A DNA stretch of 64,000 nucleotides from Mangrovimonas cancribranchiae (lineage in GTDB: Bacteria; Bacteroidota; Bacteroidia; Flavobacteriales; Flavobacteriaceae), in NCBI RefSeq assembly GCF_037126245.1, contig NZ_CP136925.1, forward strand, positions 612,001 through 676,000, written 5' to 3'. Below, in pieces: positions 1-64,000 of the stretch (the first letter of the stretch is position 1; every line of letters starts with the position of its first letter). Both the position numbers and the translations under genes were made by a program. The notes beneath the pieces are model-generated. The model made no database searches. It saw nothing but the letters and a program-made list of their open reading frames with translations, and was not told where the DNA came from.

Positions 1-255
1 GAAAATTGGGGGCATAACAAACAAGTTAACAATACCTTTTTAGATAAGTGGAAAACGACAGACAAATCTAATTATAAAAATAGAAGAGACTTTTTTTATA
101 TCGAGCCAGAAAAATGGAAAGAGCTTATTTATGTAAAAGGGAATAATATAAAAGAATTACAAGAAAATCTGTTACAAGACAACCAGGTGTTACCTTCTAA
201 GTTTTATGTTTGGAAAAAAAACTTTGGACAGTGGTTTAAGTTTTTATTCAAGTAA
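1..255 (+). CDS. C-terminal fragment of an unidentified protein (cut by window edge)
   Basis: Frame 1 is open from the first base to a TAA at 253-255, giving the last 84 residues of a protein whose start lies outside the window. The fragment is rich in Lys, Asn, Trp and aromatic residues and ends in FGQWFKFLFK. I recognise no motif. The next four genes are glycosyltransferases or an LPS-kinase-like protein, so a surface-glycan role is plausible by context only. Its stop codon overlaps the 3' end of the convergent GT4 gene by 12 bp. Confidence 0.6.
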   Translation, partial: ENWGHNKQVNNTFLDKWKTTDKSNYKNRRDFFYIEPEKWKELIYVKGNNIKELQENLLQDNQVLPSKFYVWKKNFGQWFKFLFK

Positions 256-1308
256 ACTTTTATAAACGTTTAAATATTGCTCAGCTGTTTTATTCCAAGA
301 GTATGATTTGGCGTGAGCAATTAAGTTTTGAGTGTTTTCTTCTGGGTTTTTATTAAATTCCTCAATACTGCTACTATATATATAGCTCATGTAATCAGCG
401 TTAAATTTTTCCCAGTAAAAGGCATACTTTCCGCCAACTTCTGGTAACGAACTTTTATTAGATAAAAACACGGGTTTGCCAAAGTTCATCGCTTCAATAG
501 GTGGTATTCCAAAACCTTCGCGTAATGAAGGAAAAACAAAAGCTTCGCAGTGTTTGTAGTAATAGTTTTTATCGTTTTCAGGTATTTTGCCTAATAAAAA
601 CACACGATTTTCAAGTTTGTGATTTTTTATTAATTCTGAAATTTTGTTGGCATATTCAGTTGTGTTTTTTCCTGCAATTAATAATTGCCTGTTAGGTAAA
701 TGCGTCATCATTTCAACTAAAACATGAAAATTTTTCTTTTCCAGCACTTCACCAATAGTGAATAAAAAAGGCAATTTAGCAGAAAACTTAGGCGACTTAA
801 AAGTTTGTTGCGTGTTAATCTCAGGACTCCCATTGTAAATAATGTATTCGGGTACATGGGGTACTTTAAAATACTTATGAGTCATGCTTTTGGCGTAATT
901 AGAAATATAGGTTATGGCTTGACTTCGGTTAAGTTTTTCGTTAAACGCATGTATTCTTTTATTTAAGTCATCGCCAGTTAATTCTTCCATGAAATTTACA
1001 TCATGAACCGTTAATAAATAAGGAATATCGTGATAAGGTTCTATTTTTGTATTCTGGTTTAGACTATGCCATAAATCGTATTTTTTTCTTATTCTAAATA
1101 ATGGATAGCGCCTAAAAGAATGGTATTTTTTATAAGAAAATGTTTGACCAAATTCAGCTTGTAGCTTGTCAATATTTTTAGCGCAAAGTGTTACATTGTA
1201 TTTTGATGGAATTTTTTTTGAAAGCGCTTTAATTAAATGGTAATTAAATTGTCCAAAACCAAAGTTGAGGTTTTTTATGTTGTGCGATTCTAAAAATATT
1301 TTGGGCAT
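244..1308 (-). CDS. Glycosyltransferase family 4 (GT-B fold)
   Basis: 354 residues, normal length for a GT4 enzyme that moves a sugar from a nucleotide-sugar donor onto a cell-surface glycan or lipid-linked acceptor. The C-terminal donor-binding half shows GEVLEKKN (about 186-193) and the acidic EGFGIPPIE motif (264-272), the E-x7-E signature of the family. The N-terminal half has a GT-B acceptor domain with an HD pair near 102. There is no signal peptide or membrane segment, so it should act at the cytoplasmic face. The gene converges on the partial gene at the window start and overlaps it by 12 bp. The sugar and acceptor cannot be told from the sequence. Confidence 0.88.
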   Translation of the reverse strand: MPKIFLESHNIKNLNFGFGQFNYHLIKALSKKIPSKYNVTLCAKNIDKLQAEFGQTFSYKKYHSFRRYPLFRIRKKYDLWHSLNQNTKIEPYHDIPYLLTVHDVNFMEELTGDDLNKRIHAFNEKLNRSQAITYISNYAKSMTHKYFKVPHVPEYIIYNGSPEINTQQTFKSPKFSAKLPFLFTIGEVLEKKNFHVLVEMMTHLPNRQLLIAGKNTTEYANKISELIKNHKLENRVFLLGKIPENDKNYYYKHCEAFVFPSLREGFGIPPIEAMNFGKPVFLSNKSSLPEVGGKYAFYWEKFNADYMSYIYSSSIEEFNKNPEENTQNLIAHAKSYSWNKTAEQYLNVYKSLLE

Positions 1309-1345
1309 TCCAAGAGAGTTTTTACAAATTAACTAAAAGTAATTG

Positions 1346-1353
1346 TAATTTTG
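1346..1353 (+). promoter_or_regulatory. Candidate promoter -7 element (TAATTTTG), near-leaderless
   Basis: TAATTTTG matches the Bacteroidota -7 consensus TAnnTTTG. It ends only 4 nt before the ATG at 1358, so the transcript would start at or within a few bases of the start codon. No -33 TTG at the usual spacing was noted. Confidence 0.45.
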
Positions 1354-1357
1354 CTGT

Positions 1358-2119
1358 ATGAAGCATGTTGTTGTTAAAAAGTTTCTTCAAGATGAAGTGA
1401 TGCTAACGAAATTTATTTCAAACTTCGATTCCGAAGGAGAAGATTTCGGTAATCAAGATAGAAATTCGTTAAAATTATTTGATTTAAATGGGCTAACTAT
1501 TAACGTAAAGTCGTTTAAAGTGCCTAATGTAGTTAATCAAATAGCCTATAAGTTTTTTAGAAAAAGTAAGGCGCAACGCTCTTTTGAATATGCTAACAAA
1601 CTTGCTAAATTAGGAATAGGTACACCACAACCCATAGCTTATTATGAGTTTACAACCCCGTTTTTATTCCAAAAAAGTTATTATATAAGCGAACAATTAG
1701 ATTGCGATTACACGTACCGCGATTTAACCCAAGATTTTAACATTCCCAATTACGAATCCATACTAAGAGCATTCACTAGGTTTACATATAAACTGCACGA
1801 AAATAATGTGTTGTTTTTAGATCATTCACCAGGAAATACACTTATAAAAGTAAATAATAACGATTATGAGTTTTTTCTAGTTGATTTAAACCGTATGGCG
1901 TTTAAACCTCTTGATTTTAATACTAGAATAAAAAATTTCGCGCGGTTAACCATTCATGAAAAAATGGTAGAGGTGATGAGCGATGAATATGCTAAATGTA
2001 TAGGGGAACCTTATGAAAAAGTGTTTCGCCTTATGTGGCAATACACAAACGAGTTTCAATATAGGTTTTACCGAAAAAAAAGGTTAAAAAAGAAGCTTAA
2101 GTTTTGGAAAAAAAGCTAA
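1358..2119 (+). CDS. Lipopolysaccharide kinase (Kdo/WaaP)-like protein
   Basis: 253 residues with a protein-kinase-like fold of the Kdo-kinase/WaaP/InaA type, which phosphorylates sugars of the lipid A core. The catalytic loop is LDHSPGN (about 154-160, Asp155 and Asn160 in place of the HxDxxxxN catalytic residues), followed by the metal-binding VDLNRM (175-180). A Lys-rich basic tail ends the protein. It lies between glycosyltransferase genes, which supports an LPS-core role. Its stop overlaps the convergent GT2 gene by 4 bp. The exact acceptor is inferred; other small-molecule or sugar kinases of this fold remain possible. Confidence 0.8.
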   Translation: MKHVVVKKFLQDEVMLTKFISNFDSEGEDFGNQDRNSLKLFDLNGLTINVKSFKVPNVVNQIAYKFFRKSKAQRSFEYANKLAKLGIGTPQPIAYYEFTTPFLFQKSYYISEQLDCDYTYRDLTQDFNIPNYESILRAFTRFTYKLHENNVLFLDHSPGNTLIKVNNNDYEFFLVDLNRMAFKPLDFNTRIKNFARLTIHEKMVEVMSDEYAKCIGEPYEKVFRLMWQYTNEFQYRFYRKKRLKKKLKFWKKS

Positions 2120-2877
2120 CGATTTTGCTTTATTAATTCTCTTAGTTTAATGTATTTTAAAAAACGCGTGTTTGCTGTTTGTACAGAAATTATTAATCCG
2201 TTTAACCCGTCTAAAAAACCAAGTTTAATAATATAGGATTGAAAAAATGCCCAAGTTGGGTTTAAAACTATTTTGTAAATAGGTGCCTTTTTACCTAATT
2301 TAAAATACGAATTAGCAGAAATTGTTGTAAAGTTTTCAACTTGCTTATTAAACTCTGAGTAGCTTTGATATGTTTTATGTAGAATATCTCCCTTTAAAAA
2401 ACCAGCCTTGCTTTTTACTGGATCTAGAATTATTTTATCGTGTGGGTTAATACCACCCCATTGCGCCTTTTTTCTATTAAATACTCTAAGTTTTTTATCT
2501 GGATACCAAGTGGTATGTTTAATCCATTGCCCGCAAAAATAATTTAGTCGCTTACAATAATATCCATCATAAACCCAATTAGATTTTAATTCAAGTATAG
2601 ATTTTTGAAGTGTTTCAGATAAGGCTTCGTCTGCATCTAAGGATACAATATAGTCATGAGAGGCTACATTCATAGCAAAATTCTTTTGCTCTACATAACC
2701 TAGAAATGTTTGTTCAATAAACGTAATATTATATTTTTCACAGATAGACTTAGTGTTGTCTTTAGAGAAAGAATCAACAACAATAATTTCATCTACTACT
2801 GGGAGTAAAGATTTCAGGCATCGTTCAATTTTAGCTTCCTCGTTATAGGTTATAATAACTCCCGAAAATTTAATCAT
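2116..2877 (-). CDS. Glycosyltransferase family 2, WaaE/KdtX-like
   Basis: 253-residue GT-A enzyme. It opens with the GT2 signature (VIITYNEEAKIERCLKSL, about 7-24), then VVDSFSKDNT (33-42) and the DxD-type metal site SLDADEA (about 79-85). The middle contains a conserved aromatic/Trp-rich block (WYPDKKLRVFNRKKAQWGG) typical of the LPS-core beta-1,4-glucosyltransferase WaaE group. It probably adds a hexose to the lipid A core at the inner membrane. It ends 4 bp inside the convergent kinase-like gene. The family call is firm; donor and acceptor are inferred from family resemblance and context. Confidence 0.88.
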   Translation of the reverse strand: MIKFSGVIITYNEEAKIERCLKSLLPVVDEIIVVDSFSKDNTKSICEKYNITFIEQTFLGYVEQKNFAMNVASHDYIVSLDADEALSETLQKSILELKSNWVYDGYYCKRLNYFCGQWIKHTTWYPDKKLRVFNRKKAQWGGINPHDKIILDPVKSKAGFLKGDILHKTYQSYSEFNKQVENFTTISANSYFKLGKKAPIYKIVLNPTWAFFQSYIIKLGFLDGLNGLIISVQTANTRFLKYIKLRELIKQNR

Positions 2878-2970
2878 CTTTTAAAAGTATTTTGGTAAAA
2901 ATACCCAATTTAGATATAGAAATAAAGAAAAGGAATTAAAATGCTTTCTCGCAAAATAGTTTAATATATG

Positions 2971-2978
2971 TACATTTG
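2971..2978 (+). promoter_or_regulatory. Candidate promoter -7 element (TACATTTG)
   Basis: A match to TAnnTTTG in the 215-bp divergent region 2878-3092, about 114 nt before the ATG of the next GT2 gene. This implies a leader of roughly 100 nt. No clear -33 element is visible. Confidence 0.35.
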
Positions 2979-3092
2979 TACTATAGCAGTCCGTGTAAAA
3001 AAGATGAAGCTATAAAGTAAAATAAGGTTATACGGCAAGTAGTCAAGTACGAACTAAATAACAAAAAACACCTAGGAATTTATTTAAAAATT

Positions 3093-3923
3093 ATGTCACA
3101 ATACCCAAAAATAACCGTTATCATGGCTACTTATAATAAAGTAGATTGGTTAAGTAAAGTTTTAGAAGGCTATAAATACCAAACGTATAATGATTTTGAT
3201 ATTATTGTAGCAGATGATGGTTCGACTGAAGAAACCAAAAACCTAATAGATAGCTTTAAAAAAGATTATCCCGTAAATATTACCCATTTGTGGCATGAAG
3301 ACTTAGGATACAGAAGGCAAACCATTTTAAACGAGGCGATTATTAAAGCAAAACACGACTATATTTTGTTTACCGATGGCGATTGTATTCCAAGAGAAGA
3401 CTTTGTAGAAACACATGCCCAATTGGCAGAAAAAGGATACTTCCTTTCAGGTGGGTATTGTAAGTTGCCTATGAATACAAGTGAAGCCATTACTCCAGAA
3501 GACATAAAAAACCAAGACTGTTTTAAAGTAAATTGGCTAAAAACTAAAGGAGTTGTGAGTTCAAAAAATAAATTAAAGCTATCTGCAAAAGGCGGGATAG
3601 CCAATTTTTTAGATGTAGTTACCCCAACAGGAGCAACATTTAATAACTGTAATTCATCGGCTTGGAAAAGTGATTTAATTGCTATTAATGGCTATGATGA
3701 GCGTATGCAGTATGGTGGTCCAGATAGAGAGCTTGGAGAACGTTTGTTTAACAAAGGTATTAAGTCTAAACAAATACGATATAAAGCTATTTGTGTTCAT
3801 CTAGACCATGCCAGAGGCTATAAAACTAAAGAGTCTTTAGATAGAAATTTAGCTATTAGAGCTGAGGTGAAACATAAAAAGAAAACCTGGACAGACTTTG
3901 GGATAAAGAAAAAACAAGATTAA
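3093..3923 (+). CDS. Glycosyltransferase family 2 with galactosyltransferase-like C-terminus
   Basis: 276 residues. The N-terminal GT-A core has PKITVIMATYNK (5-16), the nucleotide-binding VADDGS (39-44) and the DxD metal site FTDGDC (93-98). The C-terminal half carries NCNSSAWKSDLIAINGYDE followed by GGPDRELGERL, the acidic block of the chondroitin-polymerase/galactosyltransferase C-terminal domain. It likely transfers a hexose or N-acetylhexosamine in surface glycan assembly. It overlaps the convergent heptosyltransferase-like gene by 4 bp. Specificity is not readable from the sequence. Confidence 0.87.
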   Translation: MSQYPKITVIMATYNKVDWLSKVLEGYKYQTYNDFDIIVADDGSTEETKNLIDSFKKDYPVNITHLWHEDLGYRRQTILNEAIIKAKHDYILFTDGDCIPREDFVETHAQLAEKGYFLSGGYCKLPMNTSEAITPEDIKNQDCFKVNWLKTKGVVSSKNKLKLSAKGGIANFLDVVTPTGATFNNCNSSAWKSDLIAINGYDERMQYGGPDRELGERLFNKGIKSKQIRYKAICVHLDHARGYKTKESLDRNLAIRAEVKHKKKTWTDFGIKKKQD

Positions 3924-4981
3924 AACTGTTCTAAAAACAACTCTAATTTAGGAGTGATTAATTCCGGTGGAAAAATATCATAAAGCGCAAAAACATCTTT
4001 TTTCATCTCTTTCATGGTTTTTCCGTCGTAAAGTTCTGGTTTAATATCTTTTAAATGAATGGAAGCGTTTGTCTTGCCATCTTCAAAAAGACTCCAAGCG
4101 TCTTTTTTTATCCAAGGCGAAAAAATAGAAAATGTAGGTATGTTTAATGCTTTAGCCATATTTATGGCGCCACCTTCATTACCTATTAAAGCTGTGCAAT
4201 GATTTGTAATGGCTAAAAACTCACGAAGGCTTTTACCAAAAACATCAAAATAAATGTGTTTTTTAGTTTCCGATGAACAAAAATTATAAATCGTTTTTGC
4301 TTCGGTATATTGTTTTGGAATGTAGTTAAATAAGATTTGACCTTTAGTTTGCTCTACAATAAAATCGATAACCTTTGCCATATGTGGTAAAGGGTAGGTT
4401 TTGGTGTTGCCACTTCCTAAAACGCCAATCATGAAAACAGGGTGCGATAAATTAATCCCAGCATCGCTTAGTTGTTTTTGTGAATTAACAATTTCATTAT
4501 TGGTTAAGTAAATTTTTGGCTTGACTATTTCTTTAGATAATGCTTTAGAAATAGGGGCTAAAAGTTGTATTCTGTTTTCAATAGCTAAGCCTGCATTGGT
4601 GTCAGCTTTGTCTTTGTTTTTAAACGTATGCGTATAAATTGATTTGGTGTACCATTTATATTTAGAAATTTTTGTTTTTGCTCCCGAAAATGCTGTAATT
4701 AAATTACTGGAGGTTTTTGAATACACATCAATAACAACATCGTATTGTTCTTTTTTAATGTGTTTTAAAAACCGCCAAAAAGCCCGTTTATTGTCTTCTA
4801 TTTCAGGAGTGAAAAATTTAAAGTCATCAATAAACGGGTTATTTTCTACAACAGGGAATGTGTGCGAATTAATCAAGTAATGAAGCTCCGCTTTAGGGTA
4901 TTTCATCTTTATGGCTTCAAATAGAATACTACTTGTAAGCACATCGCCAATCATTTTTTGTTGTATAATAAGAACTTTCAT
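3920..4981 (-). CDS. Glycosyltransferase family 9 (ADP-heptose:LPS heptosyltransferase-like)
   Basis: 353 residues. The N-terminus (VLIIQQKMIGDVLTSSIL) is the usual GT9 opening that binds the lipid acceptor, and the C-terminal half has GNEGGAINMAKALNIPTFSIF, the donor-binding region of WaaC/WaaF-type enzymes. It should add heptose (or a related sugar) to the inner LPS core at the cytoplasmic face. The start ATG shares one base with the stop of dapD (TAATG), so the two are translationally coupled and dapD is the promoter-proximal gene. It converges on the GT2 gene with a 4-bp overlap. Confidence 0.85.
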   Translation of the reverse strand: MKVLIIQQKMIGDVLTSSILFEAIKMKYPKAELHYLINSHTFPVVENNPFIDDFKFFTPEIEDNKRAFWRFLKHIKKEQYDVVIDVYSKTSSNLITAFSGAKTKISKYKWYTKSIYTHTFKNKDKADTNAGLAIENRIQLLAPISKALSKEIVKPKIYLTNNEIVNSQKQLSDAGINLSHPVFMIGVLGSGNTKTYPLPHMAKVIDFIVEQTKGQILFNYIPKQYTEAKTIYNFCSSETKKHIYFDVFGKSLREFLAITNHCTALIGNEGGAINMAKALNIPTFSIFSPWIKKDAWSLFEDGKTNASIHLKDIKPELYDGKTMKEMKKDVFALYDIFPPELITPKLELFLEQF

Positions 4982-5796
4982 TACACGGCTACATCATATT
5001 CACGTAAGGCATCGTTAAGTGAGGTCTTTTTATTAGTGCTTTCTTTACGTTTTCCAATAATTAAAGCACAAGGGACATTGTATTCGCCAGCAGGAAATGT
5101 TTTCGTGTAACTACCAGGAATAACTACCGATCTAGCAGGAACCAGCCCTTTTGATTCAACAGGGTTTTCACCTGTTACATCAATAATTTTTGTCGATGCA
5201 GTTAGCACAACATTAGCACCAAGAACAGCTTCTTTTTCAACCCGAACGCCTTCAACAACAATACAACGTGAGCCAATAAATGCATTATCTTCAATAATTA
5301 CTGGGGCTGCTTGTAGTGGCTCTAAAACACCGCCAATACCAACGCCTCCAGAAAGGTGTACGTTTTTACCAATTTGAGCACAGCTCCCTACAGTTGCCCA
5401 AGTATCTACCATAGTACCTTCGTCTACATAAGCTCCAATATTTACGTAACTTGGCATCATTATAACACCTTTTGAAATATACGCGCCATGACGTGCTACA
5501 GCATGTGGTACAACACGAATACCCTTTTCTTGATATCCTGTTTTTAAAGGAATTTTATCATGATATTCAAAAATACCAACCTCTAAAGTTTCCATTTGTT
5601 GGATAGGGAAGTATAAAACAACAGCTTTTTTTACCCATTCGTTTACTTGCCAACCGTTTTCTGTTGGTTCGGCAACACGTAAATTACCAGAATCTAATAA
5701 GGCAACAACCTCACGTATGGTATTTATGGTGTTTTCTTCTTTTAGTAATGCTCTGTTATCCCAAGCTTCTTCTATAATTGATTTTAAGTTATTCAT
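4981..5796 (-). CDS. dapD: 2,3,4,5-tetrahydropyridine-2,6-dicarboxylate N-succinyltransferase
   Basis: 271 residues, the standard DapD length. The central part is a left-handed beta-helix of hexapeptide repeats (GVIMMPSYVNIGAYVDEGTM, then SGGVGIGGVLEPLQ) and the end has the conserved VVIPGSYTK and CALIIGKR segments. DapD succinylates tetrahydrodipicolinate using succinyl-CoA in the cytosolic diaminopimelate/lysine pathway, feeding peptidoglycan synthesis. It heads a two-gene minus-strand unit with the GT9 gene, linked by a TAATG overlap. Confidence 0.95.
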   Translation of the reverse strand: MNNLKSIIEEAWDNRALLKEENTINTIREVVALLDSGNLRVAEPTENGWQVNEWVKKAVVLYFPIQQMETLEVGIFEYHDKIPLKTGYQEKGIRVVPHAVARHGAYISKGVIMMPSYVNIGAYVDEGTMVDTWATVGSCAQIGKNVHLSGGVGIGGVLEPLQAAPVIIEDNAFIGSRCIVVEGVRVEKEAVLGANVVLTASTKIIDVTGENPVESKGLVPARSVVIPGSYTKTFPAGEYNVPCALIIGKRKESTNKKTSLNDALREYDVAV

Positions 5797-5817
5797 TTTA
5801 ATAAGTATTTATGTTTG

Positions 5818-5825
5818 CAAATATA
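5818..5825 (-). promoter_or_regulatory. Candidate promoter -7 element for dapD (TATATTTG)
   Basis: On the minus strand TATATTTG matches TAnnTTTG, 21 nt upstream of the dapD ATG. It lies in the short divergent region shared with ruvX; no obvious -33 TTG was found. Confidence 0.45.
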
Positions 5826-5877
5826 AGTGTATATACTTTTAATGTATAACATATCAAAAACTTTAAATCAAGTTGCT

Positions 5878-5885
5878 TATTTTTG
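5878..5885 (+). promoter_or_regulatory. Candidate promoter -7 element for ruvX (TATTTTTG)
   Basis: TATTTTTG matches TAnnTTTG and ends 6 nt before the chosen ATG at 5892, implying a leaderless or nearly leaderless transcript. Its position argues against the in-frame TTG at 5883, which lies inside the element. Confidence 0.5.
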
Positions 5886-5891
5886 TATAAT

Positions 5892-6302
5892 ATGGGAAGA
5901 ATTTTAGCAATAGATTTTGGTGCCAAAAGAACAGGAATAGCTGTTACCGATGAATTACAAATTATAGCCTCTGGATTAACAACGGTAAACACAAAAGAGT
6001 TGTTGGCGTTTTTAAAAGCGTATATTTCAAAAGAAAAAGTAGAACTTTTTGTAGTTGGAGAGCCTAAACAGCTAAATAACCAAGCTTCTGAAAGTGAGGT
6101 ATTAATTTTACCTTTTTTAAAGAAACTTGAAGCTGAAATTCCTAGTATCCCTATAAAGCGCATCGATGAACGATTTACCTCTAAAATGGCATTTCAAACC
6201 ATGATAGATAGTGGCTTATCTAAAAAACAGCGTCGTAATAAAGCTTTGGTCGATGAAATTAGTGCGACTATCATTTTACAAAGCTATTTAGCTAGTAAAT
6301 AA
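5892..6302 (+). CDS. ruvX: YqgF/RuvX family putative Holliday-junction resolvase / pre-16S rRNA nuclease
   Basis: 136 residues in an RNase H-like fold. The first strand ILAIDFGAKRTGIAVTD carries the first catalytic Asp, VVGEPKQLNNQ is the second conserved block, and RIDERFTS with the later LVDEISATIILQSYL supplies the remaining acidic residues. Members process the 5' end of pre-16S rRNA in enterobacteria and have been proposed as Holliday-junction resolvases. I chose ATG 5892 over the upstream in-frame TTG 5883 because the family starts with M-G-R-I-L and the TTG falls in the promoter. It is followed by def, a common neighbour in Flavobacteria. Confidence 0.9.
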   Translation: MGRILAIDFGAKRTGIAVTDELQIIASGLTTVNTKELLAFLKAYISKEKVELFVVGEPKQLNNQASESEVLILPFLKKLEAEIPSIPIKRIDERFTSKMAFQTMIDSGLSKKQRRNKALVDEISATIILQSYLASK

Positions 6303-6357
6303 AAGCCATAAACTTTTAATTGTAAGTTAAAAGTGCTGTAAAACCTTAAAGGAATTG

Positions 6358-6365
6358 TATTTTTG
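6358..6365 (+). promoter_or_regulatory. Candidate promoter -7 element for def (TATTTTTG)
   Basis: TATTTTTG matches TAnnTTTG, 19 nt before the def ATG, in the 82-bp gap after ruvX. It suggests def can be transcribed independently of ruvX. Confidence 0.4.
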
Positions 6366-6384
6366 CATCTGAAAAATTAAAACC

Positions 6385-6975
6385 ATGATTTTACCAATTG
6401 TTGCTTACGGCGATCCAGTACTAAAAAAGAAAGCCAAAGATATTCCTAGTGACTACCCAAAATTAAGCGAGTTGTTAGATAATATGTATGAAACTATGGA
6501 AGGCGCTTATGGTGTTGGATTAGCCGCGCCTCAAATAGGATTGCCCATTAGAATTTTTATATTAGATACAGCACCTTTTGCCGAAGACAGTGAATTGCCC
6601 GAAGAAGAGCAGGCTTTTTTAAAAACATTTAGAAGAACATTTATAAACGCCAAAATTACTAAAGAAGAAGGAGACGAGTGGGCGTTTAACGAAGGGTGTT
6701 TAAGTATTCCAGATGTTAGAGAAGATGTGTTTAGAAAACCTAAAATAACAATTGAATACTTTGATGAAAACTTTAACAAGCATGTTGAAACATTCGAAGG
6801 ACTAGCGGCAAGAGTCATTCAGCATGAATACGATCATATTGAAGGTATTTTATTTACCGACAAGCTATCTAGTTTAAAAAAGCGCTTAATAAAAGGAAAG
6901 CTTAATAATATTTCAAAAGGGAAAATCAACGTTGATTATAGAATGCGTTTCCCTAACCAAAAAAAGAGACGATAA
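6385..6975 (+). CDS. def: Peptide deformylase
   Basis: 196 residues. All three signature motifs are intact: GVGLAAPQIG (motif 1), EGCLSIP with the metal-ligand Cys (motif 2) and QHEYDHIEG with the two His ligands and catalytic Glu (motif 3). The enzyme removes the formyl group from the N-terminal Met of nascent proteins at the ribosome and uses Fe2+ or another divalent metal. An insertion between motifs 1 and 2 (about residues 62-85, acidic) and a basic C-terminal tail (PNQKKRR) are visible. It sits in the run ruvX-def-DUF5606-mazG. Confidence 0.97.
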   Translation: MILPIVAYGDPVLKKKAKDIPSDYPKLSELLDNMYETMEGAYGVGLAAPQIGLPIRIFILDTAPFAEDSELPEEEQAFLKTFRRTFINAKITKEEGDEWAFNEGCLSIPDVREDVFRKPKITIEYFDENFNKHVETFEGLAARVIQHEYDHIEGILFTDKLSSLKKRLIKGKLNNISKGKINVDYRMRFPNQKKRR

Positions 6976-7027
6976 ATTTGGCAAACAATGCCAAACAAAG
7001 CATATTTGCACTTTTTAAAATAAACCT

Positions 7028-7447
7028 ATGGGATTAGAAAAAGTTTTAGCTATATCAGGAAAACCGGGATTGTATAAATTAGTAGCACAAACAAGAACAG
7101 GGTTTGTAGCAGAATCTTTGGTAGATAAAAGAAGAATTTCTGTAAATATTCATCAAAATGTTAGCCTATTAAGCGAAATAGCTATTTACACGTTAACTGA
7201 AGAAAAGCCACTTCAAGATGTTTTTACTTTAATAAAAGAAAAAGAAAATGGCGAGCAAACAGCTATAGGTCATAAAGAAAGTAAAGACAAATTAGAAGAG
7301 TACTTTTTCAATATTTTACCAGATTATGATGAAGATCGTGTGTATGCTAGTGATATTAAAAAAGTAATACAATGGTATAACTTACTTCAAAAACATGACT
7401 TGTTAGATTTTGAAGAAGAAGTTTCAACTTCAGATGAAGAAGAATAA
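7028..7447 (+). CDS. DUF5606 domain protein
   Basis: 139 residues, no signal peptide or membrane segment. The N-terminal half (GLEKVLAISGKPGLYKLVAQTR, then FVAESLVDKRRISVNIHQNV) is the DUF5606 pattern, widespread in Bacteroidota beside def and mazG. The C-terminal half is acidic and helical, with an Asp/Glu-rich tail. The N-terminal domain looks like a small beta-barrel that could bind nucleic acid, but this is only an impression. Function is unknown. It lies 52 bp after def and is followed by a terminator-like hairpin. Confidence 0.8.
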   Translation: MGLEKVLAISGKPGLYKLVAQTRTGFVAESLVDKRRISVNIHQNVSLLSEIAIYTLTEEKPLQDVFTLIKEKENGEQTAIGHKESKDKLEEYFFNILPDYDEDRVYASDIKKVIQWYNLLQKHDLLDFEEEVSTSDEEE

Positions 7448-7488
7448 AAATTAACCTCGATTATCGAGTGTTTATAAAACACAAATAA

Positions 7489-7516
7489 AAATCTAGCTTT
7501 AACGGCTGGATTTTTT
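7489..7516 (+). terminator. Rho-independent terminator after the DUF5606 gene
   Basis: A 9-bp stem (AAATCTAGC at 7489-7497 with GCTGGATTT at 7505-7513, one T-G pair) and 7-nt loop are followed by a T run. A second small dyad CTCGA-TTA-TCGAG lies at 7456-7468 directly after the stop. mazG, 33 bp downstream of the T run, would need its own promoter or read-through. Confidence 0.65.
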
Positions 7517-7549
7517 TATTTTAAAAAGTAACTTACACAAAAAAACACA

Positions 7550-8323
7550 ATGAATTCTAGAGCAGAGCAATTAAAAGGGTTTGAACGTTTGTTAGACATT
7601 ATGGACGATTTACGAGAACAATGCCCTTGGGATAAAAAGCAAACTATGGAAACATTACGTCATTTAACCATAGAGGAAACCTACGAGTTAGGCGATGCTA
7701 TTTTAGATAACGATTTAAATGAAGTGAAAAAGGAGTTAGGCGATATTTTATTACACATTGTGTTTTATTCTAAAATAGGTAGTGAAGCCAACGACTTTGA
7801 TATCGCTGACGTTTGTAATAGTATTTGTGATAAATTAATAGAAAGACACCCGCATATTTATGGCGATGTTACTGTAGAAAACGAAGAAGACGTTAAGCGA
7901 AATTGGGAAAATATTAAGCTAAAAGAAGGTAGAAAAAGTGTACTAGAAGGAGTGCCAAAAAGTTTGCCTGCTTTGGTAAAAGCAAACAGAATTCAAGATA
8001 AAGTAGCAGGCGTAGGTTTTGATTGGGAAGAACCTAATCAAGTCTGGGAAAAAGTAGAAGAGGAGCTAAACGAGTTTAAAGAAGAAGTGCAGAATGGCGA
8101 TAAAAACGCTATGGAAAACGAGTTTGGAGATGTAATGTTTTCTTTGGTGAATTATGCTAGATTTTTAGGTATAAACCCCGAAAATGCTTTAGAAAGAACT
8201 AATAAGAAGTTTTCAAACAGATTTCAGTATTTAGAAACTAAATCTAAGGAAATAAACAAGTCTTTAAGCGACATGACCTTGAATGAAATGAATGTGTTTT
8301 GGGAGGAAGCGAAAAAAAAGTAA
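7550..8323 (+). CDS. mazG: Nucleoside triphosphate pyrophosphohydrolase MazG
   Basis: 257 residues, the length of full two-domain MazG. Domain 1 has CPWDKKQTMETLRHLTIEETYE with the EExxE...ExxD helical metal-binding pattern (KKELGDILLHIVFY). Domain 2 repeats it (EEELNEFKEEV then ENEFGDVMFSLVNY). MazG hydrolyses (d)NTPs to the monophosphates and pyrophosphate, cleaning non-canonical nucleotides, and in E. coli it is linked to ppGpp levels and MazEF. There is no obvious TAnnTTTG in the short upstream gap. Confidence 0.94.
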   Translation: MNSRAEQLKGFERLLDIMDDLREQCPWDKKQTMETLRHLTIEETYELGDAILDNDLNEVKKELGDILLHIVFYSKIGSEANDFDIADVCNSICDKLIERHPHIYGDVTVENEEDVKRNWENIKLKEGRKSVLEGVPKSLPALVKANRIQDKVAGVGFDWEEPNQVWEKVEEELNEFKEEVQNGDKNAMENEFGDVMFSLVNYARFLGINPENALERTNKKFSNRFQYLETKSKEINKSLSDMTLNEMNVFWEEAKKK

Positions 8324-8374
8324 TTTTTTTTTAAACTCTGTAATCCAAAAAAGAACTTTAATCGTATATATAAT

Positions 8375-8435
8375 AAATGACGTTTAAAACACAGTGATTA
8401 ATAGCTACATTTACTTCAAAAAATAAACGTCATTT
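8375..8435. repeat. 12-bp inverted repeat flanking a candidate promoter
   Basis: AAATGACGTTTA at 8375-8386 is exactly complementary to TAAACGTCATTT at 8424-8435, 37 nt apart. Inside the loop is TACATTTA (8406-8413, one mismatch to TAnnTTTG) with TTT at 8383-8385 exactly 20 nt upstream. The arms would therefore cover the -33 region and about +10. It lies in the 218-bp non-coding gap between mazG and the DUF349 gene. Confidence 0.6.
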
Positions 8436-8537
8436 TATAACATAAGTAGGTTATTTTAGTTGGGAAAAATAACTGTTTAGTTAGTTTAGTTAGGAACCTA
8501 AATCCTATTTGCTCTCGCAAATAGGATTTGGTTATTT
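8420..8537 (+). ncRNA. Candidate small RNA between mazG and the DUF349 gene
   Basis: Speculative. A candidate promoter at 8383-8413 would give a start near 8420, and a strong hairpin at 8495-8533 would end a transcript of about 115 nt. Just before the hairpin is the repetitive string TTTAGTTAGTTTAGTTAGG (8476-8494). No start codon followed by a sensible ORF was seen. It could instead be an mRNA 3' region or a structured terminator only. Confidence 0.28.
8495..8533 (+). terminator. Strong terminator-like hairpin
   Basis: AACC + AAATCCTATTTGC (8495-8512, one bulged T) pairs with GCAAATAGGATTT + GGTT (8517-8533) around a 4-nt TCTC loop, a 17-bp stem. The plus-strand continuation is T-rich (ATTTTATAC) while the minus-strand side has no T run, so plus-strand termination is favoured. 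It lies just past the 3' end of the minus-strand DUF349 gene. Confidence 0.6.
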
Positions 8538-8541
8538 TATA

Positions 8542-10467
8542 CTAGTATAGTTTCTTAATTTTCTGAAGTTTTGTTTTCCATAAACTAAGTTCATCTTTAT
8601 GTTTTTGAATGTTTTTATGAACATCTTTAACCAGAGGGTTGTCATCATCAACATTAGTGAAAAACTGGAGGTTGTTTTCTAATTGGGTGATTTCGCCTTT
8701 AATTTCCTTAATTTTCTTAGAAATAAACACTCTTTCATTATCAAGGTGTCTAGAGTCTTGATGGTTGTTTAGAACTTCTAATTTTTTATCAAATTTAATA
8801 AGCTCTGCTTCAGATGGGTTTAAGCCAAGTGTTTTAAAAAAACCATCTAGAGTTTTGTTTAACTCTTTTTCTATGTTGCGTTTATTTCTAGGAACATTAC
8901 CTAAAGCTTTCCATTTTTCAACATAGTCTTTTATTACAGGTAAATCGGTTTCTTTATCGGCTACTTTTAAACCTTTAATTTCCTGTAGTAACTCCGATTT
9001 TTTATTGAAATTATCAAGCTCTTCTTCACTAGCTTTATTTCTTGAAGTGTGAAACTTGTCAAAATAATGATTACAAGCGGCTTTAAATTGTTTCCAGATT
9101 TTATCGCTATCTTTTCTAGGAACGTGACCTATTTTTTTCCAGTCGCTTTGTATCTTTTTCATTAAAGGCGTCGTGGTTTCAAAGTCCTCGCTATCCTTGT
9201 TGTCTTCGGCTATTTTAACGAGCTCTCGTTTCTTTTCAAGGTTTTTATATTGTTCCTTTTTAAGGTTTTTATAGAAGGCGTTTTTCTTTCTATTAAACGT
9301 TCTTACAACATCTTTAAATTTTGCCCATGTGGCTTCGTTAACTTTTATAGGTACTTTTCCTGCATTAAAAAAAGCTTCTCTTAAGGCTTCAACTTCTTTA
9401 ATACTTTTTTGCCAACCATTGTGCGATGTTGCTCCGGTATCGCTTATTGCTTTAATTTGATCTATTATGTCCTGTTTTTTCTCAAGGTTCTTTTCGTAGA
9501 TCTTATCTAATTCATTAAAGTAAATCTGTCTTTTATCATGAATTGTTTTGGTGGCATTTTTAAAACGTTGCCAAATTTCTTCGCGATATTCTTTGGCAAC
9601 TGGACCTAATTCTTCTTTCCACATTTTGTGCAAAACTTGTAACTCTCTAAAGGCATGGTTAACGTCTTCCTCTTGTGCTAAAGCTTCGGCGTGTTCTATG
9701 ATTTTTATTTTCTTCTCCAGATTATGTTTAAAGTCTAAATCGCGTAAATCTCTATTTAGATGAAGGAAGTCGTAAAAATTCTCAACATGATGATGGTACG
9801 TATTCCACGTATTATTGTATTTGTCTCTAGGAATTGCACCAGCATTTCGCCAGCGTTCTTGTAAGTCTTTAAAGTGTTTGTATGTGGTATTTATGTTTTC
9901 TTCAACATTTAACAACCCTTTTATTTCTTCTATAATTGAAAGGCGTTCTGCTAAATTTTCTTTTAAGTTTTTTTGTAAATTATTGTAGTGCGAATTACGC
10001 TTTTCTTTGTAAATGCTATACGCCTCGTTGAAGCGTTTTTGTAGTGGATTGGAATAATGGAAGTCTATTTCGTTGCCACCATTTTCTAGAAATTCTTCTT
10101 TCTTTTCTTCAACAAGAGCATTGAAATGAGATTTAAATTCTTTCCTAATTTCATACACGTGTTGCTTAATGGCTTGAATTTTTTCGTTTTTAACAAGCTT
10201 TTCTAATTCGTCAACCAATTCTTCTAACGACATTTTTTCATACGCTTTCATTTCAATAGATTCGTTAGAATCGTCGTCTTCTGCATCTTTGGCGTTGGAC
10301 TCATCTATTTCTGAAATGGCTTTATCATCATCATTCGAAGCTTTATTATTAGCTTCGGTTTCTTGTGGTGTCTCGGCAGTAGTTTCTACGTCGTTTTCTG
10401 GTGTAATAGTTGTTTTGTTGTTTTCTTCTCCGTCTGCTTGTGGCAGGTTATCTTTCTCTGTTGACAT
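8542..10467 (-). CDS. DUF349 repeat protein
   Basis: 641 residues. The first about 90 are acidic and low-complexity (Glu, Asp, Asn, Thr), likely disordered. The rest is a long helical, highly charged array of about five DUF349 repeats, each with a W-x-x-x-G-x-x-P-R-like centre: WRNAGAIPRDKYN, WKEELGPVAKEYRE, FFNAGKVPIKVNEATW, WKKIGHVPRKDSDKIW and WKALGNVPRNKRN. A coiled-coil-like tail follows. No signal peptide is present, so it should be cytosolic. DUF349 proteins are common in Bacteroidota and Actinobacteria; their function is unclear. It has its own promoter candidate and lies downstream of aroE. Confidence 0.87.
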   Translation of the reverse strand: MSTEKDNLPQADGEENNKTTITPENDVETTAETPQETEANNKASNDDDKAISEIDESNAKDAEDDDSNESIEMKAYEKMSLEELVDELEKLVKNEKIQAIKQHVYEIRKEFKSHFNALVEEKKEEFLENGGNEIDFHYSNPLQKRFNEAYSIYKEKRNSHYNNLQKNLKENLAERLSIIEEIKGLLNVEENINTTYKHFKDLQERWRNAGAIPRDKYNNTWNTYHHHVENFYDFLHLNRDLRDLDFKHNLEKKIKIIEHAEALAQEEDVNHAFRELQVLHKMWKEELGPVAKEYREEIWQRFKNATKTIHDKRQIYFNELDKIYEKNLEKKQDIIDQIKAISDTGATSHNGWQKSIKEVEALREAFFNAGKVPIKVNEATWAKFKDVVRTFNRKKNAFYKNLKKEQYKNLEKKRELVKIAEDNKDSEDFETTTPLMKKIQSDWKKIGHVPRKDSDKIWKQFKAACNHYFDKFHTSRNKASEEELDNFNKKSELLQEIKGLKVADKETDLPVIKDYVEKWKALGNVPRNKRNIEKELNKTLDGFFKTLGLNPSEAELIKFDKKLEVLNNHQDSRHLDNERVFISKKIKEIKGEITQLENNLQFFTNVDDDNPLVKDVHKNIQKHKDELSLWKTKLQKIKKLY

Positions 10468-10504
10468 CTGAAAAATGTTAAGGTTCTTAAAATCGCTTGT
10501 GCGT

Positions 10505-10534
10505 TAAAGATAGTAACAACTTTATTACAAACAA
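10505..10534 (-). promoter_or_regulatory. Candidate promoter for the DUF349 gene
   Basis: On the minus strand, TTG (10534-10532), a 19-nt spacer and TATCTTTA (10512-10505) fit the Bacteroidota promoter with one mismatch in the -7 box. It lies 37 nt before the DUF349 start codon. Confidence 0.45.
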
Positions 10535-10566
10535 AACCTTATTTTTCTAGTAAAAGAAAATACAGT

Positions 10567-11301
10567 TTATTTATTCCAAATTGTCCAGGCTTTATCTGCT
10601 TGAAGTTGCAGCATTTTTAGACCATTTATTGTAATAGCTCCTTTTTTACGTCCAAGTTTTAGAAATGTTGTTTCTTCAGGGTTATAAATTAAATCGTATA
10701 AAATATGCCCTGTTGTAATGGCATTGTATGGTATTTTAGGGCAGTCTTCTACATTTGGGAATGTGCCTAAAGGTGTGCAGTTTATAATAATTTGGTAATC
10801 GCTAACCAGTTCTTTGGTTAAAGCATTGTATGTAAAGACGCCTTTATTTGAAGGGGTTCTTGATACAAACATGTAATCTATATCAAGTTTTTTTAATGCC
10901 TGTTCTATAGCTTTGCTGGCACCACCAGTTCCTAAAATCAACGCTCTTTTATGATGTGGTTTTAAAAGCGGTTTTAAAGATTTTTTAAAACCATAATAAT
11001 CGGTGTTATAGCCTTTTAAGTTTCCTTTTGAAGTAATTTTTATAGTGTTTACAGCTCCAATTTTTTTTGCTTTTTTGTCAAGTTTATCTAAAAAAGGAAT
11101 GATAGCTTCTTTATATGGAATGGTAACATTTAAGCCTTTAAGTCCTTGAGTTTTGGTTATAATATGCGGGAATTTTTCAATGTTATCAATATCGAAATTT
11201 TCATAAGAAGCATGGATGGCTTGTTTTTCAAACTTTTTTTTAAAGTAAGCTTTAGAAAATGAGTAAGCAATATTCTTTCCTATAAGTCCAAATTTATCCA
11301 T
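10567..11301 (-). CDS. aroE: Shikimate dehydrogenase
   Basis: 244 residues from the chosen start. FGLIGKNIAYSFSKAYF is the shikimate-binding N-terminus (Ser pair), NVTIPYK holds the catalytic Lys, NTDYYGF the catalytic Asp region, and GTGGASKA the NADP-binding loop. It reduces 3-dehydroshikimate to shikimate in aromatic amino-acid synthesis. An in-frame ATG at 11325 would add MDKKLEKS, which family members lack; ATG 11301 matches the family and overlaps the upstream DUF368 gene by 8 bp (ATGGATAA). The call of start is an inference. It is the last gene of the DUF368-DUF368-aroE run. Confidence 0.92.
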   Translation of the reverse strand: MDKFGLIGKNIAYSFSKAYFKKKFEKQAIHASYENFDIDNIEKFPHIITKTQGLKGLNVTIPYKEAIIPFLDKLDKKAKKIGAVNTIKITSKGNLKGYNTDYYGFKKSLKPLLKPHHKRALILGTGGASKAIEQALKKLDIDYMFVSRTPSNKGVFTYNALTKELVSDYQIIINCTPLGTFPNVEDCPKIPYNAITTGHILYDLIYNPEETTFLKLGRKKGAITINGLKMLQLQADKAWTIWNK

Positions 11302-12310
11302 TGATTTTTCTAGTTTTTTGTCCATAAATTTCTAAAGCCAAGACAATAAGAATTCCAAAAAAAGCAAAACCAATAGCGGTAAAGGTTTCCGTAGAGAGTT
11401 CGGGGATATAACGTTGGTAGTTTTCGATAATTTTTTTGCCTGCAGAATCTAAAATGAAACTATCATTATTCATTTTATAAATTGTTTTTTTCCAAGGCCA
11501 AACCACGCCTAAAGAACCTACGATAAACCCAATTATAGATGCTGTCGTAATATTTTTGTAATGTTTTAAAATGTAATTTAAAATATGGGAAAAAGTTACT
11601 AACCCAATTACAGAGCCAGCAGTAAAAACACCTAAAACCTTGAGCATTTTAACACGTTCGGGATCTTTTAAGAATGCCCAATTACCTTGAATTAAATCGG
11701 AAATACTATCGTAAAGCGCATTTACAGAATCTACTAATAGCAACACATAATTTCCTAAAAGGATAAGAATAAATGAGCCGGAAAACCCAGGGAGTGTCAT
11801 TCCGGAAACACTAATTATGCCACAAAATAACACAAACCAAAGGTTGTCGTTTTCTTTTGCAGGATCTAAAAAACTGATACTTATGCCTAAAATGGTTCCT
11901 ATTATAAGTGCGGAATATGTTTTAACATTCCATGCTTTAAAATCTTTACTAATGTAATATATAGAGCCGATAATCATACCAAAAAACACACTCCAGACGT
12001 AGAGTTGATAGTGTTCTATAAGATAATCTAGTATTTTTGAAACACTAAAATAACTTATCATCATACCTGTAAATAACAAGGCTAAAAAACGACCATTGAT
12101 ATATTGAAAACAAACCTTAAATCTTCCATTGATTAAAAGTTTAAAAGCTTTTCCGTTTATTTTTTGAAGCGAGTAAATAAACTCTTCATAAAAACCAGCA
12201 ACAAAAGCCACAACACCACCAGAAACACCAGGCACTTTATTAGCGGCTCCCATACCTAACCCTTTAAAGATTAGGAATATTTTATCTCGAAATGTTCGTG
12301 TACTTTGCAT
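11294..12310 (-). CDS. DUF368 membrane protein, candidate undecaprenyl-phosphate translocase (copy 2)
   Basis: 338 residues with about eight or more hydrophobic segments. The N-terminal motif NKVPGVSGGVVAFVAGFYEE and the mid-protein motif TLPGFSGSFILILLGNYVLL are the paired P-G-x-S-G segments of DUF368, likely an internal repeat forming re-entrant loops. DUF368 (PopT) proteins have been shown in other bacteria to recycle the lipid carrier C55-P to the cytoplasmic face for peptidoglycan and glycan synthesis. It starts 5 bp after a paralogue and overlaps aroE by 8 bp. Function here is inferred from the family. Confidence 0.86.
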   Translation of the reverse strand: MQSTRTFRDKIFLIFKGLGMGAANKVPGVSGGVVAFVAGFYEEFIYSLQKINGKAFKLLINGRFKVCFQYINGRFLALLFTGMMISYFSVSKILDYLIEHYQLYVWSVFFGMIIGSIYYISKDFKAWNVKTYSALIIGTILGISISFLDPAKENDNLWFVLFCGIISVSGMTLPGFSGSFILILLGNYVLLLVDSVNALYDSISDLIQGNWAFLKDPERVKMLKVLGVFTAGSVIGLVTFSHILNYILKHYKNITTASIIGFIVGSLGVVWPWKKTIYKMNNDSFILDSAGKKIIENYQRYIPELSTETFTAIGFAFFGILIVLALEIYGQKTRKING

Positions 12311-12315
12311 GCAAG

Positions 12316-13323
12316 TTATTTTTTAGAGCCTATTTTTTCAAGAGCTAAGATAGTAACAAAACCCAGAATCATTAATACAATAGCTGTAGTTGTATGCGCA
12401 TCAATATTACCATTCATATTTGAAAATGTGGTTGGTAAAACACTCCTTTCGGTAGCTACTTTATAGGTTTCAAAATTATGTATTTGCTGCTGAAATAAGC
12501 TTAAGGTATTTAAAGGGGTTAAATCACTTAAGGGGATTATCGTGCCTGTCGCTTTTTCCATAACAGTTTCTGTAATTTTCCAAGGCCATATTTTGTTTAA
12601 CGATCCTAAAATAAAGCCGGTTAGAAGCGCCATTGTTAAGTTGTAATAATGTTTAAACAGCCATTTTAAAATTTTGCTGAAACTTAGCAGACCAACCACA
12701 GCGCCTAAAATAAAAAGCGCCAATCGTTTAAAATCCCAATCATGCACAGCGTCGCTAAGTGTTTTATAAGCACCTAAAACAACCAGTATAAAAGAGCCTG
12801 ATATGCCAGGTAAAATCATAGCACAAATAGCTATAGCGCCTGCAAAGAATAGGAAAAAACTACTGTTGTTACTTGCTAAAGACGGTAGCGTAGAAATGTA
12901 ATAAGCAAATGCTGTTCCTGCTAATAATGCAATGACTGTTGAAAGACTCCAAGAACTAACTTGTTTGCCTACGTAGTAAATACTTGCGATTATAAGCCCA
13001 AAAAAGAACGACCAAATAAAAATGGGATGGTTCTCGATCAAATATTTGGCTATTTTCATGAAAGAGACAAAGCTTATAACAATGCCTGTTAACAAGGCTA
13101 GTAAAAAGTTGCCATTTAGTTCTTTCCAAAATGTATTAAATCCTTCATTTCTTAAGGTGATAATGAGTTTAGGTTTAATATTGCTAATGGTGGTAATTAA
13201 TTCTTGATAAATTCCTGCTATAAGGGCAATGGTGCCACCAGAAACACCAGGAACAGCATCGGCAGCTCCCATAGCGATACCTTTTAAGGATATAAAAAGA
13301 TAATCAGAAAAACGTCTTCCCAT
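12316..13323 (-). CDS. DUF368 membrane protein, candidate undecaprenyl-phosphate translocase (copy 1)
   Basis: 335 residues, same architecture as the next gene: GIAMGAADAVPGVSGGTIAL near the N-terminus and LPGISGSFILVVLGAYKTL in the middle, between multiple hydrophobic helices. It keeps the family's usual Ala-Asp before VPGVSGG, whereas the downstream copy has Ala-Asn-Lys, so the copies have diverged and may differ in substrate or conditions of use. By family knowledge it flips C55-P across the inner membrane. It is the first gene of the DUF368-DUF368-aroE unit and has its own -7 candidate. Confidence 0.87.
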   Translation of the reverse strand: MGRRFSDYLFISLKGIAMGAADAVPGVSGGTIALIAGIYQELITTISNIKPKLIITLRNEGFNTFWKELNGNFLLALLTGIVISFVSFMKIAKYLIENHPIFIWSFFFGLIIASIYYVGKQVSSWSLSTVIALLAGTAFAYYISTLPSLASNNSSFFLFFAGAIAICAMILPGISGSFILVVLGAYKTLSDAVHDWDFKRLALFILGAVVGLLSFSKILKWLFKHYYNLTMALLTGFILGSLNKIWPWKITETVMEKATGTIIPLSDLTPLNTLSLFQQQIHNFETYKVATERSVLPTTFSNMNGNIDAHTTTAIVLMILGFVTILALEKIGSKK

Positions 13324-13344
13324 GGTTAGGTTTTAATCTAACGT

Positions 13345-13352
13345 CAAAGGTA
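13345..13352 (-). promoter_or_regulatory. Candidate promoter -7 element for the DUF368 pair (TACCTTTG)
   Basis: Minus-strand TACCTTTG matches TAnnTTTG, 21 nt before the ATG of DUF368 copy 1, inside the 54-bp gap after the TPR gene. No -33 TTG at 19-20 nt. Confidence 0.45.
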
Positions 13353-13377
13353 GCTATTTTTAAGTAGACGTTGTAAG

Positions 13378-14766
13378 TTAAGACGTGGCTTTTAATAAGT
13401 TTTTAACTTGTGGGTTAGAAATAACTTTAGGAAAAAGTTCTTCTAGAATAAAAGCATATTCGTGGTTATGTGCTAGAGCATTTTTTAAATGATATTGGCC
13501 TTTATCATTTTCATGTGCGGTATAGTATAAACCAGATAATCTATATTCAATTTCAGCATTTTCAGGATAAAATTCTGAGGCTTGTAAAAGACTTTGAATA
13601 GCTGTGTTAGATTCTCCTAAACGTAAAAGTATATCGGCTCTTAACAGCCAAGTATCTAATTCGTAATTGCCAAGTTCTAAGGCTTTTTTATAGCCTCGTT
13701 CTGCTTCTTCTAAAAAGTTAAGTCTATGATTAATTTTAGCATACTGTTTCCAGTATACTACATTATCACCATCAATATTAATAGCTTTATTTATGTAATA
13801 AAGCGCCTTTTGGAAATTCTGTTGTTTGGTGTAAAATTTTGTGATAGCTATCCAGCCTTTATCTAATAAAGGGTCTTCATGAATAGTTTTTTTATAATAT
13901 TGAACAGCCAAGTCTTTTTCGCCTAATTTTTCATGACAAAATCCAATTCTTAAAAGCGCAAATGATGTTGGATCATCCAGATTTAAACTTAAAACATAGC
14001 ATTCTAAGGCTTCTTTGTAGTTTTTAAGTTTCTCTAAAACTTTGCCTTTTTCTAAATAAGCACCCACAAAACGATCATCAGAAATTATGGCGAAATCAAA
14101 AGCGGTTAGTGCTTTTTTATAATCTTTTATCGAGAAATATTGCTTTCCTAATTGATGCCAAGCAACTTCACAATAAGGGTTACTATCTAAATATGTTGTA
14201 AGATATTCGATGGCTTCTTTGTGTTGATCAAGAAAATCAAAACAATACATAATGTTATACAAGGCCGAATAATCATGAATGTCTGTTTCTAGGCATTTCA
14301 TAAAAAAGTATTTGGCCTCTTCAAACTCGTCTAGAAAAAGATGTTCCATGCCAATTAAAGAATAAATATCGGCTACATCATCGGTTAATTCTAAGGCCTT
14401 TTTTAGAGCTTTTATAGCTTTAGAATGATTATCTAGTTTAGACAGTATACTCGCTTTTTGAATATATATTTCTTCGTTTAAAGGTTCTAGTTCATGAAGT
14501 TCATTTAGAAGTTCATCGGCCAGATTTAATTTGTTTTCAAAAATATAAACTTCAACTCTAAATAATTTTAGATTGGTTGATGTTGGGTGTTGTTCTAGTC
14601 CTAATTTAATGGCTTTTTTAGCTAAAGCTACTTTTCCTTGTGATAAGTAGTAGTGGACTATATTTTCGAATTCTCCAGAGTCAAAAAACAACACGTGGTT
14701 TGTTTTTAACATTGATTCGAATTTGGTAAGTGGTAAATTGTTGTCTTCGTTAGGATTTAACTCCAT
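13378..14766 (-). CDS. Tetratricopeptide repeat protein
   Basis: 462 residues from ATG 14766; an in-frame GTG two codons earlier is possible but less likely. The protein is a continuous array of about 11-12 TPR helices (for example YYLSQGKVALAKKAIKLGLE, AWHQLGKQYFSIKDYKKAL, YWKQYAKINHRLNFLEEAE). No signal peptide, so it is likely a cytosolic or peripheral scaffold for protein-protein contacts. Long TPR proteins of this type sit near cell-envelope genes in many Flavobacteria. The partner is unknown. The 137-bp upstream gap contains a perfect 12-bp palindrome CAACAATTGTTG (14856-14867). Confidence 0.85.
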   Translation of the reverse strand: MELNPNEDNNLPLTKFESMLKTNHVLFFDSGEFENIVHYYLSQGKVALAKKAIKLGLEQHPTSTNLKLFRVEVYIFENKLNLADELLNELHELEPLNEEIYIQKASILSKLDNHSKAIKALKKALELTDDVADIYSLIGMEHLFLDEFEEAKYFFMKCLETDIHDYSALYNIMYCFDFLDQHKEAIEYLTTYLDSNPYCEVAWHQLGKQYFSIKDYKKALTAFDFAIISDDRFVGAYLEKGKVLEKLKNYKEALECYVLSLNLDDPTSFALLRIGFCHEKLGEKDLAVQYYKKTIHEDPLLDKGWIAITKFYTKQQNFQKALYYINKAINIDGDNVVYWKQYAKINHRLNFLEEAERGYKKALELGNYELDTWLLRADILLRLGESNTAIQSLLQASEFYPENAEIEYRLSGLYYTAHENDKGQYHLKNALAHNHEYAFILEELFPKVISNPQVKNLLKATS

Positions 14767-14903
14767 AAGCACACGTTATATATTTACATGAATAAATGTA
14801 GGGTACTATTTGCCTTGTTTTATTTAAATGAGGGAAATGTTTTCAACAGATTAATCAACAATTGTTGTTTTACGTTAAAAAACACATGGCATTTAGGCTA
14901 ATA

Positions 14904-16085
14904 TTAAGGGTTTAGTTCATTTAAAGCATTTGTGATTATTTGGCAGCCTTGTACGATTTCCTCTTTAGTTATGGTGAGTGGCGGTGTTATGCGTATCGCT
15001 TTGGGTTCAAATTGCAACCAAAACAAAATAAGTCCTTGCTCTTTGCATCGTAATATAACCCGATTAGTTATTTCGCTAGAGGGTGTTATGGCAGCAAGCA
15101 TTAGGCCTTTTCCACGAATTTCTTTTATTAAAGGGTGTTTTAAATGTTCTCGGAAGATAGTTTCTTTTATGAGTGTTTGAGATATTAAATTGCTTTTTGT
15201 AACTTCTTTAAGTGTGGCTAAAGCAGCGGCGGCAATAACAGGATGCCCACCAAATGTTGTAATATGACCAAGTTCTGGGTTGCTAGTTAAATAATCCATA
15301 TGCTCACTCGAAGCGGTAAATGCACCAATAGGCATACCGCCGCCAAGACCTTTACCCATAACTAAAATATCGGGTATACATTGGTAGTGTTCAAAACCAA
15401 AAAGTTTTCCAGTTCTTCCAATGCCTGGTTGTATTTCATCTAAAATTAATAAAGCGCCAACCTTGTTGCATTGTTCTTTTACTTTTTTTAAAAAGTTATC
15501 TTTAGGAACAATAAACCCTGCGCCACCTTGAATAGTTTCAAGGATAACACAAGCAGTTTTCTTATTAATTTTTAAAATATCGTCTTCACAATTAAAGTTG
15601 ATAAACTTCGTGCCCGGAATAAGTGGCCTAAAAGCTTGTTTGCGTTCTTCAATTCCCATAACGCTCATAGCTCCCATAGTGTTACCATGATAAGCATTTT
15701 TTGCGGCAATAACTTCGTATCTTCCTGTAACACGTTTAGCCAATTTTATAGCACCTTCAACAGCTTCGGTTCCCGAATTTGTTAAATAGGTTTTGTTAAG
15801 AGAGTTGGGGAGGTGTTTGGCTAAAAATTTTGATAAAGCAACCGCTGGTTCTTGGGCATATTCGCCATAAACCATAACATGTAAATAGTTGTCAATTTGC
15901 TTTTTAATTGCCGTTACAACTTTTGGGTGAACGTGCCCAAGCGTACAAGCAGAAACTCCTGCGACAAAATCTAGATAAGCTTTGTTATTGGTGTCGTAAA
16001 TATAAGATCCTTTGGCATGGGAAATTTCCATGGCTAAGGGATGCGTAGAAGTTTGCGCTTGGTATTTTAAAAAATCTGAAATCAA
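14904..16085 (-). CDS. Class III aminotransferase (PLP-dependent, acetylornithine/4-aminobutyrate type)
   Basis: 393 residues. Class III features are clear: HAKGSYIYDTNNKAYLDFVAGVSA at the N-terminus, NSGTEAVEGAIKLAK for phosphate binding, ILDEIQPGIGRTG with the PLP-ring Asp, and VMGKGLGGGMPIGAF with the Schiff-base Lys. It uses an omega-amino donor or acceptor; the substrate cannot be fixed. The start is a TTG: the in-frame codons upstream are ATA then a TAA stop, and no ATG occurs before residue 19, while homologues begin with D-F-x-K-Y-Q-A-Q as here. It follows the OstA-like gene by 31 bp. Confidence 0.88.
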   Translation of the reverse strand: MISDFLKYQAQTSTHPLAMEISHAKGSYIYDTNNKAYLDFVAGVSACTLGHVHPKVVTAIKKQIDNYLHVMVYGEYAQEPAVALSKFLAKHLPNSLNKTYLTNSGTEAVEGAIKLAKRVTGRYEVIAAKNAYHGNTMGAMSVMGIEERKQAFRPLIPGTKFINFNCEDDILKINKKTACVILETIQGGAGFIVPKDNFLKKVKEQCNKVGALLILDEIQPGIGRTGKLFGFEHYQCIPDILVMGKGLGGGMPIGAFTASSEHMDYLTSNPELGHITTFGGHPVIAAAALATLKEVTKSNLISQTLIKETIFREHLKHPLIKEIRGKGLMLAAITPSSEITNRVILRCKEQGLILFWLQFEPKAIRITPPLTITKEEIVQGCQIITNALNELNP

Positions 16086-16116
16086 TATTTATAGCTACTT
16101 TATTTAAAAAACTTAG

Positions 16117-17928
16117 TTATTTTTCTTCTTTATCTGTTTTCTTGCTTTCTTCCGGATTTATTTTTTTTAAAACGTTTTTTGGAAGTTTTCTAGACGCTTT
16201 TAAAGGTTTGTTAAGGTTATTAGGGTTGTTTTGTTTTTTTTCTTCAGCTTCCTCAGCTTTTTTAATGCGTTTAAGCATAGAGGCATCAAAAAACTCTTCT
16301 TGAGGGACGTAAGGCTCTAGACCTTGAATAGTAGGAAGCTCTAACGGTGGGTCGTCGCTAAATAAATCTTCTACACTTTTAGGTCTTTCGTCTTCACGCC
16401 AAACAAATCCGCGAAGTTTTCTAGCGTTTTTAGGGAACTCAGATTCTGGATAAATTTTAGCATCTATTTGATTATATCTATAATAGCGTTCAACTTCAGC
16501 ATTTTTAAATTTAATCTTTATGCTTCCTGCTTTGGCTTTATCAATACCTATAAGCTCTTGTTTATCATTTCTAGAGAAGAAAATAGATTCAGCGTTTTTA
16601 ATTAAATCGACTTGTTTAAGTTTGTTCTCATCATTAAATAACCCAATAAGTTCTTTTCCTTTTATTTGATTATAATTATCTTCACTAACAGTGTCTTTGC
16701 TAATTAAAAAGGCGTCGTAAAACACAAAAAGGGAGTCGATTTTTTCGGTTTTTGGATTAGATTTTATGTGAATAGTATCACCTGTCATTTGGTTGCCTTC
16801 ATTCCATAAGATAGGTCTTCGTTTAGAAGCAAAGGCATCCTGCGAACTTAATCTAGATAAGTTGATAAGTTGTGTTAAGCCACTTTTGTGGTCTACATGA
16901 ATGGAGTCGGCTTTACCACTTAAATCGCTTTTGTATAGTTTAACATTTCTAAAAGCTCTTGTTATTCTACTTTCAGGTTTTCCTGTAACCATGAGTGTGT
17001 CGGCATGCATGTAAACCGAATCATTTTCTTGTACTGTAATGGCTAATGCTCTTTTGGTAATAAAAACGGAGTCTTTATTTTTATAAACTTCAGCATAATG
17101 CCCTTTTATAACACTATTATTTGTGGTGTCGGTAACCTTAATGTTATTTGTGGCAGAAGCAAAACTTCGCGTGTTATCAAAGTACATGCTGTCGCCTTCA
17201 AAAATACGGTTGTCGTAATCTATACGGGTTTTTTTAATACCGTAGCCTTGTTTTCTTTCGGTATCGTAAAAACCTCTTTCGCAATAGGTTTTACTATCTG
17301 AAGTTGTGATGGTTGAAGGCCCATATAAATAAGCGTGTCCTGTTTCGGAGTAAAAATCTAGTTGATTGGTATTAATATTATAGTCTGGATGAACTAAAAT
17401 CACATCTTGAACAAACTGGTATTTGCTATTATCCATATAATAACGCCCAATTTTACTGGTTATCGTACCCGAGGAATCACGCACAACTTTCCCGCCACTT
17501 TTATAATAAGATTCCTGTTTTACTCTATCAAAATATAAGGTGTCTGTGGTGAGTTTAGAATTTGGGTCGGTTAAAACAACATCGCCGCTAGCAAAAGCTA
17601 GTTTAGTTTGGCCACTATACTCCACATATTTGGCATTCATATTTATGGTGTCGCCTTGTTTCATTTTTACGTTGCCATAGGCTTCAATAAAGTTGTCGTC
17701 GCTATACAGTAAGGCTTGATCGCACCACATGTTTACACCTTCATGGATAACATGAATTTGTTGTTTGTCATCTCGTGTCATGACTTTTAGTCCTGGTGTT
17801 TCGTTGTCGTTAAACTCTAAAAAACCAGAATATTTTATTTGAATACGCTTTTGTTCTTGTGCATGACTAATTCCAGACACTAACAGTATAAGGAGTAGGC
17901 TAAAAAACAAGTGCTTGGTTATTTTCAT
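16117..17928 (-). CDS. OstA-like (LptA/LptD N-terminal domain) exported protein
   Basis: 603 residues with a signal peptide (KHLFFSLLLILLVSGISHAQ, cleavage after SHA or AQ). The body is a beta-jellyroll array of the OstA/LptA type: repeated segments such as NFIEAYGNVKMKQGDTINMN and YVEYSGQTKLAFASGDVVL that form an LPS-conducting groove. The C-terminus is Lys/Asn/Pro-rich and charged. It would act in the periplasm in LPS transport to the outer membrane, or organise another envelope lipid; this is inferred from the fold. It has its own -7 candidate after the purA terminator. Confidence 0.85.
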   Translation of the reverse strand: MKITKHLFFSLLLILLVSGISHAQEQKRIQIKYSGFLEFNDNETPGLKVMTRDDKQQIHVIHEGVNMWCDQALLYSDDNFIEAYGNVKMKQGDTINMNAKYVEYSGQTKLAFASGDVVLTDPNSKLTTDTLYFDRVKQESYYKSGGKVVRDSSGTITSKIGRYYMDNSKYQFVQDVILVHPDYNINTNQLDFYSETGHAYLYGPSTITTSDSKTYCERGFYDTERKQGYGIKKTRIDYDNRIFEGDSMYFDNTRSFASATNNIKVTDTTNNSVIKGHYAEVYKNKDSVFITKRALAITVQENDSVYMHADTLMVTGKPESRITRAFRNVKLYKSDLSGKADSIHVDHKSGLTQLINLSRLSSQDAFASKRRPILWNEGNQMTGDTIHIKSNPKTEKIDSLFVFYDAFLISKDTVSEDNYNQIKGKELIGLFNDENKLKQVDLIKNAESIFFSRNDKQELIGIDKAKAGSIKIKFKNAEVERYYRYNQIDAKIYPESEFPKNARKLRGFVWREDERPKSVEDLFSDDPPLELPTIQGLEPYVPQEEFFDASMLKRIKKAEEAEEKKQNNPNNLNKPLKASRKLPKNVLKKINPEESKKTDKEEK

Positions 17929-17944
17929 TACCTTGAATTTGGTT

Positions 17945-17952
17945 CAAAAATA
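17945..17952 (-). promoter_or_regulatory. Candidate promoter -7 element for the OstA-like gene (TATTTTTG)
   Basis: Minus-strand TATTTTTG matches TAnnTTTG, 16 nt before the ATG and downstream of the purA terminator, so this gene likely starts a new transcript. Confidence 0.45.
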
Positions 17953-18004
17953 AGGATTTAAACGTTTGGAGTTTCGTTGTTATGATTTTTTTAATATAAA
18001 TAAA

Positions 18005-18034
18005 AAAAGCTCCACTAGAATTAGTGGAGCTTTT
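18005..18034 (-). terminator. Rho-independent terminator of purA
   Basis: A 13-bp perfect stem (AAAAGCTCCACTA with TAGTGGAGCTTTT) around a 4-nt loop, followed on the minus strand by a run of T. It lies 22 nt after the purA stop. Confidence 0.85.
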
Positions 18035-18056
18035 GTGTAAATGATTATTCTTTGTT

Positions 18057-19328
18057 TTACCTAAAAATAGTTTGTTTTCTGTCTGGGCCAACAGATACAA
18101 TTTTAATAGGGATTTCAAGTTCTTTTTCAAGAAAATCGATATAGTCGTTAAGGGCTTTTGGTAATTGTGAAGCTTCACTCATACTTGTTAAATCGGCTTT
18201 CCAACCTGCCATTTCAGAATAAATAGGCGATACATTCTCTTCTTCAATATTGTAAGGTAAATGTGTAATGGTTTCACCTTTGTAATTGTAAGCTGTACAC
18301 ACTTTTAATGTTTCGAACCCTGATAATACATCGGCTTTCATCATCATTAACTGTGTAACGCCATTTACTTGGCAAGCATATTTTAAGGCGACTAAATCTA
18401 ACCAGCCACAACGTCTAGGGCGTCCTGTGGTAGCGCCAAATTCGTTACCAACTTTTGCCATGGTAGCACCGTCTTCATCGAATAATTCGGTAGGGAAAGG
18501 TCCCGAGCCTACACGTGTGGTATAAGCTTTAAAAATACCAAAAACATCGCCGATTTTATTAGGAGCAATACCTAAACCAGTACAAGCGCCAGCAGCTGTT
18601 GTGTTTGATGAGGTTACAAATGGATAGGTTCCAAAGTCGATATCTAGTAGAGATCCTTGAGCTCCTTCTGCAAGGATACTTTTTTCTGCTTTTTGTGCTT
18701 GAAAAACATATTCTTCGGAGTCAATAAACTGCAACGTTTTTAGTTGTTCTACACCTTCAAAAAACTCTGCTTCAAGCTCGTCTAAATCGTATTGAATGTC
18801 TACGTTGTAGAAATCTATCATGGCTTCGTGCTTATTGGCTAAAGCGCGGTATTTTTCTTTCCAGTCACTTATTTCTAAGTCGCCAACACGAATACCGTTT
18901 CTACCGGTTTTATCCATGTAAGTTGGGCCAATTCCTTTAAGGGTAGAGCCAATTTTAGCTTTTCCTTTAGAGGTTTCGCTAGCCGCATCTAAAAGTCTAT
19001 GCGTTGGTAGAATAACGTGTGCTTTTCTAGAGATAAGTAGGTTTTTTTTGTAGTCTACACCTTGCTCACTTAACTTGTCTAACTCTTTTTTAAAGATAAC
19101 AGGATCTATTACAACACCGTTTCCAACTAAATTAATAGCATCTTCATGAAAAATCCCTGATGGGATGGTATGAAGTACATGCTTCTTTCCATTAAAAACT
19201 AATGTGTGTCCTGCATTTGGGCCGCCTTGAAAACGGGCAATAATATTGTATTTGGAGGTAAGAACATCGACAATTTTACCTTTGCCTTCGTCTCCCCATT
19301 GTAATCCAAGTAGTAAATCTACCGCCAT
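18057..19328 (-). CDS. purA: Adenylosuccinate synthetase
   Basis: 423 residues, full length. GLQWGDEGKGKIVD (about 7-20) is the GTP/IMP-binding P-loop with catalytic Asp; GPNAGHT carries the catalytic His region; TTGRPRRCGWLDLVAL is the conserved C-terminal substrate block. It condenses IMP with aspartate using GTP, the first committed step to AMP. It follows the Fur-family gene by 12 bp, which suggests co-transcription with the regulator. A strong terminator follows. Confidence 0.97.
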   Translation of the reverse strand: MAVDLLLGLQWGDEGKGKIVDVLTSKYNIIARFQGGPNAGHTLVFNGKKHVLHTIPSGIFHEDAINLVGNGVVIDPVIFKKELDKLSEQGVDYKKNLLISRKAHVILPTHRLLDAASETSKGKAKIGSTLKGIGPTYMDKTGRNGIRVGDLEISDWKEKYRALANKHEAMIDFYNVDIQYDLDELEAEFFEGVEQLKTLQFIDSEEYVFQAQKAEKSILAEGAQGSLLDIDFGTYPFVTSSNTTAAGACTGLGIAPNKIGDVFGIFKAYTTRVGSGPFPTELFDEDGATMAKVGNEFGATTGRPRRCGWLDLVALKYACQVNGVTQLMMMKADVLSGFETLKVCTAYNYKGETITHLPYNIEEENVSPIYSEMAGWKADLTSMSEASQLPKALNDYIDFLEKELEIPIKIVSVGPDRKQTIFR

Positions 19329-19340
19329 TATAGTATAAAG

Positions 19341-19793
19341 TTATGTTGTTTTTTTTCGGTTTCCGTAAAAGTAGAGTGAGTGATTTTTTATTTCGATATC
19401 GAAAACTTCTTCTATAGTTTTTTTAATAGATTGAATGCGTGGATCGCAAAATTCAATCACTTCGCCTGTATCGGTTAAAATAACATGATCGTGTTGTTTG
19501 TCGAAATAGGATTTTTCGTAATGCGCTTGGTTTTGACCAAATTGGTGTTTACGTACCAAGCCACATTCTAAAAGAAGTTCAATAGTGTTGTAAAGTGTCG
19601 CGCGACTAACACGATATTTTTTATTTTTCATTGTAATGTACAACGATTCTATATCGAAGTGTTCTTCGCTATCATAAATTTCTTGAAGAATAGCATAGCG
19701 CTCTGGTGTTTTACGATGCCCGTTCTCTTCTAGATAGGCTGTAAACACATTCTTTACAATTTCTTGGTTTTTTGTATCGGTTTTTACACTCAT
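19341..19793 (-). CDS. Fur-family transcriptional regulator
   Basis: 150 residues. The winged-helix part has [22 protein letters not shown] and [18 protein letters not shown], the Fur recognition helix. The dimer domain has [22 protein letters not shown]. Most Fur/PerR/Zur proteins have a CxxC pair where this one reads ILTDTG, so the usual four-Cys structural zinc site is not present; only the Cys in FCDPR remains there, plus CGL in the DNA-binding part. Metal (Fe, Mn, Zn) or peroxide sensing cannot be assigned. It sits between relA/spoT and purA. Confidence 0.9.
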
Positions 19794-19803
19794 AATATGC
19801 TTG

Positions 19804-19811
19804 CAAAGTTA
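19804..19811 (-). promoter_or_regulatory. Candidate promoter -7 element for the fur-family gene (TAACTTTG)
   Basis: Minus-strand TAACTTTG matches TAnnTTTG, 10 nt before the ATG, in the 27-bp gap after relA/spoT. It would allow fur-purA transcription separate from relA/spoT. Confidence 0.4.
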
Positions 19812-19820
19812 CACTTATTT

Positions 19821-22034
19821 TTAAACTCTTGATACTTTATCGATACCATTAATTTTTTTCAGATTATCGATAACTTTATTGAGCATAGCACTATTCTTAA
19901 CTACAACATTTATTTTCCCAGAGAAAATACCATCTTCACTTTCAAAGCTAATACTTTTCATGTTTACGTGCATGTTGGACGAAATAACTTCGGTAATTTT
20001 GTTAACTAAGCCCATATTGTCTATTCCAGAAAGTTTAATTTGTGTAGCAAACTCTTGTTGCGATGAGTCTACCCATTTAGCTGTCATAATTCGATAAGCG
20101 TAGTTGGATTGAAGACTTAATGCGTTTGGACAGTTTTTTTTATGCACTTTTAAGCCGTCGTTTATTGTTAAAAAGCCAAAAACGGGATCGCCAGGAATAG
20201 GGTTGCAGCAAGATGCTAGTTTGTAGTCTAGTTTTTGTTCGTCTTTGCCAAAAACTAATTGGTCGTATTTTGTTGTAATTTCATCTTTTTCTATGTCATC
20301 TTTTGAGACGCTAGGCTTACGAACAATTTTATTTTTTATATAGCTAACAAGTGCATTACTTCGAGAGGAAGCATATTCCTTAAGTTTACTATTGTCTATT
20401 TTACCTATGCCAACACGGTAAAATAAATCTAAGCTTGTTTTAAGTTTAAAGTGGTTAACAAGTTCGTTAACGGTTTTTTCGTTAAGCGTTATTTTAAGTT
20501 GTTTTAATTTACGTCTTAAAATTTCTTTGCCTTCTTCGGCGATTTCTTTTTTCTCTGCTTTTAAAAGTGATTTTATTTTGCTTCTAGCTCTTCCTGTAGT
20601 CGCATAATCTAACCAGTTGGTGTTAGGTTTTATCGATTCTGAAGTTAAAATTTCTACGCGGTCGCCACTTTTTAGAGTATGACTTAGCGGTACTAATTTA
20701 CCATTTACTTTTGCACCACGAGTTTTCATACCGACTTCTGTGTGTATGCTAAAGGCAAAGTCTAAAGGTGTAGCGCCTTTGGGTAACGATTTTAAGTCGC
20801 CTTTTGGTGTGAAAACAAATATTTCTTTTGAATATAGGTTGAGTTTAAATTGCTCTACAAAATCTACAGCATTGGTTTCGGGATTTTCTAAGGCATCTTG
20901 AAGTCTAGAAATCCACATGTCTAAGTTATCGTCGTTATCGCTACCTTCTTTATACTTGTAGTGAGCTGCATAGCCTTTTTCGGCAATTTCGTTCATGCGT
21001 TCGCTACGAATTTGCACTTCTACCCAACGACTCTTAGGGCCAACTACTGTAATGTGAAGCGCTTCGTAACCAGTAGATTTTGGTGAGGAAATCCAGTCTC
21101 TTAGGCGCGTAGGGTTGGGTCTAAAGTGGTCTGTTACAATAGAATAAATTTTCCAAGCTAGGAATTTTTCATTTTTTACATCGCTTTTGTAAATAATTCT
21201 TACGGCAAATTTATCATAAACCTCATCGAAGCTTACACCTTGATTTAACATTTTTCGCCTGATGGAAAAGATGGATTTGGGTCTTCCTTTTATTTCGTAG
21301 TTAAGGTTTTCTTTGTCTAAAGCCTCTTTAATAGCGTTACTAAATGTTTCAATGTAGGCATCTTGTTCTTCCTTACTTTCTTTCATTTTGGTAAGGATGT
21401 CGTTGTAAACCTCGGGTTCGGTATATTTTAAGCCTAAATCTTCAAGTTCGGTTTTTATGTTGTATAGTCCAATCCTATGAGCTAGAGGTGCGTAAATATA
21501 TAGGGTTTCGGAGGCTATTTTTACTTGCTTGTCTGCGCGCATGGAGTCCATGGTTTGCATGTTATGCAAGCGGTCGGCTATTTTTATAATGATTACTCTT
21601 ACATCGTCATTTAATGTTAGGAGCATTTTCCTAAAGTTTTCGGCTTGTAGAGAGATGTCTCCCGATTTTTTTAAGGAAGAGATTTTTGTTAATCCATCTA
21701 CTATACGCGCAACTGTTTCACCAAAAAGACGTTCAATATCAGCGAGTGAGTAGTCTTCGTTATCTTCAACAACATCATGTAATAAGGCTGCAGCTATTGA
21801 TGTGGCGTCTAAACCGATTTCTTGGGCGACAATTTTAGCCACTGCTATAGGATGAAAAATATAGGCTTCTCCAGATTTACGACGTTGTTCTTTATGAGCA
21901 TCTAAAGCGACATCAAACGCTTTTCTAATGAATTTTTTATCGTCATCTGATAAGGTGCGGTAGCTTACTTTAAGGAGTTCGCGGTAAGCTTTGGCAATGG
22001 CTGCATTTTCTTTTTCTATATCCAATTCTGTCAT
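19821..22034 (-). CDS. Bifunctional RelA/SpoT-type (p)ppGpp synthetase/hydrolase
   Basis: 737 residues with the full RSH layout. The N-terminal HD hydrolase domain shows HPIAVAKIVAQE and ALLHDVVEDN plus KIADRLHNM. The synthetase domain has GRPKSIFSIRRKM, the FAVRIIY strand and PKSTGYEALHITV. A TGS domain follows (IFVFTPKGDLKSLPKGATPLDFAF), then a helical/zinc-finger-like region (ASCCNPIPGDPVFGF) and a C-terminal ACT domain. Intact HD residues suggest it can also degrade (p)ppGpp. It controls the stringent response. It is upstream of the fur-family gene and purA on the same strand. Confidence 0.95.
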   Translation of the reverse strand: MTELDIEKENAAIAKAYRELLKVSYRTLSDDDKKFIRKAFDVALDAHKEQRRKSGEAYIFHPIAVAKIVAQEIGLDATSIAAALLHDVVEDNEDYSLADIERLFGETVARIVDGLTKISSLKKSGDISLQAENFRKMLLTLNDDVRVIIIKIADRLHNMQTMDSMRADKQVKIASETLYIYAPLAHRIGLYNIKTELEDLGLKYTEPEVYNDILTKMKESKEEQDAYIETFSNAIKEALDKENLNYEIKGRPKSIFSIRRKMLNQGVSFDEVYDKFAVRIIYKSDVKNEKFLAWKIYSIVTDHFRPNPTRLRDWISSPKSTGYEALHITVVGPKSRWVEVQIRSERMNEIAEKGYAAHYKYKEGSDNDDNLDMWISRLQDALENPETNAVDFVEQFKLNLYSKEIFVFTPKGDLKSLPKGATPLDFAFSIHTEVGMKTRGAKVNGKLVPLSHTLKSGDRVEILTSESIKPNTNWLDYATTGRARSKIKSLLKAEKKEIAEEGKEILRRKLKQLKITLNEKTVNELVNHFKLKTSLDLFYRVGIGKIDNSKLKEYASSRSNALVSYIKNKIVRKPSVSKDDIEKDEITTKYDQLVFGKDEQKLDYKLASCCNPIPGDPVFGFLTINDGLKVHKKNCPNALSLQSNYAYRIMTAKWVDSSQQEFATQIKLSGIDNMGLVNKITEVISSNMHVNMKSISFESEDGIFSGKINVVVKNSAMLNKVIDNLKKINGIDKVSRV

Positions 22035-22082
22035 ACAACTAAAATAGTATAAAGTAATTTAATGGACAATAGTGTTGCAAAC

Positions 22083-22115
22083 AAAAATAACCAGCCTTTT
22101 TCGGACTGGTTATTT
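22083..22115 (-). terminator. Rho-independent terminator of the blaI-blaR1-like unit
   Basis: A 10-bp stem AAATAACCAG / CTGGTTATTT with two further inner C-G pairs, followed on the minus strand by TTTTTG. It lies just after the stop of the 74-codon reading frame at 22137, so the transcript is expected to run through that frame. Confidence 0.75.
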
Positions 22116-22136
22116 GATGGTTTTGGTGGTCTAGTT

Positions 22137-22361
22137 TTATTTTGTGGTAATTATAATAACGCCGTTTTTTCCCTTTTCACCATAGCTTTTAGTAGCTTTT
22201 TCTCCTTTAAGAACTGTCATGGATAGAATTTTTTTAGGTGCTATTTTTTCTACTTCTTCTGGAGTAGCTTCTTTGTTGTCTATAATGTAAAGTGGTTTTT
22301 TAGTGTCTCCAATTATTTGAATGTTTTTGTTAGGAGAATCACTTTCGAAGGCCCAAATCAT
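22137..22361 (-). CDS. Displaced C-terminal TonB-plug-like domain of the BlaR1-like protein (or separate 74-aa ORF)
   Basis: 74 residues ending in GEKGKNGVIIITTK, with KKPLYIIDNKEATPEEVEKI before it. This is the small TonB-receptor plug-like domain that usually forms the very C-terminus of flavobacterial M56/BlaR1-like proteins. Here it is in the +1 frame relative to the upstream gene, which stops at 22381. In that frame the coding sense continues upstream of the ATG (QTKDSEEDE) until a TAA at 22403-22401. So a single +1 shift within about 20 nt of A-rich sequence would fuse the two. It may be a real split, a frameshift mutation or a sequence error. Confidence 0.55.
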   Translation of the reverse strand: MIWAFESDSPNKNIQIIGDTKKPLYIIDNKEATPEEVEKIAPKKILSMTVLKGEKATKSYGEKGKNGVIIITTK

Positions 22362-22380
22362 TTCATCTTCTTCACTATCC

Positions 22381-24333
22381 TTAGTTTGATTTGTCTTCTT
22401 TTATAATGATGATTTCTTTTTCTTCATCTGTATTTGGAGAGTCTTCTTCGATAATTTCTATGATTTCAACTTCCTGTTCATCATCATTTTTGTCATTGCT
22501 TTTTAATTCAATAATTTTCTTCTCTTTGTTGGTGAATATAATGTCGTCGGCTTTTTTTACAATGATTTTCTTTTTAATGTTTTTGTCATCATCGGTTTTA
22601 ACAATGAAGACTTTTTTATCATCGTCTTTGGTATTGAATTTTATATTATTGCCGTTTTTGTTTACAACAATTTTCTCTACTAAATTGGCATTTCCAATAG
22701 AAATGTTATCCCCATTGGTGTTGTATTTAATTTGAATGGGTTGTATTGGCGTGTTATTACTTATGCTGTAATTGGCATTGGCGTTATCTGATTTTATATC
22801 AATTTTTATAGCGATAATTTCACCTTTAGAATTTCTTTTAATGCCTTTAAATTTTGCTTTAAGACCGTTTTTTTCAAGTGTTGCTTTTAAGGTGTTAAAA
22901 TCTGCCTCGGTAAAATCTTTGGTAATTATATGAGCTTCAATGTCTGTTGTAGTTTTGCCATTAAATACAATGGCACCTTCTTTTCCTATTTCACCGTATT
23001 TAGCTATGCTTTCTTTTTTACTTAACTGTGTGATTGAGCCTTTTGTTTTTAAGGAGGTGTTGTTTAAGTTTTCCTTTTTATAGGTTTTTCCATTAATCTC
23101 GTAAATAGGGTTTTTTCCATGAGATTCAGGTTTTTTGTTTTCTTTAAATTCTGATGTTGTTCCGTTACCAATAGCTATCGTGCTTTCATTGGGTTTTTCT
23201 GTGGTAACAATAACATTGGTCTTACTTGCGTTTAACGCTACCGAAAATGTTGCAATAGCATTTTTTGGACTTTTTTTACTTATAGTAATGTTTTTTGTAA
23301 AGGTGCTTTCGTCTTTACGTTTTGTCTGTAGTGATATGCGTTCAATAAGGTTGTTTTGGTTTCTTGCAATGTCTGAAAACTTTATGCTTATATTTTTTGA
23401 ACTTAGTTGTTCTTCTATATTATTTAGCTCGCTATTTGTTGTGGCTGAACTAATGACGTGCGATTTTAAATTAGCGTCTTTTTTTATGTAAACTTTTTTA
23501 GTGTTAAAGCTCATTAAAAAGAGAGCTAACGCTGGAAGTATTAAGGTGTATTTCCAAGCTTTTAATTTACTTGACTTTGATTTGTGTAACATAACGATTC
23601 GTTTTTTGATTAATGAATTATAAAAATTATTGGTCATGACCAATTGATGATTGTTTGTTGTGCTTGTTTTTACCAAAAGCATTTGATAGCTTTTTTCGCA
23701 ATTAGAACTGTCTTGCGCTTTTTTATCGGCAATAAACTCTAGGTTTTGCTTAATTTCTTTCTTGTATAGCCAGATAAATGGATTCCACCATAAAAGCACC
23801 GTTGCTATTTGAGCTATTATAACATCTATAGAATGTAATTGTTTAGCATGTACTTTTTCGTGGTTAATTATATGTTTAAGCTCGGTTTTGTTAAACTGTG
23901 TAGGGTTGTAGGCAATCCATCTAAAAAATGAAAAAGGAGGGATGTTTGCAGAAGTTGTAATATAAGTGTAGTTGCCCTTTATGTTTTTATCTGTTTTTGT
24001 TAAAACAGTAAACAGTGCCTTGAATTCCAATATGAGTTTTATGCCTAATGTGGCCAAACCAGTAAAGTATACCCAAGTTAAAATGTTAATAAGTGAAATG
24101 CCTTTCTCTGCTGTTTGTGGTGTAGCTGTATTTGTGATTAAAAAATTGGATGTGTCAATGGGTGTATATTCAATATAAATAGGAATAGATATAAAAGGAG
24201 TAATCACTGCGAATATTAATCCTGTTAATAAGAACCAACGATTGCTTTCAAAAAAAGTCTCTTGCTGAAGGAATATTTTATAGCACAAATAAAATAAGAC
24301 GATTATGGCTGATGATTTTAATAAATATTCCAT
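22381..24333 (-). CDS. M56 family metallopeptidase (BlaR1/MecR1-like sensor), C-terminus apparently frameshifted
   Basis: 650 residues. The N-terminal part has four hydrophobic segments (about 5-23, 34-54, 80-105 and 260-280) and the zinc-protease motif NHEKVHAKQ (HExxH at 158-162). A periplasmic part follows with one plug-like domain (GKNPIYEINGKTYKKENL, then YGEIGKEGAIVFNG) and a long Lys/Asp/Ile-rich tail. BlaR1-like proteins sense an envelope signal and cleave the BlaI repressor; the cue here is unknown. It follows the blaI-type gene by 2 bp. The usual final plug domain is in another frame at 22137-22361. Confidence 0.85.
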   Translation of the reverse strand: MEYLLKSSAIIVLFYLCYKIFLQQETFFESNRWFLLTGLIFAVITPFISIPIYIEYTPIDTSNFLITNTATPQTAEKGISLINILTWVYFTGLATLGIKLILEFKALFTVLTKTDKNIKGNYTYITTSANIPPFSFFRWIAYNPTQFNKTELKHIINHEKVHAKQLHSIDVIIAQIATVLLWWNPFIWLYKKEIKQNLEFIADKKAQDSSNCEKSYQMLLVKTSTTNNHQLVMTNNFYNSLIKKRIVMLHKSKSSKLKAWKYTLILPALALFLMSFNTKKVYIKKDANLKSHVISSATTNSELNNIEEQLSSKNISIKFSDIARNQNNLIERISLQTKRKDESTFTKNITISKKSPKNAIATFSVALNASKTNVIVTTEKPNESTIAIGNGTTSEFKENKKPESHGKNPIYEINGKTYKKENLNNTSLKTKGSITQLSKKESIAKYGEIGKEGAIVFNGKTTTDIEAHIITKDFTEADFNTLKATLEKNGLKAKFKGIKRNSKGEIIAIKIDIKSDNANANYSISNNTPIQPIQIKYNTNGDNISIGNANLVEKIVVNKNGNNIKFNTKDDDKKVFIVKTDDDKNIKKKIIVKKADDIIFTNKEKKIIELKSNDKNDDEQEVEIIEIIEEDSPNTDEEKEIIIIKEDKSN

Positions 24334-24335
24334 GG

Positions 24336-24695
24336 TTATTTTTTGTTTTCAATTAGCTCTATAATTTCTTTAAGCTCTTCAATGCTTATTTTCTCTTCTT
24401 TAGCAAAAAAAGAAACAACATTTTTATACGAGTTGTTAAAGTAGTTCGCAATAGCAGTATTCATAAACCTTTTTTTGTAGGCTTCTTTAGTAATAATAGG
24501 GTAGTATTGGTGAGTTTTTCCATAAGCATGGTAGGATACATAACCTTTATCTTCTAGGTTTCTAATAATAGTAGATAGCGTGTTGTAATGTGGTTTGTCT
24601 TCTTGTATTTCTGCGAGTACATCTTTAACAAAAGCTTTTTCAAGCTTCCATAAAATATGCATAATTTCTTCTTCCTTGTTTGTTAACTTTTGCAT
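24336..24695 (-). CDS. BlaI/MecI/CopY family transcriptional repressor
   Basis: 119 residues. The winged helix is typical: LTNKEEEIMHILWKLEKAFV, then YNTLSTIIRNLEDKGYVSYH as recognition helix and wing, followed by a dimerisation helix region rich in Lys/Glu. These repressors are inactivated by cleavage through a partner M56 protease, encoded 2 bp downstream. Its own promoter contains overlapping dyads matching an autoregulated operator. Regulated genes beyond its own operon cannot be named. Confidence 0.92.
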   Translation of the reverse strand: MQKLTNKEEEIMHILWKLEKAFVKDVLAEIQEDKPHYNTLSTIIRNLEDKGYVSYHAYGKTHQYYPIITKEAYKKRFMNTAIANYFNNSYKNVVSFFAKEEKISIEELKEIIELIENKK

Positions 24696-24718
24696 AATTG
24701 AACTTTATTGTGCTTACA

Positions 24719-24763
24719 CAAACCTATAACTATTTTTGTAGTTATACAACTATGAATATAGTT
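24719..24763 (-). promoter_or_regulatory. blaI-type promoter with three overlapping operator dyads
   Basis: Minus-strand TTG (24749-24747), a 20-nt spacer and TAGGTTTG (24726-24719) form a full Bacteroidota promoter. Overlapping it are three perfect dyads: ATAACTA-N6-TAGTTAT (24726-24745), TAGTT-N4-AACTA as TAGTTATACAACTA (24739-24752), and AACTAT-N4-ATAGTT (24748-24763). The arms share the AACTA/TAGTT core, so a BlaI dimer array covering the promoter is the simple reading. Confidence 0.65.
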
Positions 24764-24863
24764 TTTTAACGAAATTTTTAGTTTTTGTATTAAAACAAAA
24801 CTTAATACTATCTTCGCGTTTTTAATTAAACGTAGAACTAATTAACGTTTTTAAGTGTAATTT

Positions 24864-25814
24864 ATGAGTGTAGTTTGGGTTTTGTTAGGACTTATGCTTT
24901 TAGTTGTTGGTGGAGAATTTTTGGTGAGGTCTTCTGTGGCATTGTCATTTAAGTTGAAACTTTCAAAGCTGGTAATAGGAATGACAGTGGTGTCGTTTGC
25001 TACATCTGCCCCAGAATTGTTGGTGAGTGTACAAGCTGCTTTAGATGGATCGTCCGATATTTCTCTTGGCAATGTTATTGGTTCCAACATAGCTAATATA
25101 GGTTTGGTGTTAGGGATTACAGCTATAATTTCGCCGTTGCTTGTCGATCGTGATTTTTACCGCCTGAACTGGCCAATGATGATGATTTTGTCCTTGTTGC
25201 TTTATGTTTTTTTAAGTCAGGATAAACTTTTAAGTAGGATTGAAGGTGTCATTTTTATGGTGGCTTTAATTGTTTTTTTAATTGTGCTTATTAGGGATTC
25301 CAGAAAAAGTAATCATGTTGAAGTTGAAGATGTAGATGATGCACTTCAAAAAACATCTAATTTTAAAATTGTCGTCTGGTTATTAATTGGTGCAGCGTCC
25401 TTGTATTTTGGTAGTGAATGGTTAGTAAGTGGTGCAAAAGATTTAGCTACATCGGTTGGTATTAGTGAGTATGCTATTTCGGTTACTGTAATAGCTATTG
25501 GTACAAGTGTTCCAGAGTTGGCGGCTTCGGTAATTGCTGCTCTAAAAAAGGAAAAAGCTATTTCTCTTGGAAATTTAATAGGGTCTAACATATTTAATAT
25601 TGCTTCAGTTTTAGGGATAACAGCTATTATTAAGCCAATTCAGGTAAATCCTAATACGCCAGAAATTTTATCGACAAACATTTTCTGGATGATTGGCTTT
25701 GCAGCTATATTAATTCCTTTAGTTTTTATTCCTAAACGGTTTGAGATTGGCCGATTAAAAGGGTTTTTAATTTTCGGTGCTTATCTAGTGTTTATAATGT
25801 TGTCTGTGTTATAA
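24864..25814 (+). CDS. Calcium/sodium antiporter (CaCA family, YrbG-like)
   Basis: 316 residues with about ten hydrophobic helices. The two inverted alpha-repeats are clear: TSAPELLVSVQAALDG with GNVIGSNIANIGLVLG in the first half, and GTSVPELAASVIAALKKE with GNLIGSNIFNIASVLG in the second. These form the ion-binding centre that exchanges Ca2+ (or K+/H+) for Na+ across the inner membrane. It is a single gene between the blaI promoter and a shared terminator with GSII. The ion actually moved is inferred from the family. Confidence 0.92.
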   Translation: MSVVWVLLGLMLLVVGGEFLVRSSVALSFKLKLSKLVIGMTVVSFATSAPELLVSVQAALDGSSDISLGNVIGSNIANIGLVLGITAIISPLLVDRDFYRLNWPMMMILSLLLYVFLSQDKLLSRIEGVIFMVALIVFLIVLIRDSRKSNHVEVEDVDDALQKTSNFKIVVWLLIGAASLYFGSEWLVSGAKDLATSVGISEYAISVTVIAIGTSVPELAASVIAALKKEKAISLGNLIGSNIFNIASVLGITAIIKPIQVNPNTPEILSTNIFWMIGFAAILIPLVFIPKRFEIGRLKGFLIFGAYLVFIMLSVL

Positions 25815-25817
25815 ATA

Positions 25818-25851
25818 AAAAAGACCTGCCCAAAAAAAAGCAAGTCTTTTT
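25818..25851. terminator. Bidirectional terminator between the antiporter and GSII genes
   Basis: AAAAAGAC-c-TGC (25818-25829) pairs with GCA-a-GTCTTTTT (25840-25851) across an A-rich loop, with A and T runs on both sides. It separates two convergent genes and could serve both. Confidence 0.65.
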
Positions 25852-25875
25852 ATTATAAACAAAAACAGATGTTTT

Positions 25876-26886
25876 TTATACGTCTGCAGATTTAACAGTC
25901 TCAACAATTCGTCCTGCGATTTTGTATGGGTCGCCGTTAGATGCTGGTCTTCTGTCTTCCAGCCAGCCTTTCCAGCCTTTTTCAACTGTGATAATAGGAA
26001 TTCTTATAGAGGCACCTCTATCTGAAATGCCATAGCTAAAGTCATCTATAGATGCCGTTTCGTGATCTCCAGTTAAACGCTCGTCGTTAAACTCTCCATA
26101 AACAGCAATATGTTCTTTAGTTACAGGTCTAAAGGCTTCACAAATTTTCATGTAAGTCTCTTTGTCACCACATTCTCTTAAGATAGAGTTAGAGAAGTTG
26201 GCATGCATACCAGACCCGTTCCAATCTCCTTTTACAGGTTTTGGATGGTATTCAATATAATAACCATATTTTTCGGTTAATCGATCTAGTAAGTATCGTG
26301 CAATCCAAATTTCATCGCCCGCCTTTTTTGCTCCTTTAGCAAAAAGTTGAAACTCCCATTGTCCTGAAGCAACTTCTTGATTGATGCCTTCAAAGTTTAA
26401 ACCAGCCTCAATACATAAATCTGCATGTTCTTCAACAAAATCTCTACCGTGCGTATTTCTTCCACCAACAGAGCAGTAATACATACCTTGAGGTCCAGGA
26501 TATCCACCTATAGGAAAGCCTAAAGGTAATTGTGTGTGTGTGTCCATAATGAAGTATTCTTGTTCAAAGCCAAACCAAAAATCGTTGTTGTCATCATTAA
26601 TTGTAGCTCTTGCATTTGATTCGTGAGGTGTGCCATCAGCATTTAATACTTCTGTCATTACTAAGTAACCATTTTTTCTAGCAGGGTCAGGAAAAATAGC
26701 AACAGGTTTTAAAAGACAATCAGAAGAATTTCCTTCTGCTTGTTTTGTAGAACTGCCATCAAAAGACCAAATAGGGCAGTCTTCAAGTTTGCCACTAAAG
26801 TTTTCTTCAATTTTAGTTTTACTTCTCATGTTTTGAGTTGGGTAGTAGCCATCAAGCCAAATGTACTCAAGTTTAGATTTTGCCAT
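25876..26886 (-). CDS. Glutamine synthetase type II (eukaryote-like GSII)
   Basis: 336 residues, the short GSII length. It starts EYIWLDGYYPTQNMRSKTK and CPIWSFDGSSTKQAEG, then has FGFEQEYFIMD for the metal-binding Glu region, GDWNGSGMHANFS, and HETASIDDFSYGISDRGASIRIP for the ATP/glutamate site. It makes glutamine from glutamate, ammonia and ATP in the cytosol. GSII lacks the adenylylation loop of GSI, so it is likely controlled at transcription. It is divergent from a second, unrelated-length glutamine synthetase (GSIII) across 250 bp. Confidence 0.94.
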   Translation of the reverse strand: MAKSKLEYIWLDGYYPTQNMRSKTKIEENFSGKLEDCPIWSFDGSSTKQAEGNSSDCLLKPVAIFPDPARKNGYLVMTEVLNADGTPHESNARATINDDNNDFWFGFEQEYFIMDTHTQLPLGFPIGGYPGPQGMYYCSVGGRNTHGRDFVEEHADLCIEAGLNFEGINQEVASGQWEFQLFAKGAKKAGDEIWIARYLLDRLTEKYGYYIEYHPKPVKGDWNGSGMHANFSNSILRECGDKETYMKICEAFRPVTKEHIAVYGEFNDERLTGDHETASIDDFSYGISDRGASIRIPIITVEKGWKGWLEDRRPASNGDPYKIAGRIVETVKSADV

Positions 26887-26913
26887 TACGTTATTAGTTT
26901 TTTAATTATGGTG

Positions 26914-26921
26914 CAAATATA
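26914..26921 (-). promoter_or_regulatory. Candidate promoter -7 element for GSII (TATATTTG)
   Basis: Minus-strand TATATTTG matches TAnnTTTG, 27 nt before the GSII ATG, in the shared 250-bp divergent region with GSIII. Confidence 0.45.
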
Positions 26922-27100
26922 TGTTATCAATTTTAAACCTTGTTTTTTTTAGGGTTATTTTTATTTAAAAAAAAGGATTTTTGAAATTTACCCTGTTTTT
27001 TATGGGGTGTTTTTGGTTTTTTGTGGTAAAATGTTTAAAAAAGCTTCAGGATTGTTAATAATATGAGACAGTTTTACTTTACTCTTTTTATAGACCGTAG

Positions 27101-27108
27101 TAATTTTG
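27101..27108 (+). promoter_or_regulatory. Candidate promoter -7 element for GSIII (TAATTTTG)
   Basis: TAATTTTG matches TAnnTTTG, 28 nt before the GSIII ATG. About 180 bp separate it from the divergent GSII -7 element; that stretch is T-rich with no further clear feature. Confidence 0.45.
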
Positions 27109-27136
27109 TTTTTATCAACATAAAAATCAATTTAAA

Positions 27137-29323
27137 ATGTCTACACTTAGATTTCATGCTATTAAAGAATCCTTAAATAGAACACCTGTTCAAGTTGAGG
27201 AGCCTTCAAGACGATCAGAAGTTTTTGGAGAGAATGTGTTCAATGAGCCCGCTATGCGTCAATTTTTAACCAAAAAAGCATATGAAAGTGTTATGTCTGC
27301 TATTGAGAATGGCGCTAAAATAGATAGAGATGTTGCAGACCATATTTCAACAGGGATGAAAGAATGGGCAATTTTAAAAGGAGCAACCCATTACACACAT
27401 TGGTTTCAGCCATTAACAGGAACAACAGCAGAAAAGCATGATGCATTTTTTGAGCCTATAGGGAATGGTAGAGCGATAGAACGATTTGGAGGAGGGCAAT
27501 TAGTGCAACAAGAGCCAGATGCATCTAGTTTTCCTAATGGAGGGATAAGAAATACATTTGAGGCACGAGGATATACTGCCTGGGATCCAACATCGCCTGC
27601 TTTTATTTATGGAACTACATTATGTATTCCAACTGTTTTTGTGGCTTACACAGGTGAAGCTTTAGATTATAAAACACCTTTATTACGTGCGCTTCAAGCG
27701 GTAGATAATGCGGCAGTTGCTGTATGTAAATATTTTGATAAAAATGTTAAAAAAGTAAACGCCTCTTTAGGTTGGGAGCAAGAATACTTTTTAATAGATA
27801 GCGCTTTGGCGGCGTCAAGACCAGATATAACATTAACAGGTAGAACTTTGTTAGGTCATGCGGCGGCAAAAGGGCAGCAGTTAGACGATCATTATTTTGG
27901 GACTATTCCTAATCGCGCTATGGCTTTTATGCGTGATTTTGAAAATGAGTGTATCTTATTAGGAATACCTGTTAAAACGAGACATAATGAAGTAGCGCCA
28001 AACCAGTTTGAATTGGCGCCTATATATGAGGAGGCAAATTTAGCGGTAGATCATAATTCGTTATTGATGGATGTTATGAATCGTGTGGCTGAGAGACATA
28101 ATTTTAAAGTTTTACTTCATGAGAAACCTTTTGCAGGTGTTAATGGTTCTGGAAAACATAACAATTGGAGTTTAGGTACAGATACTGGTGTAAATTTATT
28201 AAGCCCAGGAAAAACACCTATGAGTAACCTGCAATTTTTAACCTTTTTTATCAATACAATTAAAGCAGTTTGCGATAATGAAGAATTGTTGCGGGCAGCA
28301 ATAGCTTCGGCAAGTAATGATCATAGACTGGGAGCAAACGAAGCGCCACCAGCTATTATATCAGTATTTATAGGTGAGCAGTTAACAGGTGTTTTACAGG
28401 AATTGGAAAATGTAACCTCAGGAAAATTGTCACCTAAAGAAAAGACCGATTTAAAGTTAAATGTTGTTGGGAAGATTCCAGAAATACTTCTAGATAATAC
28501 TGATAGAAACCGTACGTCGCCATTTGCATTTACTGGAAATAAGTTTGAGTTTAGAGCAGTTGGTTCTTGGGCAAATTGTGCTAATCCAATGACCGTATTA
28601 AACACTATTGTGGCAAAACAATTAAAAAACTTTAAAGTAGAAGTTGATAAGTTAATCGACACCAAAAAACTTAAAAAAGACGAAGCTGTATTTAATGTTT
28701 TAAGAGAGTATATAAAAGCTTCTAAAAGTATTCTGTTTGAAGGTAATGGCTATGGCGAAGCTTGGGAGAAAGAAGCCAAAAAACGAGGGTTGAGTAATAA
28801 CAAAACAACTCCAGAAGCTCTAAAAGTAAAGGTTAGCGACAAGGTGATTAATCTCTTTGAGGAAATGGGGGTTATGAATGCTGTAGAGTCCAAAGCACGT
28901 TACGAAATAGAAATGGAAGAATATGTTTTGCGTATTCAAATTGAAGGTCGTGTTTTAGGTGATATAGCTAGAAATCATGTTGTTCCAACTACCGTGCGTT
29001 ATCAAAATATTTTAATAGACAATGTTAAAGGGTTAAAAGAAATATATGGAGCTAATTATAAGAAGTTCGCAAAAGAACAATTAAGTTTAATCGAGGATAT
29101 TTCTCAGCGTCTAGAGGTTATAAATTCAACCATAACCAAAATGATTGACGAGCGTAAAAAAGCAAATAAAATGACAGATATTGAAAAGAAAGCAAAAGCT
29201 TACTGTCATAAGGTGAAACCACTTTTCTCGGACATTAGATACCATTGCGATAAGTTAGAGCTTTTGGTTGATGACGAGTTGTGGCCATTAACCAAATACA
29301 GAGAGTTACTTTTTACAAAATAG
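27137..29323 (+). CDS. glnN: Glutamine synthetase type III
   Basis: 728 residues, the large GSIII form common in Bacteroidota and cyanobacteria. The catalytic core has FEPIGNGRAIERFGGGQLVQQEPDASS (GSIII-specific), LGWEQEYFLID, KTRHNEVAPNQFELAP, GVNGSGKHNNWSLGTDTG and NRTSPFAFTGNKFEFRAVGS. A long helical C-terminal domain follows. It forms glutamine from glutamate and ammonia. The paired GSII gene upstream on the other strand points to a nitrogen-assimilation locus; regulation is likely by nitrogen state but no operator was identified. Confidence 0.95.
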   Translation: MSTLRFHAIKESLNRTPVQVEEPSRRSEVFGENVFNEPAMRQFLTKKAYESVMSAIENGAKIDRDVADHISTGMKEWAILKGATHYTHWFQPLTGTTAEKHDAFFEPIGNGRAIERFGGGQLVQQEPDASSFPNGGIRNTFEARGYTAWDPTSPAFIYGTTLCIPTVFVAYTGEALDYKTPLLRALQAVDNAAVAVCKYFDKNVKKVNASLGWEQEYFLIDSALAASRPDITLTGRTLLGHAAAKGQQLDDHYFGTIPNRAMAFMRDFENECILLGIPVKTRHNEVAPNQFELAPIYEEANLAVDHNSLLMDVMNRVAERHNFKVLLHEKPFAGVNGSGKHNNWSLGTDTGVNLLSPGKTPMSNLQFLTFFINTIKAVCDNEELLRAAIASASNDHRLGANEAPPAIISVFIGEQLTGVLQELENVTSGKLSPKEKTDLKLNVVGKIPEILLDNTDRNRTSPFAFTGNKFEFRAVGSWANCANPMTVLNTIVAKQLKNFKVEVDKLIDTKKLKKDEAVFNVLREYIKASKSILFEGNGYGEAWEKEAKKRGLSNNKTTPEALKVKVSDKVINLFEEMGVMNAVESKARYEIEMEEYVLRIQIEGRVLGDIARNHVVPTTVRYQNILIDNVKGLKEIYGANYKKFAKEQLSLIEDISQRLEVINSTITKMIDERKKANKMTDIEKKAKAYCHKVKPLFSDIRYHCDKLELLVDDELWPLTKYRELLFTK

Positions 29324-29455
29324 CCTAAGGTTTTGTGTGCTTAAGTGTCGTTTATCTTGTAATAGACGTATGTTAACGAAAAAAGTGTTAAATGTATATT
29401 TCTAAGGCTGGTTTTTAGTATTTTAGTACTGCTATTAATCAATATTATATTAAAC

Positions 29456-29575
29456 ATGAAACGGCTCTTAATTAGTGTCCTTTTATTGATGATTGCTACA
29501 TTTATTTTTTCGCAGTCAGATGATGAAAAAGAATCAAAGCAACAAGATATCGTCATGAAAGTACCAAGTAAATAG
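29456..29575 (+). CDS. Possible short exported peptide (39 aa)
   Basis: An ATG frame of 39 codons with a hydrophobic segment LLISVLLLMIATFIFSQ that reads like a flavobacterial signal peptide ending at FSQ, then about 19 charged residues (SDDEKESKQQ). The pattern of a short Lys/Arg start, hydrophobic core and SQ boundary is seen in other exported proteins of the window. No promoter match was found and it is very short. It may be real or a remnant. Confidence 0.35.
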   Translation: MKRLLISVLLLMIATFIFSQSDDEKESKQQDIVMKVPSK

Positions 29576-29728
29576 AACGAGTACCTCCTTAATCTAAATA
29601 GATAAAGAAAACAGAAACCTTTTTAGCTATTGCAATTTTGTAAAAGTTATTAAGGTTTTTTTTGTGTATTATATTGAGGTTTAAATAGTTTGATTTTGTA
29701 GTTTTAAATAAAAAATATATTAATCTTA

Positions 29729-30382
29729 ATGCCTATTAATAAAAATCTTAAAGTCTTAACCTTAATTGTTTTTGGATGGAGTTTTATTACTGCTTTTTCT
29801 CAGGAAGCAAATTCTAGCTATTTCAAAAAAGAAAACTTCTTTATTTATAGAGGGAATAATGTTTTAGAAGGTGGATTAGGAACTTCGGTTATTAATGGAG
29901 ATTATTCTAATCCCATGTTTGAAATTTATTTTAAAGCCGGATATAAGCGCTATATCATTCCATATGTTAATGTAAATGTGTCTTACCATAAATTTAATCT
30001 CGCGGCAAAAAATATTTATAATGAAGGGTTTATGTCTTTTGATGTTAATTTGGAGGCTACGTTAATGCCTTATGATAAATTTTCGCCACATATATATGTT
30101 GGAGGAGGAATTCATGCATCAAACTATTTTAATCAAACAGATCCTAAAGCACAAGCCGGTATAGCTTTGGAGTATATTTTTTCTGATAATATTGGGTTGA
30201 AAATATTTTCCGATTATAATCATGTTTTTTCCGATTTAGTGGATGGTTTAGCATATGGAAAGTCAAACGATGTTTACTGGCGTTTAGGCTTTGGTGTAAA
30301 TTACTATTTTGGTAGAAAACGTGTAAAACATTCTAATCAGCCTACAATAATTAATTCAAACCCAATAATAGACAATAAATAA
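29729..30382 (+). CDS. Exported protein, probable outer-membrane beta-barrel
   Basis: 217 residues with a signal peptide (LKVLTLIVFGWSFITAFSQ). The remainder alternates hydrophobic/aromatic beta-strands with short turns (GYKRYIIPYVNVNVSYHKF, then HIYVGGGIHASNYF, then YWRLGFGVNYYFGRKR), typical of small outer-membrane barrels. I do not recognise a named family with confidence; it resembles the curli-assembly-associated or OmpA-barrel-like proteins of Flavobacteria. It lies between GSIII and purM without clear operon linkage. Function unknown. Confidence 0.7.
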   Translation: MPINKNLKVLTLIVFGWSFITAFSQEANSSYFKKENFFIYRGNNVLEGGLGTSVINGDYSNPMFEIYFKAGYKRYIIPYVNVNVSYHKFNLAAKNIYNEGFMSFDVNLEATLMPYDKFSPHIYVGGGIHASNYFNQTDPKAQAGIALEYIFSDNIGLKIFSDYNHVFSDLVDGLAYGKSNDVYWRLGFGVNYYFGRKRVKHSNQPTIINSNPIIDNK

Positions 30383-30393
30383 ATTACAATTAT

Positions 30394-30401
30394 TACTTTT
30401 G
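30394..30401 (+). promoter_or_regulatory. Candidate promoter -7 element for purM (TACTTTTG)
   Basis: TACTTTTG matches TAnnTTTG, 17 nt before the ATG, in the 36-bp gap after the barrel protein. Confidence 0.4.
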
Positions 30402-30418
30402 CATTTCAAACCCATCCT

Positions 30419-31597
30419 ATGAGTAAAGAAATAAGCAAAAGATATGCTCAAAGAGGTGTTTCTGCCTCAAAAGAAGATGTACATAACGCTATCAAGAATA
30501 TAGATAAAGGGTTGTTCCCTAAAGCCTTTTGTAAAATTGTACCAGATTACTTAACAAATAACGAGGATTATTGTTTGGTCATGCATGCCGATGGTGCAGG
30601 AACAAAAAGTTCTTTAGCCTACATGTATTGGAAAGAAACAGGAGATATTTCTGTGTGGAAAGGTATTGCGCAAGATGCATTAATAATGAATATTGATGAT
30701 TTATTGTGTGTTGGAGCAACAGATAATATTATGTTATCGTCAACTATTGGACGCAATAAAAATGTTATTCCAGGAGACGTTATTTCGGCTATTATTAATG
30801 GCACAGAAGAGCTTATTTCCGAATTAAAAAACTTTGGTGTAACCATTCACTCCACAGGTGGCGAAACTGCAGATGTTGGTGATTTGGTTAGAACAATTAT
30901 CGTAGATTCCACGGTAACGGCAAGAGTAAAAAGAGATCAAGTTATCGATAATGCCAATATTCAAGCAGGTGATGTTATTGTTGGGCTAGAATCGTTTGGG
31001 CAGGCAACATACGAAACATCGTACAATGGCGGTATGGGAAGTAATGGGTTAACATCGGCACGTCACGATGTTTTTCATGAGTATTTAGCAGAAAAATTTC
31101 CTGAGAGTTTTGATAGCTCGGTTCCTGAAGATTTAGTGTACTCTGGAAATGTAAAACTAACCGATTCTGTAGAGAATTCACCAATAGATGCAGGTAAGCT
31201 TGTATTGTCTCCAACAAGAACGTATGCTCCCATAATTAAAAAAATCCTTGATCATTATGATAGTAAGGATGTGCATGGCATGGTACATTGTAGTGGTGGC
31301 GCACAAACTAAGATTCTTCATTTTGTAGATAATTTACATATTGTTAAAGATAATATGTTTAGTATTCCACCGTTGTTTAAGCTAATTCAAGAGCAATCTA
31401 AAACAGATTGGAAAGAAATGTATCAGGTGTTTAATTGTGGTCATAGAATGGAGTTGTATGTAAATAAAGAGATTGCGAATGATATTATTGCAATATCAAA
31501 AAGTTTTAATGTCGATGCTAAAATTATAGGTCGTGTTGAAGCTTCTCCAGAGAAGAGACTAACTATTAAAAGTGAGTTTGGAACGTTCGAATATTAA
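30419..31597 (+). CDS. purM: Phosphoribosylformylglycinamidine cyclo-ligase (AIR synthase), Bacteroidota form
   Basis: 392 residues, about 45 longer than E. coli PurM but normal for Bacteroidota. YAQRGVSASKEDVHNAIKN is the N-terminal part, HADGAGTKSSLAY the conserved active-site block, then NIDDLLCVGATDN, TGGETADVGDLV and the ATP-binding GLESFG. The second half has MVHCSGGAQTKI. It closes FGAM to AIR using ATP in purine synthesis. A DUF3078 gene follows after 21 bp. Confidence 0.88.
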   Translation: MSKEISKRYAQRGVSASKEDVHNAIKNIDKGLFPKAFCKIVPDYLTNNEDYCLVMHADGAGTKSSLAYMYWKETGDISVWKGIAQDALIMNIDDLLCVGATDNIMLSSTIGRNKNVIPGDVISAIINGTEELISELKNFGVTIHSTGGETADVGDLVRTIIVDSTVTARVKRDQVIDNANIQAGDVIVGLESFGQATYETSYNGGMGSNGLTSARHDVFHEYLAEKFPESFDSSVPEDLVYSGNVKLTDSVENSPIDAGKLVLSPTRTYAPIIKKILDHYDSKDVHGMVHCSGGAQTKILHFVDNLHIVKDNMFSIPPLFKLIQEQSKTDWKEMYQVFNCGHRMELYVNKEIANDIIAISKSFNVDAKIIGRVEASPEKRLTIKSEFGTFEY

Positions 31598-31618
31598 TAA
31601 TTTATAATACTTTTTAAA

Positions 31619-32584
31619 ATGAGAGTCTTGTTTTGTTTAGTGGTTCTGTTTGTGTCTAATTTATGCATGGCTCAACCAGATTCTTTATTTTTTTATGTAA
31701 ATGACGATGTAAAGTTGCCAACAAAAGGGACTTGGGAGCAGACTAACAAAGCTGGTTTAGATATAAGTGAGGTGGCTTTTGTTAACTGGAATGCTGGTGG
31801 TAGTAACTCTATTTCTGCGTTGTTAAGTTTCCAAAGTCAGCTAAAATATCAATTCAGACACTTTTTTTGGAACACTAATTTGCTCACGCGCTACGGAATA
31901 AATAAACAGCAAGAACAAAAAATGCGTAAAACAGATGATATTATAGATATTAGCTCTGTTGTAGGGTATCGAAAAGATACGCTAACCAATTGGTATTATT
32001 CTGCACGATTTAATTTTAAATCGCAGTTTACTAATGGTTATAATTACCCCGATAAAAATAAGGCTATTTCAAGGTTTATGGCACCAGGATACTTGTTTTT
32101 GGGAGGTGGTGTCGAGTACGGGAAAAATATTGATGAATTTTCTAGTTACTTTTCTCCGTTAACATTAAAAGCGACCTTTGTTTTAGATGAAGAGTTGGCG
32201 AATTTAGGCTCATTTGGAGTGCGGCCAGCAGAATATGATAGCGAAGGCAATTTAATTCGTGAAGGAGAAAAAGTAAGAAAAGAAATAGGTGTGTTGCTTA
32301 CAAATGCCTATGAAGCTCAGTTATTCGAAAATATTTCAGTAAAACATTTTGTAAGCTTCTACACAGATTACCTAAACAACTTTGGTAACATTGATGTTGA
32401 TTGGCAGGTAAACTTTGATTTTAAAGTAAATGACTTCGTAAGAGCGACATTAGGATCGCATTTAAGATATGACGATGACACTAAAGTTTTAGTCGAAACT
32501 GATGTAGAAGGCGAGTACGAAGAAGAAGGTGCAACCGTACAATGGAAACAGCTACTTGGTGTAGGTGTTGTAGTCGATTTTTAA
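31619..32584 (+). CDS. DUF3078 outer-membrane/periplasmic protein
   Basis: 321 residues with a signal peptide (RVLFCLVVLFVSNLCMAQ). The mature part is beta-rich with repeated aromatic strands and matches DUF3078 (VAFVNWNAGGSNSISALLSF, then FFWNTNLLTRYGINKQ, then FVSFYTDYLNNFGNIDVDW). Such proteins are predicted outer-membrane beta-barrels found throughout Bacteroidota; function unknown. It follows purM by 21 bp. Downstream is a weak hairpin TCAAC-N8-GTTGA (about 32630-32647) with a T-rich tail preceded by TTTTAGTTAGTTTT. Confidence 0.85.
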   Translation: MRVLFCLVVLFVSNLCMAQPDSLFFYVNDDVKLPTKGTWEQTNKAGLDISEVAFVNWNAGGSNSISALLSFQSQLKYQFRHFFWNTNLLTRYGINKQQEQKMRKTDDIIDISSVVGYRKDTLTNWYYSARFNFKSQFTNGYNYPDKNKAISRFMAPGYLFLGGGVEYGKNIDEFSSYFSPLTLKATFVLDEELANLGSFGVRPAEYDSEGNLIREGEKVRKEIGVLLTNAYEAQLFENISVKHFVSFYTDYLNNFGNIDVDWQVNFDFKVNDFVRATLGSHLRYDDDTKVLVETDVEGEYEEEGATVQWKQLLGVGVVVDF

Positions 32585-32783
32585 AATTCATATTAAACAA
32601 TATACATTTTAGTTAGTTTTAAAAAATTGTCAACTTTTTATTGTTGATAAATTTTTAACGCGCTGATTTATAGTGGTGTTGTTGGTTTTTCCTGATAACT
32701 TCATGACTTTTGTTATTTTTTAAGTTGGTAATTTTTGCTATGTTCACACCAAGTTTTAATCCAGCAAAAATCACAAAATCATT

Positions 32784-35330
32784 ATGAGTATCAATACGGT
32801 TGAAAAACCAAAATCCACCTATACACAAGACCAAGCTTTCGAAGCTTCCTTAAAATACTTTGAAGGAGACGATCTAGCGGCACGCGTTTGGGTAAATAAA
32901 TATGCTTTAAAAGATTCTCAAGGACATATTTACGAACGCACACCAGACGATATGCATAAACGTATTGCTAAGGAAATTGCGCGAATAGAAAAGCGTTATC
33001 CTAACCCAATGTCAGAAGATCACGTATTCAATCTTATTAAGAATTTTAAGTATATCGTCCCTCAAGGAAGTCCTATGGCAGGCATAGGTAATCCTTATCA
33101 AATTGTATCCTTATCAAATTGTTTTGTTATAGGTAACGAAGGGGCTTCAGACTCCTATGGTGGCATTATGAAAATAGATCAGGAACAAGTACAGCTAATG
33201 AAGCGTCGAGGCGGTGTTGGTCATGATTTATCACATATCAGACCTAGAGGTAGCGAAGTGAAAAATTCCGCCTTAACATCAACAGGAATTGTACCGTTTA
33301 TGGAGCGTTATTCAAATTCAACTCGTGAAGTTGCTCAAGATGGTAGGCGAGGTGCTTTAATGTTATCGGTGTCTATAAATCATCCCGATGCCGAAGATTT
33401 TATAGATGCTAAAATGGAGCAGGGGAAGGTTACTGGGGCTAATGTATCGGTAAAAATAGATGATGGCTTTATGCAGGCAGTAAAAGATGATACTAATTAC
33501 ATACAAAAATATCCCATATTTAGCCATAATCCTAAGTATTCAAAAGACATAAAAGCTCAAAAGTTATGGAAAAAAATTGTTCATAATGCCTGGAAATCTG
33601 CTGAGCCTGGAATTCTATTTTGGGATACCATAACCAGAGAATCGGTGCCAGATTGTTATGCCGATTTAGGTTATAAAACAATTTCCACCAATCCGTGTGG
33701 AGAAATTCCTTTGTGTCCTTACGATTCTTGTCGATTATTAGCAATAAATCTCTTTTCGTATGTAGAAAATCCTTTTACAGATCAAGCGACTTTCAATTTT
33801 GAATTATTTAAAGAGCATATTGCCTATGCACAGCGTATCATGGATGATATTATAGATTTAGAACTGGAAAAGATAGATGCTATTATTAAAAAAATAGACG
33901 CCGATCCAGAATCGGATGAAATAAAAGCAACCGAGCGTAATTTATGGGTAAATATTAGAACCAAAGCCGAAGAAGGAAGACGAACAGGAATTGGTATCAC
34001 GGCAGAAGGCGATATGTTAGCAGCGCTAGGAATTCGTTATGGATCTAAAGAAGGAAATGCGTTTTCTGTTGAGGTTCATAAAACGATGGCTATTGCAGCT
34101 TACAAGGCATCGGTTTATACAGCTAAAGAGCGAGGAGCTTTTTCAATTTTTGATATTGAGCGTGAGAAGAACAATCCGTTTATTCAGCGTTTAAAAGAAG
34201 CTGATGAGCAATTATATAACGACATGGTAAAATATGGAAGACGTAATATAGCGTTATTAACTATTGCGCCAACAGGAACAACAAGTTTAATGACACAAAC
34301 AAGTTCCGGTATAGAGCCTGTTTTTCTGCCTGTTTACAAAAGACGTCGAAAAGTAAATCCTAATGATAAGAATGTGCGTGTAGATTTCGTAGATGAGGTT
34401 GGCGATTCTTGGGAAGAATATGTAGTGTTCCACCATAGGTTTAAACAGTGGATGGAAGTCAATAACATTAAAGTTGATGATAATTGTTCTCAGGAAGAAT
34501 TAGATGCTATTGTAAAGCAATCGCCCTATTATAAAGCTACGTCGAATGATGTAGATTGGTTAAGTAAAGTAAGTATGCAAGGCGCTGTTCAAAAATGGGT
34601 AGATCATTCCATAAGTGTAACGATTAATCTGCCTAACGATGTGTCTGAAGATTTAGTTGGAAACTTATATTTAAAAGCTTGGGAAGTGGGCTGTAAAGGC
34701 GTGACAGTGTATCGAGATGGTTCGCGTTCTGGCGTATTGATTTCTAATGATGATAAAGAACAAGACACCGAATCCTTAACAAACTTTCCTACAAAACGCC
34801 CACAAATATTAGAAGCCGATGTGGTTAGATTCCAGAATAATAAAGAAAAGTGGATTGCTTTTATAGGTAAAATTGATGGTAAACCTTATGAAATTTTTAC
34901 TGGTTTAGCCGATGATGAAGATGGTATTCTAATACCAAGATGGGTGACAGAAGGATTAATTATTAAAAATAGAAATGAAGACGGAACATCTCGTTACGAT
35001 TTTCAGTATAAAAATAAGCGCGGTTATAAAACAACTATCGAAGGTTTGTCTCATAAATTCAATCCTGAATACTGGAATTACGCAAAGCTAATTTCTAGTA
35101 CGTTAAGACATGGTATGCCAATAGATAAGGTTGTGGATTTAATTAACAGTTTGCAATTAGATAGCGCTTCTATTAATACCTGGAAAAATGGTGTTGTTCG
35201 CGCTTTAAAACGCTTTGTTGAAGATGGTACAAAAGCTAAAGGAAAATGCTCCAATTGTAATTCTGATAAGTTAATCTATCAAGAAGGGTGTTTAACGTGT
35301 CAAGATTGTGGTTCATCCAAATGTGGATAA
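32784..35330 (+). CDS. nrdJ: Adenosylcobalamin-dependent (class II) ribonucleoside-diphosphate reductase
   Basis: 848 residues. VSLSNCFVIG holds the first active-site Cys, MKRRGGVGHDLSHIRPRG and EVAQDGRRGALMLSVSINHPD substrate/barrel residues, NPCGEIPLCPYDSCRL the finger-loop region and ALLTIAPTGTTS the conserved strand. The C-terminus has a CxxC...CxxC...C zinc-ribbon-like tail (CSNCNSDKLIYQEGCLTCQ) that serves as redox arm. The enzyme reduces ribonucleotides with a B12 radical and works with or without oxygen. The 199-bp upstream region shows no recognisable B12 riboswitch. Confidence 0.93.
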   Translation: MSINTVEKPKSTYTQDQAFEASLKYFEGDDLAARVWVNKYALKDSQGHIYERTPDDMHKRIAKEIARIEKRYPNPMSEDHVFNLIKNFKYIVPQGSPMAGIGNPYQIVSLSNCFVIGNEGASDSYGGIMKIDQEQVQLMKRRGGVGHDLSHIRPRGSEVKNSALTSTGIVPFMERYSNSTREVAQDGRRGALMLSVSINHPDAEDFIDAKMEQGKVTGANVSVKIDDGFMQAVKDDTNYIQKYPIFSHNPKYSKDIKAQKLWKKIVHNAWKSAEPGILFWDTITRESVPDCYADLGYKTISTNPCGEIPLCPYDSCRLLAINLFSYVENPFTDQATFNFELFKEHIAYAQRIMDDIIDLELEKIDAIIKKIDADPESDEIKATERNLWVNIRTKAEEGRRTGIGITAEGDMLAALGIRYGSKEGNAFSVEVHKTMAIAAYKASVYTAKERGAFSIFDIEREKNNPFIQRLKEADEQLYNDMVKYGRRNIALLTIAPTGTTSLMTQTSSGIEPVFLPVYKRRRKVNPNDKNVRVDFVDEVGDSWEEYVVFHHRFKQWMEVNNIKVDDNCSQEELDAIVKQSPYYKATSNDVDWLSKVSMQGAVQKWVDHSISVTINLPNDVSEDLVGNLYLKAWEVGCKGVTVYRDGSRSGVLISNDDKEQDTESLTNFPTKRPQILEADVVRFQNNKEKWIAFIGKIDGKPYEIFTGLADDEDGILIPRWVTEGLIIKNRNEDGTSRYDFQYKNKRGYKTTIEGLSHKFNPEYWNYAKLISSTLRHGMPIDKVVDLINSLQLDSASINTWKNGVVRALKRFVEDGTKAKGKCSNCNSDKLIYQEGCLTCQDCGSSKCG

Positions 35331-35342
35331 GTAAATTTTATA

Positions 35343-35373
35343 AAAAGAGTGCTGTAAAGTGCTCTTTTTTTTT
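35343..35373 (+). terminator. Rho-independent terminator of nrdJ
   Basis: AAAAGAG (35343-35349) and CTCTTTT (35362-35368) form a 7-bp stem with a 12-nt loop, followed by further T residues. It lies 12 nt after the nrdJ stop. Confidence 0.6.
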
Positions 35374-35375
35374 GC

Positions 35376-35672
35376 TTAAATGAATTCTTTAATTAGTACA
35401 AAGGATAGTAGCGACACTATTAAGTCTAAAAAATAAATAAAGCTAAAAAACTTAAATTCAGAAATATCTAATCTTTTGTAAATCATAAGCTTATGATTGA
35501 GGTTGTTTTCTTTTTCCTTAATTGTAAACCATAAAAATAGCACCATAAGCAACTTGATTAGAGCGATAGATGTAACTTCTGGAGATATTACGGTAATAAA
35601 AATAGTTACTCCAAAAGACCAAGTTATTAAGCTTCTATAAAATATTAATATGGCGCCTAAGTGTTGTGTCAT
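35376..35672 (-). CDS. Small membrane protein of unknown function (98 aa)
   Basis: 98 residues with three hydrophobic segments (about 7-28, 32-50 and 76-95) separated by a basic loop (KEKENNLNHKLMIYKRLD). It sits on the minus strand between nrdJ and prfA, both on plus, and fills the gap exactly, which supports it being real. No family recognised. It may be an inner-membrane accessory protein; nothing in the context assigns a job. Confidence 0.55.
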   Translation of the reverse strand: MTQHLGAILIFYRSLITWSFGVTIFITVISPEVTSIALIKLLMVLFLWFTIKEKENNLNHKLMIYKRLDISEFKFFSFIYFLDLIVSLLSFVLIKEFI

Positions 35673-35760
35673 GAAAGAGTAAACGGTTTTTTTAGAAAAA
35701 TATTTTGGTGTTTGTAAGTCTTAATCTTATACTTGGTTACAAGCAATTCATAAATTATCG

Positions 35761-35768
35761 TATTTTTG
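35761..35768 (+). promoter_or_regulatory. Candidate promoter -7 element for prfA (TATTTTTG)
   Basis: TATTTTTG matches TAnnTTTG, 22 nt before the prfA ATG. Confidence 0.45.
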
Positions 35769-35790
35769 CTCAACTAATTTAAAAAGGTAG

Positions 35791-36867
35791 ATGTTAGAGA
35801 AGTTAGAAATAGTAAAGCAACGTTTTGACGAGGTTAGCGATTTAATTATCCAACCAGATATTATCGCAGATCAAAAACGTTACATTCAGTTAAATAAAGA
35901 ATACAAAGATTTAAAAGTTCTAGTTGATAAGCGAGAAGAATACAAAATGGTATTAGATCGCATACAGGAGGCCGAAGAAATTATTGAAGATGGCAGTGAT
36001 GAAGAAATGGTTGAAATGGCTAAAATGCAGCTAGAAGAAGCCAAGGAAAAAATTCCGCCACTAGAAGATGAAATTCGCTTCTTATTAATCCCGAAAGATC
36101 CAGAAGATTCTAAAAATGCTGTTGTAGAGCTGCGTGCTGGTACAGGAGGTGACGAAGCAAGTATTTTTGCGGGAGATTTATTCAGAATGTATACCAAATA
36201 CTGCGAAAGTAAAGGATGGAAAGTAAGTACCGTAGATTTTAGTGAAGGCACCAATGGCGGCTTTAAAGAAATTCAATTTGAAGTAGAAGGCGATGACGTA
36301 TACGGAACATTAAAATTTGAAGCTGGTGTACATCGTGTACAACGTGTGCCACAAACAGAAACGCAAGGCCGTGTACATACAAGTGCGGCAACCTGTATGG
36401 TATTTCCAGAAGCCGAAGAGTTTGATGTTGAAATCGATCCTAAAGATGTCCGTATCGATTATTTCTGTTCTTCTGGTCCAGGAGGGCAATCGGTTAACAC
36501 AACCTACTCAGCTGTGCGTTTAACGCATGAGCCAACAGGTTTGGTAGCGCAATGTCAAGACCAAAAATCACAACATAAAAATAAAGAGAAAGCCTTTAAA
36601 GTGTTACGTTCTCGTTTATACGATTTAGAATTGGCTAAAAAGCAAGAGGAAGAAGCAGCTAAACGTGGTAGTATGGTAACCTCTGGTGATAGAAGTGCAA
36701 AAATTAGAACATATAACTATCCGCAAGGTCGTGTAACAGATCATAGAATAAACTTAACGTTATATGATTTGCAAAATATTATAAACGGCGATATTCAAAA
36801 AATTATAGATGAATTGCAGTTAGCCGAAAACACCGAAAAGTTAAAAGCTAGCGACGAAACTATTTAA
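35791..36867 (+). CDS. prfA: Peptide chain release factor 1
   Basis: 358 residues. The catalytic GGQ motif is at 231-233 in [12 protein letters not shown], and the class-I PCRF domain precedes it ([20 protein letters not shown]). The segment [14 protein letters not shown] contains the P-x-T-like anticodon-recognition loop expected for UAA/UAG reading by RF1. It releases the finished peptide at the ribosome. pyrF follows after a terminator-like hairpin. Confidence 0.96.
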
Positions 36868-36873
36868 TTAATA

Positions 36874-36897
36874 AGCCTCATTTTGGGGCTTTTTTTA
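36874..36897 (+). terminator. Rho-independent terminator of prfA
   Basis: AGCCTC and GGGGCT (36874-36890, one T-G pair) form a 6-bp stem around ATTTT, followed by a T run. The pyrF ATG begins 4 nt after the T run, so pyrF is either expressed by read-through or from a promoter inside prfA. Confidence 0.7.
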
Positions 36898-36901
36898 TAA
36901 C

Positions 36902-37723
36902 ATGACAACACAACAACTTACTCACCAAATTAAAACAAAAAAATCCTTTCTGTGTATTGGATTAGATGTTGATTTAGATAAAATACCAAACTATCTTTTA
37001 AACGAAGAAGATCCTATATTTGCTTTTAATAAAGCTATTATAGATGCCACACACCATTTGGCAGTAGCGTATAAGCCAAACACAGCATTTTACGAAGCTT
37101 ATGGGTTAAAAGGGTGGAAATCATTAGAAAAAACGATTCATTATTTAAATAAAAATTATCCAGAACTGTATACTATTGCTGATGCCAAGCGTGGCGATAT
37201 AGGTAATACCAGTAAAATGTATGCTAAGGCATTTCTGGAAGACTTAGGTTTTGATAGTGTAACTGTGGCGCCTTATATGGGAAAAGATTCGGTAGAGCCT
37301 TTTTTAAGTTTTCAAGACAAACATGCTATTCTTTTGGCGCTAACCTCAAATCAAGGCGCATTCGATTTTCAAACGCTTAATGTTAATAACCAGGAATTAT
37401 ATAAACAAGTTCTCGAGACCTCTAAAACTTGGGATAACGCCGAAAATTTAATGTATGTAGTTGGTGCTACAAAAGCAGAATACTTAAAGGAAATTAGAAA
37501 GATTGTCCCTGAAAGCTTTTTATTGGTGCCTGGAGTTGGTGCGCAAGGAGGAAGTTTAAAAGAGGTGTGTAAATATGGAATGACCAAAAATGTTGGGTTG
37601 TTAATTAATTCTTCTAGAGGGATTATTTATGCATCTAAAGAGCAGGATTTCGCCCAGGCTGCAGCAATAAAGGCTGAAGAACTTCAACAGCAAATGGAAG
37701 CCATTTTAACCCATGCAAGTTAA
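36902..37723 (+). CDS. pyrF: Orotidine 5'-phosphate decarboxylase (type 2)
   Basis: 273 residues, the longer PyrF form of Bacteroidota and Actinobacteria. [14 protein letters not shown] and [15 protein letters not shown] are substrate residues, and [15 protein letters not shown] is the catalytic Asp-Lys-Asp triad region. [10 protein letters not shown] binds phosphate. It converts OMP to UMP in pyrimidine synthesis. Its last 11 bp overlap the start of the BtuF-like gene. Confidence 0.95.
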
Positions 37724-38507
37724 AGACCAATTGCATAGAACGCTTGTTTTTCAAGATGTGCCTAAACGCATTGTGTCGTTGGTGCCAAGTTTAACAGAGC
37801 TATTGTGCGATCTTGGTTTAAAAAAACAATTGGTTGGTGTTACTAAGTTTTGTGTTCATCCTAAAACGATAAGAGAGGATACATTAATTGTTGGCGGAAC
37901 AAAACAAGTGCATTTCGATAAAATAAAAGCGTTACAGCCCGATATAATTCTTTGCAATAAAGAAGAAAATACACAAGATATAGTTGAACAGTGTTCTCAA
38001 ATAGCGCCAGTTCATGTTAGCGATATTTATACTGTTACCGATTGCTTAGCGCTGATTAAAATGTATGGAAGCATATTTGATGTTAAAAAAGAAGCAGCGG
38101 CATTGGTGACTTCAATTTCTAACGAGCAAAAATCATTTCAAAATTTTATAGTGGATAAGCCGGTTCTTAAGGTGGGTTATTTTATTTGGAGTTCGCCGTG
38201 GATGGTTGCAGGTAACCATACATTTATAAACTATTTACTGGAACAAAATAACTTTAAAAATGTATTTGTTTCTTCATCGCGTTATCCAGAGATTTGTTTA
38301 AACAATGAAAAGTTAAAGGCGGCTGATGTTATCATGCTCTCGAGCGAACCTTATCCGTTTAAAAAAGAGCATAAAGAAACCTTAGAAAAACAATTTCCAA
38401 ATACTAAAGTAGTGTTAGTAGATGGCGAAATGTTTTCTTGGTATGGTTCTAGACTTAAAAAAGCATTTCCTTATTTTAAGTGTTTGCATAAAAACGACTT
38501 ACAATAA
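37713..38507 (+). CDS. BtuF/TroA-like helical-backbone metal/cobalamin-binding protein, no signal peptide
   Basis: 264 residues. The two Rossmann-like lobes joined by a long helix are suggested by [36 protein letters not shown], and the C-terminal [20 protein letters not shown] block. The family (BtuF, iron-siderophore and metal receptors) normally has a signal peptide, but this protein starts [17 protein letters not shown] with none, and no longer start is available without running through pyrF. It overlaps pyrF by 11 bp. It may act in the cytoplasm. Cobalamin as ligand is an inference. Confidence 0.78.
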
Positions 38508-38523
38508 TTTAACATAGCCTTTT

Positions 38524-38688
38524 CTAGAGAATAGGCTTAGCTATACAGTTATCGTTAAAGCTTACTGTTCTTGAAATGGCGTAAGCTGTTTCTGGGAAAT
38601 TTTCAGAAAAAGTCTTAGTGTCTTTAGTGGTCTTGTTTTTGGTAGGATTGGGTGTTGTTTTTCCTACTTTGCAAAATTGTTTTCTCAT
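38524..38688 (-). CDS. Small hypothetical protein (54 aa)
   Basis: An open frame of 54 codons from ATG at 38688 to TAG at 38524. It is basic and Thr/Lys-rich in its first half (VGKTTPNPTKNKTTKDTK) with two Cys (residues 6 and 48) and no membrane segment. It sits in a 270-bp gap between the BtuF-like gene and the 66-aa ORF. No family recognised; codon choice is compatible with coding but the call is weak. Confidence 0.35.
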   Translation of the reverse strand: MRKQFCKVGKTTPNPTKNKTTKDTKTFSENFPETAYAISRTVSFNDNCIAKPIL

Positions 38689-38777
38689 ACGTAATTATTT
38701 GTTTTTAATGTGTATTCTTAATTACGTAATAATTAATGGGTTAGATGTAATCTAAAGGTTAAAATTATTATAAAAAA

Positions 38778-38978
38778 CTATAAAGCGGGTTTTTTAATAA
38801 ACTCCCTATCTAAATATTTAAGTTTATTTAGCTTATTTAAGAGTTTTATGGCTTTATATTCTGTAAAATCGCTTTCGGCTGAATCGGTTTGTCTTAAATT
38901 ATAAGCTTGTTCAATTAGCTGTTTGTATTGCTGTTGAAGTTTACTTTGCTTGCTTTTTATTTTGGCTAGTTTTTTCAT
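38778..38978 (-). CDS. Small charged coiled-coil protein, Lacal_2735/DUF6435-like
   Basis: 66 residues, nearly all helix-forming and strongly charged: KLAKIKSKQSKLQQQYKQLI then EQAYNLRQTDSAESDFTEYK. The core KLQQQYKQLIEQAYNLRQTD resembles the small Lacal_2735 family found in Flavobacteria, whose role is unknown. No signal or membrane segment. A terminator-like hairpin lies about 75 bp upstream. Confidence 0.55.
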   Translation of the reverse strand: MKKLAKIKSKQSKLQQQYKQLIEQAYNLRQTDSAESDFTEYKAIKLLNKLNKLKYLDREFIKKPAL

Positions 38979-39051
38979 AGTTGAAGAAGTTGTTCTATAA
39001 ATATATTTAATTTTTTGAAATACAGCAAGTTATATTTTCGTGTAAAATAAA

Positions 39052-39080
39052 AAAAATCGGCTCTTATAGAACCGATTTTT
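39052..39080 (-). terminator. Terminator-like hairpin (minus strand)
   Basis: AAAAATCGG (39052-39060) pairs with CCGATTTTT (39072-39080) around an 11-nt loop. The minus-strand continuation is a longer run of T, so termination of minus-strand transcription is favoured. The nearest upstream minus gene (DUF4197) ends about 208 bp away. Confidence 0.6.
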
Positions 39081-39160
39081 CAACTAACTAACTTGTACTA
39101 ATCCAAATTTTTCAGAATGAAGTAGATATTCCTTTGTTTGAAATACAGTGCAAATATCAG
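39052..39160 (-). ncRNA. Candidate minus-strand small RNA between the 66-aa ORF and the DUF4197 gene
   Basis: Speculative. The 309-bp gap 38979-39287 holds a minus-strand GATATTTG (one mismatch to TAnnTTTG, near 39150), then about 70 nt with no ORF, the repeat CAAGTTAGTTAGTTG (39095-39081) and the hairpin at 39052-39080. The arrangement copies that at 8420-8537. It may equally be the 3' untranslated tail of the DUF4197 mRNA. Confidence 0.25.
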
Positions 39161-39287
39161 ATTTAATCCGCACTCCAATGTTATGTAAATATTAGGTTTA
39201 GATTAAGGTAGATTAAATATTTTATAATCTGATAATTAATGAGTTAAGTTTTTTAAGTAAAGAATAAATGCTATAAACAAGATGTTG

Positions 39288-39998
39288 TTAATCTTGTAAA
39301 GCAAATACTTTCCTTAGCAAATCTGTTGTGCGTGAAGATACTTTGTTTCTTATTTCAAGCTCTTCAACAGCAATCATTTTATACACGCCATTTAAGGCTT
39401 CACTAGTAACATAATCTGTTAAATCAGGATTTACATTATTGGTAAAAGGAATACTGTTGTACTTATTTATTAAGTTGGTCCAAATTTGGTCGGCACCAAC
39501 TTTAGAAAAGGAGTTGTTGATAACAGGGTGGAACTTACTGTAAAGTTCTGTTTGTGTTTTGGAGGTTAAATATTGTGTAGCAGCATCGTCGTTACCAAGT
39601 AAAATGTTTTTTGCATCTGTAAAAGTGATGTCTTTTACAGCATTAACAAAAATAGGTGTGGCCTCTTTTACGGCATCTTCAGCAGCACGATTTAGGGCTT
39701 TTATACCTTCGTCTGCTAAATTGTCTAAACCAATGTCTCGTAGGCCTTTTTCAACTTTCTTTAATTCTTCAGGTAGTATAATTTTTACTAATTCGTTTTT
39801 GTAGAACCCATCTTTTTGAGTAAGCTTAGTAACTTGTTCGTCAATACCTTTGTCTAAAGCTTCTCTTAATCCAGAGGCAATATCGTCGTTACTTAAACCT
39901 ACAGTAGTTGTGTCGGGTAATTGCTCTACAACTTCTTGTAGTTCGGCACAATTAAAAAAAGAAATCATTAAGAAAATGGCAAGGACTTTACGGTACAT
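39288..39998 (-). CDS. DUF4197 lipoprotein
   Basis: 236 residues. A lipoprotein signal ends in SFFNC (lipobox Cys near 17), so it is probably anchored in a membrane on the periplasmic side. The mature part is the DUF4197 helical domain: SNDDIASGLREALDKGIDEQV, LDNLADEGIKALNRAAEDAV, and the tail KYNSIPFTNNVNPDLTDYV with ALNGVYKMIAVEE. The function of the domain is unknown. It stands alone, divergent from the thioredoxin-like gene. Confidence 0.88.
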   Translation of the reverse strand: MYRKVLAIFLMISFFNCAELQEVVEQLPDTTTVGLSNDDIASGLREALDKGIDEQVTKLTQKDGFYKNELVKIILPEELKKVEKGLRDIGLDNLADEGIKALNRAAEDAVKEATPIFVNAVKDITFTDAKNILLGNDDAATQYLTSKTQTELYSKFHPVINNSFSKVGADQIWTNLINKYNSIPFTNNVNPDLTDYVTSEALNGVYKMIAVEELEIRNKVSSRTTDLLRKVFALQD

Positions 39999-40149
39999 AA
40001 TTTGTTTTTTTTTGAGAGGATAAAGATAGTTTTTTATTTTAAAAATAACGGACTCTAATTTAATTGCAGATGTTGTTTTTGGTAAAAAATAGATGTAAAA
40101 TCATATTTTAGCACAATAATTGCTTTAATAGTCTTGTTACTTTGTAAAT

Positions 40150-41274
40150 ATGAATATAAAATCGATTTATTTTAGCGTAATAGCCGTTTTGGTTTTTTCT
40201 GTTGGATTTTCGCAAGTTGAAATATCTCAAAAAATACAAGACTCTAAAATAGCTCAGTCTAGTGAAAATAAGCTTTACTTTATAGATTTCTGGGCTACTT
40301 GGTGCGGTCCATGCGTTTATGCTAACGAGTATTTAACCGTATTACAAAAACAATTTTCAAATGATTTTTATGTGGTGTCTTTATCTGAAGAAAATTCTGC
40401 GATAATTGAAAAGCATTTAAAAAAACATCCTTCAGAATTAGCAGTTTTTTCAGATTTTAATAGTCAAACTATGAAAAAATTTGGTGTACAGTTTTTGCCT
40501 TATGGTGTGTTAATTAATGCTTATGGAAATAAACTTTGGGAAGGTAGTCCTACAGATTTTAAGCCTAATGATTTGCAGCGATTTTTAAGGCGTTCCAATA
40601 TTAGAGGTAATGTGGATGATGTTTTTATTGTAAAGAATAATAATCTCTCCGAGTCATCTATTCAAGATTACAAACCAACAAAACCTATCGAGATTAAGAG
40701 GTTAAATACTGTAGATAATCTATCGCTCGAGGTTTCTAAAGAAGATAGTTACGTTAAGTTAGAAGGTAATTTACAGGAGGTTTTAAGTTATTTGTTAAAA
40801 ACGCATGCTTCGCAATTGTATTTAAGCAAAGACGATAATGCTTCGTATCAGATTTATGTACATACTTCAGTGCTAGAACATGCTTTTGATGAAGTTCTTG
40901 AAGAATTAGGTTTAGTTGCGGAGACGTTAACTAAAGAAAAGGAATGTTTGGTTATGGATTTTAAGAATGCTCAACTTTGGAATACGCATCAAATAGATTG
41001 GGGGGAAGATGCTGAAAGTTTTTTAATTGGCGATACAGAAATTCAAGCTAATGATGTTTATTTAGATGATGTGAAATTTCGTTTGTCTTTGGTATTAGAT
41101 TTGCCAATAAAATATATCAACATTAAAGATTTTAATACTTCTTTACACGATTGGCAAATTCATTACAAGTACTATAGTTTAATGGAGCAAAACCTTTTGG
41201 ATGTTTATGGGATTAACATTGAGAAGAAAAACGATGAAATAACAACTTACCATATAAAAAAAGCACCTAAATAA
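40150..41274 (+). CDS. Exported thioredoxin-fold protein with an unassigned C-terminal domain
   Basis: 374 residues with a signal peptide (IYFSVIAVLVFSVGFSQ). Residues about 40-150 form a thioredoxin domain with the active site WATWCGPC and the cis-Pro region FLPYGVLINA. After a Pro/Lys linker the C-terminal about 200 residues form an alpha/beta domain (LEGNLQEVLSYLLKTHASQL, then LEHAFDEVLEELGL, ending YGINIEKKNDEITTYHI). This part vaguely resembles DUF3738-type or secretin/STN-like folds, but I cannot name it. It probably acts as a periplasmic thiol reductase. A bidirectional terminator follows. Confidence 0.82.
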   Translation: MNIKSIYFSVIAVLVFSVGFSQVEISQKIQDSKIAQSSENKLYFIDFWATWCGPCVYANEYLTVLQKQFSNDFYVVSLSEENSAIIEKHLKKHPSELAVFSDFNSQTMKKFGVQFLPYGVLINAYGNKLWEGSPTDFKPNDLQRFLRRSNIRGNVDDVFIVKNNNLSESSIQDYKPTKPIEIKRLNTVDNLSLEVSKEDSYVKLEGNLQEVLSYLLKTHASQLYLSKDDNASYQIYVHTSVLEHAFDEVLEELGLVAETLTKEKECLVMDFKNAQLWNTHQIDWGEDAESFLIGDTEIQANDVYLDDVKFRLSLVLDLPIKYINIKDFNTSLHDWQIHYKYYSLMEQNLLDVYGINIEKKNDEITTYHIKKAPK

Positions 41275-41289
41275 ATAGGTGCCTTTTTT
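41257..41289. terminator. Bidirectional terminator between the thioredoxin-like and OmpA genes
   Basis: GCACCTA (41263-41269) pairs with TAGGTGC (41276-41282), flanked by A and T runs on both sides. The left arm overlaps the last codons of the thioredoxin-like gene. Confidence 0.75.
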
Positions 41290-41312
41290 GAATAAATTAA
41301 TAGTACTTATGT

Positions 41313-42413
41313 TTAGTTATTATTGATAACTCTAAATTCTGTTCTACGGTTTTTGCGGTGTTCAGCTTCAGAACAATCTACCCCATTAGAACAACGATTT
41401 GTTAATCTAGTTTCTCCAAAACCTTTAGCCGTCATTCTGCTTCTTGAAAAGCCTTTTCCAACTAAGTAATTAACAACAGCGTTAGCACGTTGTTGAGAAA
41501 GAGACATGTTAAAACTATCGTTTCCTCTAGAATCTGTATGTGCCATGATTTCAATGTTTACATTAGAATCTGTTAATATTGGCACCAATGTTTCGTCGAT
41601 TACTTTCTTAGAAGCAGGTGTTAATCTGGCGCTACCTAGTTCGTAGAAAATAGGAAGTACAGTAGGAGTTAATAATTCGCAATCAACCTCTTCCCAAGTT
41701 GTAATGCCACCTTTTTTATCAAGAACTGTTCTTGTAACTGTTTCAGATTTAGCAGGAATAGTAACGCTTGTTGTGGTGGCTGGTTGGTCAACAACACGTT
41801 TTGTAATGGTTGCGTATTCTGCAGGAATTTCAATTTCGTCAACTCTAGCAGGTGTTTTAATTACTTGCTTTTTATAAGTTGTTGTTTGTTCTGCAACAGG
41901 GACGTCTTCTGTATTTGCGTCTTTAGTTAATGTTGTAAAAGGGACATCTCTATACTGTGCTGGATATTCTACAAAACAAGCAGCAACACAATCTTCTTTG
42001 TTTACGGATGGGCAATCTTCAAGAATTTTGTATTCCCAACCAGAGGTTTTTGGATAAACCTCAAACGTTCTAGAGTCTTTTCCAAAAGATGCTGGAACTA
42101 CAGTAAGATCAGTTCTGCCAGCTTTTTTCACATACGATACTTCAACAGTTTCATATGTAGCGGGAACATATACAAACTTTTTTGTTGCTTCTTTTACTAA
42201 AACGCGCTCTTCAACAGTTTTGTAGGTTGCGGGAACAACTTCTAATTTATTATAGGCTGGATAAACCTCAATAGTTTCAGTTACTTCTTTAAACTCGTCT
42301 TTTGTAATACATTTTACATAGCATTTTCCTGGATCTGGATTATCAGGTAATCCTTGAGCAAATATGCTACCAGAAATGAAGAGTGATAGAGTTAAAAATA
42401 ATAGATTTCTCAT
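41313..42413 (-). CDS. OmpA-family outer-membrane protein with a repetitive N-terminal domain
   Basis: 366 residues with a signal peptide (RNLLFLTLSLFISGSIFAQ). Residues about 25-235 contain repeated beta-rich units built around P-A-x-Y/F and TVxxRV patterns (VPATYKTVEERVLVKEA, VPATYETVEVSYVK, VVPASFGKDSRTFEV, EYPAQYRDVPFTTL, IPAEYATITKRVVDQPA, IPAKSETVTRTVLDKK). Residues about 255-366 are an OmpA peptidoglycan-binding domain (NIEIMAHTDSRGN, LSQQRANAVVNYLVGKG, ending RKNRRTEFRV). It should link the outer membrane to peptidoglycan. Several Cys in both parts suggest disulfides. The repeat function is unknown. Confidence 0.86.
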   Translation of the reverse strand: MRNLLFLTLSLFISGSIFAQGLPDNPDPGKCYVKCITKDEFKEVTETIEVYPAYNKLEVVPATYKTVEERVLVKEATKKFVYVPATYETVEVSYVKKAGRTDLTVVPASFGKDSRTFEVYPKTSGWEYKILEDCPSVNKEDCVAACFVEYPAQYRDVPFTTLTKDANTEDVPVAEQTTTYKKQVIKTPARVDEIEIPAEYATITKRVVDQPATTTSVTIPAKSETVTRTVLDKKGGITTWEEVDCELLTPTVLPIFYELGSARLTPASKKVIDETLVPILTDSNVNIEIMAHTDSRGNDSFNMSLSQQRANAVVNYLVGKGFSRSRMTAKGFGETRLTNRCSNGVDCSEAEHRKNRRTEFRVINNN

Positions 42414-42741
42414 GTGTTAAAATTAATTTGGTTAATAAATAAAATTAAACTTCTTTTTTTTTGTCTATTAGTTTAGACACAGTATTCTTGTGTTAGTCAC
42501 TTAGTTAGTTCGAAAAGAAATATTGATGTTATTTTTTTGTATTGTGATGTGTATTTATTAATAAATATGTTAAAAAAATGTGAAAAATACAAGTTTTTAA
42601 GTGTTTTTAATATTTAAAAATAGGACTTAAATATGGTGGGTAGGTTATTACAATGTTACTATTACTTCAATATTTAGGAATAATAGTTGGAAGTCGATTT
42701 AGAATATAAAAAGCAATTCGCTGTTTTTATTGAATAATCCG
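42414..42741. promoter_or_regulatory. AT-rich divergent regulatory region between ompA and icmF
   Basis: About 330 bp without a gene. Visible elements are a dyad GTCTA-N6-TAGAC near 42461-42476, a TTAGTTAGTT string at 42501-42510, and a perfect AT palindrome TATTTATTAATAAATA (42552-42567). No full TAnnTTTG for the ompA direction was found. Nothing else recognisable. Confidence 0.4.
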
Positions 42742-42749
42742 TAAATTTG
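42742..42749 (+). promoter_or_regulatory. Candidate promoter -7 element for icmF (TAAATTTG)
   Basis: TAAATTTG matches TAnnTTTG, 27 nt before the chosen ATG. It overlaps an in-frame TTG (42747) that could otherwise extend the reading frame by ten codons, which supports the later start. Confidence 0.45.
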
Positions 42750-42776
42750 TGCTCCTTAAAAACACATTTTTTATCA

Positions 42777-45700
42777 ATGGAACAAATTGCACCTTATAAA
42801 CCTAAGCATAAAGTAAGAATTGTAACAGCAGCTTCGCTATTTGATGGGCACGATGCGGCTATAAATATCATGCGTCGTATTATTCAATCTACAGGCGTGG
42901 AAGTTATTCATCTAGGGCACGATCGTAGTGTTGAAGAAGTGGTTAATACAGCCATACAAGAAGATGCCAATGCCATAGCAATGACCTCCTATCAAGGAGG
43001 TCACAACGAGTACTTTAAATATATGTATGATTTACTGAAGGAAAAAGGCGCTAGCCATATCAAGATTTTTGGCGGCGGCGGCGGCGTTATTCTTCCTGAA
43101 GAAATTAAAGAACTTATGGATTATGGTGTAACACGTATTTATTCGCCAGACGATGGCCGTGAAATGGGGCTTCAAGGGATGATTAACGATTTGGTAAAAC
43201 AATCTGATTTTGCCATTGGCGATCAATTAAATGGAGAGGTTAACACACTTTCTGAGCAAAACCCTAAAAACATAGCGCGTGTTATTTCTTCTGCTGAAAA
43301 TTTTCCAGAAATAGCTAAAGAGGCATTAGATGTTATCCATAACAAAAATAAAACATCAAAAACGCCGGTATTAGGAATTACAGGAACTGGTGGTGCTGGT
43401 AAATCTAGTTTGGTAGACGAATTGGTGCGACGATTTTTAATCGACTTTCCAGAAAAAACCATCGGTATTGTTTCTGTGGATCCTTCAAAACGCAAAACGG
43501 GTGGTGCATTATTGGGAGACCGTATTCGTATGAATGCCATTAACTCGCCACGTGTTTATATGCGTAGTTTGGCTACACGTCAGTCCAATCTAGCGTTGTC
43601 AAAATATGTCAATGAAGCTGTTGAAGTCTTAAAAGCAGCTGAATATGACATCATTATTTTAGAAACTTCGGGTATTGGCCAAAGTGATACCGAAATCTTA
43701 GAGCATAGCGATGTGTCATTATATGTGATGACACCAGAATTTGGAGCGGCCACGCAATTGGAAAAAATTGATATGTTGGATTTTGCCGATTTGGTAGCGA
43801 TAAACAAATTCGATAAACGTGGCGCTCAAGACGCCTTGCGTGACGTGAAAAAACAGTATATGCGTAACCATCAATTATGGGATGTTAAGCAAGAGGATTT
43901 ACCTGTATTTGGAACCATTGCTTCGCAATTTAACGATCCAGGAATGAATACGCTTTACAAGGCGATTATGGATAAGATTGTGGATAAGACCGAAGCTGAT
44001 TTGCAATCGACTTTCGAGATTTCGAAAGAAATGAGCGAGAAGATTTTTGTTATTCCGCCTTCAAGAACACGTTATCTATCTGAAATTTCAGAAAATAATC
44101 GTGCTTATGACAAAACTGCTGACGAACAGGTTGTCGTAGCTCAAAAATTATATGGTGTTTACAAAACCATTTGTTCAGTAGCAGAAATTATAGAAGATAA
44201 AGAACAGTCTATTCTTGATAAAAATGGTTTAAATCAAGAAGCTATTCTGAATGATAATCAGGACGATAGTACTAAGGATTTCTTAAACTTATTACTAAAA
44301 GAATTCGACCGTGTTAAAATGAATCTTGACCCTTATAATTGGGAAGTTATTACAGGATGGGACAATAAAGTCAATAGATATAAAGACCCTATTTATTCGT
44401 TTAAGGTTCGCGACAAAGAAATTAAAATTGAAACCCATACCGAGTCCTTATCACATACGCAAATACCAAAAGTAGCCTTGCCAAAATATCAAGCTTGGGG
44501 AGATGTGTTGCGTTGGGTATTGCAAGAAAATGTACCGGGAGAGTTTCCTTATACATCAGGATTGTATCCGTTTAAGCGTACAGGTGAAGACCCAACACGA
44601 ATGTTTGCTGGCGAAGGTGGACCAGAACGTACCAACCGTCGTTTTCATTATGTGAGTTTAGGAATGCCAGCAAAGCGTTTGTCAACAGCTTTTGATAGTG
44701 TAACGCTTTATGGAAACGACCCAGATCATAGACCTGATATTTACGGAAAAATCGGAAATGCAGGGGTGAGTATATGTTGTTTGGACGATGCTAAAAAATT
44801 GTATTCAGGATTCAACTTAGCCGATGCGATGACGTCGGTAAGTATGACTATTAATGGTCCAGCTCCAATGTTATTAGGCTTTTTTATGAATGCCGCTATT
44901 GATCAACAGTGTGAATTGTATATTAAGGAACACGGTTTGGAAGCCGAAGTAGAAACGAAGATTGCTGATATATATAAAGGAAAAGAACGCCCAAAATATC
45001 ACGGCGAACTGCCAGAAGGGAATGATGGATTAGGATTGATGTTACTAGGAGTTACCGGTGATCAAGTGTTACCAAGTGAAGTTTATGAAGAAATTAAAGC
45101 CAAAACCATTGCGCAAGTTCGTGGTACGGTACAAGCCGATATTTTAAAAGAAGATCAAGCGCAAAATACCTGTATTTTTTCTACGGAATTTGCCTTGCGT
45201 TTAATGGGTGATGTGCAGGAATATTTTATAGAAAATCAAGTACGTAATTTTTACTCAGTATCTATTTCTGGATATCATATTGCTGAAGCTGGTGCTAACC
45301 CAATTACACAATTGGCATTTACCTTAGCCAACGGATTTACTTATGTAGAGTATTATCTCTCGCGAGGTATGGACATCAATAAATTTGGGCCAAACTTATC
45401 GTTCTTCTTTAGTAATGGTATCGATCCTGAATATGCAGTTATTGGTCGTGTGGCTCGTAGAATTTGGGCTAAAGCCTTAAAACATAAATATGGTGCCAAT
45501 GCGAGAGCGCAAATGTTGAAATATCATATTCAAACGTCCGGGCGTAGTTTACACGCGCAAGAAATTGATTTTAATGATATTAGAACAACACTTCAAGCAT
45601 TGTATGCGATTTACGATAACTGTAACTCGTTACATACTAATGCCTATGATGAAGCCATTACAACACCAACCGAAGAAAGTGTGCGTCGTGCAATGGCCAT

Positions 45701-46220
45701 TCAGTTGATTATCAATAAAGAATTAGGGTTGGCTAAAAATGAAAACCCAATTCAAGGGGCATTTATTATTGAAGAATTAACCGATTTAGTTGAAGAGGCA
45801 GTATTGACAGAGTTTGATAGAATAACCGAACGTGGAGGTGTTTTGGGTGCTATGGAAACAATGTATCAGCGAAGTAAAATTCAGGAAGAAAGTTTGTATT
45901 ATGAAACTTTAAAGCATAATGGTGACTTCCCAATTATTGGAGTGAATACGTTTTTAAGCAGTAAAGGCTCGCCAACTATTCAACCAAAAGAGGTCATTCG
46001 AGCAACTGAAGAAGAAAAACAAAACCAGATAAGTACGTTGGAAAACCTTCATAAAACCTATGAAGATAAAATTGAGGCGACTTTAAACAAAGTGCAACAG
46101 GCAGCATTACATAATGAGAATATGTTTGAAGAGCTTATGGAAGCTACAAAGGTATGTTCGCTTGGTCAGATTACAACAGCGTTATTTGAGGTAGGTGGGC
46201 AATACAGAAGAAATATGTAG
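42777..46220 (+). CDS. icmF: Fused acyl-CoA mutase, IcmF type (B12 domain + GTPase + mutase)
   Basis: 1147 residues from ATG 42777. Residues 1-150 form the cobalamin-binding domain with DGHDAA (23-28, DxHxxG-like) and a poly-Gly loop (GGGGGV about 99-104) coded by a GGC run. Residues about 195-420 are a MeaB-like G-protein chaperone with Walker A GTGGAGKS (203-210). The remainder, from about 520, is the (beta/alpha)8 mutase domain ([39 protein letters not shown]). It rearranges isobutyryl-CoA/n-butyryl-CoA or related branched acyl-CoAs; methylmalonyl-CoA is less likely by architecture. A terminator follows. Confidence 0.92.
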
Positions 46221-46246
46221 CCTTAAAAAATTATAGAATTATATAA

Positions 46247-46281
46247 AAAAACACCCCAAACTTTTAGTCTGGGGTGTTTTT
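46247..46281. terminator. Bidirectional terminator between icmF and the usp gene
   Basis: A perfect 12-bp stem AAAAACACCCCA / TGGGGTGTTTTT with an 11-nt loop, usable by both convergent genes. Confidence 0.85.
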
Positions 46282-46292
46282 AGTTTAAACCT

Positions 46293-47156
46293 TTATTTAC
46301 ATACCCAAAGCGGAAGTTCTAAGTCTTCATTAAAAAGTTCTTCGGTGACATTACCGACTAATAACGAAGAGAATGTATTTCCGCCTTTATCTGAAACCAT
46401 GAGCATATCAAAATCTTCTTTTTTACATTGTTCGTGAAGGTTTTCATCTATACTAGAGCTGCGTCCTGGAATAATTTCAAAAGCAACATCTTTAGCGTCG
46501 TCTTTAAGTCGTTTAATGAATTTTTTAGATTTTTCCTCAATATGTTTCTCAATGGTTGGAATTAAGTTTTGTTTGGGTAAATAAGGAGAAAATTGTAGAG
46601 GTACATTGTATATATGGACAGCTTTTACAATGCAGTTTGTGGCCTCTTTAAGTTGCCTAGCCATAATAAAGCTTTTTCTTGACGCGTTAGAAAAGTCGGT
46701 ACCAATACAAAGATTATTAATGGTTGGCTTTGAGTCTTTTGGAATAGTAAGTAGATGGCATTTTAGCATACGCAATAATTTTCCACTTACAACACCAGTA
46801 CCTTTAACTCTATTTTTGTTACCAACTATAGTTAGTTGTATACTGTATTTATTAACGATGTAGCTTATTAATGATTCTGAATAGGGATCGTTAGAGATTA
46901 GTACTTCCCAGTCTGATTTGCTCTCAAAAAGGTTTTCTATAGTTTCGTTCAATTCGTCACCTATCATTTCTTCTAGGTTCAGGTCTTCTAGTTGATTTTC
47001 AAATAATTCTGAGATTTCATACTTTTTTATGTTGTGAACAAAATAGACTTTTTTTGCTTTTAAAACATGAGATAAATAGGATGCATATCTAATTAAAGTT
47101 TCATCTATATCAGATAAATCTAAAGCGACAAGTATGTTGTTAATTGTAGTTGCCAT
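46293..47156 (-). CDS. Tandem-domain universal stress protein (UspA family)
   Basis: 287 residues made of two Usp domains. The first begins NILVALDLSDIDETLIRYAS and the second NLCIGTDFSNASRKSFIMA. The second carries GNVTEELFNEDLELPLWV in the nucleotide-binding G-x(9)-G-type region. These cytosolic proteins bind ATP or AMP and appear under stress. The gene lies 3 bp after the BCCT transporter gene and is the last of the porin-BCCT-Usp run, so it probably responds to or modulates osmotic stress, as seen for Usp proteins fused or linked to transporters. Confidence 0.88.
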   Translation of the reverse strand: MATTINNILVALDLSDIDETLIRYASYLSHVLKAKKVYFVHNIKKYEISELFENQLEDLNLEEMIGDELNETIENLFESKSDWEVLISNDPYSESLISYIVNKYSIQLTIVGNKNRVKGTGVVSGKLLRMLKCHLLTIPKDSKPTINNLCIGTDFSNASRKSFIMARQLKEATNCIVKAVHIYNVPLQFSPYLPKQNLIPTIEKHIEEKSKKFIKRLKDDAKDVAFEIIPGRSSSIDENLHEQCKKEDFDMLMVSDKGGNTFSSLLVGNVTEELFNEDLELPLWVCK

Positions 47157-47159
47157 AAA

Positions 47160-48779
47160 TTATTTTTTAGGTTCTTTAATCTGTCTTTTTTTAACAATAC
47201 CGGAGACAATGTCTTTGTAGTTATCAATTTCCTTTTGCTGTTCACGTTTTTTAAGTTTAAAAAGGTCTTCTTTAAGGCCTTTTAGTAACGAATAGCACAT
47301 GACGAGTAAAATTAATGCAAAAGGGAGTCCAGTAACTATTACAGCTGTTTGAAGTGCTTTAAGTCCGCCACCAACAAGTAATACAGCTGCGACGGTACCT
47401 TCTGTTACTGCCCAAAATACACGCTGTGCAACTGGAGCATCAATTTTGCCTCCAGAGGTAATACTATCAACCACTAACGATCCTGAATCTGAAGAGGTGA
47501 TAAAAAAACCAGCGACTAATATAATGGCAACAATGTTTAATACTGTAGCTAAAGGAAAATCTTCTAAAAAGACAAACATAGCGGTTGCTACATCGTCTTT
47601 AACAGCTTCTACAATAGTTAGGTTGCCCAAAAGCGCTTCTTGTACGGCTGTACTTCCAAAGGCGTTAATCCAGAAAAAAGTCACCAAAGCAGGAATAATT
47701 AATACGCCTAAAATAAACTCCCTAACTGTACGTCCTTTGGATATACGCGCTATAAAAATACCAACAAAAGGAGACCATGCAATCCACCAGCCCCAGTAAA
47801 AAACGGTCCAACTATTTTGCCACCCGGTATTGTTGTAGCTTTCGGTCCAAGTCGCTATTTCTAAAAAGTTATAAAAATAGCTTCCGGTATTCTGTACAAA
47901 AGACTGAAATATATATATGGTTGGTCCTAAAACAACAACTAATAATAATAGTAGCACGGCAATACGCATATTCCATTCGCTTAAAAACTTAACACCTTTA
48001 TCTACGCCTAGTACAACAGAGATTGTGGCTATTGCTGTAACACCTGCTATTAAAGATATTTGTGTTGTTAGTCCGCCGGGTATGTTAAATACGTGGTCTA
48101 AACCTCCAGCTATTTGTTTTACACCTAATCCAAGGGAAGTGGCCAACCCAAAAATGGTTGCTAAAACAGCAAAAATATCAATAATATCTCCTATAACACC
48201 ATATACTTTATCGCCTAAAAAAGGATAGAATACAGACCTTATAGTTAAAGGCAGTCCTCTAGAATAAGTGAAATATGCTAATGCAAGTCCTACTAAAGCA
48301 TAAACACCCCAGGCGTGAAAGCCCCAGTGGAGGAATGTGAAATTCATAGCTTCTTGTGCTGCTACGGCGCCACCTTCGGTTGTTATTGGGGGTGAAGAAA
48401 AATGTGTAATAGGTTCTGAAATACTCCAGAACAAAAGGCCAATTCCCATTCCAGCACTAAAAAGCATAGCAAACCACGACATAGTTTTAAATTCTGGTTT
48501 AGCATGTTGCCCACCAATTCTTAGTCTGCCATATTTGCTAAAAGCTAGATAGACCATAAAAAATAAAAAGACATTAACCATGAGGATAAAAAACCACCCA
48601 CCTTTATTAGCGACAGCACTTTGTATGTTGTCGAAATGTTCTTTAGCGGTGTCTTTAAATACTAATGTTAAGACTATTGTAATAATAATAATGATAGCAG
48701 AAGAAAAGAATACAGGGCCATTAATTTCAAGACCGAATATAGATTTCTTTTCGTCGCTTCTAATAATTTTTTTTGCCAT
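47160..48779 (-). CDS. BCCT family betaine/choline/carnitine transporter
   Basis: 539 residues, about 12 membrane helices and a basic C-terminal tail (KKREQQKEIDNYKDIVSGIV). The BCCT signature GWWIAWSPFVGIFIARISKG is intact, with the aromatic substrate box in WTVFYWGWW. It imports glycine betaine, choline or carnitine with Na+ or H+ across the inner membrane, and the charged tail is where osmosensing occurs in BetP-type members. The gene is between an outer-membrane porin-like gene (12 bp) and a usp gene (3 bp). Substrate is inferred. Confidence 0.92.
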   Translation of the reverse strand: MAKKIIRSDEKKSIFGLEINGPVFFSSAIIIIITIVLTLVFKDTAKEHFDNIQSAVANKGGWFFILMVNVFLFFMVYLAFSKYGRLRIGGQHAKPEFKTMSWFAMLFSAGMGIGLLFWSISEPITHFSSPPITTEGGAVAAQEAMNFTFLHWGFHAWGVYALVGLALAYFTYSRGLPLTIRSVFYPFLGDKVYGVIGDIIDIFAVLATIFGLATSLGLGVKQIAGGLDHVFNIPGGLTTQISLIAGVTAIATISVVLGVDKGVKFLSEWNMRIAVLLLLLVVVLGPTIYIFQSFVQNTGSYFYNFLEIATWTESYNNTGWQNSWTVFYWGWWIAWSPFVGIFIARISKGRTVREFILGVLIIPALVTFFWINAFGSTAVQEALLGNLTIVEAVKDDVATAMFVFLEDFPLATVLNIVAIILVAGFFITSSDSGSLVVDSITSGGKIDAPVAQRVFWAVTEGTVAAVLLVGGGLKALQTAVIVTGLPFALILLVMCYSLLKGLKEDLFKLKKREQQKEIDNYKDIVSGIVKKRQIKEPKK

Positions 48780-48791
48780 AATAGACGTTGT

Positions 48792-49946
48792 TTAAAAGTA
48801 ATATCCAATATTTATATTAAATCTGGCTTCCCATTTTGCATCTGGATTTCCTTGAGCAAAATCGTCAATAAAGTTTCCGCCTAACCAAGAATTGTTTTTC
48901 CCGGCAGCAAAATCAAAATAAGTATAAAGGTGTCCTGCAGAAACACCAACTCCAGTGACATTCATGTAACTATCTGTAAACCCTTTAGTAATTTTATTAA
49001 TATACCCAAAATCGTTGTAAAACTGAAAACTTTCAATAGGTTTCCAATTTACAGGTATTGTGTAAGCGATAGCTAGCGTTGCCATATTTGCTTTTGAAGC
49101 CACTAAATAAGGTGTGCCATAAGCAGCCATAGCAAAAACCGATTTACTTTCATACTCTGGGTTTTTTGGTGATTTTGTATAATGTAAAAGCTCAGATTTT
49201 ATATTTAGTTTTTTATAATCTAATTCGTAAAATATACCATAACCATAATGGTTTCCAATGTCTTTGGTGTCTAAATTGTAAAGACCGCCATATTGGGTGT
49301 ACGCACCCATTTGATGTTTAAAATCTTTGCGGTTTAGCTTGTAGTTTACTTTAAAATTAAACTGATTTATTTCTTTATTTCTATAATCTAGTTCGCCATC
49401 TCCATCAACATCCATAGATGATACGTCGTAAGAATATCTGCTAAAAGAGGTGTCGCTATTTCCTCCAAAGGAGATAGCTTCGGCATTTTTAAAAAAAGCT
49501 ATTTGGTAGTTGAAACCTTCTTCCTTTTCGTGAATAAACTTAACGCCAATATCATGATCGTCTTCTAGGCCAACATAATAACCAATGTTGAAAAACCAGT
49601 TATGAGAATTGTATTGTTGAATACCAAAAGGAACCTGGGTTAAACCAACTTGTATGTGGTTTCTGGCATTGAAACTGTAGCTAAGCCATCCTTGTTTTAA
49701 AACACCGCCACCAAACGCATCAGAATATAATCGGTATTCGGCATTCAATTTAATGCCTTTGTATGCTGCTTTAGCATTAACACGAAACATATCGTACATA
49801 AAATCACCACCTTGTTTTTTTTGCTCGGGCTTCCAAGACGAGTAGATGTAATTAAATCGTAACGCGCCACCAAATTTTATTTCAGGGGTGTCTTGTGCTG
49901 TGCCAATAAATGGAATAGTAAAAATAAACCACAAGAGATTTTTCAA
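48792..49946 (-). CDS. Outer-membrane porin-like beta-barrel protein
   Basis: 384 residues from a TTG start that yields a good signal peptide (MKNLLWFIFTIPFIGTAQ). In-frame upstream codons are ATT, TGT, ACC, ATA and then TAA, so no ATG exists. The mature protein is a repetitive beta-barrel with many Tyr/Phe turns (VGLTQVPFGIQQYNSHNWFF, then GVSAGHLYTYFDFAAGKNN), ending in an aromatic residue (YYF) as outer-membrane barrels do. It resembles phosphate-selective-porin (OprP/OprO)-like barrels. As the first gene before BCCT it likely lets the osmolyte across the outer membrane; this is an inference. Confidence 0.82.
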   Translation of the reverse strand: MKNLLWFIFTIPFIGTAQDTPEIKFGGALRFNYIYSSWKPEQKKQGGDFMYDMFRVNAKAAYKGIKLNAEYRLYSDAFGGGVLKQGWLSYSFNARNHIQVGLTQVPFGIQQYNSHNWFFNIGYYVGLEDDHDIGVKFIHEKEEGFNYQIAFFKNAEAISFGGNSDTSFSRYSYDVSSMDVDGDGELDYRNKEINQFNFKVNYKLNRKDFKHQMGAYTQYGGLYNLDTKDIGNHYGYGIFYELDYKKLNIKSELLHYTKSPKNPEYESKSVFAMAAYGTPYLVASKANMATLAIAYTIPVNWKPIESFQFYNDFGYINKITKGFTDSYMNVTGVGVSAGHLYTYFDFAAGKNNSWLGGNFIDDFAQGNPDAKWEARFNINIGYYF

Positions 49947-49951
49947 AATAC

Positions 49952-50142
49952 AGGTTATTTAAGGTTAAAAGCTTGTTTAGCCTAACACAAAGCGTAGGTT
50001 AGTTATAGTTTTGAGTTGGAGTAAAACTATAAATGAGGTGGAGGTACAAACCGATGGGGTTGACATCTATTAACGCCGTATGCGCGAGAATAGACGCGAC
50101 TATTATTAAGGGTGTATAATTTAATGACCTTCATGTATACTA
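49952..50142 (-). promoter_or_regulatory. Long 5' leader of the porin-BCCT-Usp operon
   Basis: About 190 nt between the -7 candidate (50143-50150) and the TTG start. It holds a 9-bp hairpin, TATAGTTTT (50004-50012) with AAAACTATA (50023-50031), and smaller dyads (AATAG-ACGCGA-CTATT near 50094). It is more GC-rich in places than its surroundings. No known riboswitch was recognised. No ORF seen. Confidence 0.4.
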
Positions 50143-50150
50143 CAAATATA
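50143..50150 (-). promoter_or_regulatory. Candidate promoter -7 element for the porin-BCCT-Usp operon (TATATTTG)
   Basis: Minus-strand TATATTTG matches TAnnTTTG. The -33 position shows only TTC, not TTG. It is followed by the long leader. Confidence 0.45.
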
Positions 50151-50192
50151 GCTTTTTTTGGGAATAGGTAGAAGGGTTTAATATAGCATATA

Positions 50193-50221
50193 AAAAAAGA
50201 CGGCATAAGGCCGTCTTTTTT
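50193..50221 (-). terminator. Rho-independent terminator of the acyl-CoA dehydrogenase gene
   Basis: AAAAAAGACGGC (50193-50204) and GCCGTCTTTTTT (50210-50221) form a perfect 12-bp stem with a 5-nt loop, 22 nt after the minus-strand stop. Confidence 0.88.
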
Positions 50222-50242
50222 ATGTAATAAAAAGTTGTTTAT

Positions 50243-51385
50243 TTAGTCTTTTAAGACATTTCTTGAAATAACAATTTTTTGAATTTCACTTGTACCTTCA
50301 TAAATTTGAGTGATTTTAGCATCACGCATTAAGCGTTCTACATGGTATTCTTTTACAAAGCCATTACCGCCATGAATTTGAACAGCTTCTACTGTTGTGT
50401 CCATAGCAACTTTACTAGCATATAGTTTAGCCATAGCACTAGATTGGTCGTAATTATTACCTTGGTCTTTATCCCAGGCAGCTTTCATTACTAAATGACG
50501 AGCAGCTTCAATCTCGGTAGCCATATCTGCTAATTTAAATGCAATAGCTTGATGATTACATATTTCAGTACCAAAGGCTTGTCTCTCTTTAGAGTATTTT
50601 AATGCTAGTTCGTATGCGCCAGCAGCAATACCTAGTGCTTGAGAAGCAATTCCAATGCGTCCACCAGAAAGTGTTTTCATGGCAAATTTAAATCCAAAGC
50701 CGTCTTCACCAATGCGGTTTTCTTTAGGTACTTTTACATTGTTAAATTGTAATGTATGCGTGTCGCTACCGCGAATACCTAGCTTGTCTTCTTTTGGGCC
50801 AACATCAAAACCTTCCGTGCCTTTTTCAACAATAAAAGCGTTAATTCCTCTGTGCCCTTTGTCTTTATCTGTTTGTGCAATTACCAGATAAACATCGGCA
50901 CGTCCACCACTAGTAATCCAGTTTTTTGTACCGTTTATAATGTAATGGTCGCCTTTATCTTCGGCGGTTGTTCTTTGTGATGTAGCATCGCTACCAGCTT
51001 CAGGTTCGCTAAGGCAAAAAGCACCTACAAACTCACCAGTAGCTAATTTTGTTAAGTATTTTTGTTTTTGTTCTTCTGTACCAAAGGCTTCCAGACCGTA
51101 GCATACTAAAGAGTTATTTACAGAAACAATAACCGAAGCCGAAGCATCGATTTTAGAAAGTTCCTCCATAATTAAAACGTAAGACGTAGCATCCATACCG
51201 CTACCGCCATATTTTGGGTCTACCATGATTCCCATAAAACCAAGTTCCCCCATTTTTTTTACTAACTCTTGTGGGAATTCTTGTTTTTCATCACGTTCTA
51301 AAACGCCTGGTAAAAGTTCGGTTTTTGCAAAATCGCGAGCAGCGTCGCGAATCATCATATGTTCTTCTGTTAAGCTAAAATCCAT
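50243..51385 (-). CDS. Acyl-CoA dehydrogenase
   Basis: 380 residues, standard length. AFCLSEPEAGSDATSQRTTA and NGTKNWITSGGRADVY are the FAD/substrate beta-domain motifs, LSGGRIGIASQALGIAAGAY the C-terminal helix, QIHGGNGFVKEYHVERLMRD the FAD-binding region, and YEGTSEIQKIVISRNVL includes the catalytic Glu of short/medium-chain enzymes. It introduces the alpha-beta double bond in acyl-CoA and passes electrons to ETF. It is monocistronic with a full promoter and terminator. Chain-length preference is not readable. Confidence 0.94.
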   Translation of the reverse strand: MDFSLTEEHMMIRDAARDFAKTELLPGVLERDEKQEFPQELVKKMGELGFMGIMVDPKYGGSGMDATSYVLIMEELSKIDASASVIVSVNNSLVCYGLEAFGTEEQKQKYLTKLATGEFVGAFCLSEPEAGSDATSQRTTAEDKGDHYIINGTKNWITSGGRADVYLVIAQTDKDKGHRGINAFIVEKGTEGFDVGPKEDKLGIRGSDTHTLQFNNVKVPKENRIGEDGFGFKFAMKTLSGGRIGIASQALGIAAGAYELALKYSKERQAFGTEICNHQAIAFKLADMATEIEAARHLVMKAAWDKDQGNNYDQSSAMAKLYASKVAMDTTVEAVQIHGGNGFVKEYHVERLMRDAKITQIYEGTSEIQKIVISRNVLKD

Positions 51386-51428
51386 AAGCCTATGTATAGT
51401 GAATTATTAATTTGATAAAAAATGTTGT

Positions 51429-51459
51429 CAAAGATAGCTTTTTAATGTGATTTTTTCAA
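51429..51459 (-). promoter_or_regulatory. Promoter of the acyl-CoA dehydrogenase gene
   Basis: Minus-strand TTG (51459-51457), exactly 20 nt, then TATCTTTG (51436-51429). This fits the Bacteroidota -33/-7 promoter completely. It starts about 43 nt before the ATG. Confidence 0.7.
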
Positions 51460-51483
51460 TAAGGATTTCTATTTTTACCGAAT

Positions 51484-52551
51484 ATGTTAAAGGAAGATTA
51501 TAATGTAATAGGTGTTATGTCTGGGACATCTTTAGATGGCGTAGATTTAGTTTACGTGAATTTTAAGGTGAATGATGGAATTTGGTCTTTTAATTGCCTT
51601 GATAAAGAGACTGTTTCGTATACTAAAAGCTGGGTGCAAAGACTTAAAAATCTAACTGAGCTCTCCGAAAAAGACTTACAACAAGTTGATTGTGATTATA
51701 CTGTTTATTTAGCTGAAATTATTGATGAGTTTATCAATAAGTATAAACTAAAGTATATAGATGCTGTATGTTCTCATGGTCATACAGCTTTACATCAACC
51801 TCACAATGGATTTACATATCAAATAGGTAATAAGAAGCTATTAGCTGAAAAATTAAACCAAGTTGTAGTTTGTGACTTTAGAGTTCAGGATGTGTCTTTA
51901 GGTGGGGAAGGAGCGCCGCTAGTGCCTGTTGGAGATAAGCTATTATTTAACGATTTTGATTTTTGCGTAAACTTAGGAGGTTTTGCTAATATTTCAACCA
52001 AAATAAATAATGAGAGAATTGCTTACGATATCTGCCCAGTTAACATAGTACTAAATTATTATGTTGATCAATTAGGTTTTGCTTATGATAATCAAGGAAA
52101 AATAGCTTCCTCTGGAACAGTAAATAAAACATTGCTTGAAGAACTTAATAATTTGGAATTCTATAAAAAAAGTTCGCCTAAATCTTTAGGGTTAGAATGG
52201 GTGAAAGCCATTTTTATTCCTATTGTAGAATCATACAACCTACAAGTTAAAGATGTGCTTTCTACCGTGTGTGAGCATGTTGCTGTTCAAATTGCTATGG
52301 CGGTAAACCATAAAAAATGTGCAAAGGTTTTAATTACTGGAGGAGGTGCATATAATACATATTTAATAGAACGATTAAAATCGATGACATCACAAGAGAT
52401 CGTTATTCCAAAAAATGTAATAGTAGATTTTAAAGAAGCTATTGTTTTTGGTTTGTTAGGTGTCTTAAAATTACGTAATGAAATTAATTGCCTATCAAGT
52501 GTTACAGGCGCGAAATATAATCATAGTTCAGGAACAATTTTTAAACCTTAA
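51484..52551 (+). CDS. anmK: Anhydro-N-acetylmuramic acid kinase
   Basis: 355 residues. VIGVMSGTSLDGVDLVYVNF at the start is the ASKHA-fold phosphate-binding signature. SHGHTALHQP, GGEGAPLVPVGDKLLF and NLGGFANIS are further conserved blocks, and ITGGGAYNTYLIERL binds ATP near the C-terminus. The enzyme opens and phosphorylates 1,6-anhydro-MurNAc, recycling peptidoglycan fragments in the cytosol. It is divergent from the acyl-CoA dehydrogenase across 98 bp that also hold that gene's promoter. Confidence 0.95.
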   Translation: MLKEDYNVIGVMSGTSLDGVDLVYVNFKVNDGIWSFNCLDKETVSYTKSWVQRLKNLTELSEKDLQQVDCDYTVYLAEIIDEFINKYKLKYIDAVCSHGHTALHQPHNGFTYQIGNKKLLAEKLNQVVVCDFRVQDVSLGGEGAPLVPVGDKLLFNDFDFCVNLGGFANISTKINNERIAYDICPVNIVLNYYVDQLGFAYDNQGKIASSGTVNKTLLEELNNLEFYKKSSPKSLGLEWVKAIFIPIVESYNLQVKDVLSTVCEHVAVQIAMAVNHKKCAKVLITGGGAYNTYLIERLKSMTSQEIVIPKNVIVDFKEAIVFGLLGVLKLRNEINCLSSVTGAKYNHSSGTIFKP

Positions 52552-52589
52552 ATTTATTGAAAATTTAATATTTAAGGTGTAGAGTTTTA

Positions 52590-52597
52590 TATATTTG
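52590..52597 (+). promoter_or_regulatory. Candidate promoter -7 element for the Glu/Leu/Phe/Val dehydrogenase gene (TATATTTG)
   Basis: TATATTTG matches TAnnTTTG, 22 nt before the ATG. It could drive the run gdh-nhaD-exbB-exbD-tonB-folC. Confidence 0.45.
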
Positions 52598-52619
52598 TTA
52601 ACTAGAATAACTAACCTAA

Positions 52620-53846
52620 ATGAAAGACTTACTTCAAAAGTACGAAGCGAAAGAACCCGAAATAATTTTTAACTGGAAAGACCCTGAAACAGAGGCCGAA
52701 GGCTGGACTGTTATCAACTCGTTACGAGGTGGTGCCGCTGGTGGAGGTACTAGAATGCGACAAGGTTTAGATATGAATGAAGTGTTATCTCTTGCTAAAA
52801 CAATGGAGATAAAATTCACCGTTTCTGGTCCGCCAATTGGTGGCGCAAAATCAGGAATTAATTTTGATCCAAACGATCCTAGAAAAAAAGGTGTTTTAGA
52901 GCGTTGGTATAAAGCGGTTTCACCTTTATTAAAAAGTTACTATGGTACAGGAGGCGATTTAAATGTTGATGAAATCCATGAAGTCATTCCAATTACCGAA
53001 GAAAGTGGTGTTTGGCATCCTCAAGAGGGCGTTTTTAGTGGGCATTTTAAACCAACCGATGCTGATAAAATTAATAGAATTGGGCAGTTAAGACAAGGTG
53101 TAATTAAAGTTTTAGAAAATCCTAATTTCTCACCTTGTGTGGCTAGAAAATATACTGTGGCCGATATGATTACCGGTTATGGTGTGGCCGAAGCTGTAAA
53201 ACAATATTACAGCATTTATGGTGGAACAGTAGAAGGTAAACGTGCCATTGTTCAAGGTTTTGGTAATGTTGGCTCTGCAGCAGCGTTTTATTTAAGTCAA
53301 ATGGGCGCTAAAATAGTAGGTATTATAGATATTTCTGGTGGCTTAATAAATAAAGACGGCTTTACCTTTGAAGAAATAACAGAACTCTTCTTATCTAAAA
53401 AAGGAAATAAACTGCAAGCAGATAACTTAATTCCTTTCGAAGACATGAAAGAGAAAATTTGGTCTCTCGAAACCGAAATTTTTGCACCATGTGCAGCTTC
53501 AAGATTAATAACAAAAGCGCAAATAGATGAAATGATTAGCACAGGTTTAGAAGTGATTTCATGTGGCGCTAACGTACCTTTTGCTGATAAGGAAATCTTT
53601 TTTGGACCTATTATGGAGCATACCGATAATAAAGTCAGTTTAATTCCAGACTTTATTTCTAATTGTGGTATGGCCAGAGTTTTTGCTTACTTTATGGAAC
53701 GAAGAGTACAAATGACAGATGAAGCTATTTTTAAAGACACCTCGCAAACTATAGAAGCAGCACTAAGAAAAGTACACGAAAAAAATAAATCTAAAACCGG
53801 AATTAGTAATACGGCTTTTGAAATAGCCTTAAGCCAACTTGTTTAA
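52620..53846 (+). CDS. Glu/Leu/Phe/Val dehydrogenase
   Basis: 408 residues. SLRGGAAGGGTRMRQG and SGPPIGGAKSGINFDP (with the catalytic Lys) form the dimerisation/substrate domain; GFGNVGSAAAFYLSQMGAK is the NAD(P)-binding Rossmann loop; PCAASRLITKAQ and ISCGANVPF follow. It oxidatively deaminates an amino acid to the 2-oxo acid, or runs in reverse to fix ammonia. Whether glutamate or a branched/aromatic amino acid is the substrate is not clear from the motif set. nhaD starts 9 bp later. Confidence 0.9.
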   Translation: MKDLLQKYEAKEPEIIFNWKDPETEAEGWTVINSLRGGAAGGGTRMRQGLDMNEVLSLAKTMEIKFTVSGPPIGGAKSGINFDPNDPRKKGVLERWYKAVSPLLKSYYGTGGDLNVDEIHEVIPITEESGVWHPQEGVFSGHFKPTDADKINRIGQLRQGVIKVLENPNFSPCVARKYTVADMITGYGVAEAVKQYYSIYGGTVEGKRAIVQGFGNVGSAAAFYLSQMGAKIVGIIDISGGLINKDGFTFEEITELFLSKKGNKLQADNLIPFEDMKEKIWSLETEIFAPCAASRLITKAQIDEMISTGLEVISCGANVPFADKEIFFGPIMEHTDNKVSLIPDFISNCGMARVFAYFMERRVQMTDEAIFKDTSQTIEAALRKVHEKNKSKTGISNTAFEIALSQLV

Positions 53847-53855
53847 AAAATAATT

Positions 53856-55250
53856 ATGGAAGCAATCATTATTAGTGTATTCGTCGTTGGTTATTTAGCC
53901 ATTACACTAGAACACAATTTAAAAATTGATAAACTTATCCCAGCTTTGGTTATGATGGCTATTTGTTGGGCTCTAATAGCATTAGGATTAGATCACTTTA
54001 CCCAATGGTTTGATTCTGGAAAGCATGCTTTATTAGATAACTTTGGTTTATTAGCGCATGAAGAAAAAATGCATCTTATGGAAGAAACGCTGTTGCACCA
54101 TTTGGGCAAAACAGCCGAAATTCTAGTATTCCTTTTAGGCGCTATGACTATAGTTGAAATTATCGATTATTTTGATGGCTTCTCAACAATTAAAAATTAT
54201 GTAAAAACAAAAAGTAAAAAGCGAATCTTATGGATTTTTGCTTTTCTGGCTTTCTTTCTATCGGCTATCATCGATAACTTAACAGCAACAATTGTATTAA
54301 TTTCCATACTTCAAAAACTAATAAACGATAGAAATGTTCGTATTTGGTATGCTGGGTTAATCGTAATAGCCGCTAATGCAGGTGGAGCTTGGTCTCCAAT
54401 AGGCGATGTAACAACCACTATGTTGTGGATAGGTAATAAAGTAACAACAGGACACTTGTTTGTATATCTATTTATTCCATCGTTGTTATGTATGTTGGTT
54501 CCTGTATTTATTGCCTCTTTTTTACCAGCATTTAGAGGAGAATTGGAAGGTCAAGACGACAGTAATGATAAACCTAAAAACAAGTTTAGTTCTACAATGT
54601 TGTATTTAGGATTAGGCGGCATTGTTTCGGTTCCTATATTTAAAACCGTTACACATTTACCTCCTTATGTAGGAATGATGTTGGCTTTAGGTGTAGTTGC
54701 CATTTTTGCCGAAATTTATAGTAATACTAAGTTTGCCATGTCTTTTGATACTACAGGAGATGCAGATCACCAAGGGCATCATAGTCCTGTGCATCATTCA
54801 TTATCAAAAATTGAAATGCCAAGTATTTTATTTTTCTTAGGAATTTTAATGGCCGTTGCTGCCTTAGAATCTTTAGGAATCTTATTTGGTTTTGCAGAAT
54901 CATTACAAGAAAATATGCCGATGTTAGGAACCGAATTACACCATGAAGGTGTTTCTGATTTAGTTGTGCTTTTATTAGGTGTAGGATCGGCTGTAATTGA
55001 TAATGTACCATTGGTAGCGGCTAGTTTAGGAATGTTCTCTGTACCTACCGATAACGAATTGTGGCACTTTATAGCCTATTCAGCAGGAACAGGAGGAAGT
55101 ATGTTAATTATTGGTTCTGCTGCTGGTGTTGTGGCTATGGGTATGGAAAAGATTGATTTCTTCTGGTACCTGAAAAAAATTGCTTGGTTGGCATTAGTAG
55201 GGTTTTTAGTAGGCGCTGTCGCATTTATGTTTACAAGAACAATTTTTTAA
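53856..55250 (+). CDS. nhaD: Sodium/proton antiporter NhaD
   Basis: 464 residues with about 12 hydrophobic segments and short polar loops, including a His-rich insert (DHQGHHSPVHHSL, about 304-316). Conserved regions include DNLTATIVLISILQKLIND, NAGGAWSPIGDVTTTMLWIG and IDNVPLVAASLGMF. NhaD-type antiporters expel Na+ (and Li+) in exchange for H+ across the inner membrane in marine and halophilic bacteria. It lies between the dehydrogenase and the exbB gene on the same strand. Confidence 0.92.
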   Translation: MEAIIISVFVVGYLAITLEHNLKIDKLIPALVMMAICWALIALGLDHFTQWFDSGKHALLDNFGLLAHEEKMHLMEETLLHHLGKTAEILVFLLGAMTIVEIIDYFDGFSTIKNYVKTKSKKRILWIFAFLAFFLSAIIDNLTATIVLISILQKLINDRNVRIWYAGLIVIAANAGGAWSPIGDVTTTMLWIGNKVTTGHLFVYLFIPSLLCMLVPVFIASFLPAFRGELEGQDDSNDKPKNKFSSTMLYLGLGGIVSVPIFKTVTHLPPYVGMMLALGVVAIFAEIYSNTKFAMSFDTTGDADHQGHHSPVHHSLSKIEMPSILFFLGILMAVAALESLGILFGFAESLQENMPMLGTELHHEGVSDLVVLLLGVGSAVIDNVPLVAASLGMFSVPTDNELWHFIAYSAGTGGSMLIIGSAAGVVAMGMEKIDFFWYLKKIAWLALVGFLVGAVAFMFTRTIF

Positions 55251-55291
55251 CAAAAAATCAGTTATAATAGTTTTATAAGATTCATTAATTT

Positions 55292-55996
55292 ATGATATAT
55301 ACAATAATTCAAGAAGCTCAAGAAGGTGCCGAGCTATTACCAGAAGGCGAAGAGTCTGTCGAAAAAACGTTATCTATAATCGAATTGATTGGTAGTGGTG
55401 GAACAGCAGGTCAAATTATTATAGGGTTGTTATTTATTTTATTAGTAGGCGCTTGTTATATTTATTTCGAGCGTTTATTTGCCATAAAAGCAGCTTCAAA
55501 AATAGATGCCAATTTTATGAATCAGATTAAAGATCATGTTAGTAATGGTAAAATAGATTCGGCTCAAATGTTGTGTGCTCAAGTAAACTCGCCAGTTTCA
55601 AGACTAATTAATAAAGGAATTACACGTATTGGTAAACCTTTAGAAGATATTAATACAGCCATTGAAAATGCAGGTAGATTAGAAGTCTACAACCTAGAAA
55701 AGAATGTAAGTATTCTAGCAACTATTTCTGGTGCAGCTCCTATGATTGGTTTTCTTGGTACAGTTATTGGAATGATATTATCCATATTTGAAATTGCAAA
55801 TTCAGGAGGACAAATTGATATTAAACTTCTAGCAGATGGTTTATATACAGCAATGACAACCACAGTAGCTGGTTTAATAGTGGGTATAGTTGGTTATATC
55901 GCTTACAACCATTTAGTGGTTAAAACCGATAAAGTGGTATACCAAATGGAAGCTAATTCCCTAGAGTTTTTAGATCACTTAAACGAGCCTATCTAA
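55292..55996 (+). CDS. exbB: MotA/TolQ/ExbB proton channel family protein
   Basis: 234 residues with three membrane segments (about 48-66, 150-172 and 190-212). The conserved block SILATISGAAPMIGFLGTVIGMILS followed by GLYTAMTTTVAGLIVGIVGYIAYN is the TolQ/ExbB channel signature. It forms the ion channel stator with ExbD and energises a TonB-like protein. Its stop is directly followed by the exbD ATG. Confidence 0.92.
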   Translation: MIYTIIQEAQEGAELLPEGEESVEKTLSIIELIGSGGTAGQIIIGLLFILLVGACYIYFERLFAIKAASKIDANFMNQIKDHVSNGKIDSAQMLCAQVNSPVSRLINKGITRIGKPLEDINTAIENAGRLEVYNLEKNVSILATISGAAPMIGFLGTVIGMILSIFEIANSGGQIDIKLLADGLYTAMTTTVAGLIVGIVGYIAYNHLVVKTDKVVYQMEANSLEFLDHLNEPI

Positions 55997-56389
55997 ATGA
56001 ATTTAAGAGGAAGAAATAAAGTAACCCCCGAATTTAATATGTCGTCTATGACCGACATTGTATTCCTGTTGCTTATCTTTTTTATGCTAGCATCTACTTT
56101 GGTAACAACCAATGCAATAGACATTTTATTACCAAAAGCCAGTGGAAAAACCGAAAATAAAAAATCGGTAGCTGTTAGTATCAAGAAAGATTTAACATAT
56201 TATATCGACCAAAGAAGAGTAGGCGTTAGTGTTCTTGAAAACGAACTTATTAATGCGCTTTCTGGAGATTCGCAACCTACCATTGTTTTAAGAGCCGAAA
56301 AATCGGTGCCTGTAGATAATGTAGTTAAGGTTATGGATATTGCAAATAGAAATAAATTTAAGGTTATACTAGCTGTAAAACCTAATTAA
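55997..56389 (+). CDS. exbD: ExbD/TolR family biopolymer transport protein
   Basis: 130 residues. FNMSSMTDIVFLLLIFFMLAS is the single membrane helix with the conserved Asp that binds the translocated ion (VTPEFNMSSMTDIVFLLLIF). A periplasmic domain ends in VMDIANRNKFKVILAVK. It pairs with ExbB to couple ion flow to a TonB-like arm. It is directly adjacent to exbB and one base before the TonB-like gene. Confidence 0.93.
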   Translation: MNLRGRNKVTPEFNMSSMTDIVFLLLIFFMLASTLVTTNAIDILLPKASGKTENKKSVAVSIKKDLTYYIDQRRVGVSVLENELINALSGDSQPTIVLRAEKSVPVDNVVKVMDIANRNKFKVILAVKPN

Positions 56390-56390
56390 C

Positions 56391-57236
56391 ATGAAGTACC
56401 TCGAGACCAAGCACGAAAGAAACTCAGCAAAAATTACGGTATTAATTACGGTAATTTTACTGCTGTTGCTATTTGTCGTTGGTCCGCCTTATATGGATCC
56501 GCCAGTAGAGTATGGCGTAGCTGTTAATTTTGGGACTACAGACTTTGGCTCAGGACAAGTACAGCCCAAAAAACCTGTAAAATCTGAACCTGAAGTAGTC
56601 GAGCAACCACCTCAAGAAACTGTTTCAGAAACCACACCATCAACTTCTTCAGAAGCTAAAGAAGAAGTTATGACTCAAGAAACTGCAGAATCTATAGCTA
56701 TAAAAAAACAAAAAGAAGCTGAAGCTAAGGCAAAAGCAGAGGCCGAAGCCAAAGCTAAAGCCGAAGCCGAGCGTATTGCCAAAGAAAAAAGAGAACAAGA
56801 AGAGAAGAAAAAGAAACTCGATGCTCTTATTGGTGGCGTTAGTAAATCTGAAGGTGTTACTGGTAGCGAAGGTAACGATAACCAAGCAGGAGATAAAGGG
56901 CAATTAGATGGCGACCCTTATGCGCCAAGTTATTTTGGCGATCCAGGTAGCGGTAATGGCGGTGTTGGCTATGGCTTAAACGGTCGCGGTAAAGCTACTT
57001 ACAATACCTTAAGACAAGATTGTAATGAAAGTGGTATGGTAATCGTTAAGATTATTGTAAACCGCAAAGGAAATGTAATTCAAGCAACACCAGGAGTTAA
57101 AGGAACTACTAATACTGCGTCTTGCTTGTTAGAGCCAGCAAAAAAAATAGCATTGTCTCATAAATGGCGACCAGATGCGAATGCGCCAGCCAAACAAATA
57201 GGCTTTGTGAAAGTAAACTTCAATTTAGGACAGTAA
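56391..57236 (+). CDS. TonB/TolA-like energy transducer
   Basis: 281 residues. One membrane helix (about 15-33), then a Pro/Glu-rich stretch (VKSEPEVVEQPPQETVSETT), an Ala/Lys/Glu helix (KEAEAKAKAEAEAKAKAEAE) like TolA, a Gly/Ser linker, and a C-terminal beta domain (RQDCNESGMVIVKIIVNRKG then LSHKWRPDANAPAKQIGFV) typical of TonB C-terminal folds. Together with ExbB/ExbD it should span the periplasm and drive outer-membrane uptake or envelope constriction. TonB versus TolA cannot be decided. Confidence 0.88.
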   Translation: MKYLETKHERNSAKITVLITVILLLLLFVVGPPYMDPPVEYGVAVNFGTTDFGSGQVQPKKPVKSEPEVVEQPPQETVSETTPSTSSEAKEEVMTQETAESIAIKKQKEAEAKAKAEAEAKAKAEAERIAKEKREQEEKKKKLDALIGGVSKSEGVTGSEGNDNQAGDKGQLDGDPYAPSYFGDPGSGNGGVGYGLNGRGKATYNTLRQDCNESGMVIVKIIVNRKGNVIQATPGVKGTTNTASCLLEPAKKIALSHKWRPDANAPAKQIGFVKVNFNLGQ

Positions 57237-57244
57237 GCCGTCCC

Positions 57245-58468
57245 ATGACTTATCAAGAAACTATAAAATGGCTATTTTCCAGATTACCTATGTATCAAAG
57301 GCAAGGGAAGTCGGCATATAAAGCCGATTTAAGTAATACGCTTACATTAGCCGCTCATTTAAATCACCCAGAACAACACTTAAAGACCATTCACGTTGCA
57401 GGAACAAATGGCAAAGGTTCCACAGCTAATATGCTAGCATCAATATATCAAGAAGCAGGATACAAAACGGGCTTATTCACATCGCCACATTTAAAAGATT
57501 ATAGAGAGCGTATAAGAATTAACGGAACCCCCTTAAGTAAACAGTTTGTTATTGGTTTTGTTAAACGAAACAAAGCATTTTTAGAAAAAGAATCGTTGTC
57601 ATTTTTTGAAATGACTACCTTAATGGCTTTTGACTATTTCTCTAAAAAGAATGTTGATATAGCTATCATAGAAGTTGGTTTAGGAGGCCGATTAGATTCC
57701 ACAAATATTATACAACCATTAATGTCTGTTATTACCAATATTGGTTTAGATCATACACAGTTTTTAGGGAATGATTTGCCGACTATAGCTAAGGAAAAAG
57801 CCGGTATTATTAAAAGAAAAACGCCTGTTGTTATTGGTGAAACACAAAAAGAAACACAAGCTGTTTTTAAGGCAATAGCGGCAGAGAAAGCATCACCAAT
57901 TTATTTTGCTGACCAATTGCAAGAAAAGCTATCTTATAAAAGTGATTTGTTGGGAGCATATCAACAAAAAAATATAAAAACAGTGGTGCAAGTAATAACT
58001 GTTTTAAATGAAGTATCTTCTTTTAAGGTGTCAAATGATAATATAAAGCAAGGTTTTCTTCATGTTGCAAAAAATACAGGTTTAAAAGGCAGGTGGCAAG
58101 TGTTACAGCATAATCCAAAGGTTATTTGTGATACAGTTCATAATGCAGAAGGGCTTTCGCTAGTGATTAATCAATTAATGAAAGAGTCATTTAACAGTTT
58201 GCATATTGTTTTTGGTGTTGTAAACGATAAAGATTTAACTTCTTTGTTTACTATTTTACCCAAACAAGCAACTTATTATTTATGTAAGCCAGATATTCCA
58301 CGAGGTATGGATGAAAAAAAATTAAAAAGTGAATTTGATAAAGCTAATTTTATGTCTAAAATATACGGCAGTGTAAATCAGGCGTTTTCAAGCGCAAAAG
58401 AGCAAGCTAAAGAGGACGATTTAATTTTTGTAGGCGGAAGCACGTTTACTGTAGCCGAAATAATTTAA
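57245..58468 (+). CDS. folC: Folylpolyglutamate synthase / dihydrofolate synthase
   Basis: 407 residues from ATG 57245. An upstream in-frame start would add 27 residues made of the TonB-like gene in another frame, so it is not used. VAGTNGKGSTANMLASI is the P-loop; TSPHLKDYRERIRING the folate-site loop; EVGLGGRLDSTNII and ITNIGLDHTQFLG the Mur-ligase-like core. DTVHNAEGL and FGVVNDKD lie in the C-terminal Rossmann part. It adds glutamate to (dihydro)folates. It starts 8 bp after the TonB-like stop. Confidence 0.94.
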   Translation: MTYQETIKWLFSRLPMYQRQGKSAYKADLSNTLTLAAHLNHPEQHLKTIHVAGTNGKGSTANMLASIYQEAGYKTGLFTSPHLKDYRERIRINGTPLSKQFVIGFVKRNKAFLEKESLSFFEMTTLMAFDYFSKKNVDIAIIEVGLGGRLDSTNIIQPLMSVITNIGLDHTQFLGNDLPTIAKEKAGIIKRKTPVVIGETQKETQAVFKAIAAEKASPIYFADQLQEKLSYKSDLLGAYQQKNIKTVVQVITVLNEVSSFKVSNDNIKQGFLHVAKNTGLKGRWQVLQHNPKVICDTVHNAEGLSLVINQLMKESFNSLHIVFGVVNDKDLTSLFTILPKQATYYLCKPDIPRGMDEKKLKSEFDKANFMSKIYGSVNQAFSSAKEQAKEDDLIFVGGSTFTVAEII

Positions 58469-58485
58469 TTTTTTTTCGAAAAAAG

Positions 58486-58516
58486 TTTTGCAATATTAAA
58501 AACTGCATTATATTTG
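58486..58516 (+). promoter_or_regulatory. Promoter of the tRNA-Val pair
   Basis: TTTTG (58486-58490), an 18-nt spacer and TATATTTG (58509-58516) match the Bacteroidota promoter pattern and lie 16 nt before the first tRNA. Confidence 0.55.
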
Positions 58517-58532
58517 CAATCCCATTACGGAA

Positions 58533-58607
58533 GGGCGCGTAGCTCAGTTGGTTCAGAGCACTTGGTTTACACCCAAGGGGTCAGGGGTTCGAATCCCTTC
58601 GCGCCCA
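58533..58607 (+). tRNA. tRNA-Val (TAC)
   Basis: 75 nt. The acceptor stem GGGCGCG (58533-58539) pairs with CGCGCCC (58600-58606), discriminator A. The anticodon stem CTTGG/CCAAG encloses TTTACAC with anticodon TAC. The T-arm holds GGTTCGAATCC. No complete CCA is encoded. It reads GUA/GUG valine codons. Confidence 0.95.
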
Positions 58608-58615
58608 CAAAAATT

Positions 58616-58647
58616 AAAAGGTCTGTTATTGTAACAGACCTTTTTTT
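58616..58647 (+). terminator. Rho-independent terminator between the two tRNA-Val genes
   Basis: A 13-bp perfect stem AAAAGGTCTGTTA / TAACAGACCTTTT with a 3-nt loop is followed by T residues to 58647. The second tRNA begins at 58650, only 2 nt later. Confidence 0.85.
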
Positions 58648-58649
58648 AT

Positions 58650-58724
58650 GGGTCATTAACTCAGTTGGTTTAGAGTGTTACCTTGACAGGGTAGAAGTCA
58701 CTGGTTCGAATCCAGTATGACCCA
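58650..58724 (+). tRNA. tRNA-Val (GAC)
   Basis: 75 nt. The acceptor stem GGGTCAT (58650-58656) pairs with ATGACCC (58717-58723), discriminator A. The anticodon stem TTACC/GGTAG encloses TTGACAG, anticodon GAC. T-arm has CTGGTTCGAATCCAG. It decodes GUC/GUU. A weak imperfect hairpin with AAAGAAA/TTTCTTT arms follows (about 58728-58770). Confidence 0.95.
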
Positions 58725-58818
58725 CTAAAAGAAATCTAAGTGCTAAACTTTAGGATTTTTAGTTTCTTTCATCAAAAAAATCTTCTATTTTTATCTACTA
58801 GATAGTAATGTGTAGATT

Positions 58819-59589
58819 ATGCTTTTAAAAAATATTAAGAATCTTTATGAAGACATTTTTATGTCTTACAATACACCAGCATTAAAAAAGCATATTGAAA
58901 AAATTAAAGAGCTCGATGCATTTTTACCTCATACGTCTACCTTTTTTTGCATTACAAACACACAAGAGTTAGGTTTTGAATATATAAGCAAGAATATGTT
59001 TTCTTGTTTAGCTATTGAACCCGAAAAATTTAAACAAGATGCCATGCATTATTTTTGGAGTAGAATTCACCCAGATGATGTAGAGCATTGGTTAAAGGCA
59101 TTAAACTCACTCATGGATTATACGTTAAATGAAATTGATGAGCAGGAACGTTATAAAATGAGTTATACCTGGAATTACCGATTTAAAAATGGTCATGGTA
59201 AGTATGTAAATATTGTTCAAAATACAACACCTCTTGAGTTTGATGCTTTTATGAAACCAATTATAGGGTTGGCCCATTATACCGTTTTAGATCCTAACAT
59301 AAAATTGGATGTTACGGCTACAGCAAAATATTTAAGCGATAATGGCGAATATGAAACAAGGTATTTTAATTGTTTTAATAAAAAGCTTTTAGATAATGAG
59401 ATAACTAATCGAGAGCGCGATATTGTACGCTTGTTAGTGCTTAATTATTCTAGTAAGGAAATTGCTGAACGTTTAAACATTAGTTCGAATACAGTTGATA
59501 CACACCGTAGAAATATTTTAAAGAAATTAAATATAAACTCTACAGGAGAGTTAATAGGAATGCTAAAAATAAATCAAAATTTACTATAA
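58819..59589 (+). CDS. LuxR-type HTH regulator with PAS-like N-terminal domain
   Basis: 256 residues. The N-terminal about 150 residues resemble a PAS_3 sensor fold (GFEYISKNMFSCLAIEPEKF, then FWSRIHPDDVEHWLKAL, then YTWNYRFKNGHGKYVNIVQ). The C-terminus has the LuxR/FixJ HTH: ITNRERDIVRLLVLNYSSKE, then IAERLNISSNTVDTHRRNIL. No kinase or receiver domain is encoded nearby, so it may bind a small ligand or partner itself. A small palindrome ATCTACTAGAT (58793-58803) lies 15 nt before the ATG. Target genes unknown. Confidence 0.9.
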   Translation: MLLKNIKNLYEDIFMSYNTPALKKHIEKIKELDAFLPHTSTFFCITNTQELGFEYISKNMFSCLAIEPEKFKQDAMHYFWSRIHPDDVEHWLKALNSLMDYTLNEIDEQERYKMSYTWNYRFKNGHGKYVNIVQNTTPLEFDAFMKPIIGLAHYTVLDPNIKLDVTATAKYLSDNGEYETRYFNCFNKKLLDNEITNRERDIVRLLVLNYSSKEIAERLNISSNTVDTHRRNILKKLNINSTGELIGMLKINQNLL

Positions 59590-59590
59590 A

Positions 59591-59609
59591 AATACTCAAA
59601 TTGAGTATT
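59591..59609. repeat. Perfect inverted repeat after the LuxR-type gene
   Basis: AATACTCAAATTGAGTATT: 9-bp arms with one central base, starting just after the stop codon of the LuxR-type regulator. Too few Ts follow for a typical terminator; a DNA-binding site is possible. Confidence 0.5.
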
Positions 59610-59669
59610 GTGTATTAGGTTAATGATGCCGATCTTTGAATTGCTATTATTAATCTAAGGGAATATCAT

Positions 59670-59712
59670 AGAGCGCTTATCGTTATTTAATGTTGAGTGC
59701 TCTTTTTTTTAT
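59670..59712 (+). terminator. Rho-independent terminator of the LuxR-type gene
   Basis: AGAGCGCT (59670-59677) pairs with AGTGCTCT (59696-59703, one G-T) and is followed by eight T residues that run into the murF stop codon on the opposite strand. Confidence 0.65.
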
Positions 59713-60989
59713 AATACATCTAAAGCTCTTTCCAGCGCCATTCCTCTAGAACCTTTAATTAAAATGTACCTGTTTTTTAGCGGCGTTTCTTTTAAGTGAT
59801 TAGCTAAATCTGCGTATGTTTTAAATGCCAACATATTTGCAGATGAAGCTTTAGTTTTTGAAAAGTGTTCTCCTACAACTATAGCTGTTATATCATTTTG
59901 TTTCTCTAAAAAAGATACAATATGTTGATGCTCGTTTAAAGCATTATCTCCAAGCTCAAACATATCACCTAAAATAAGTGTTTTATTTTTATAGTTGAGG
60001 TTTGCAAAGTTCTCAAGAGCAGCCATCATACTTGTAGGATTTGCATTATAAGCATCGAGAAGAACTTGATTAGACGCTGTTTTTATAATTTGCGAACGAT
60101 TATTAGATGGGACATAACTTTCTATAGCTTGTTTTATGGCCGTTTTAGGAACTTTAAAATATTTTCCAACAGCTATTGCTACAGCAATGTTATTAAAGTT
60201 ATACTGTCCAATTAAGTGACTGTTTATGCGTTCAGACATATATTCTAATGCGACAAAAGGCTCTGATGCTATAAAGGTGATTTTAGTATTTTTAGAAGAT
60301 GAACCAAATGAACACGCATTGTTATAGTCGCCAATTTGTTTCGTTTGTGTTTTATCATCTTCATTAAAAAAGATAATCTTGTTATACTTTTTTAAGTGGT
60401 CGTATAATTCCGATTTAGCTTTTACAACACCTTCTAAGCTTCCAAAGCCTTCTAAATGAGCCTTACCAAAATTAGTGATTAAGCCAAAATCGGGTAGCGC
60501 TATGTTACATAAAAAGGCAATTTCTTTATGATGATTAGCGCCCATTTCAACTATAGCAATATCTGTATCGGGTTTTATGTCCAACAACGTTAAAGGAACG
60601 CCAATATGATTGTTCAAATTTCCTTTAGTGGCCGTTACGCTATATTTTTCAGATAATACGGCTTTAATTAACTCCTTGGTTGTGGTTTTGCCATTACTAC
60701 CTGTTAATGCTATAATAGGCGTTTTTAATGTTTGTCTATGATGAGTTGCTAAGTCTTGTAAGCTTTTTAAACAATCTTCTACAAGAATATGGTTATTTGA
60801 TGTTTTAAATTCTTTCTCGTCTATTACTACGTATTTAGCGCCTAATTCTAAAGCTTTGTTGGCAAAAGTATTGCCATTAAAATTGTCACCTTTTAGGGCA
60901 AAAAATAAATCACCTGGGTTAATTTTTCTGGTGTCTGTAGAAACCGCACTACATTCTAAAAATAGTTTATAAAGAGCATTAATTGTCAT
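59709..60989 (-). CDS. murF: UDP-N-acetylmuramoyl-tripeptide--D-alanyl-D-alanine ligase
   Basis: 426 residues. ALTGSNGKTTTKELIKAVL is the ATP P-loop; TKGNLNNHIGVPLTLL and VEMGANHHKEIAFLCNIALP are Mur-ligase core motifs; LLDAYNANPTSMMAALENF and ILGDMFELG are C-terminal conserved blocks. It adds D-Ala-D-Ala to the UDP-MurNAc-tripeptide in the cytosol. It follows gldJ on the same strand but a strong terminator lies between, so it may have its own start (TACATTTA on the minus strand just upstream is a weak candidate). Confidence 0.95.
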   Translation of the reverse strand: MTINALYKLFLECSAVSTDTRKINPGDLFFALKGDNFNGNTFANKALELGAKYVVIDEKEFKTSNNHILVEDCLKSLQDLATHHRQTLKTPIIALTGSNGKTTTKELIKAVLSEKYSVTATKGNLNNHIGVPLTLLDIKPDTDIAIVEMGANHHKEIAFLCNIALPDFGLITNFGKAHLEGFGSLEGVVKAKSELYDHLKKYNKIIFFNEDDKTQTKQIGDYNNACSFGSSSKNTKITFIASEPFVALEYMSERINSHLIGQYNFNNIAVAIAVGKYFKVPKTAIKQAIESYVPSNNRSQIIKTASNQVLLDAYNANPTSMMAALENFANLNYKNKTLILGDMFELGDNALNEHQHIVSFLEKQNDITAIVVGEHFSKTKASSANMLAFKTYADLANHLKETPLKNRYILIKGSRGMALERALDVL

Positions 60990-61002
60990 AAAGTAAATGT
61001 AA

Positions 61003-61032
61003 GAAAAAAGCCCTGATAAAAAATCAGGGCTT
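61003..61032 (-). terminator. Rho-independent terminator of gldJ
   Basis: AAGCCCTGAT (61008-61017) and ATCAGGGCTT (61023-61032) form a 10-bp stem with a 5-nt loop, followed on the minus strand by a T run. Confidence 0.8.
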
Positions 61033-61059
61033 AGCTTTTTTTAAACGTTGAATTATTAC

Positions 61060-62748
61060 TTAATTCTTTGTTTTGTTTCTTCCTTTAGATTTTGATCCTA
61101 CTCTAGACATAGCACATCTAAACCCAATATAATCTGTGGCCATAGTTTGTGGGAAATAACGTCTTTGAGCAGGGTCTAACCAATATTCTCTATCTTTCCA
61201 AGAACCACCTTTATAAACTCTTACTTCGTCGTTAATAAGTGATGTTCTTTTGTTAGACTTATCGTATTCTCTAATCATTTCACCTGTAGAGTCTACATGT
61301 TCTACATTGTGTTTAGGAGAGTTATACATTTTTCTTGTTTGCGAAGCTGTTGTTTTTCTGCCATCATCAAATTCATCGTAGTCTCTGTAGTAACGAGAAG
61401 AACGTTTGTCACCGTCTCTAAAGTTACGGTTATCACTTCTATCAAAGTTTTGTCTTAAGTAAGTTTCGTCTTCATCTACAGGAACTTGAGCGATTTCACC
61501 TGGTAAATCTCTTGCAATAACATCGCCATTAGGAAGTGTATCGTAAACAATTTCATCAACTGTTACAATTTTAACGGTACCATCTTCACTAATAGAGTTT
61601 TTTGTATACACGTTACCACGGTAGTAGTTAAAGTCGTTAAACTCATCGTCTACGATAGGTCTGTAAACATCGGCAACCCATTCGGCTACGTTACCAGCCA
61701 TATCGTAAAGACCAAAGTCGTTAGGCTCGTATTGTTTTACGGCATTGGTTATATCTGCACCATCGTCAGACCAACCTGCAATTCCACCATAATCACCTTT
61801 TCCTTGCTTAAAGTTAGCTAATTGATCACCTCTTACTTTACGTTTACCTGAACGTGTATATTGGCCATCCCATGGATATTTTTTTCTACCTCTATAAATA
61901 TTGTAGTTTCTTAACTCTGTAAGGCCTAAAGCAGCATATTCCCATTCAGCTTCGGTTGGTAGTCTATAATCTGGTGAAATAATACCAGTTTCTCTACCTG
62001 CGTGTACATTAATAGTATCTCCAGAAGCAGTAGTTTGTACTCTTCTTCTAGTATTTTGTGGGCTAATAATACTATCGTTACCTCCGTATGTTTGTGTAGG
62101 CGCATTAATGTAAGTGTCTGTGTTAAATGTTTCGCCAGCTTCAACTGCTATTTTAGCATCTCTAGTAATGTAACCTTCTTCTTCTAGGTATAATTCGTTA
62201 ACACGGTCTGTTCTCCAATTAGCGTATTCAACAGCTTGAATCCAGCTAACACCAACAACTGGATACTCTCCATATGCTGGGTGACGAAGATAATTTTCAG
62301 TCATAACTTCGTTGTAACCTAAACGGTTTCTCCAAACTAAAGTGTCTGGTAAAGCACCAGTGTAAATACCTTTAAAATTTTCTTCTGTAGGTGGGTAAGT
62401 TCTTTTAATCCAATCTAAGTATTCTGTGTACATTTTATTGGTTACCTCTGTTTCATCCATGTAAAAGGATTGTACGTGTTGTTGATTTGGACTATTATTC
62501 CAATCGTGCATAACATCGTCTCCAACTTTACCCATGGTAAAAGTTCCGCCTTCAACAAATACTAATCCTGGAGCTGTTTCTTGCTCTTTAAAATCGGTGT
62601 TGTATTGAAAACCACCATCTCTAGAGTTAATGTCCCAACCAGTTCCTCGTGAGGTGTTTGAACTGGAAGATCTTTTACAACCAACAAGAGATACTGCTAA
62701 AACCGTAGTTAACAATACCTTACATACCATTGCTTTTTTCATATCCAT
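61060..62748 (-). CDS. gldJ: Gliding motility lipoprotein GldJ
   Basis: 562 residues. The lipoprotein signal ends at SLVGCK (lipobox Cys near 24). Most of the mature protein is a formylglycine-generating-enzyme/SUMF1-like domain (FVEGGTFTMGKVGDD, MDETEVTNKMYTEYLDW, PVVGVSWIQAVEYANWRTD, YRLPTEAEWEYAALG, DMAGNVAEWVADVY, and GGSWKDREYWLDPAQRR with GFRCAMS). An Arg/Asp-rich insert lies near 440-490. GldJ is needed for gliding and type IX secretion in Flavobacterium and stabilises GldK. An ATG two codons later would also fit. It is divergent from porU and precedes murF, as in F. johnsoniae. Confidence 0.93.
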   Translation of the reverse strand: MDMKKAMVCKVLLTTVLAVSLVGCKRSSSSNTSRGTGWDINSRDGGFQYNTDFKEQETAPGLVFVEGGTFTMGKVGDDVMHDWNNSPNQQHVQSFYMDETEVTNKMYTEYLDWIKRTYPPTEENFKGIYTGALPDTLVWRNRLGYNEVMTENYLRHPAYGEYPVVGVSWIQAVEYANWRTDRVNELYLEEEGYITRDAKIAVEAGETFNTDTYINAPTQTYGGNDSIISPQNTRRRVQTTASGDTINVHAGRETGIISPDYRLPTEAEWEYAALGLTELRNYNIYRGRKKYPWDGQYTRSGKRKVRGDQLANFKQGKGDYGGIAGWSDDGADITNAVKQYEPNDFGLYDMAGNVAEWVADVYRPIVDDEFNDFNYYRGNVYTKNSISEDGTVKIVTVDEIVYDTLPNGDVIARDLPGEIAQVPVDEDETYLRQNFDRSDNRNFRDGDKRSSRYYRDYDEFDDGRKTTASQTRKMYNSPKHNVEHVDSTGEMIREYDKSNKRTSLINDEVRVYKGGSWKDREYWLDPAQRRYFPQTMATDYIGFRCAMSRVGSKSKGRNKTKN

Positions 62749-62941
62749 ACGTTTAAGTAAGCTTAAAATATTTTTGGTGACGCAATATAATAATTATACC
62801 CAAGATTACAAGCAAAAATTAAAAATTTACATAAAAAAACATGCATTTCATCCTGTAATTTATGCATTACAACGATGATTTTTTGGGTTTAATCATAATT
62901 ATTTGCCGTAGTATAACGCTAAATATTTTATTTTATTATTG

Positions 62942-62949
62942 TAATTTTG
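62942..62949 (+). promoter_or_regulatory. Candidate promoter -7 element for porU (TAATTTTG)
   Basis: TAATTTTG matches TAnnTTTG, 66 nt before the porU ATG. It is followed at once by the palindrome at 62952-62969. Divergent gldJ shows no full match on its side of the 267-bp gap. Confidence 0.45.
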
Positions 62950-62951
62950 AA

Positions 62952-62969
62952 ACGTTTTTTAAAAAACGT
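62952..62969. repeat. Perfect 18-bp palindrome at the predicted porU transcription start
   Basis: ACGTTTTTTAAAAAACGT (62952-62969) begins 2 nt after the -7 candidate. It could be an operator or a 5' mRNA hairpin. Confidence 0.55.
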
Positions 62970-63015
62970 GCTATTAATCAATAATATTGCCATATTATTT
63001 ACGTTATTGCTACCA

Positions 63016-64000
63016 ATGAAAAAGAAATTAATACTTTTTGTTTTTTTAGTTAGTACTTATGTTCATGCGCAACAAAAGCAGTTTGAAATTCAGTGGGATG
63101 GGTATCAAACATTGTTTACTAGTAGTTATAAAGTAGAAGTACCTTTTTTTAATAAAGAGAACTTTAATTACAATGCTATTGATGGGTTACAATTTATAAC
63201 GCAGTGGCAAAGTGGATTTATAAATGAAGCCTCTGTTTCGGTTGATAATGTTACTTATGAAACCATTTCGAGAGCGCAATTAAAAGATGTCGATGTTAGT
63301 ACTATTCCTAATAATTTAAGATTTTCAGCAAAAAATACAGAGGCTCGTGGGGTTTCTGGCGTAGAGTTTAAGTTGTCACCGATAATAAAATTGAATAATA
63401 ATTCTTTTAAGAGAGTAACTTCTTTTACGGTAGATTACAATTTGGGTAGTTATAATAGAAATGCTAGTAACAGGCAAAATATTGATGACTCTGCTTTAAG
63501 TACTGGACAATGGTTTAAGTTTTATATCGATAAAACGGGGGTGTTTAGATTATCGAAAAGTTTTCTGTCAAACTTAGGTGTTAATGTTAACGATATTGAT
63601 CCAAGAACTATAAAACTGTATGGTAATGGCGGTAATATGATTCCTTACTCCAATGCATTACCTCAGTCCTACGATGTTCGTGAAAATGCCATTAGAGTGG
63701 TTGGAGAAAGCGATGGCGTTTTTAATGATAATGACTATATTTTATTTTATGGTCAAGGGCCAAAATCCTGGGATGTTGAAAAAGGCACACACGTAAACTG
63801 TTATACTAATAGAACTTATTACTATATTAATATAAGTCCAGGTTTGGGGAAACGTATTCAGCCTTTTATTCAACCTACAGGAAATGTAGATATGGTAATA
63901 AATACATTTCATGACTATCAATTTCATGAAAGCGATGAGTTTAATTTAGTAAGAGTAGGAAGACGTTGGTTTGGGGACCGTTTTGATATTGAGAATAATA
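63016..64000 (+). CDS. porU: PorU, type IX secretion system C-terminal signal peptidase (N-terminal part, cut by window edge)
   Basis: 328 complete codons from ATG 63016 with no stop to the window end. A signal peptide (KKKLILFVFLVSTYVHAQ) is followed by the N-terminal region typical of PorU (SGVEFKLSPIIKLNNNSF, LSTGQWFKFYIDKTGVFRLS, then IDPRTIKLYGNGGNMIPYSN and DNDYILFYGQGPKSWD). PorU removes the C-terminal secretion domain of T9SS cargo on the cell surface and attaches cargo to A-LPS in Porphyromonas. The catalytic Cys peptidase C25 domain would lie beyond the window. Neighbouring divergent gldJ matches the F. johnsoniae order. Confidence 0.9.
   Translation, partial: MKKKLILFVFLVSTYVHAQQKQFEIQWDGYQTLFTSSYKVEVPFFNKENFNYNAIDGLQFITQWQSGFINEASVSVDNVTYETISRAQLKDVDVSTIPNNLRFSAKNTEARGVSGVEFKLSPIIKLNNNSFKRVTSFTVDYNLGSYNRNASNRQNIDDSALSTGQWFKFYIDKTGVFRLSKSFLSNLGVNVNDIDPRTIKLYGNGGNMIPYSNALPQSYDVRENAIRVVGESDGVFNDNDYILFYGQGPKSWDVEKGTHVNCYTNRTYYYINISPGLGKRIQPFIQPTGNVDMVINTFHDYQFHESDEFNLVRVGRRWFGDRFDIENN

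Follow-up and report, generated by a model that had tools for sequence, protein, structure and literature searches.

BlaR1-like proteins of the family PF05569 in Flavobacteriaceae are the closest described relatives of the locus analysed here. They combine an M56 domain containing the motif HEKVH with a plug-like C-terminus read in frame, and a gene for a BlaI-type repressor lies upstream. The HExxH zinc-binding motif is the hallmark of Peptidase M56. Two other systems share one part each with the locus. The BlaR1 beta-lactam sensor (NF000326) is matched weakly over the M56 part, far under the cut-off of its model, and the plug of the SusC/RagA TonB-dependent receptors resembles the C-terminal domain, as judged from a tail-profile match to RagA/SusC and from TIGR04056 and TIGR04057. 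Unlike in these receptors, the plug of the fused relatives ends M56 proteins of 500-790 aa, without an outer-membrane barrel.

The stretch under study (64,000 nucleotides, hereafter the window) belongs to the genome of Mangrovimonas cancribranchiae, a single contig of 3,085,202 bp. One of its loci has the parts of the Flavobacteriaceae proteins in the same order, but in the deposited sequence the plug-like domain is found in another frame.

Layout of the locus and its two reading frames

The features of the locus, in window coordinates, are the following.

24336-24695, minus strand: gene of a BlaI/MecI-type repressor (ORF of 119 aa; Pfam Penicillinase_R), directly upstream of the M56 gene
22381-24333, minus strand: gene of an M56 (BlaR1-like) membrane metallopeptidase, first frame (ORF of 650 aa with a TAA stop; Pfam Peptidase_M56; HEKVH)
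22960-23130, minus strand: internal plug-like repeat, in frame within the M56 gene (tail-profile match and alignment)
22384-22400, minus strand: zone of frame change between the two readings (flanking stops; translation in three frames)
22137-22400, minus strand: second open frame, C-terminal TonB-plug-like domain (87 codons; ATG at 22361; alignment and profiles)
22085-22115, minus strand: terminator-like stem-loop 3' of the second frame (terminator search)
22034-19821, minus strand: next gene after the stem, which we take from its sequence to be RelA/SpoT-like

The original prediction placed the stop of the M56 protein at 22381 and a plug-like domain in the +1 frame, from 22361 to the ending GVIIITTK; ORFs and translation agree with it. 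Counted from its ATG, which sits 20 bases past the M56 stop, the tail ORF covers 22137-22361 on the minus strand and encodes 74 aa. Its frame extends upstream without a stop to 22400 (87 codons), where the predicted TAA at 22403-22401 closes it upstream. Three-frame translation shows the first frame blocked past its stop at 22381 and the second one before 22400. Since both are blocked outside the zone, joining them needs a change of frame within some 20 bases, about 22400-22384, as had been proposed. The 74 tail codons stayed open in 43 of 20000 mono-nucleotide shuffles, so that the open frame is beyond chance. The terminator announced after the second frame was also recovered (stem-loop at 22115-22085, minus strand), in a region with 5 terminator-like sites, compared to a shuffled mean of 1.4.

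Three A runs are present in the break zone, AAAA at 22402-22399, AAA at 22392-22390 and AAA at 22387-22385. The AAAA run had been suggested as the site of a base-call error; with four A as the longest run in the zone, it is a weak pointer.

The gene is whole in related genomes

Among named relatives, Mangrovimonas spongiae HN-E26 is the nearest; its orthologue is 92% identical over the M56 part and forms one open frame, plug domain included. In all three other Mangrovimonas genomes examined, M. spongiae among them, the tail lies in one open frame, of 583, 734 and 580 aa, compared to 87 aa in the window's genome; none of the three needs a frame shift. More widely, at least 20 of 249 genomes of the family have a one-frame match to the full-length model, from position 4 or before to its last position, 624, and the window's match to the same model ends at position 537.

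Matches to the tail with E up to 1e-18 numbered 69, in 54 of 120 genomes of the family, some of them in frames of 1000-2200 aa, unlike M56 proteins of usual length. The window's frame is the shortest. Six of the 69 are below 400 aa: the window's (87), G131 (191), G124 (215), G017 (274), G117 (281) and G089 (347). The one from G131, next shortest after the window's, lies at a contig start, with the M56 part of that genome at the edge of another contig, and the one from G117 is no more than 52 bases away from the end of its contig. Genome G017 has an intact M56 gene and, beside it, a second M56-like stretch with three internal stops (G017:C1:52234-53097), perhaps a decaying copy, besides a further plug match, in the 274-aa frame.

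A plug motif outside the M56 frame was found in only one of 38 M56 loci, the window's own; this motif misses some true plug ends (in L011 the plug end is visible in the C-terminus) and matches inside the protein in L026, L035 and L037, while L033 and L004 denote a single locus. The window's record alone shows the split. Homologues sharing the arrangement, which would have spoken for two separate proteins, were not found among the other loci of this set.

Identity of the protein and of its C-terminal domain

The repressor matches Pfam Penicillinase_R with an E value of 5.2e-32 (111.1 bits, for a cut-off of 22.6), and stays below every NCBIfam equivalog or exception cut-off. The M56 protein passes PF05569, Peptidase_M56 (3.6e-15, 56.4 bits for a cut-off of 31), and its HEKVH occupies residues 158-162, with H, E, K and the second H invariant in 7 of 7 aligned sequences. 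The NCBIfam model blaR1_generic (NF000326) gave 25.9 bits, over the M56 part only, and its cut-off of 400 was not reached. A Pfam scan of the M56 protein with E up to 0.05 turned up no sensor domain from a different family. Judged by its Pfam score the predicted protein belongs to the M56 family, outside the BlaR1 equivalog, and the label "BlaR1-like" should not be taken to mean a beta-lactam sensor.

The tail matches NCBIfam TIGR04056 (2e-13) and TIGR04057 (1e-09), both under their curated cut-offs. These matches, together with 82% identity to the C-terminal end of the orthologue from M. spongiae, bear out the call of a TonB-plug-like domain. Pfam PF07715 (Plug) did not reach its cut-off on the 87-codon tail alone (E 0.17, 12.8 bits for a cut-off of 23.9); of the 19 tails aligned, 16 have a match to it with E no higher than 0.01, and the tail from the window is not one of them. 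A profile of the 19 tails run against PDB matched RagA/SusC chains over their plug part, with a best E of 6e-14.

The repeat at 22960-23130 was detected as a match to the tail profile (G000:C1:634960-635130, E 1.5e-5). A similar internal repeat is present in G003; in the alignment, M. spongiae is mostly devoid of this stretch, and a short motif remains.

State of the tail

Compared to M. spongiae, dN/dS is 0.23 in the tail, 0.28 in the middle segment and 0.14 in the M56 part, the values pooling both lineages, so that they cannot date the break. Over the 74 tail codons, 14 synonymous and 15 nonsynonymous changes were counted, the latter fewer than expected under neutrality (p 0.0003). The nonsynonymous rate of the tail does not differ from that of the middle (p 0.56) and is higher than that of the M56 part (p 0.006). 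Sixteen columns of the tail are shared by at least 80% of 18 relatives, and the window keeps 15 of them; the only one lost, S for K, is common to M. spongiae. The tail therefore looks to be under constraint, and dN/dS and column conservation together leave little room for an old break. In the alignment, variability is highest in the linker that precedes the plug domain.

Frame breaks in the assembly

The window's genome is, we infer, that of strain UG2_1. The sequence of Mangrovimonas cancribranchiae UG2_1 comes from PacBio CLR Sequel I reads assembled by Canu 2.2 with defaults, and its methods section names neither polishing nor short reads (PMC11261673). According to passages of a second paper, long-read errors are for the most part short, homopolymer-associated indels; in the MinION data of that paper, insertions often come after A or T with no specific homopolymer involved (PMC12007338). 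The gene-fragmenting indel errors of these passages resemble the present case in that a single frame break affects a conserved gene in a long-read-only assembly; the passages mostly concern other platforms (MinION), unlike the PacBio CLR reads here (PMC12007338).

A census of frame breaks was made in both directions between 1.6 Mb of the window's genome and 1.2 Mb of that of its sister M. spongiae. Five of 622 well-matched M. spongiae ORFs (from 1114 queried) were flagged as broken in the window's genome, and 4 of 655 well-matched ORFs of the window's genome (from 1493 queried) were flagged in the reverse census. Three of the five are clear breaks, in the M56 gene and in the genes of a PLP-type decarboxylase and of a QueE-like protein; for the other two, the query itself seems spurious or extended at its 5' end. 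The breaks in the decarboxylase and the QueE-like protein adjoin A runs of 6 and 7, and the frame sense of the M56-gene break is opposite to theirs. These two genes are outside the window (L078, near G000:C1:793780, and L075, near G000:C1:722794). The four ORFs of the reverse census match M. spongiae in two frames (G001, loci L048, L051 and L055, contig C1). As break rates are similar both ways, the window's assembly does not stand out for broken genes, and the census backs an assembly error at the M56 gene only weakly. An error-prone assembly as a general explanation, with 5/622 in one direction and 4/655 in the other, was likewise given little weight.

Discussion

A split found in one record, in a gene that close relatives carry whole, most probably reflects a slip in sequencing, or else a mutation of recent date, rather than a new mechanism. 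We give a little better than an even chance to a single ordinary gene that only an assembly error has split. The gene would encode an M56 BlaR1-like metallopeptidase with a C-terminal TonB-plug-like domain, beside a BlaI-type repressor, and its frame would be interrupted once in the deposited genome, in the variable, A-rich linker ahead of the plug, by a residual consensus error of a long-read-only assembly (PacBio CLR, Canu). The break would then be absent from the DNA of the cell, which would make one fused protein like its relatives. Such an error is favoured by the single frame of all three congeners, the conservation of the tail, the CLR/Canu origin of the assembly and the two further breaks at A runs. 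It is weakened by a break rate that is low and no higher than in the sister genome, by the lack of any run above four A and by the opposite frame sense. A true frameshift that recently arose in the strain and deprived the M56 protein of its plug domain has a real, if smaller than even, chance. The 650-aa product would keep the membrane protease and the internal plug-like repeat and may partly work, the repeat softening the loss, and the 87-codon tail would be a young remnant. The break zone without a long homopolymer and its position in the most variable part of the protein suit a mutation, as does the similar break rate in M. spongiae (4/655), which indicates that broken genes are not peculiar to the window's assembly. 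The event would have to be very recent, however, for the tail is without visible decay, with 15 of 16 columns kept, 74 codons open and a dN/dS well below 1.

The original prediction had left four options open, and it is on these two, assembly error and frameshift mutation, that the choice now bears; a conserved split and a conserved slippage are contradicted by the relatives. Programmed +1 frameshifting, or transcription slippage, joining the frames in part of the products would fit a conserved tail followed by a terminator and an A-rich zone. As a conserved feature it is ruled out by the single frame in 3/3 other Mangrovimonas genomes, which have no use for a shift site and conserve none. The A runs are also short, and a +1 slip requires the P-site tRNA to re-pair, which the codon before the first stop does not provide for; we hold such a shift to be very improbable. 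We think equally little of a genuine two-gene arrangement, in which re-initiation at the ATG at 22361, close to the stop at 22381, would yield a 74-aa plug-like protein. As a conserved organisation this one is ruled out by the single-frame relatives, by the 1/38 motif count, which is the window's own locus, and by the 69 tail frames, among which the window's is the only one below 190 aa and that of 191 aa lies at a contig start. The free tail would moreover be deprived of the membrane anchor that, going by the usual topology, should precede it in the fused protein. Nothing conserved stands behind either programmed shifting or the two-gene layout, and both are unlikely. A further conceivable case is that the letters are right and the break is a deliberate switch, with the A-rich linker undergoing slippage or reversible indels to give the protease with or without its plug; its probability is slight, and if true, protease and plug partner would be uncoupled.

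Neither an assembly error nor a real loss adds a new kind of system. If the break is an assembly error, the record of a type strain is affected, and protein catalogues drawn from it will list a 650-aa M56 protein and a 74-aa plug protein that are both false. A real break would represent a strain-level loss of a domain of these flavobacterial M56 proteins.
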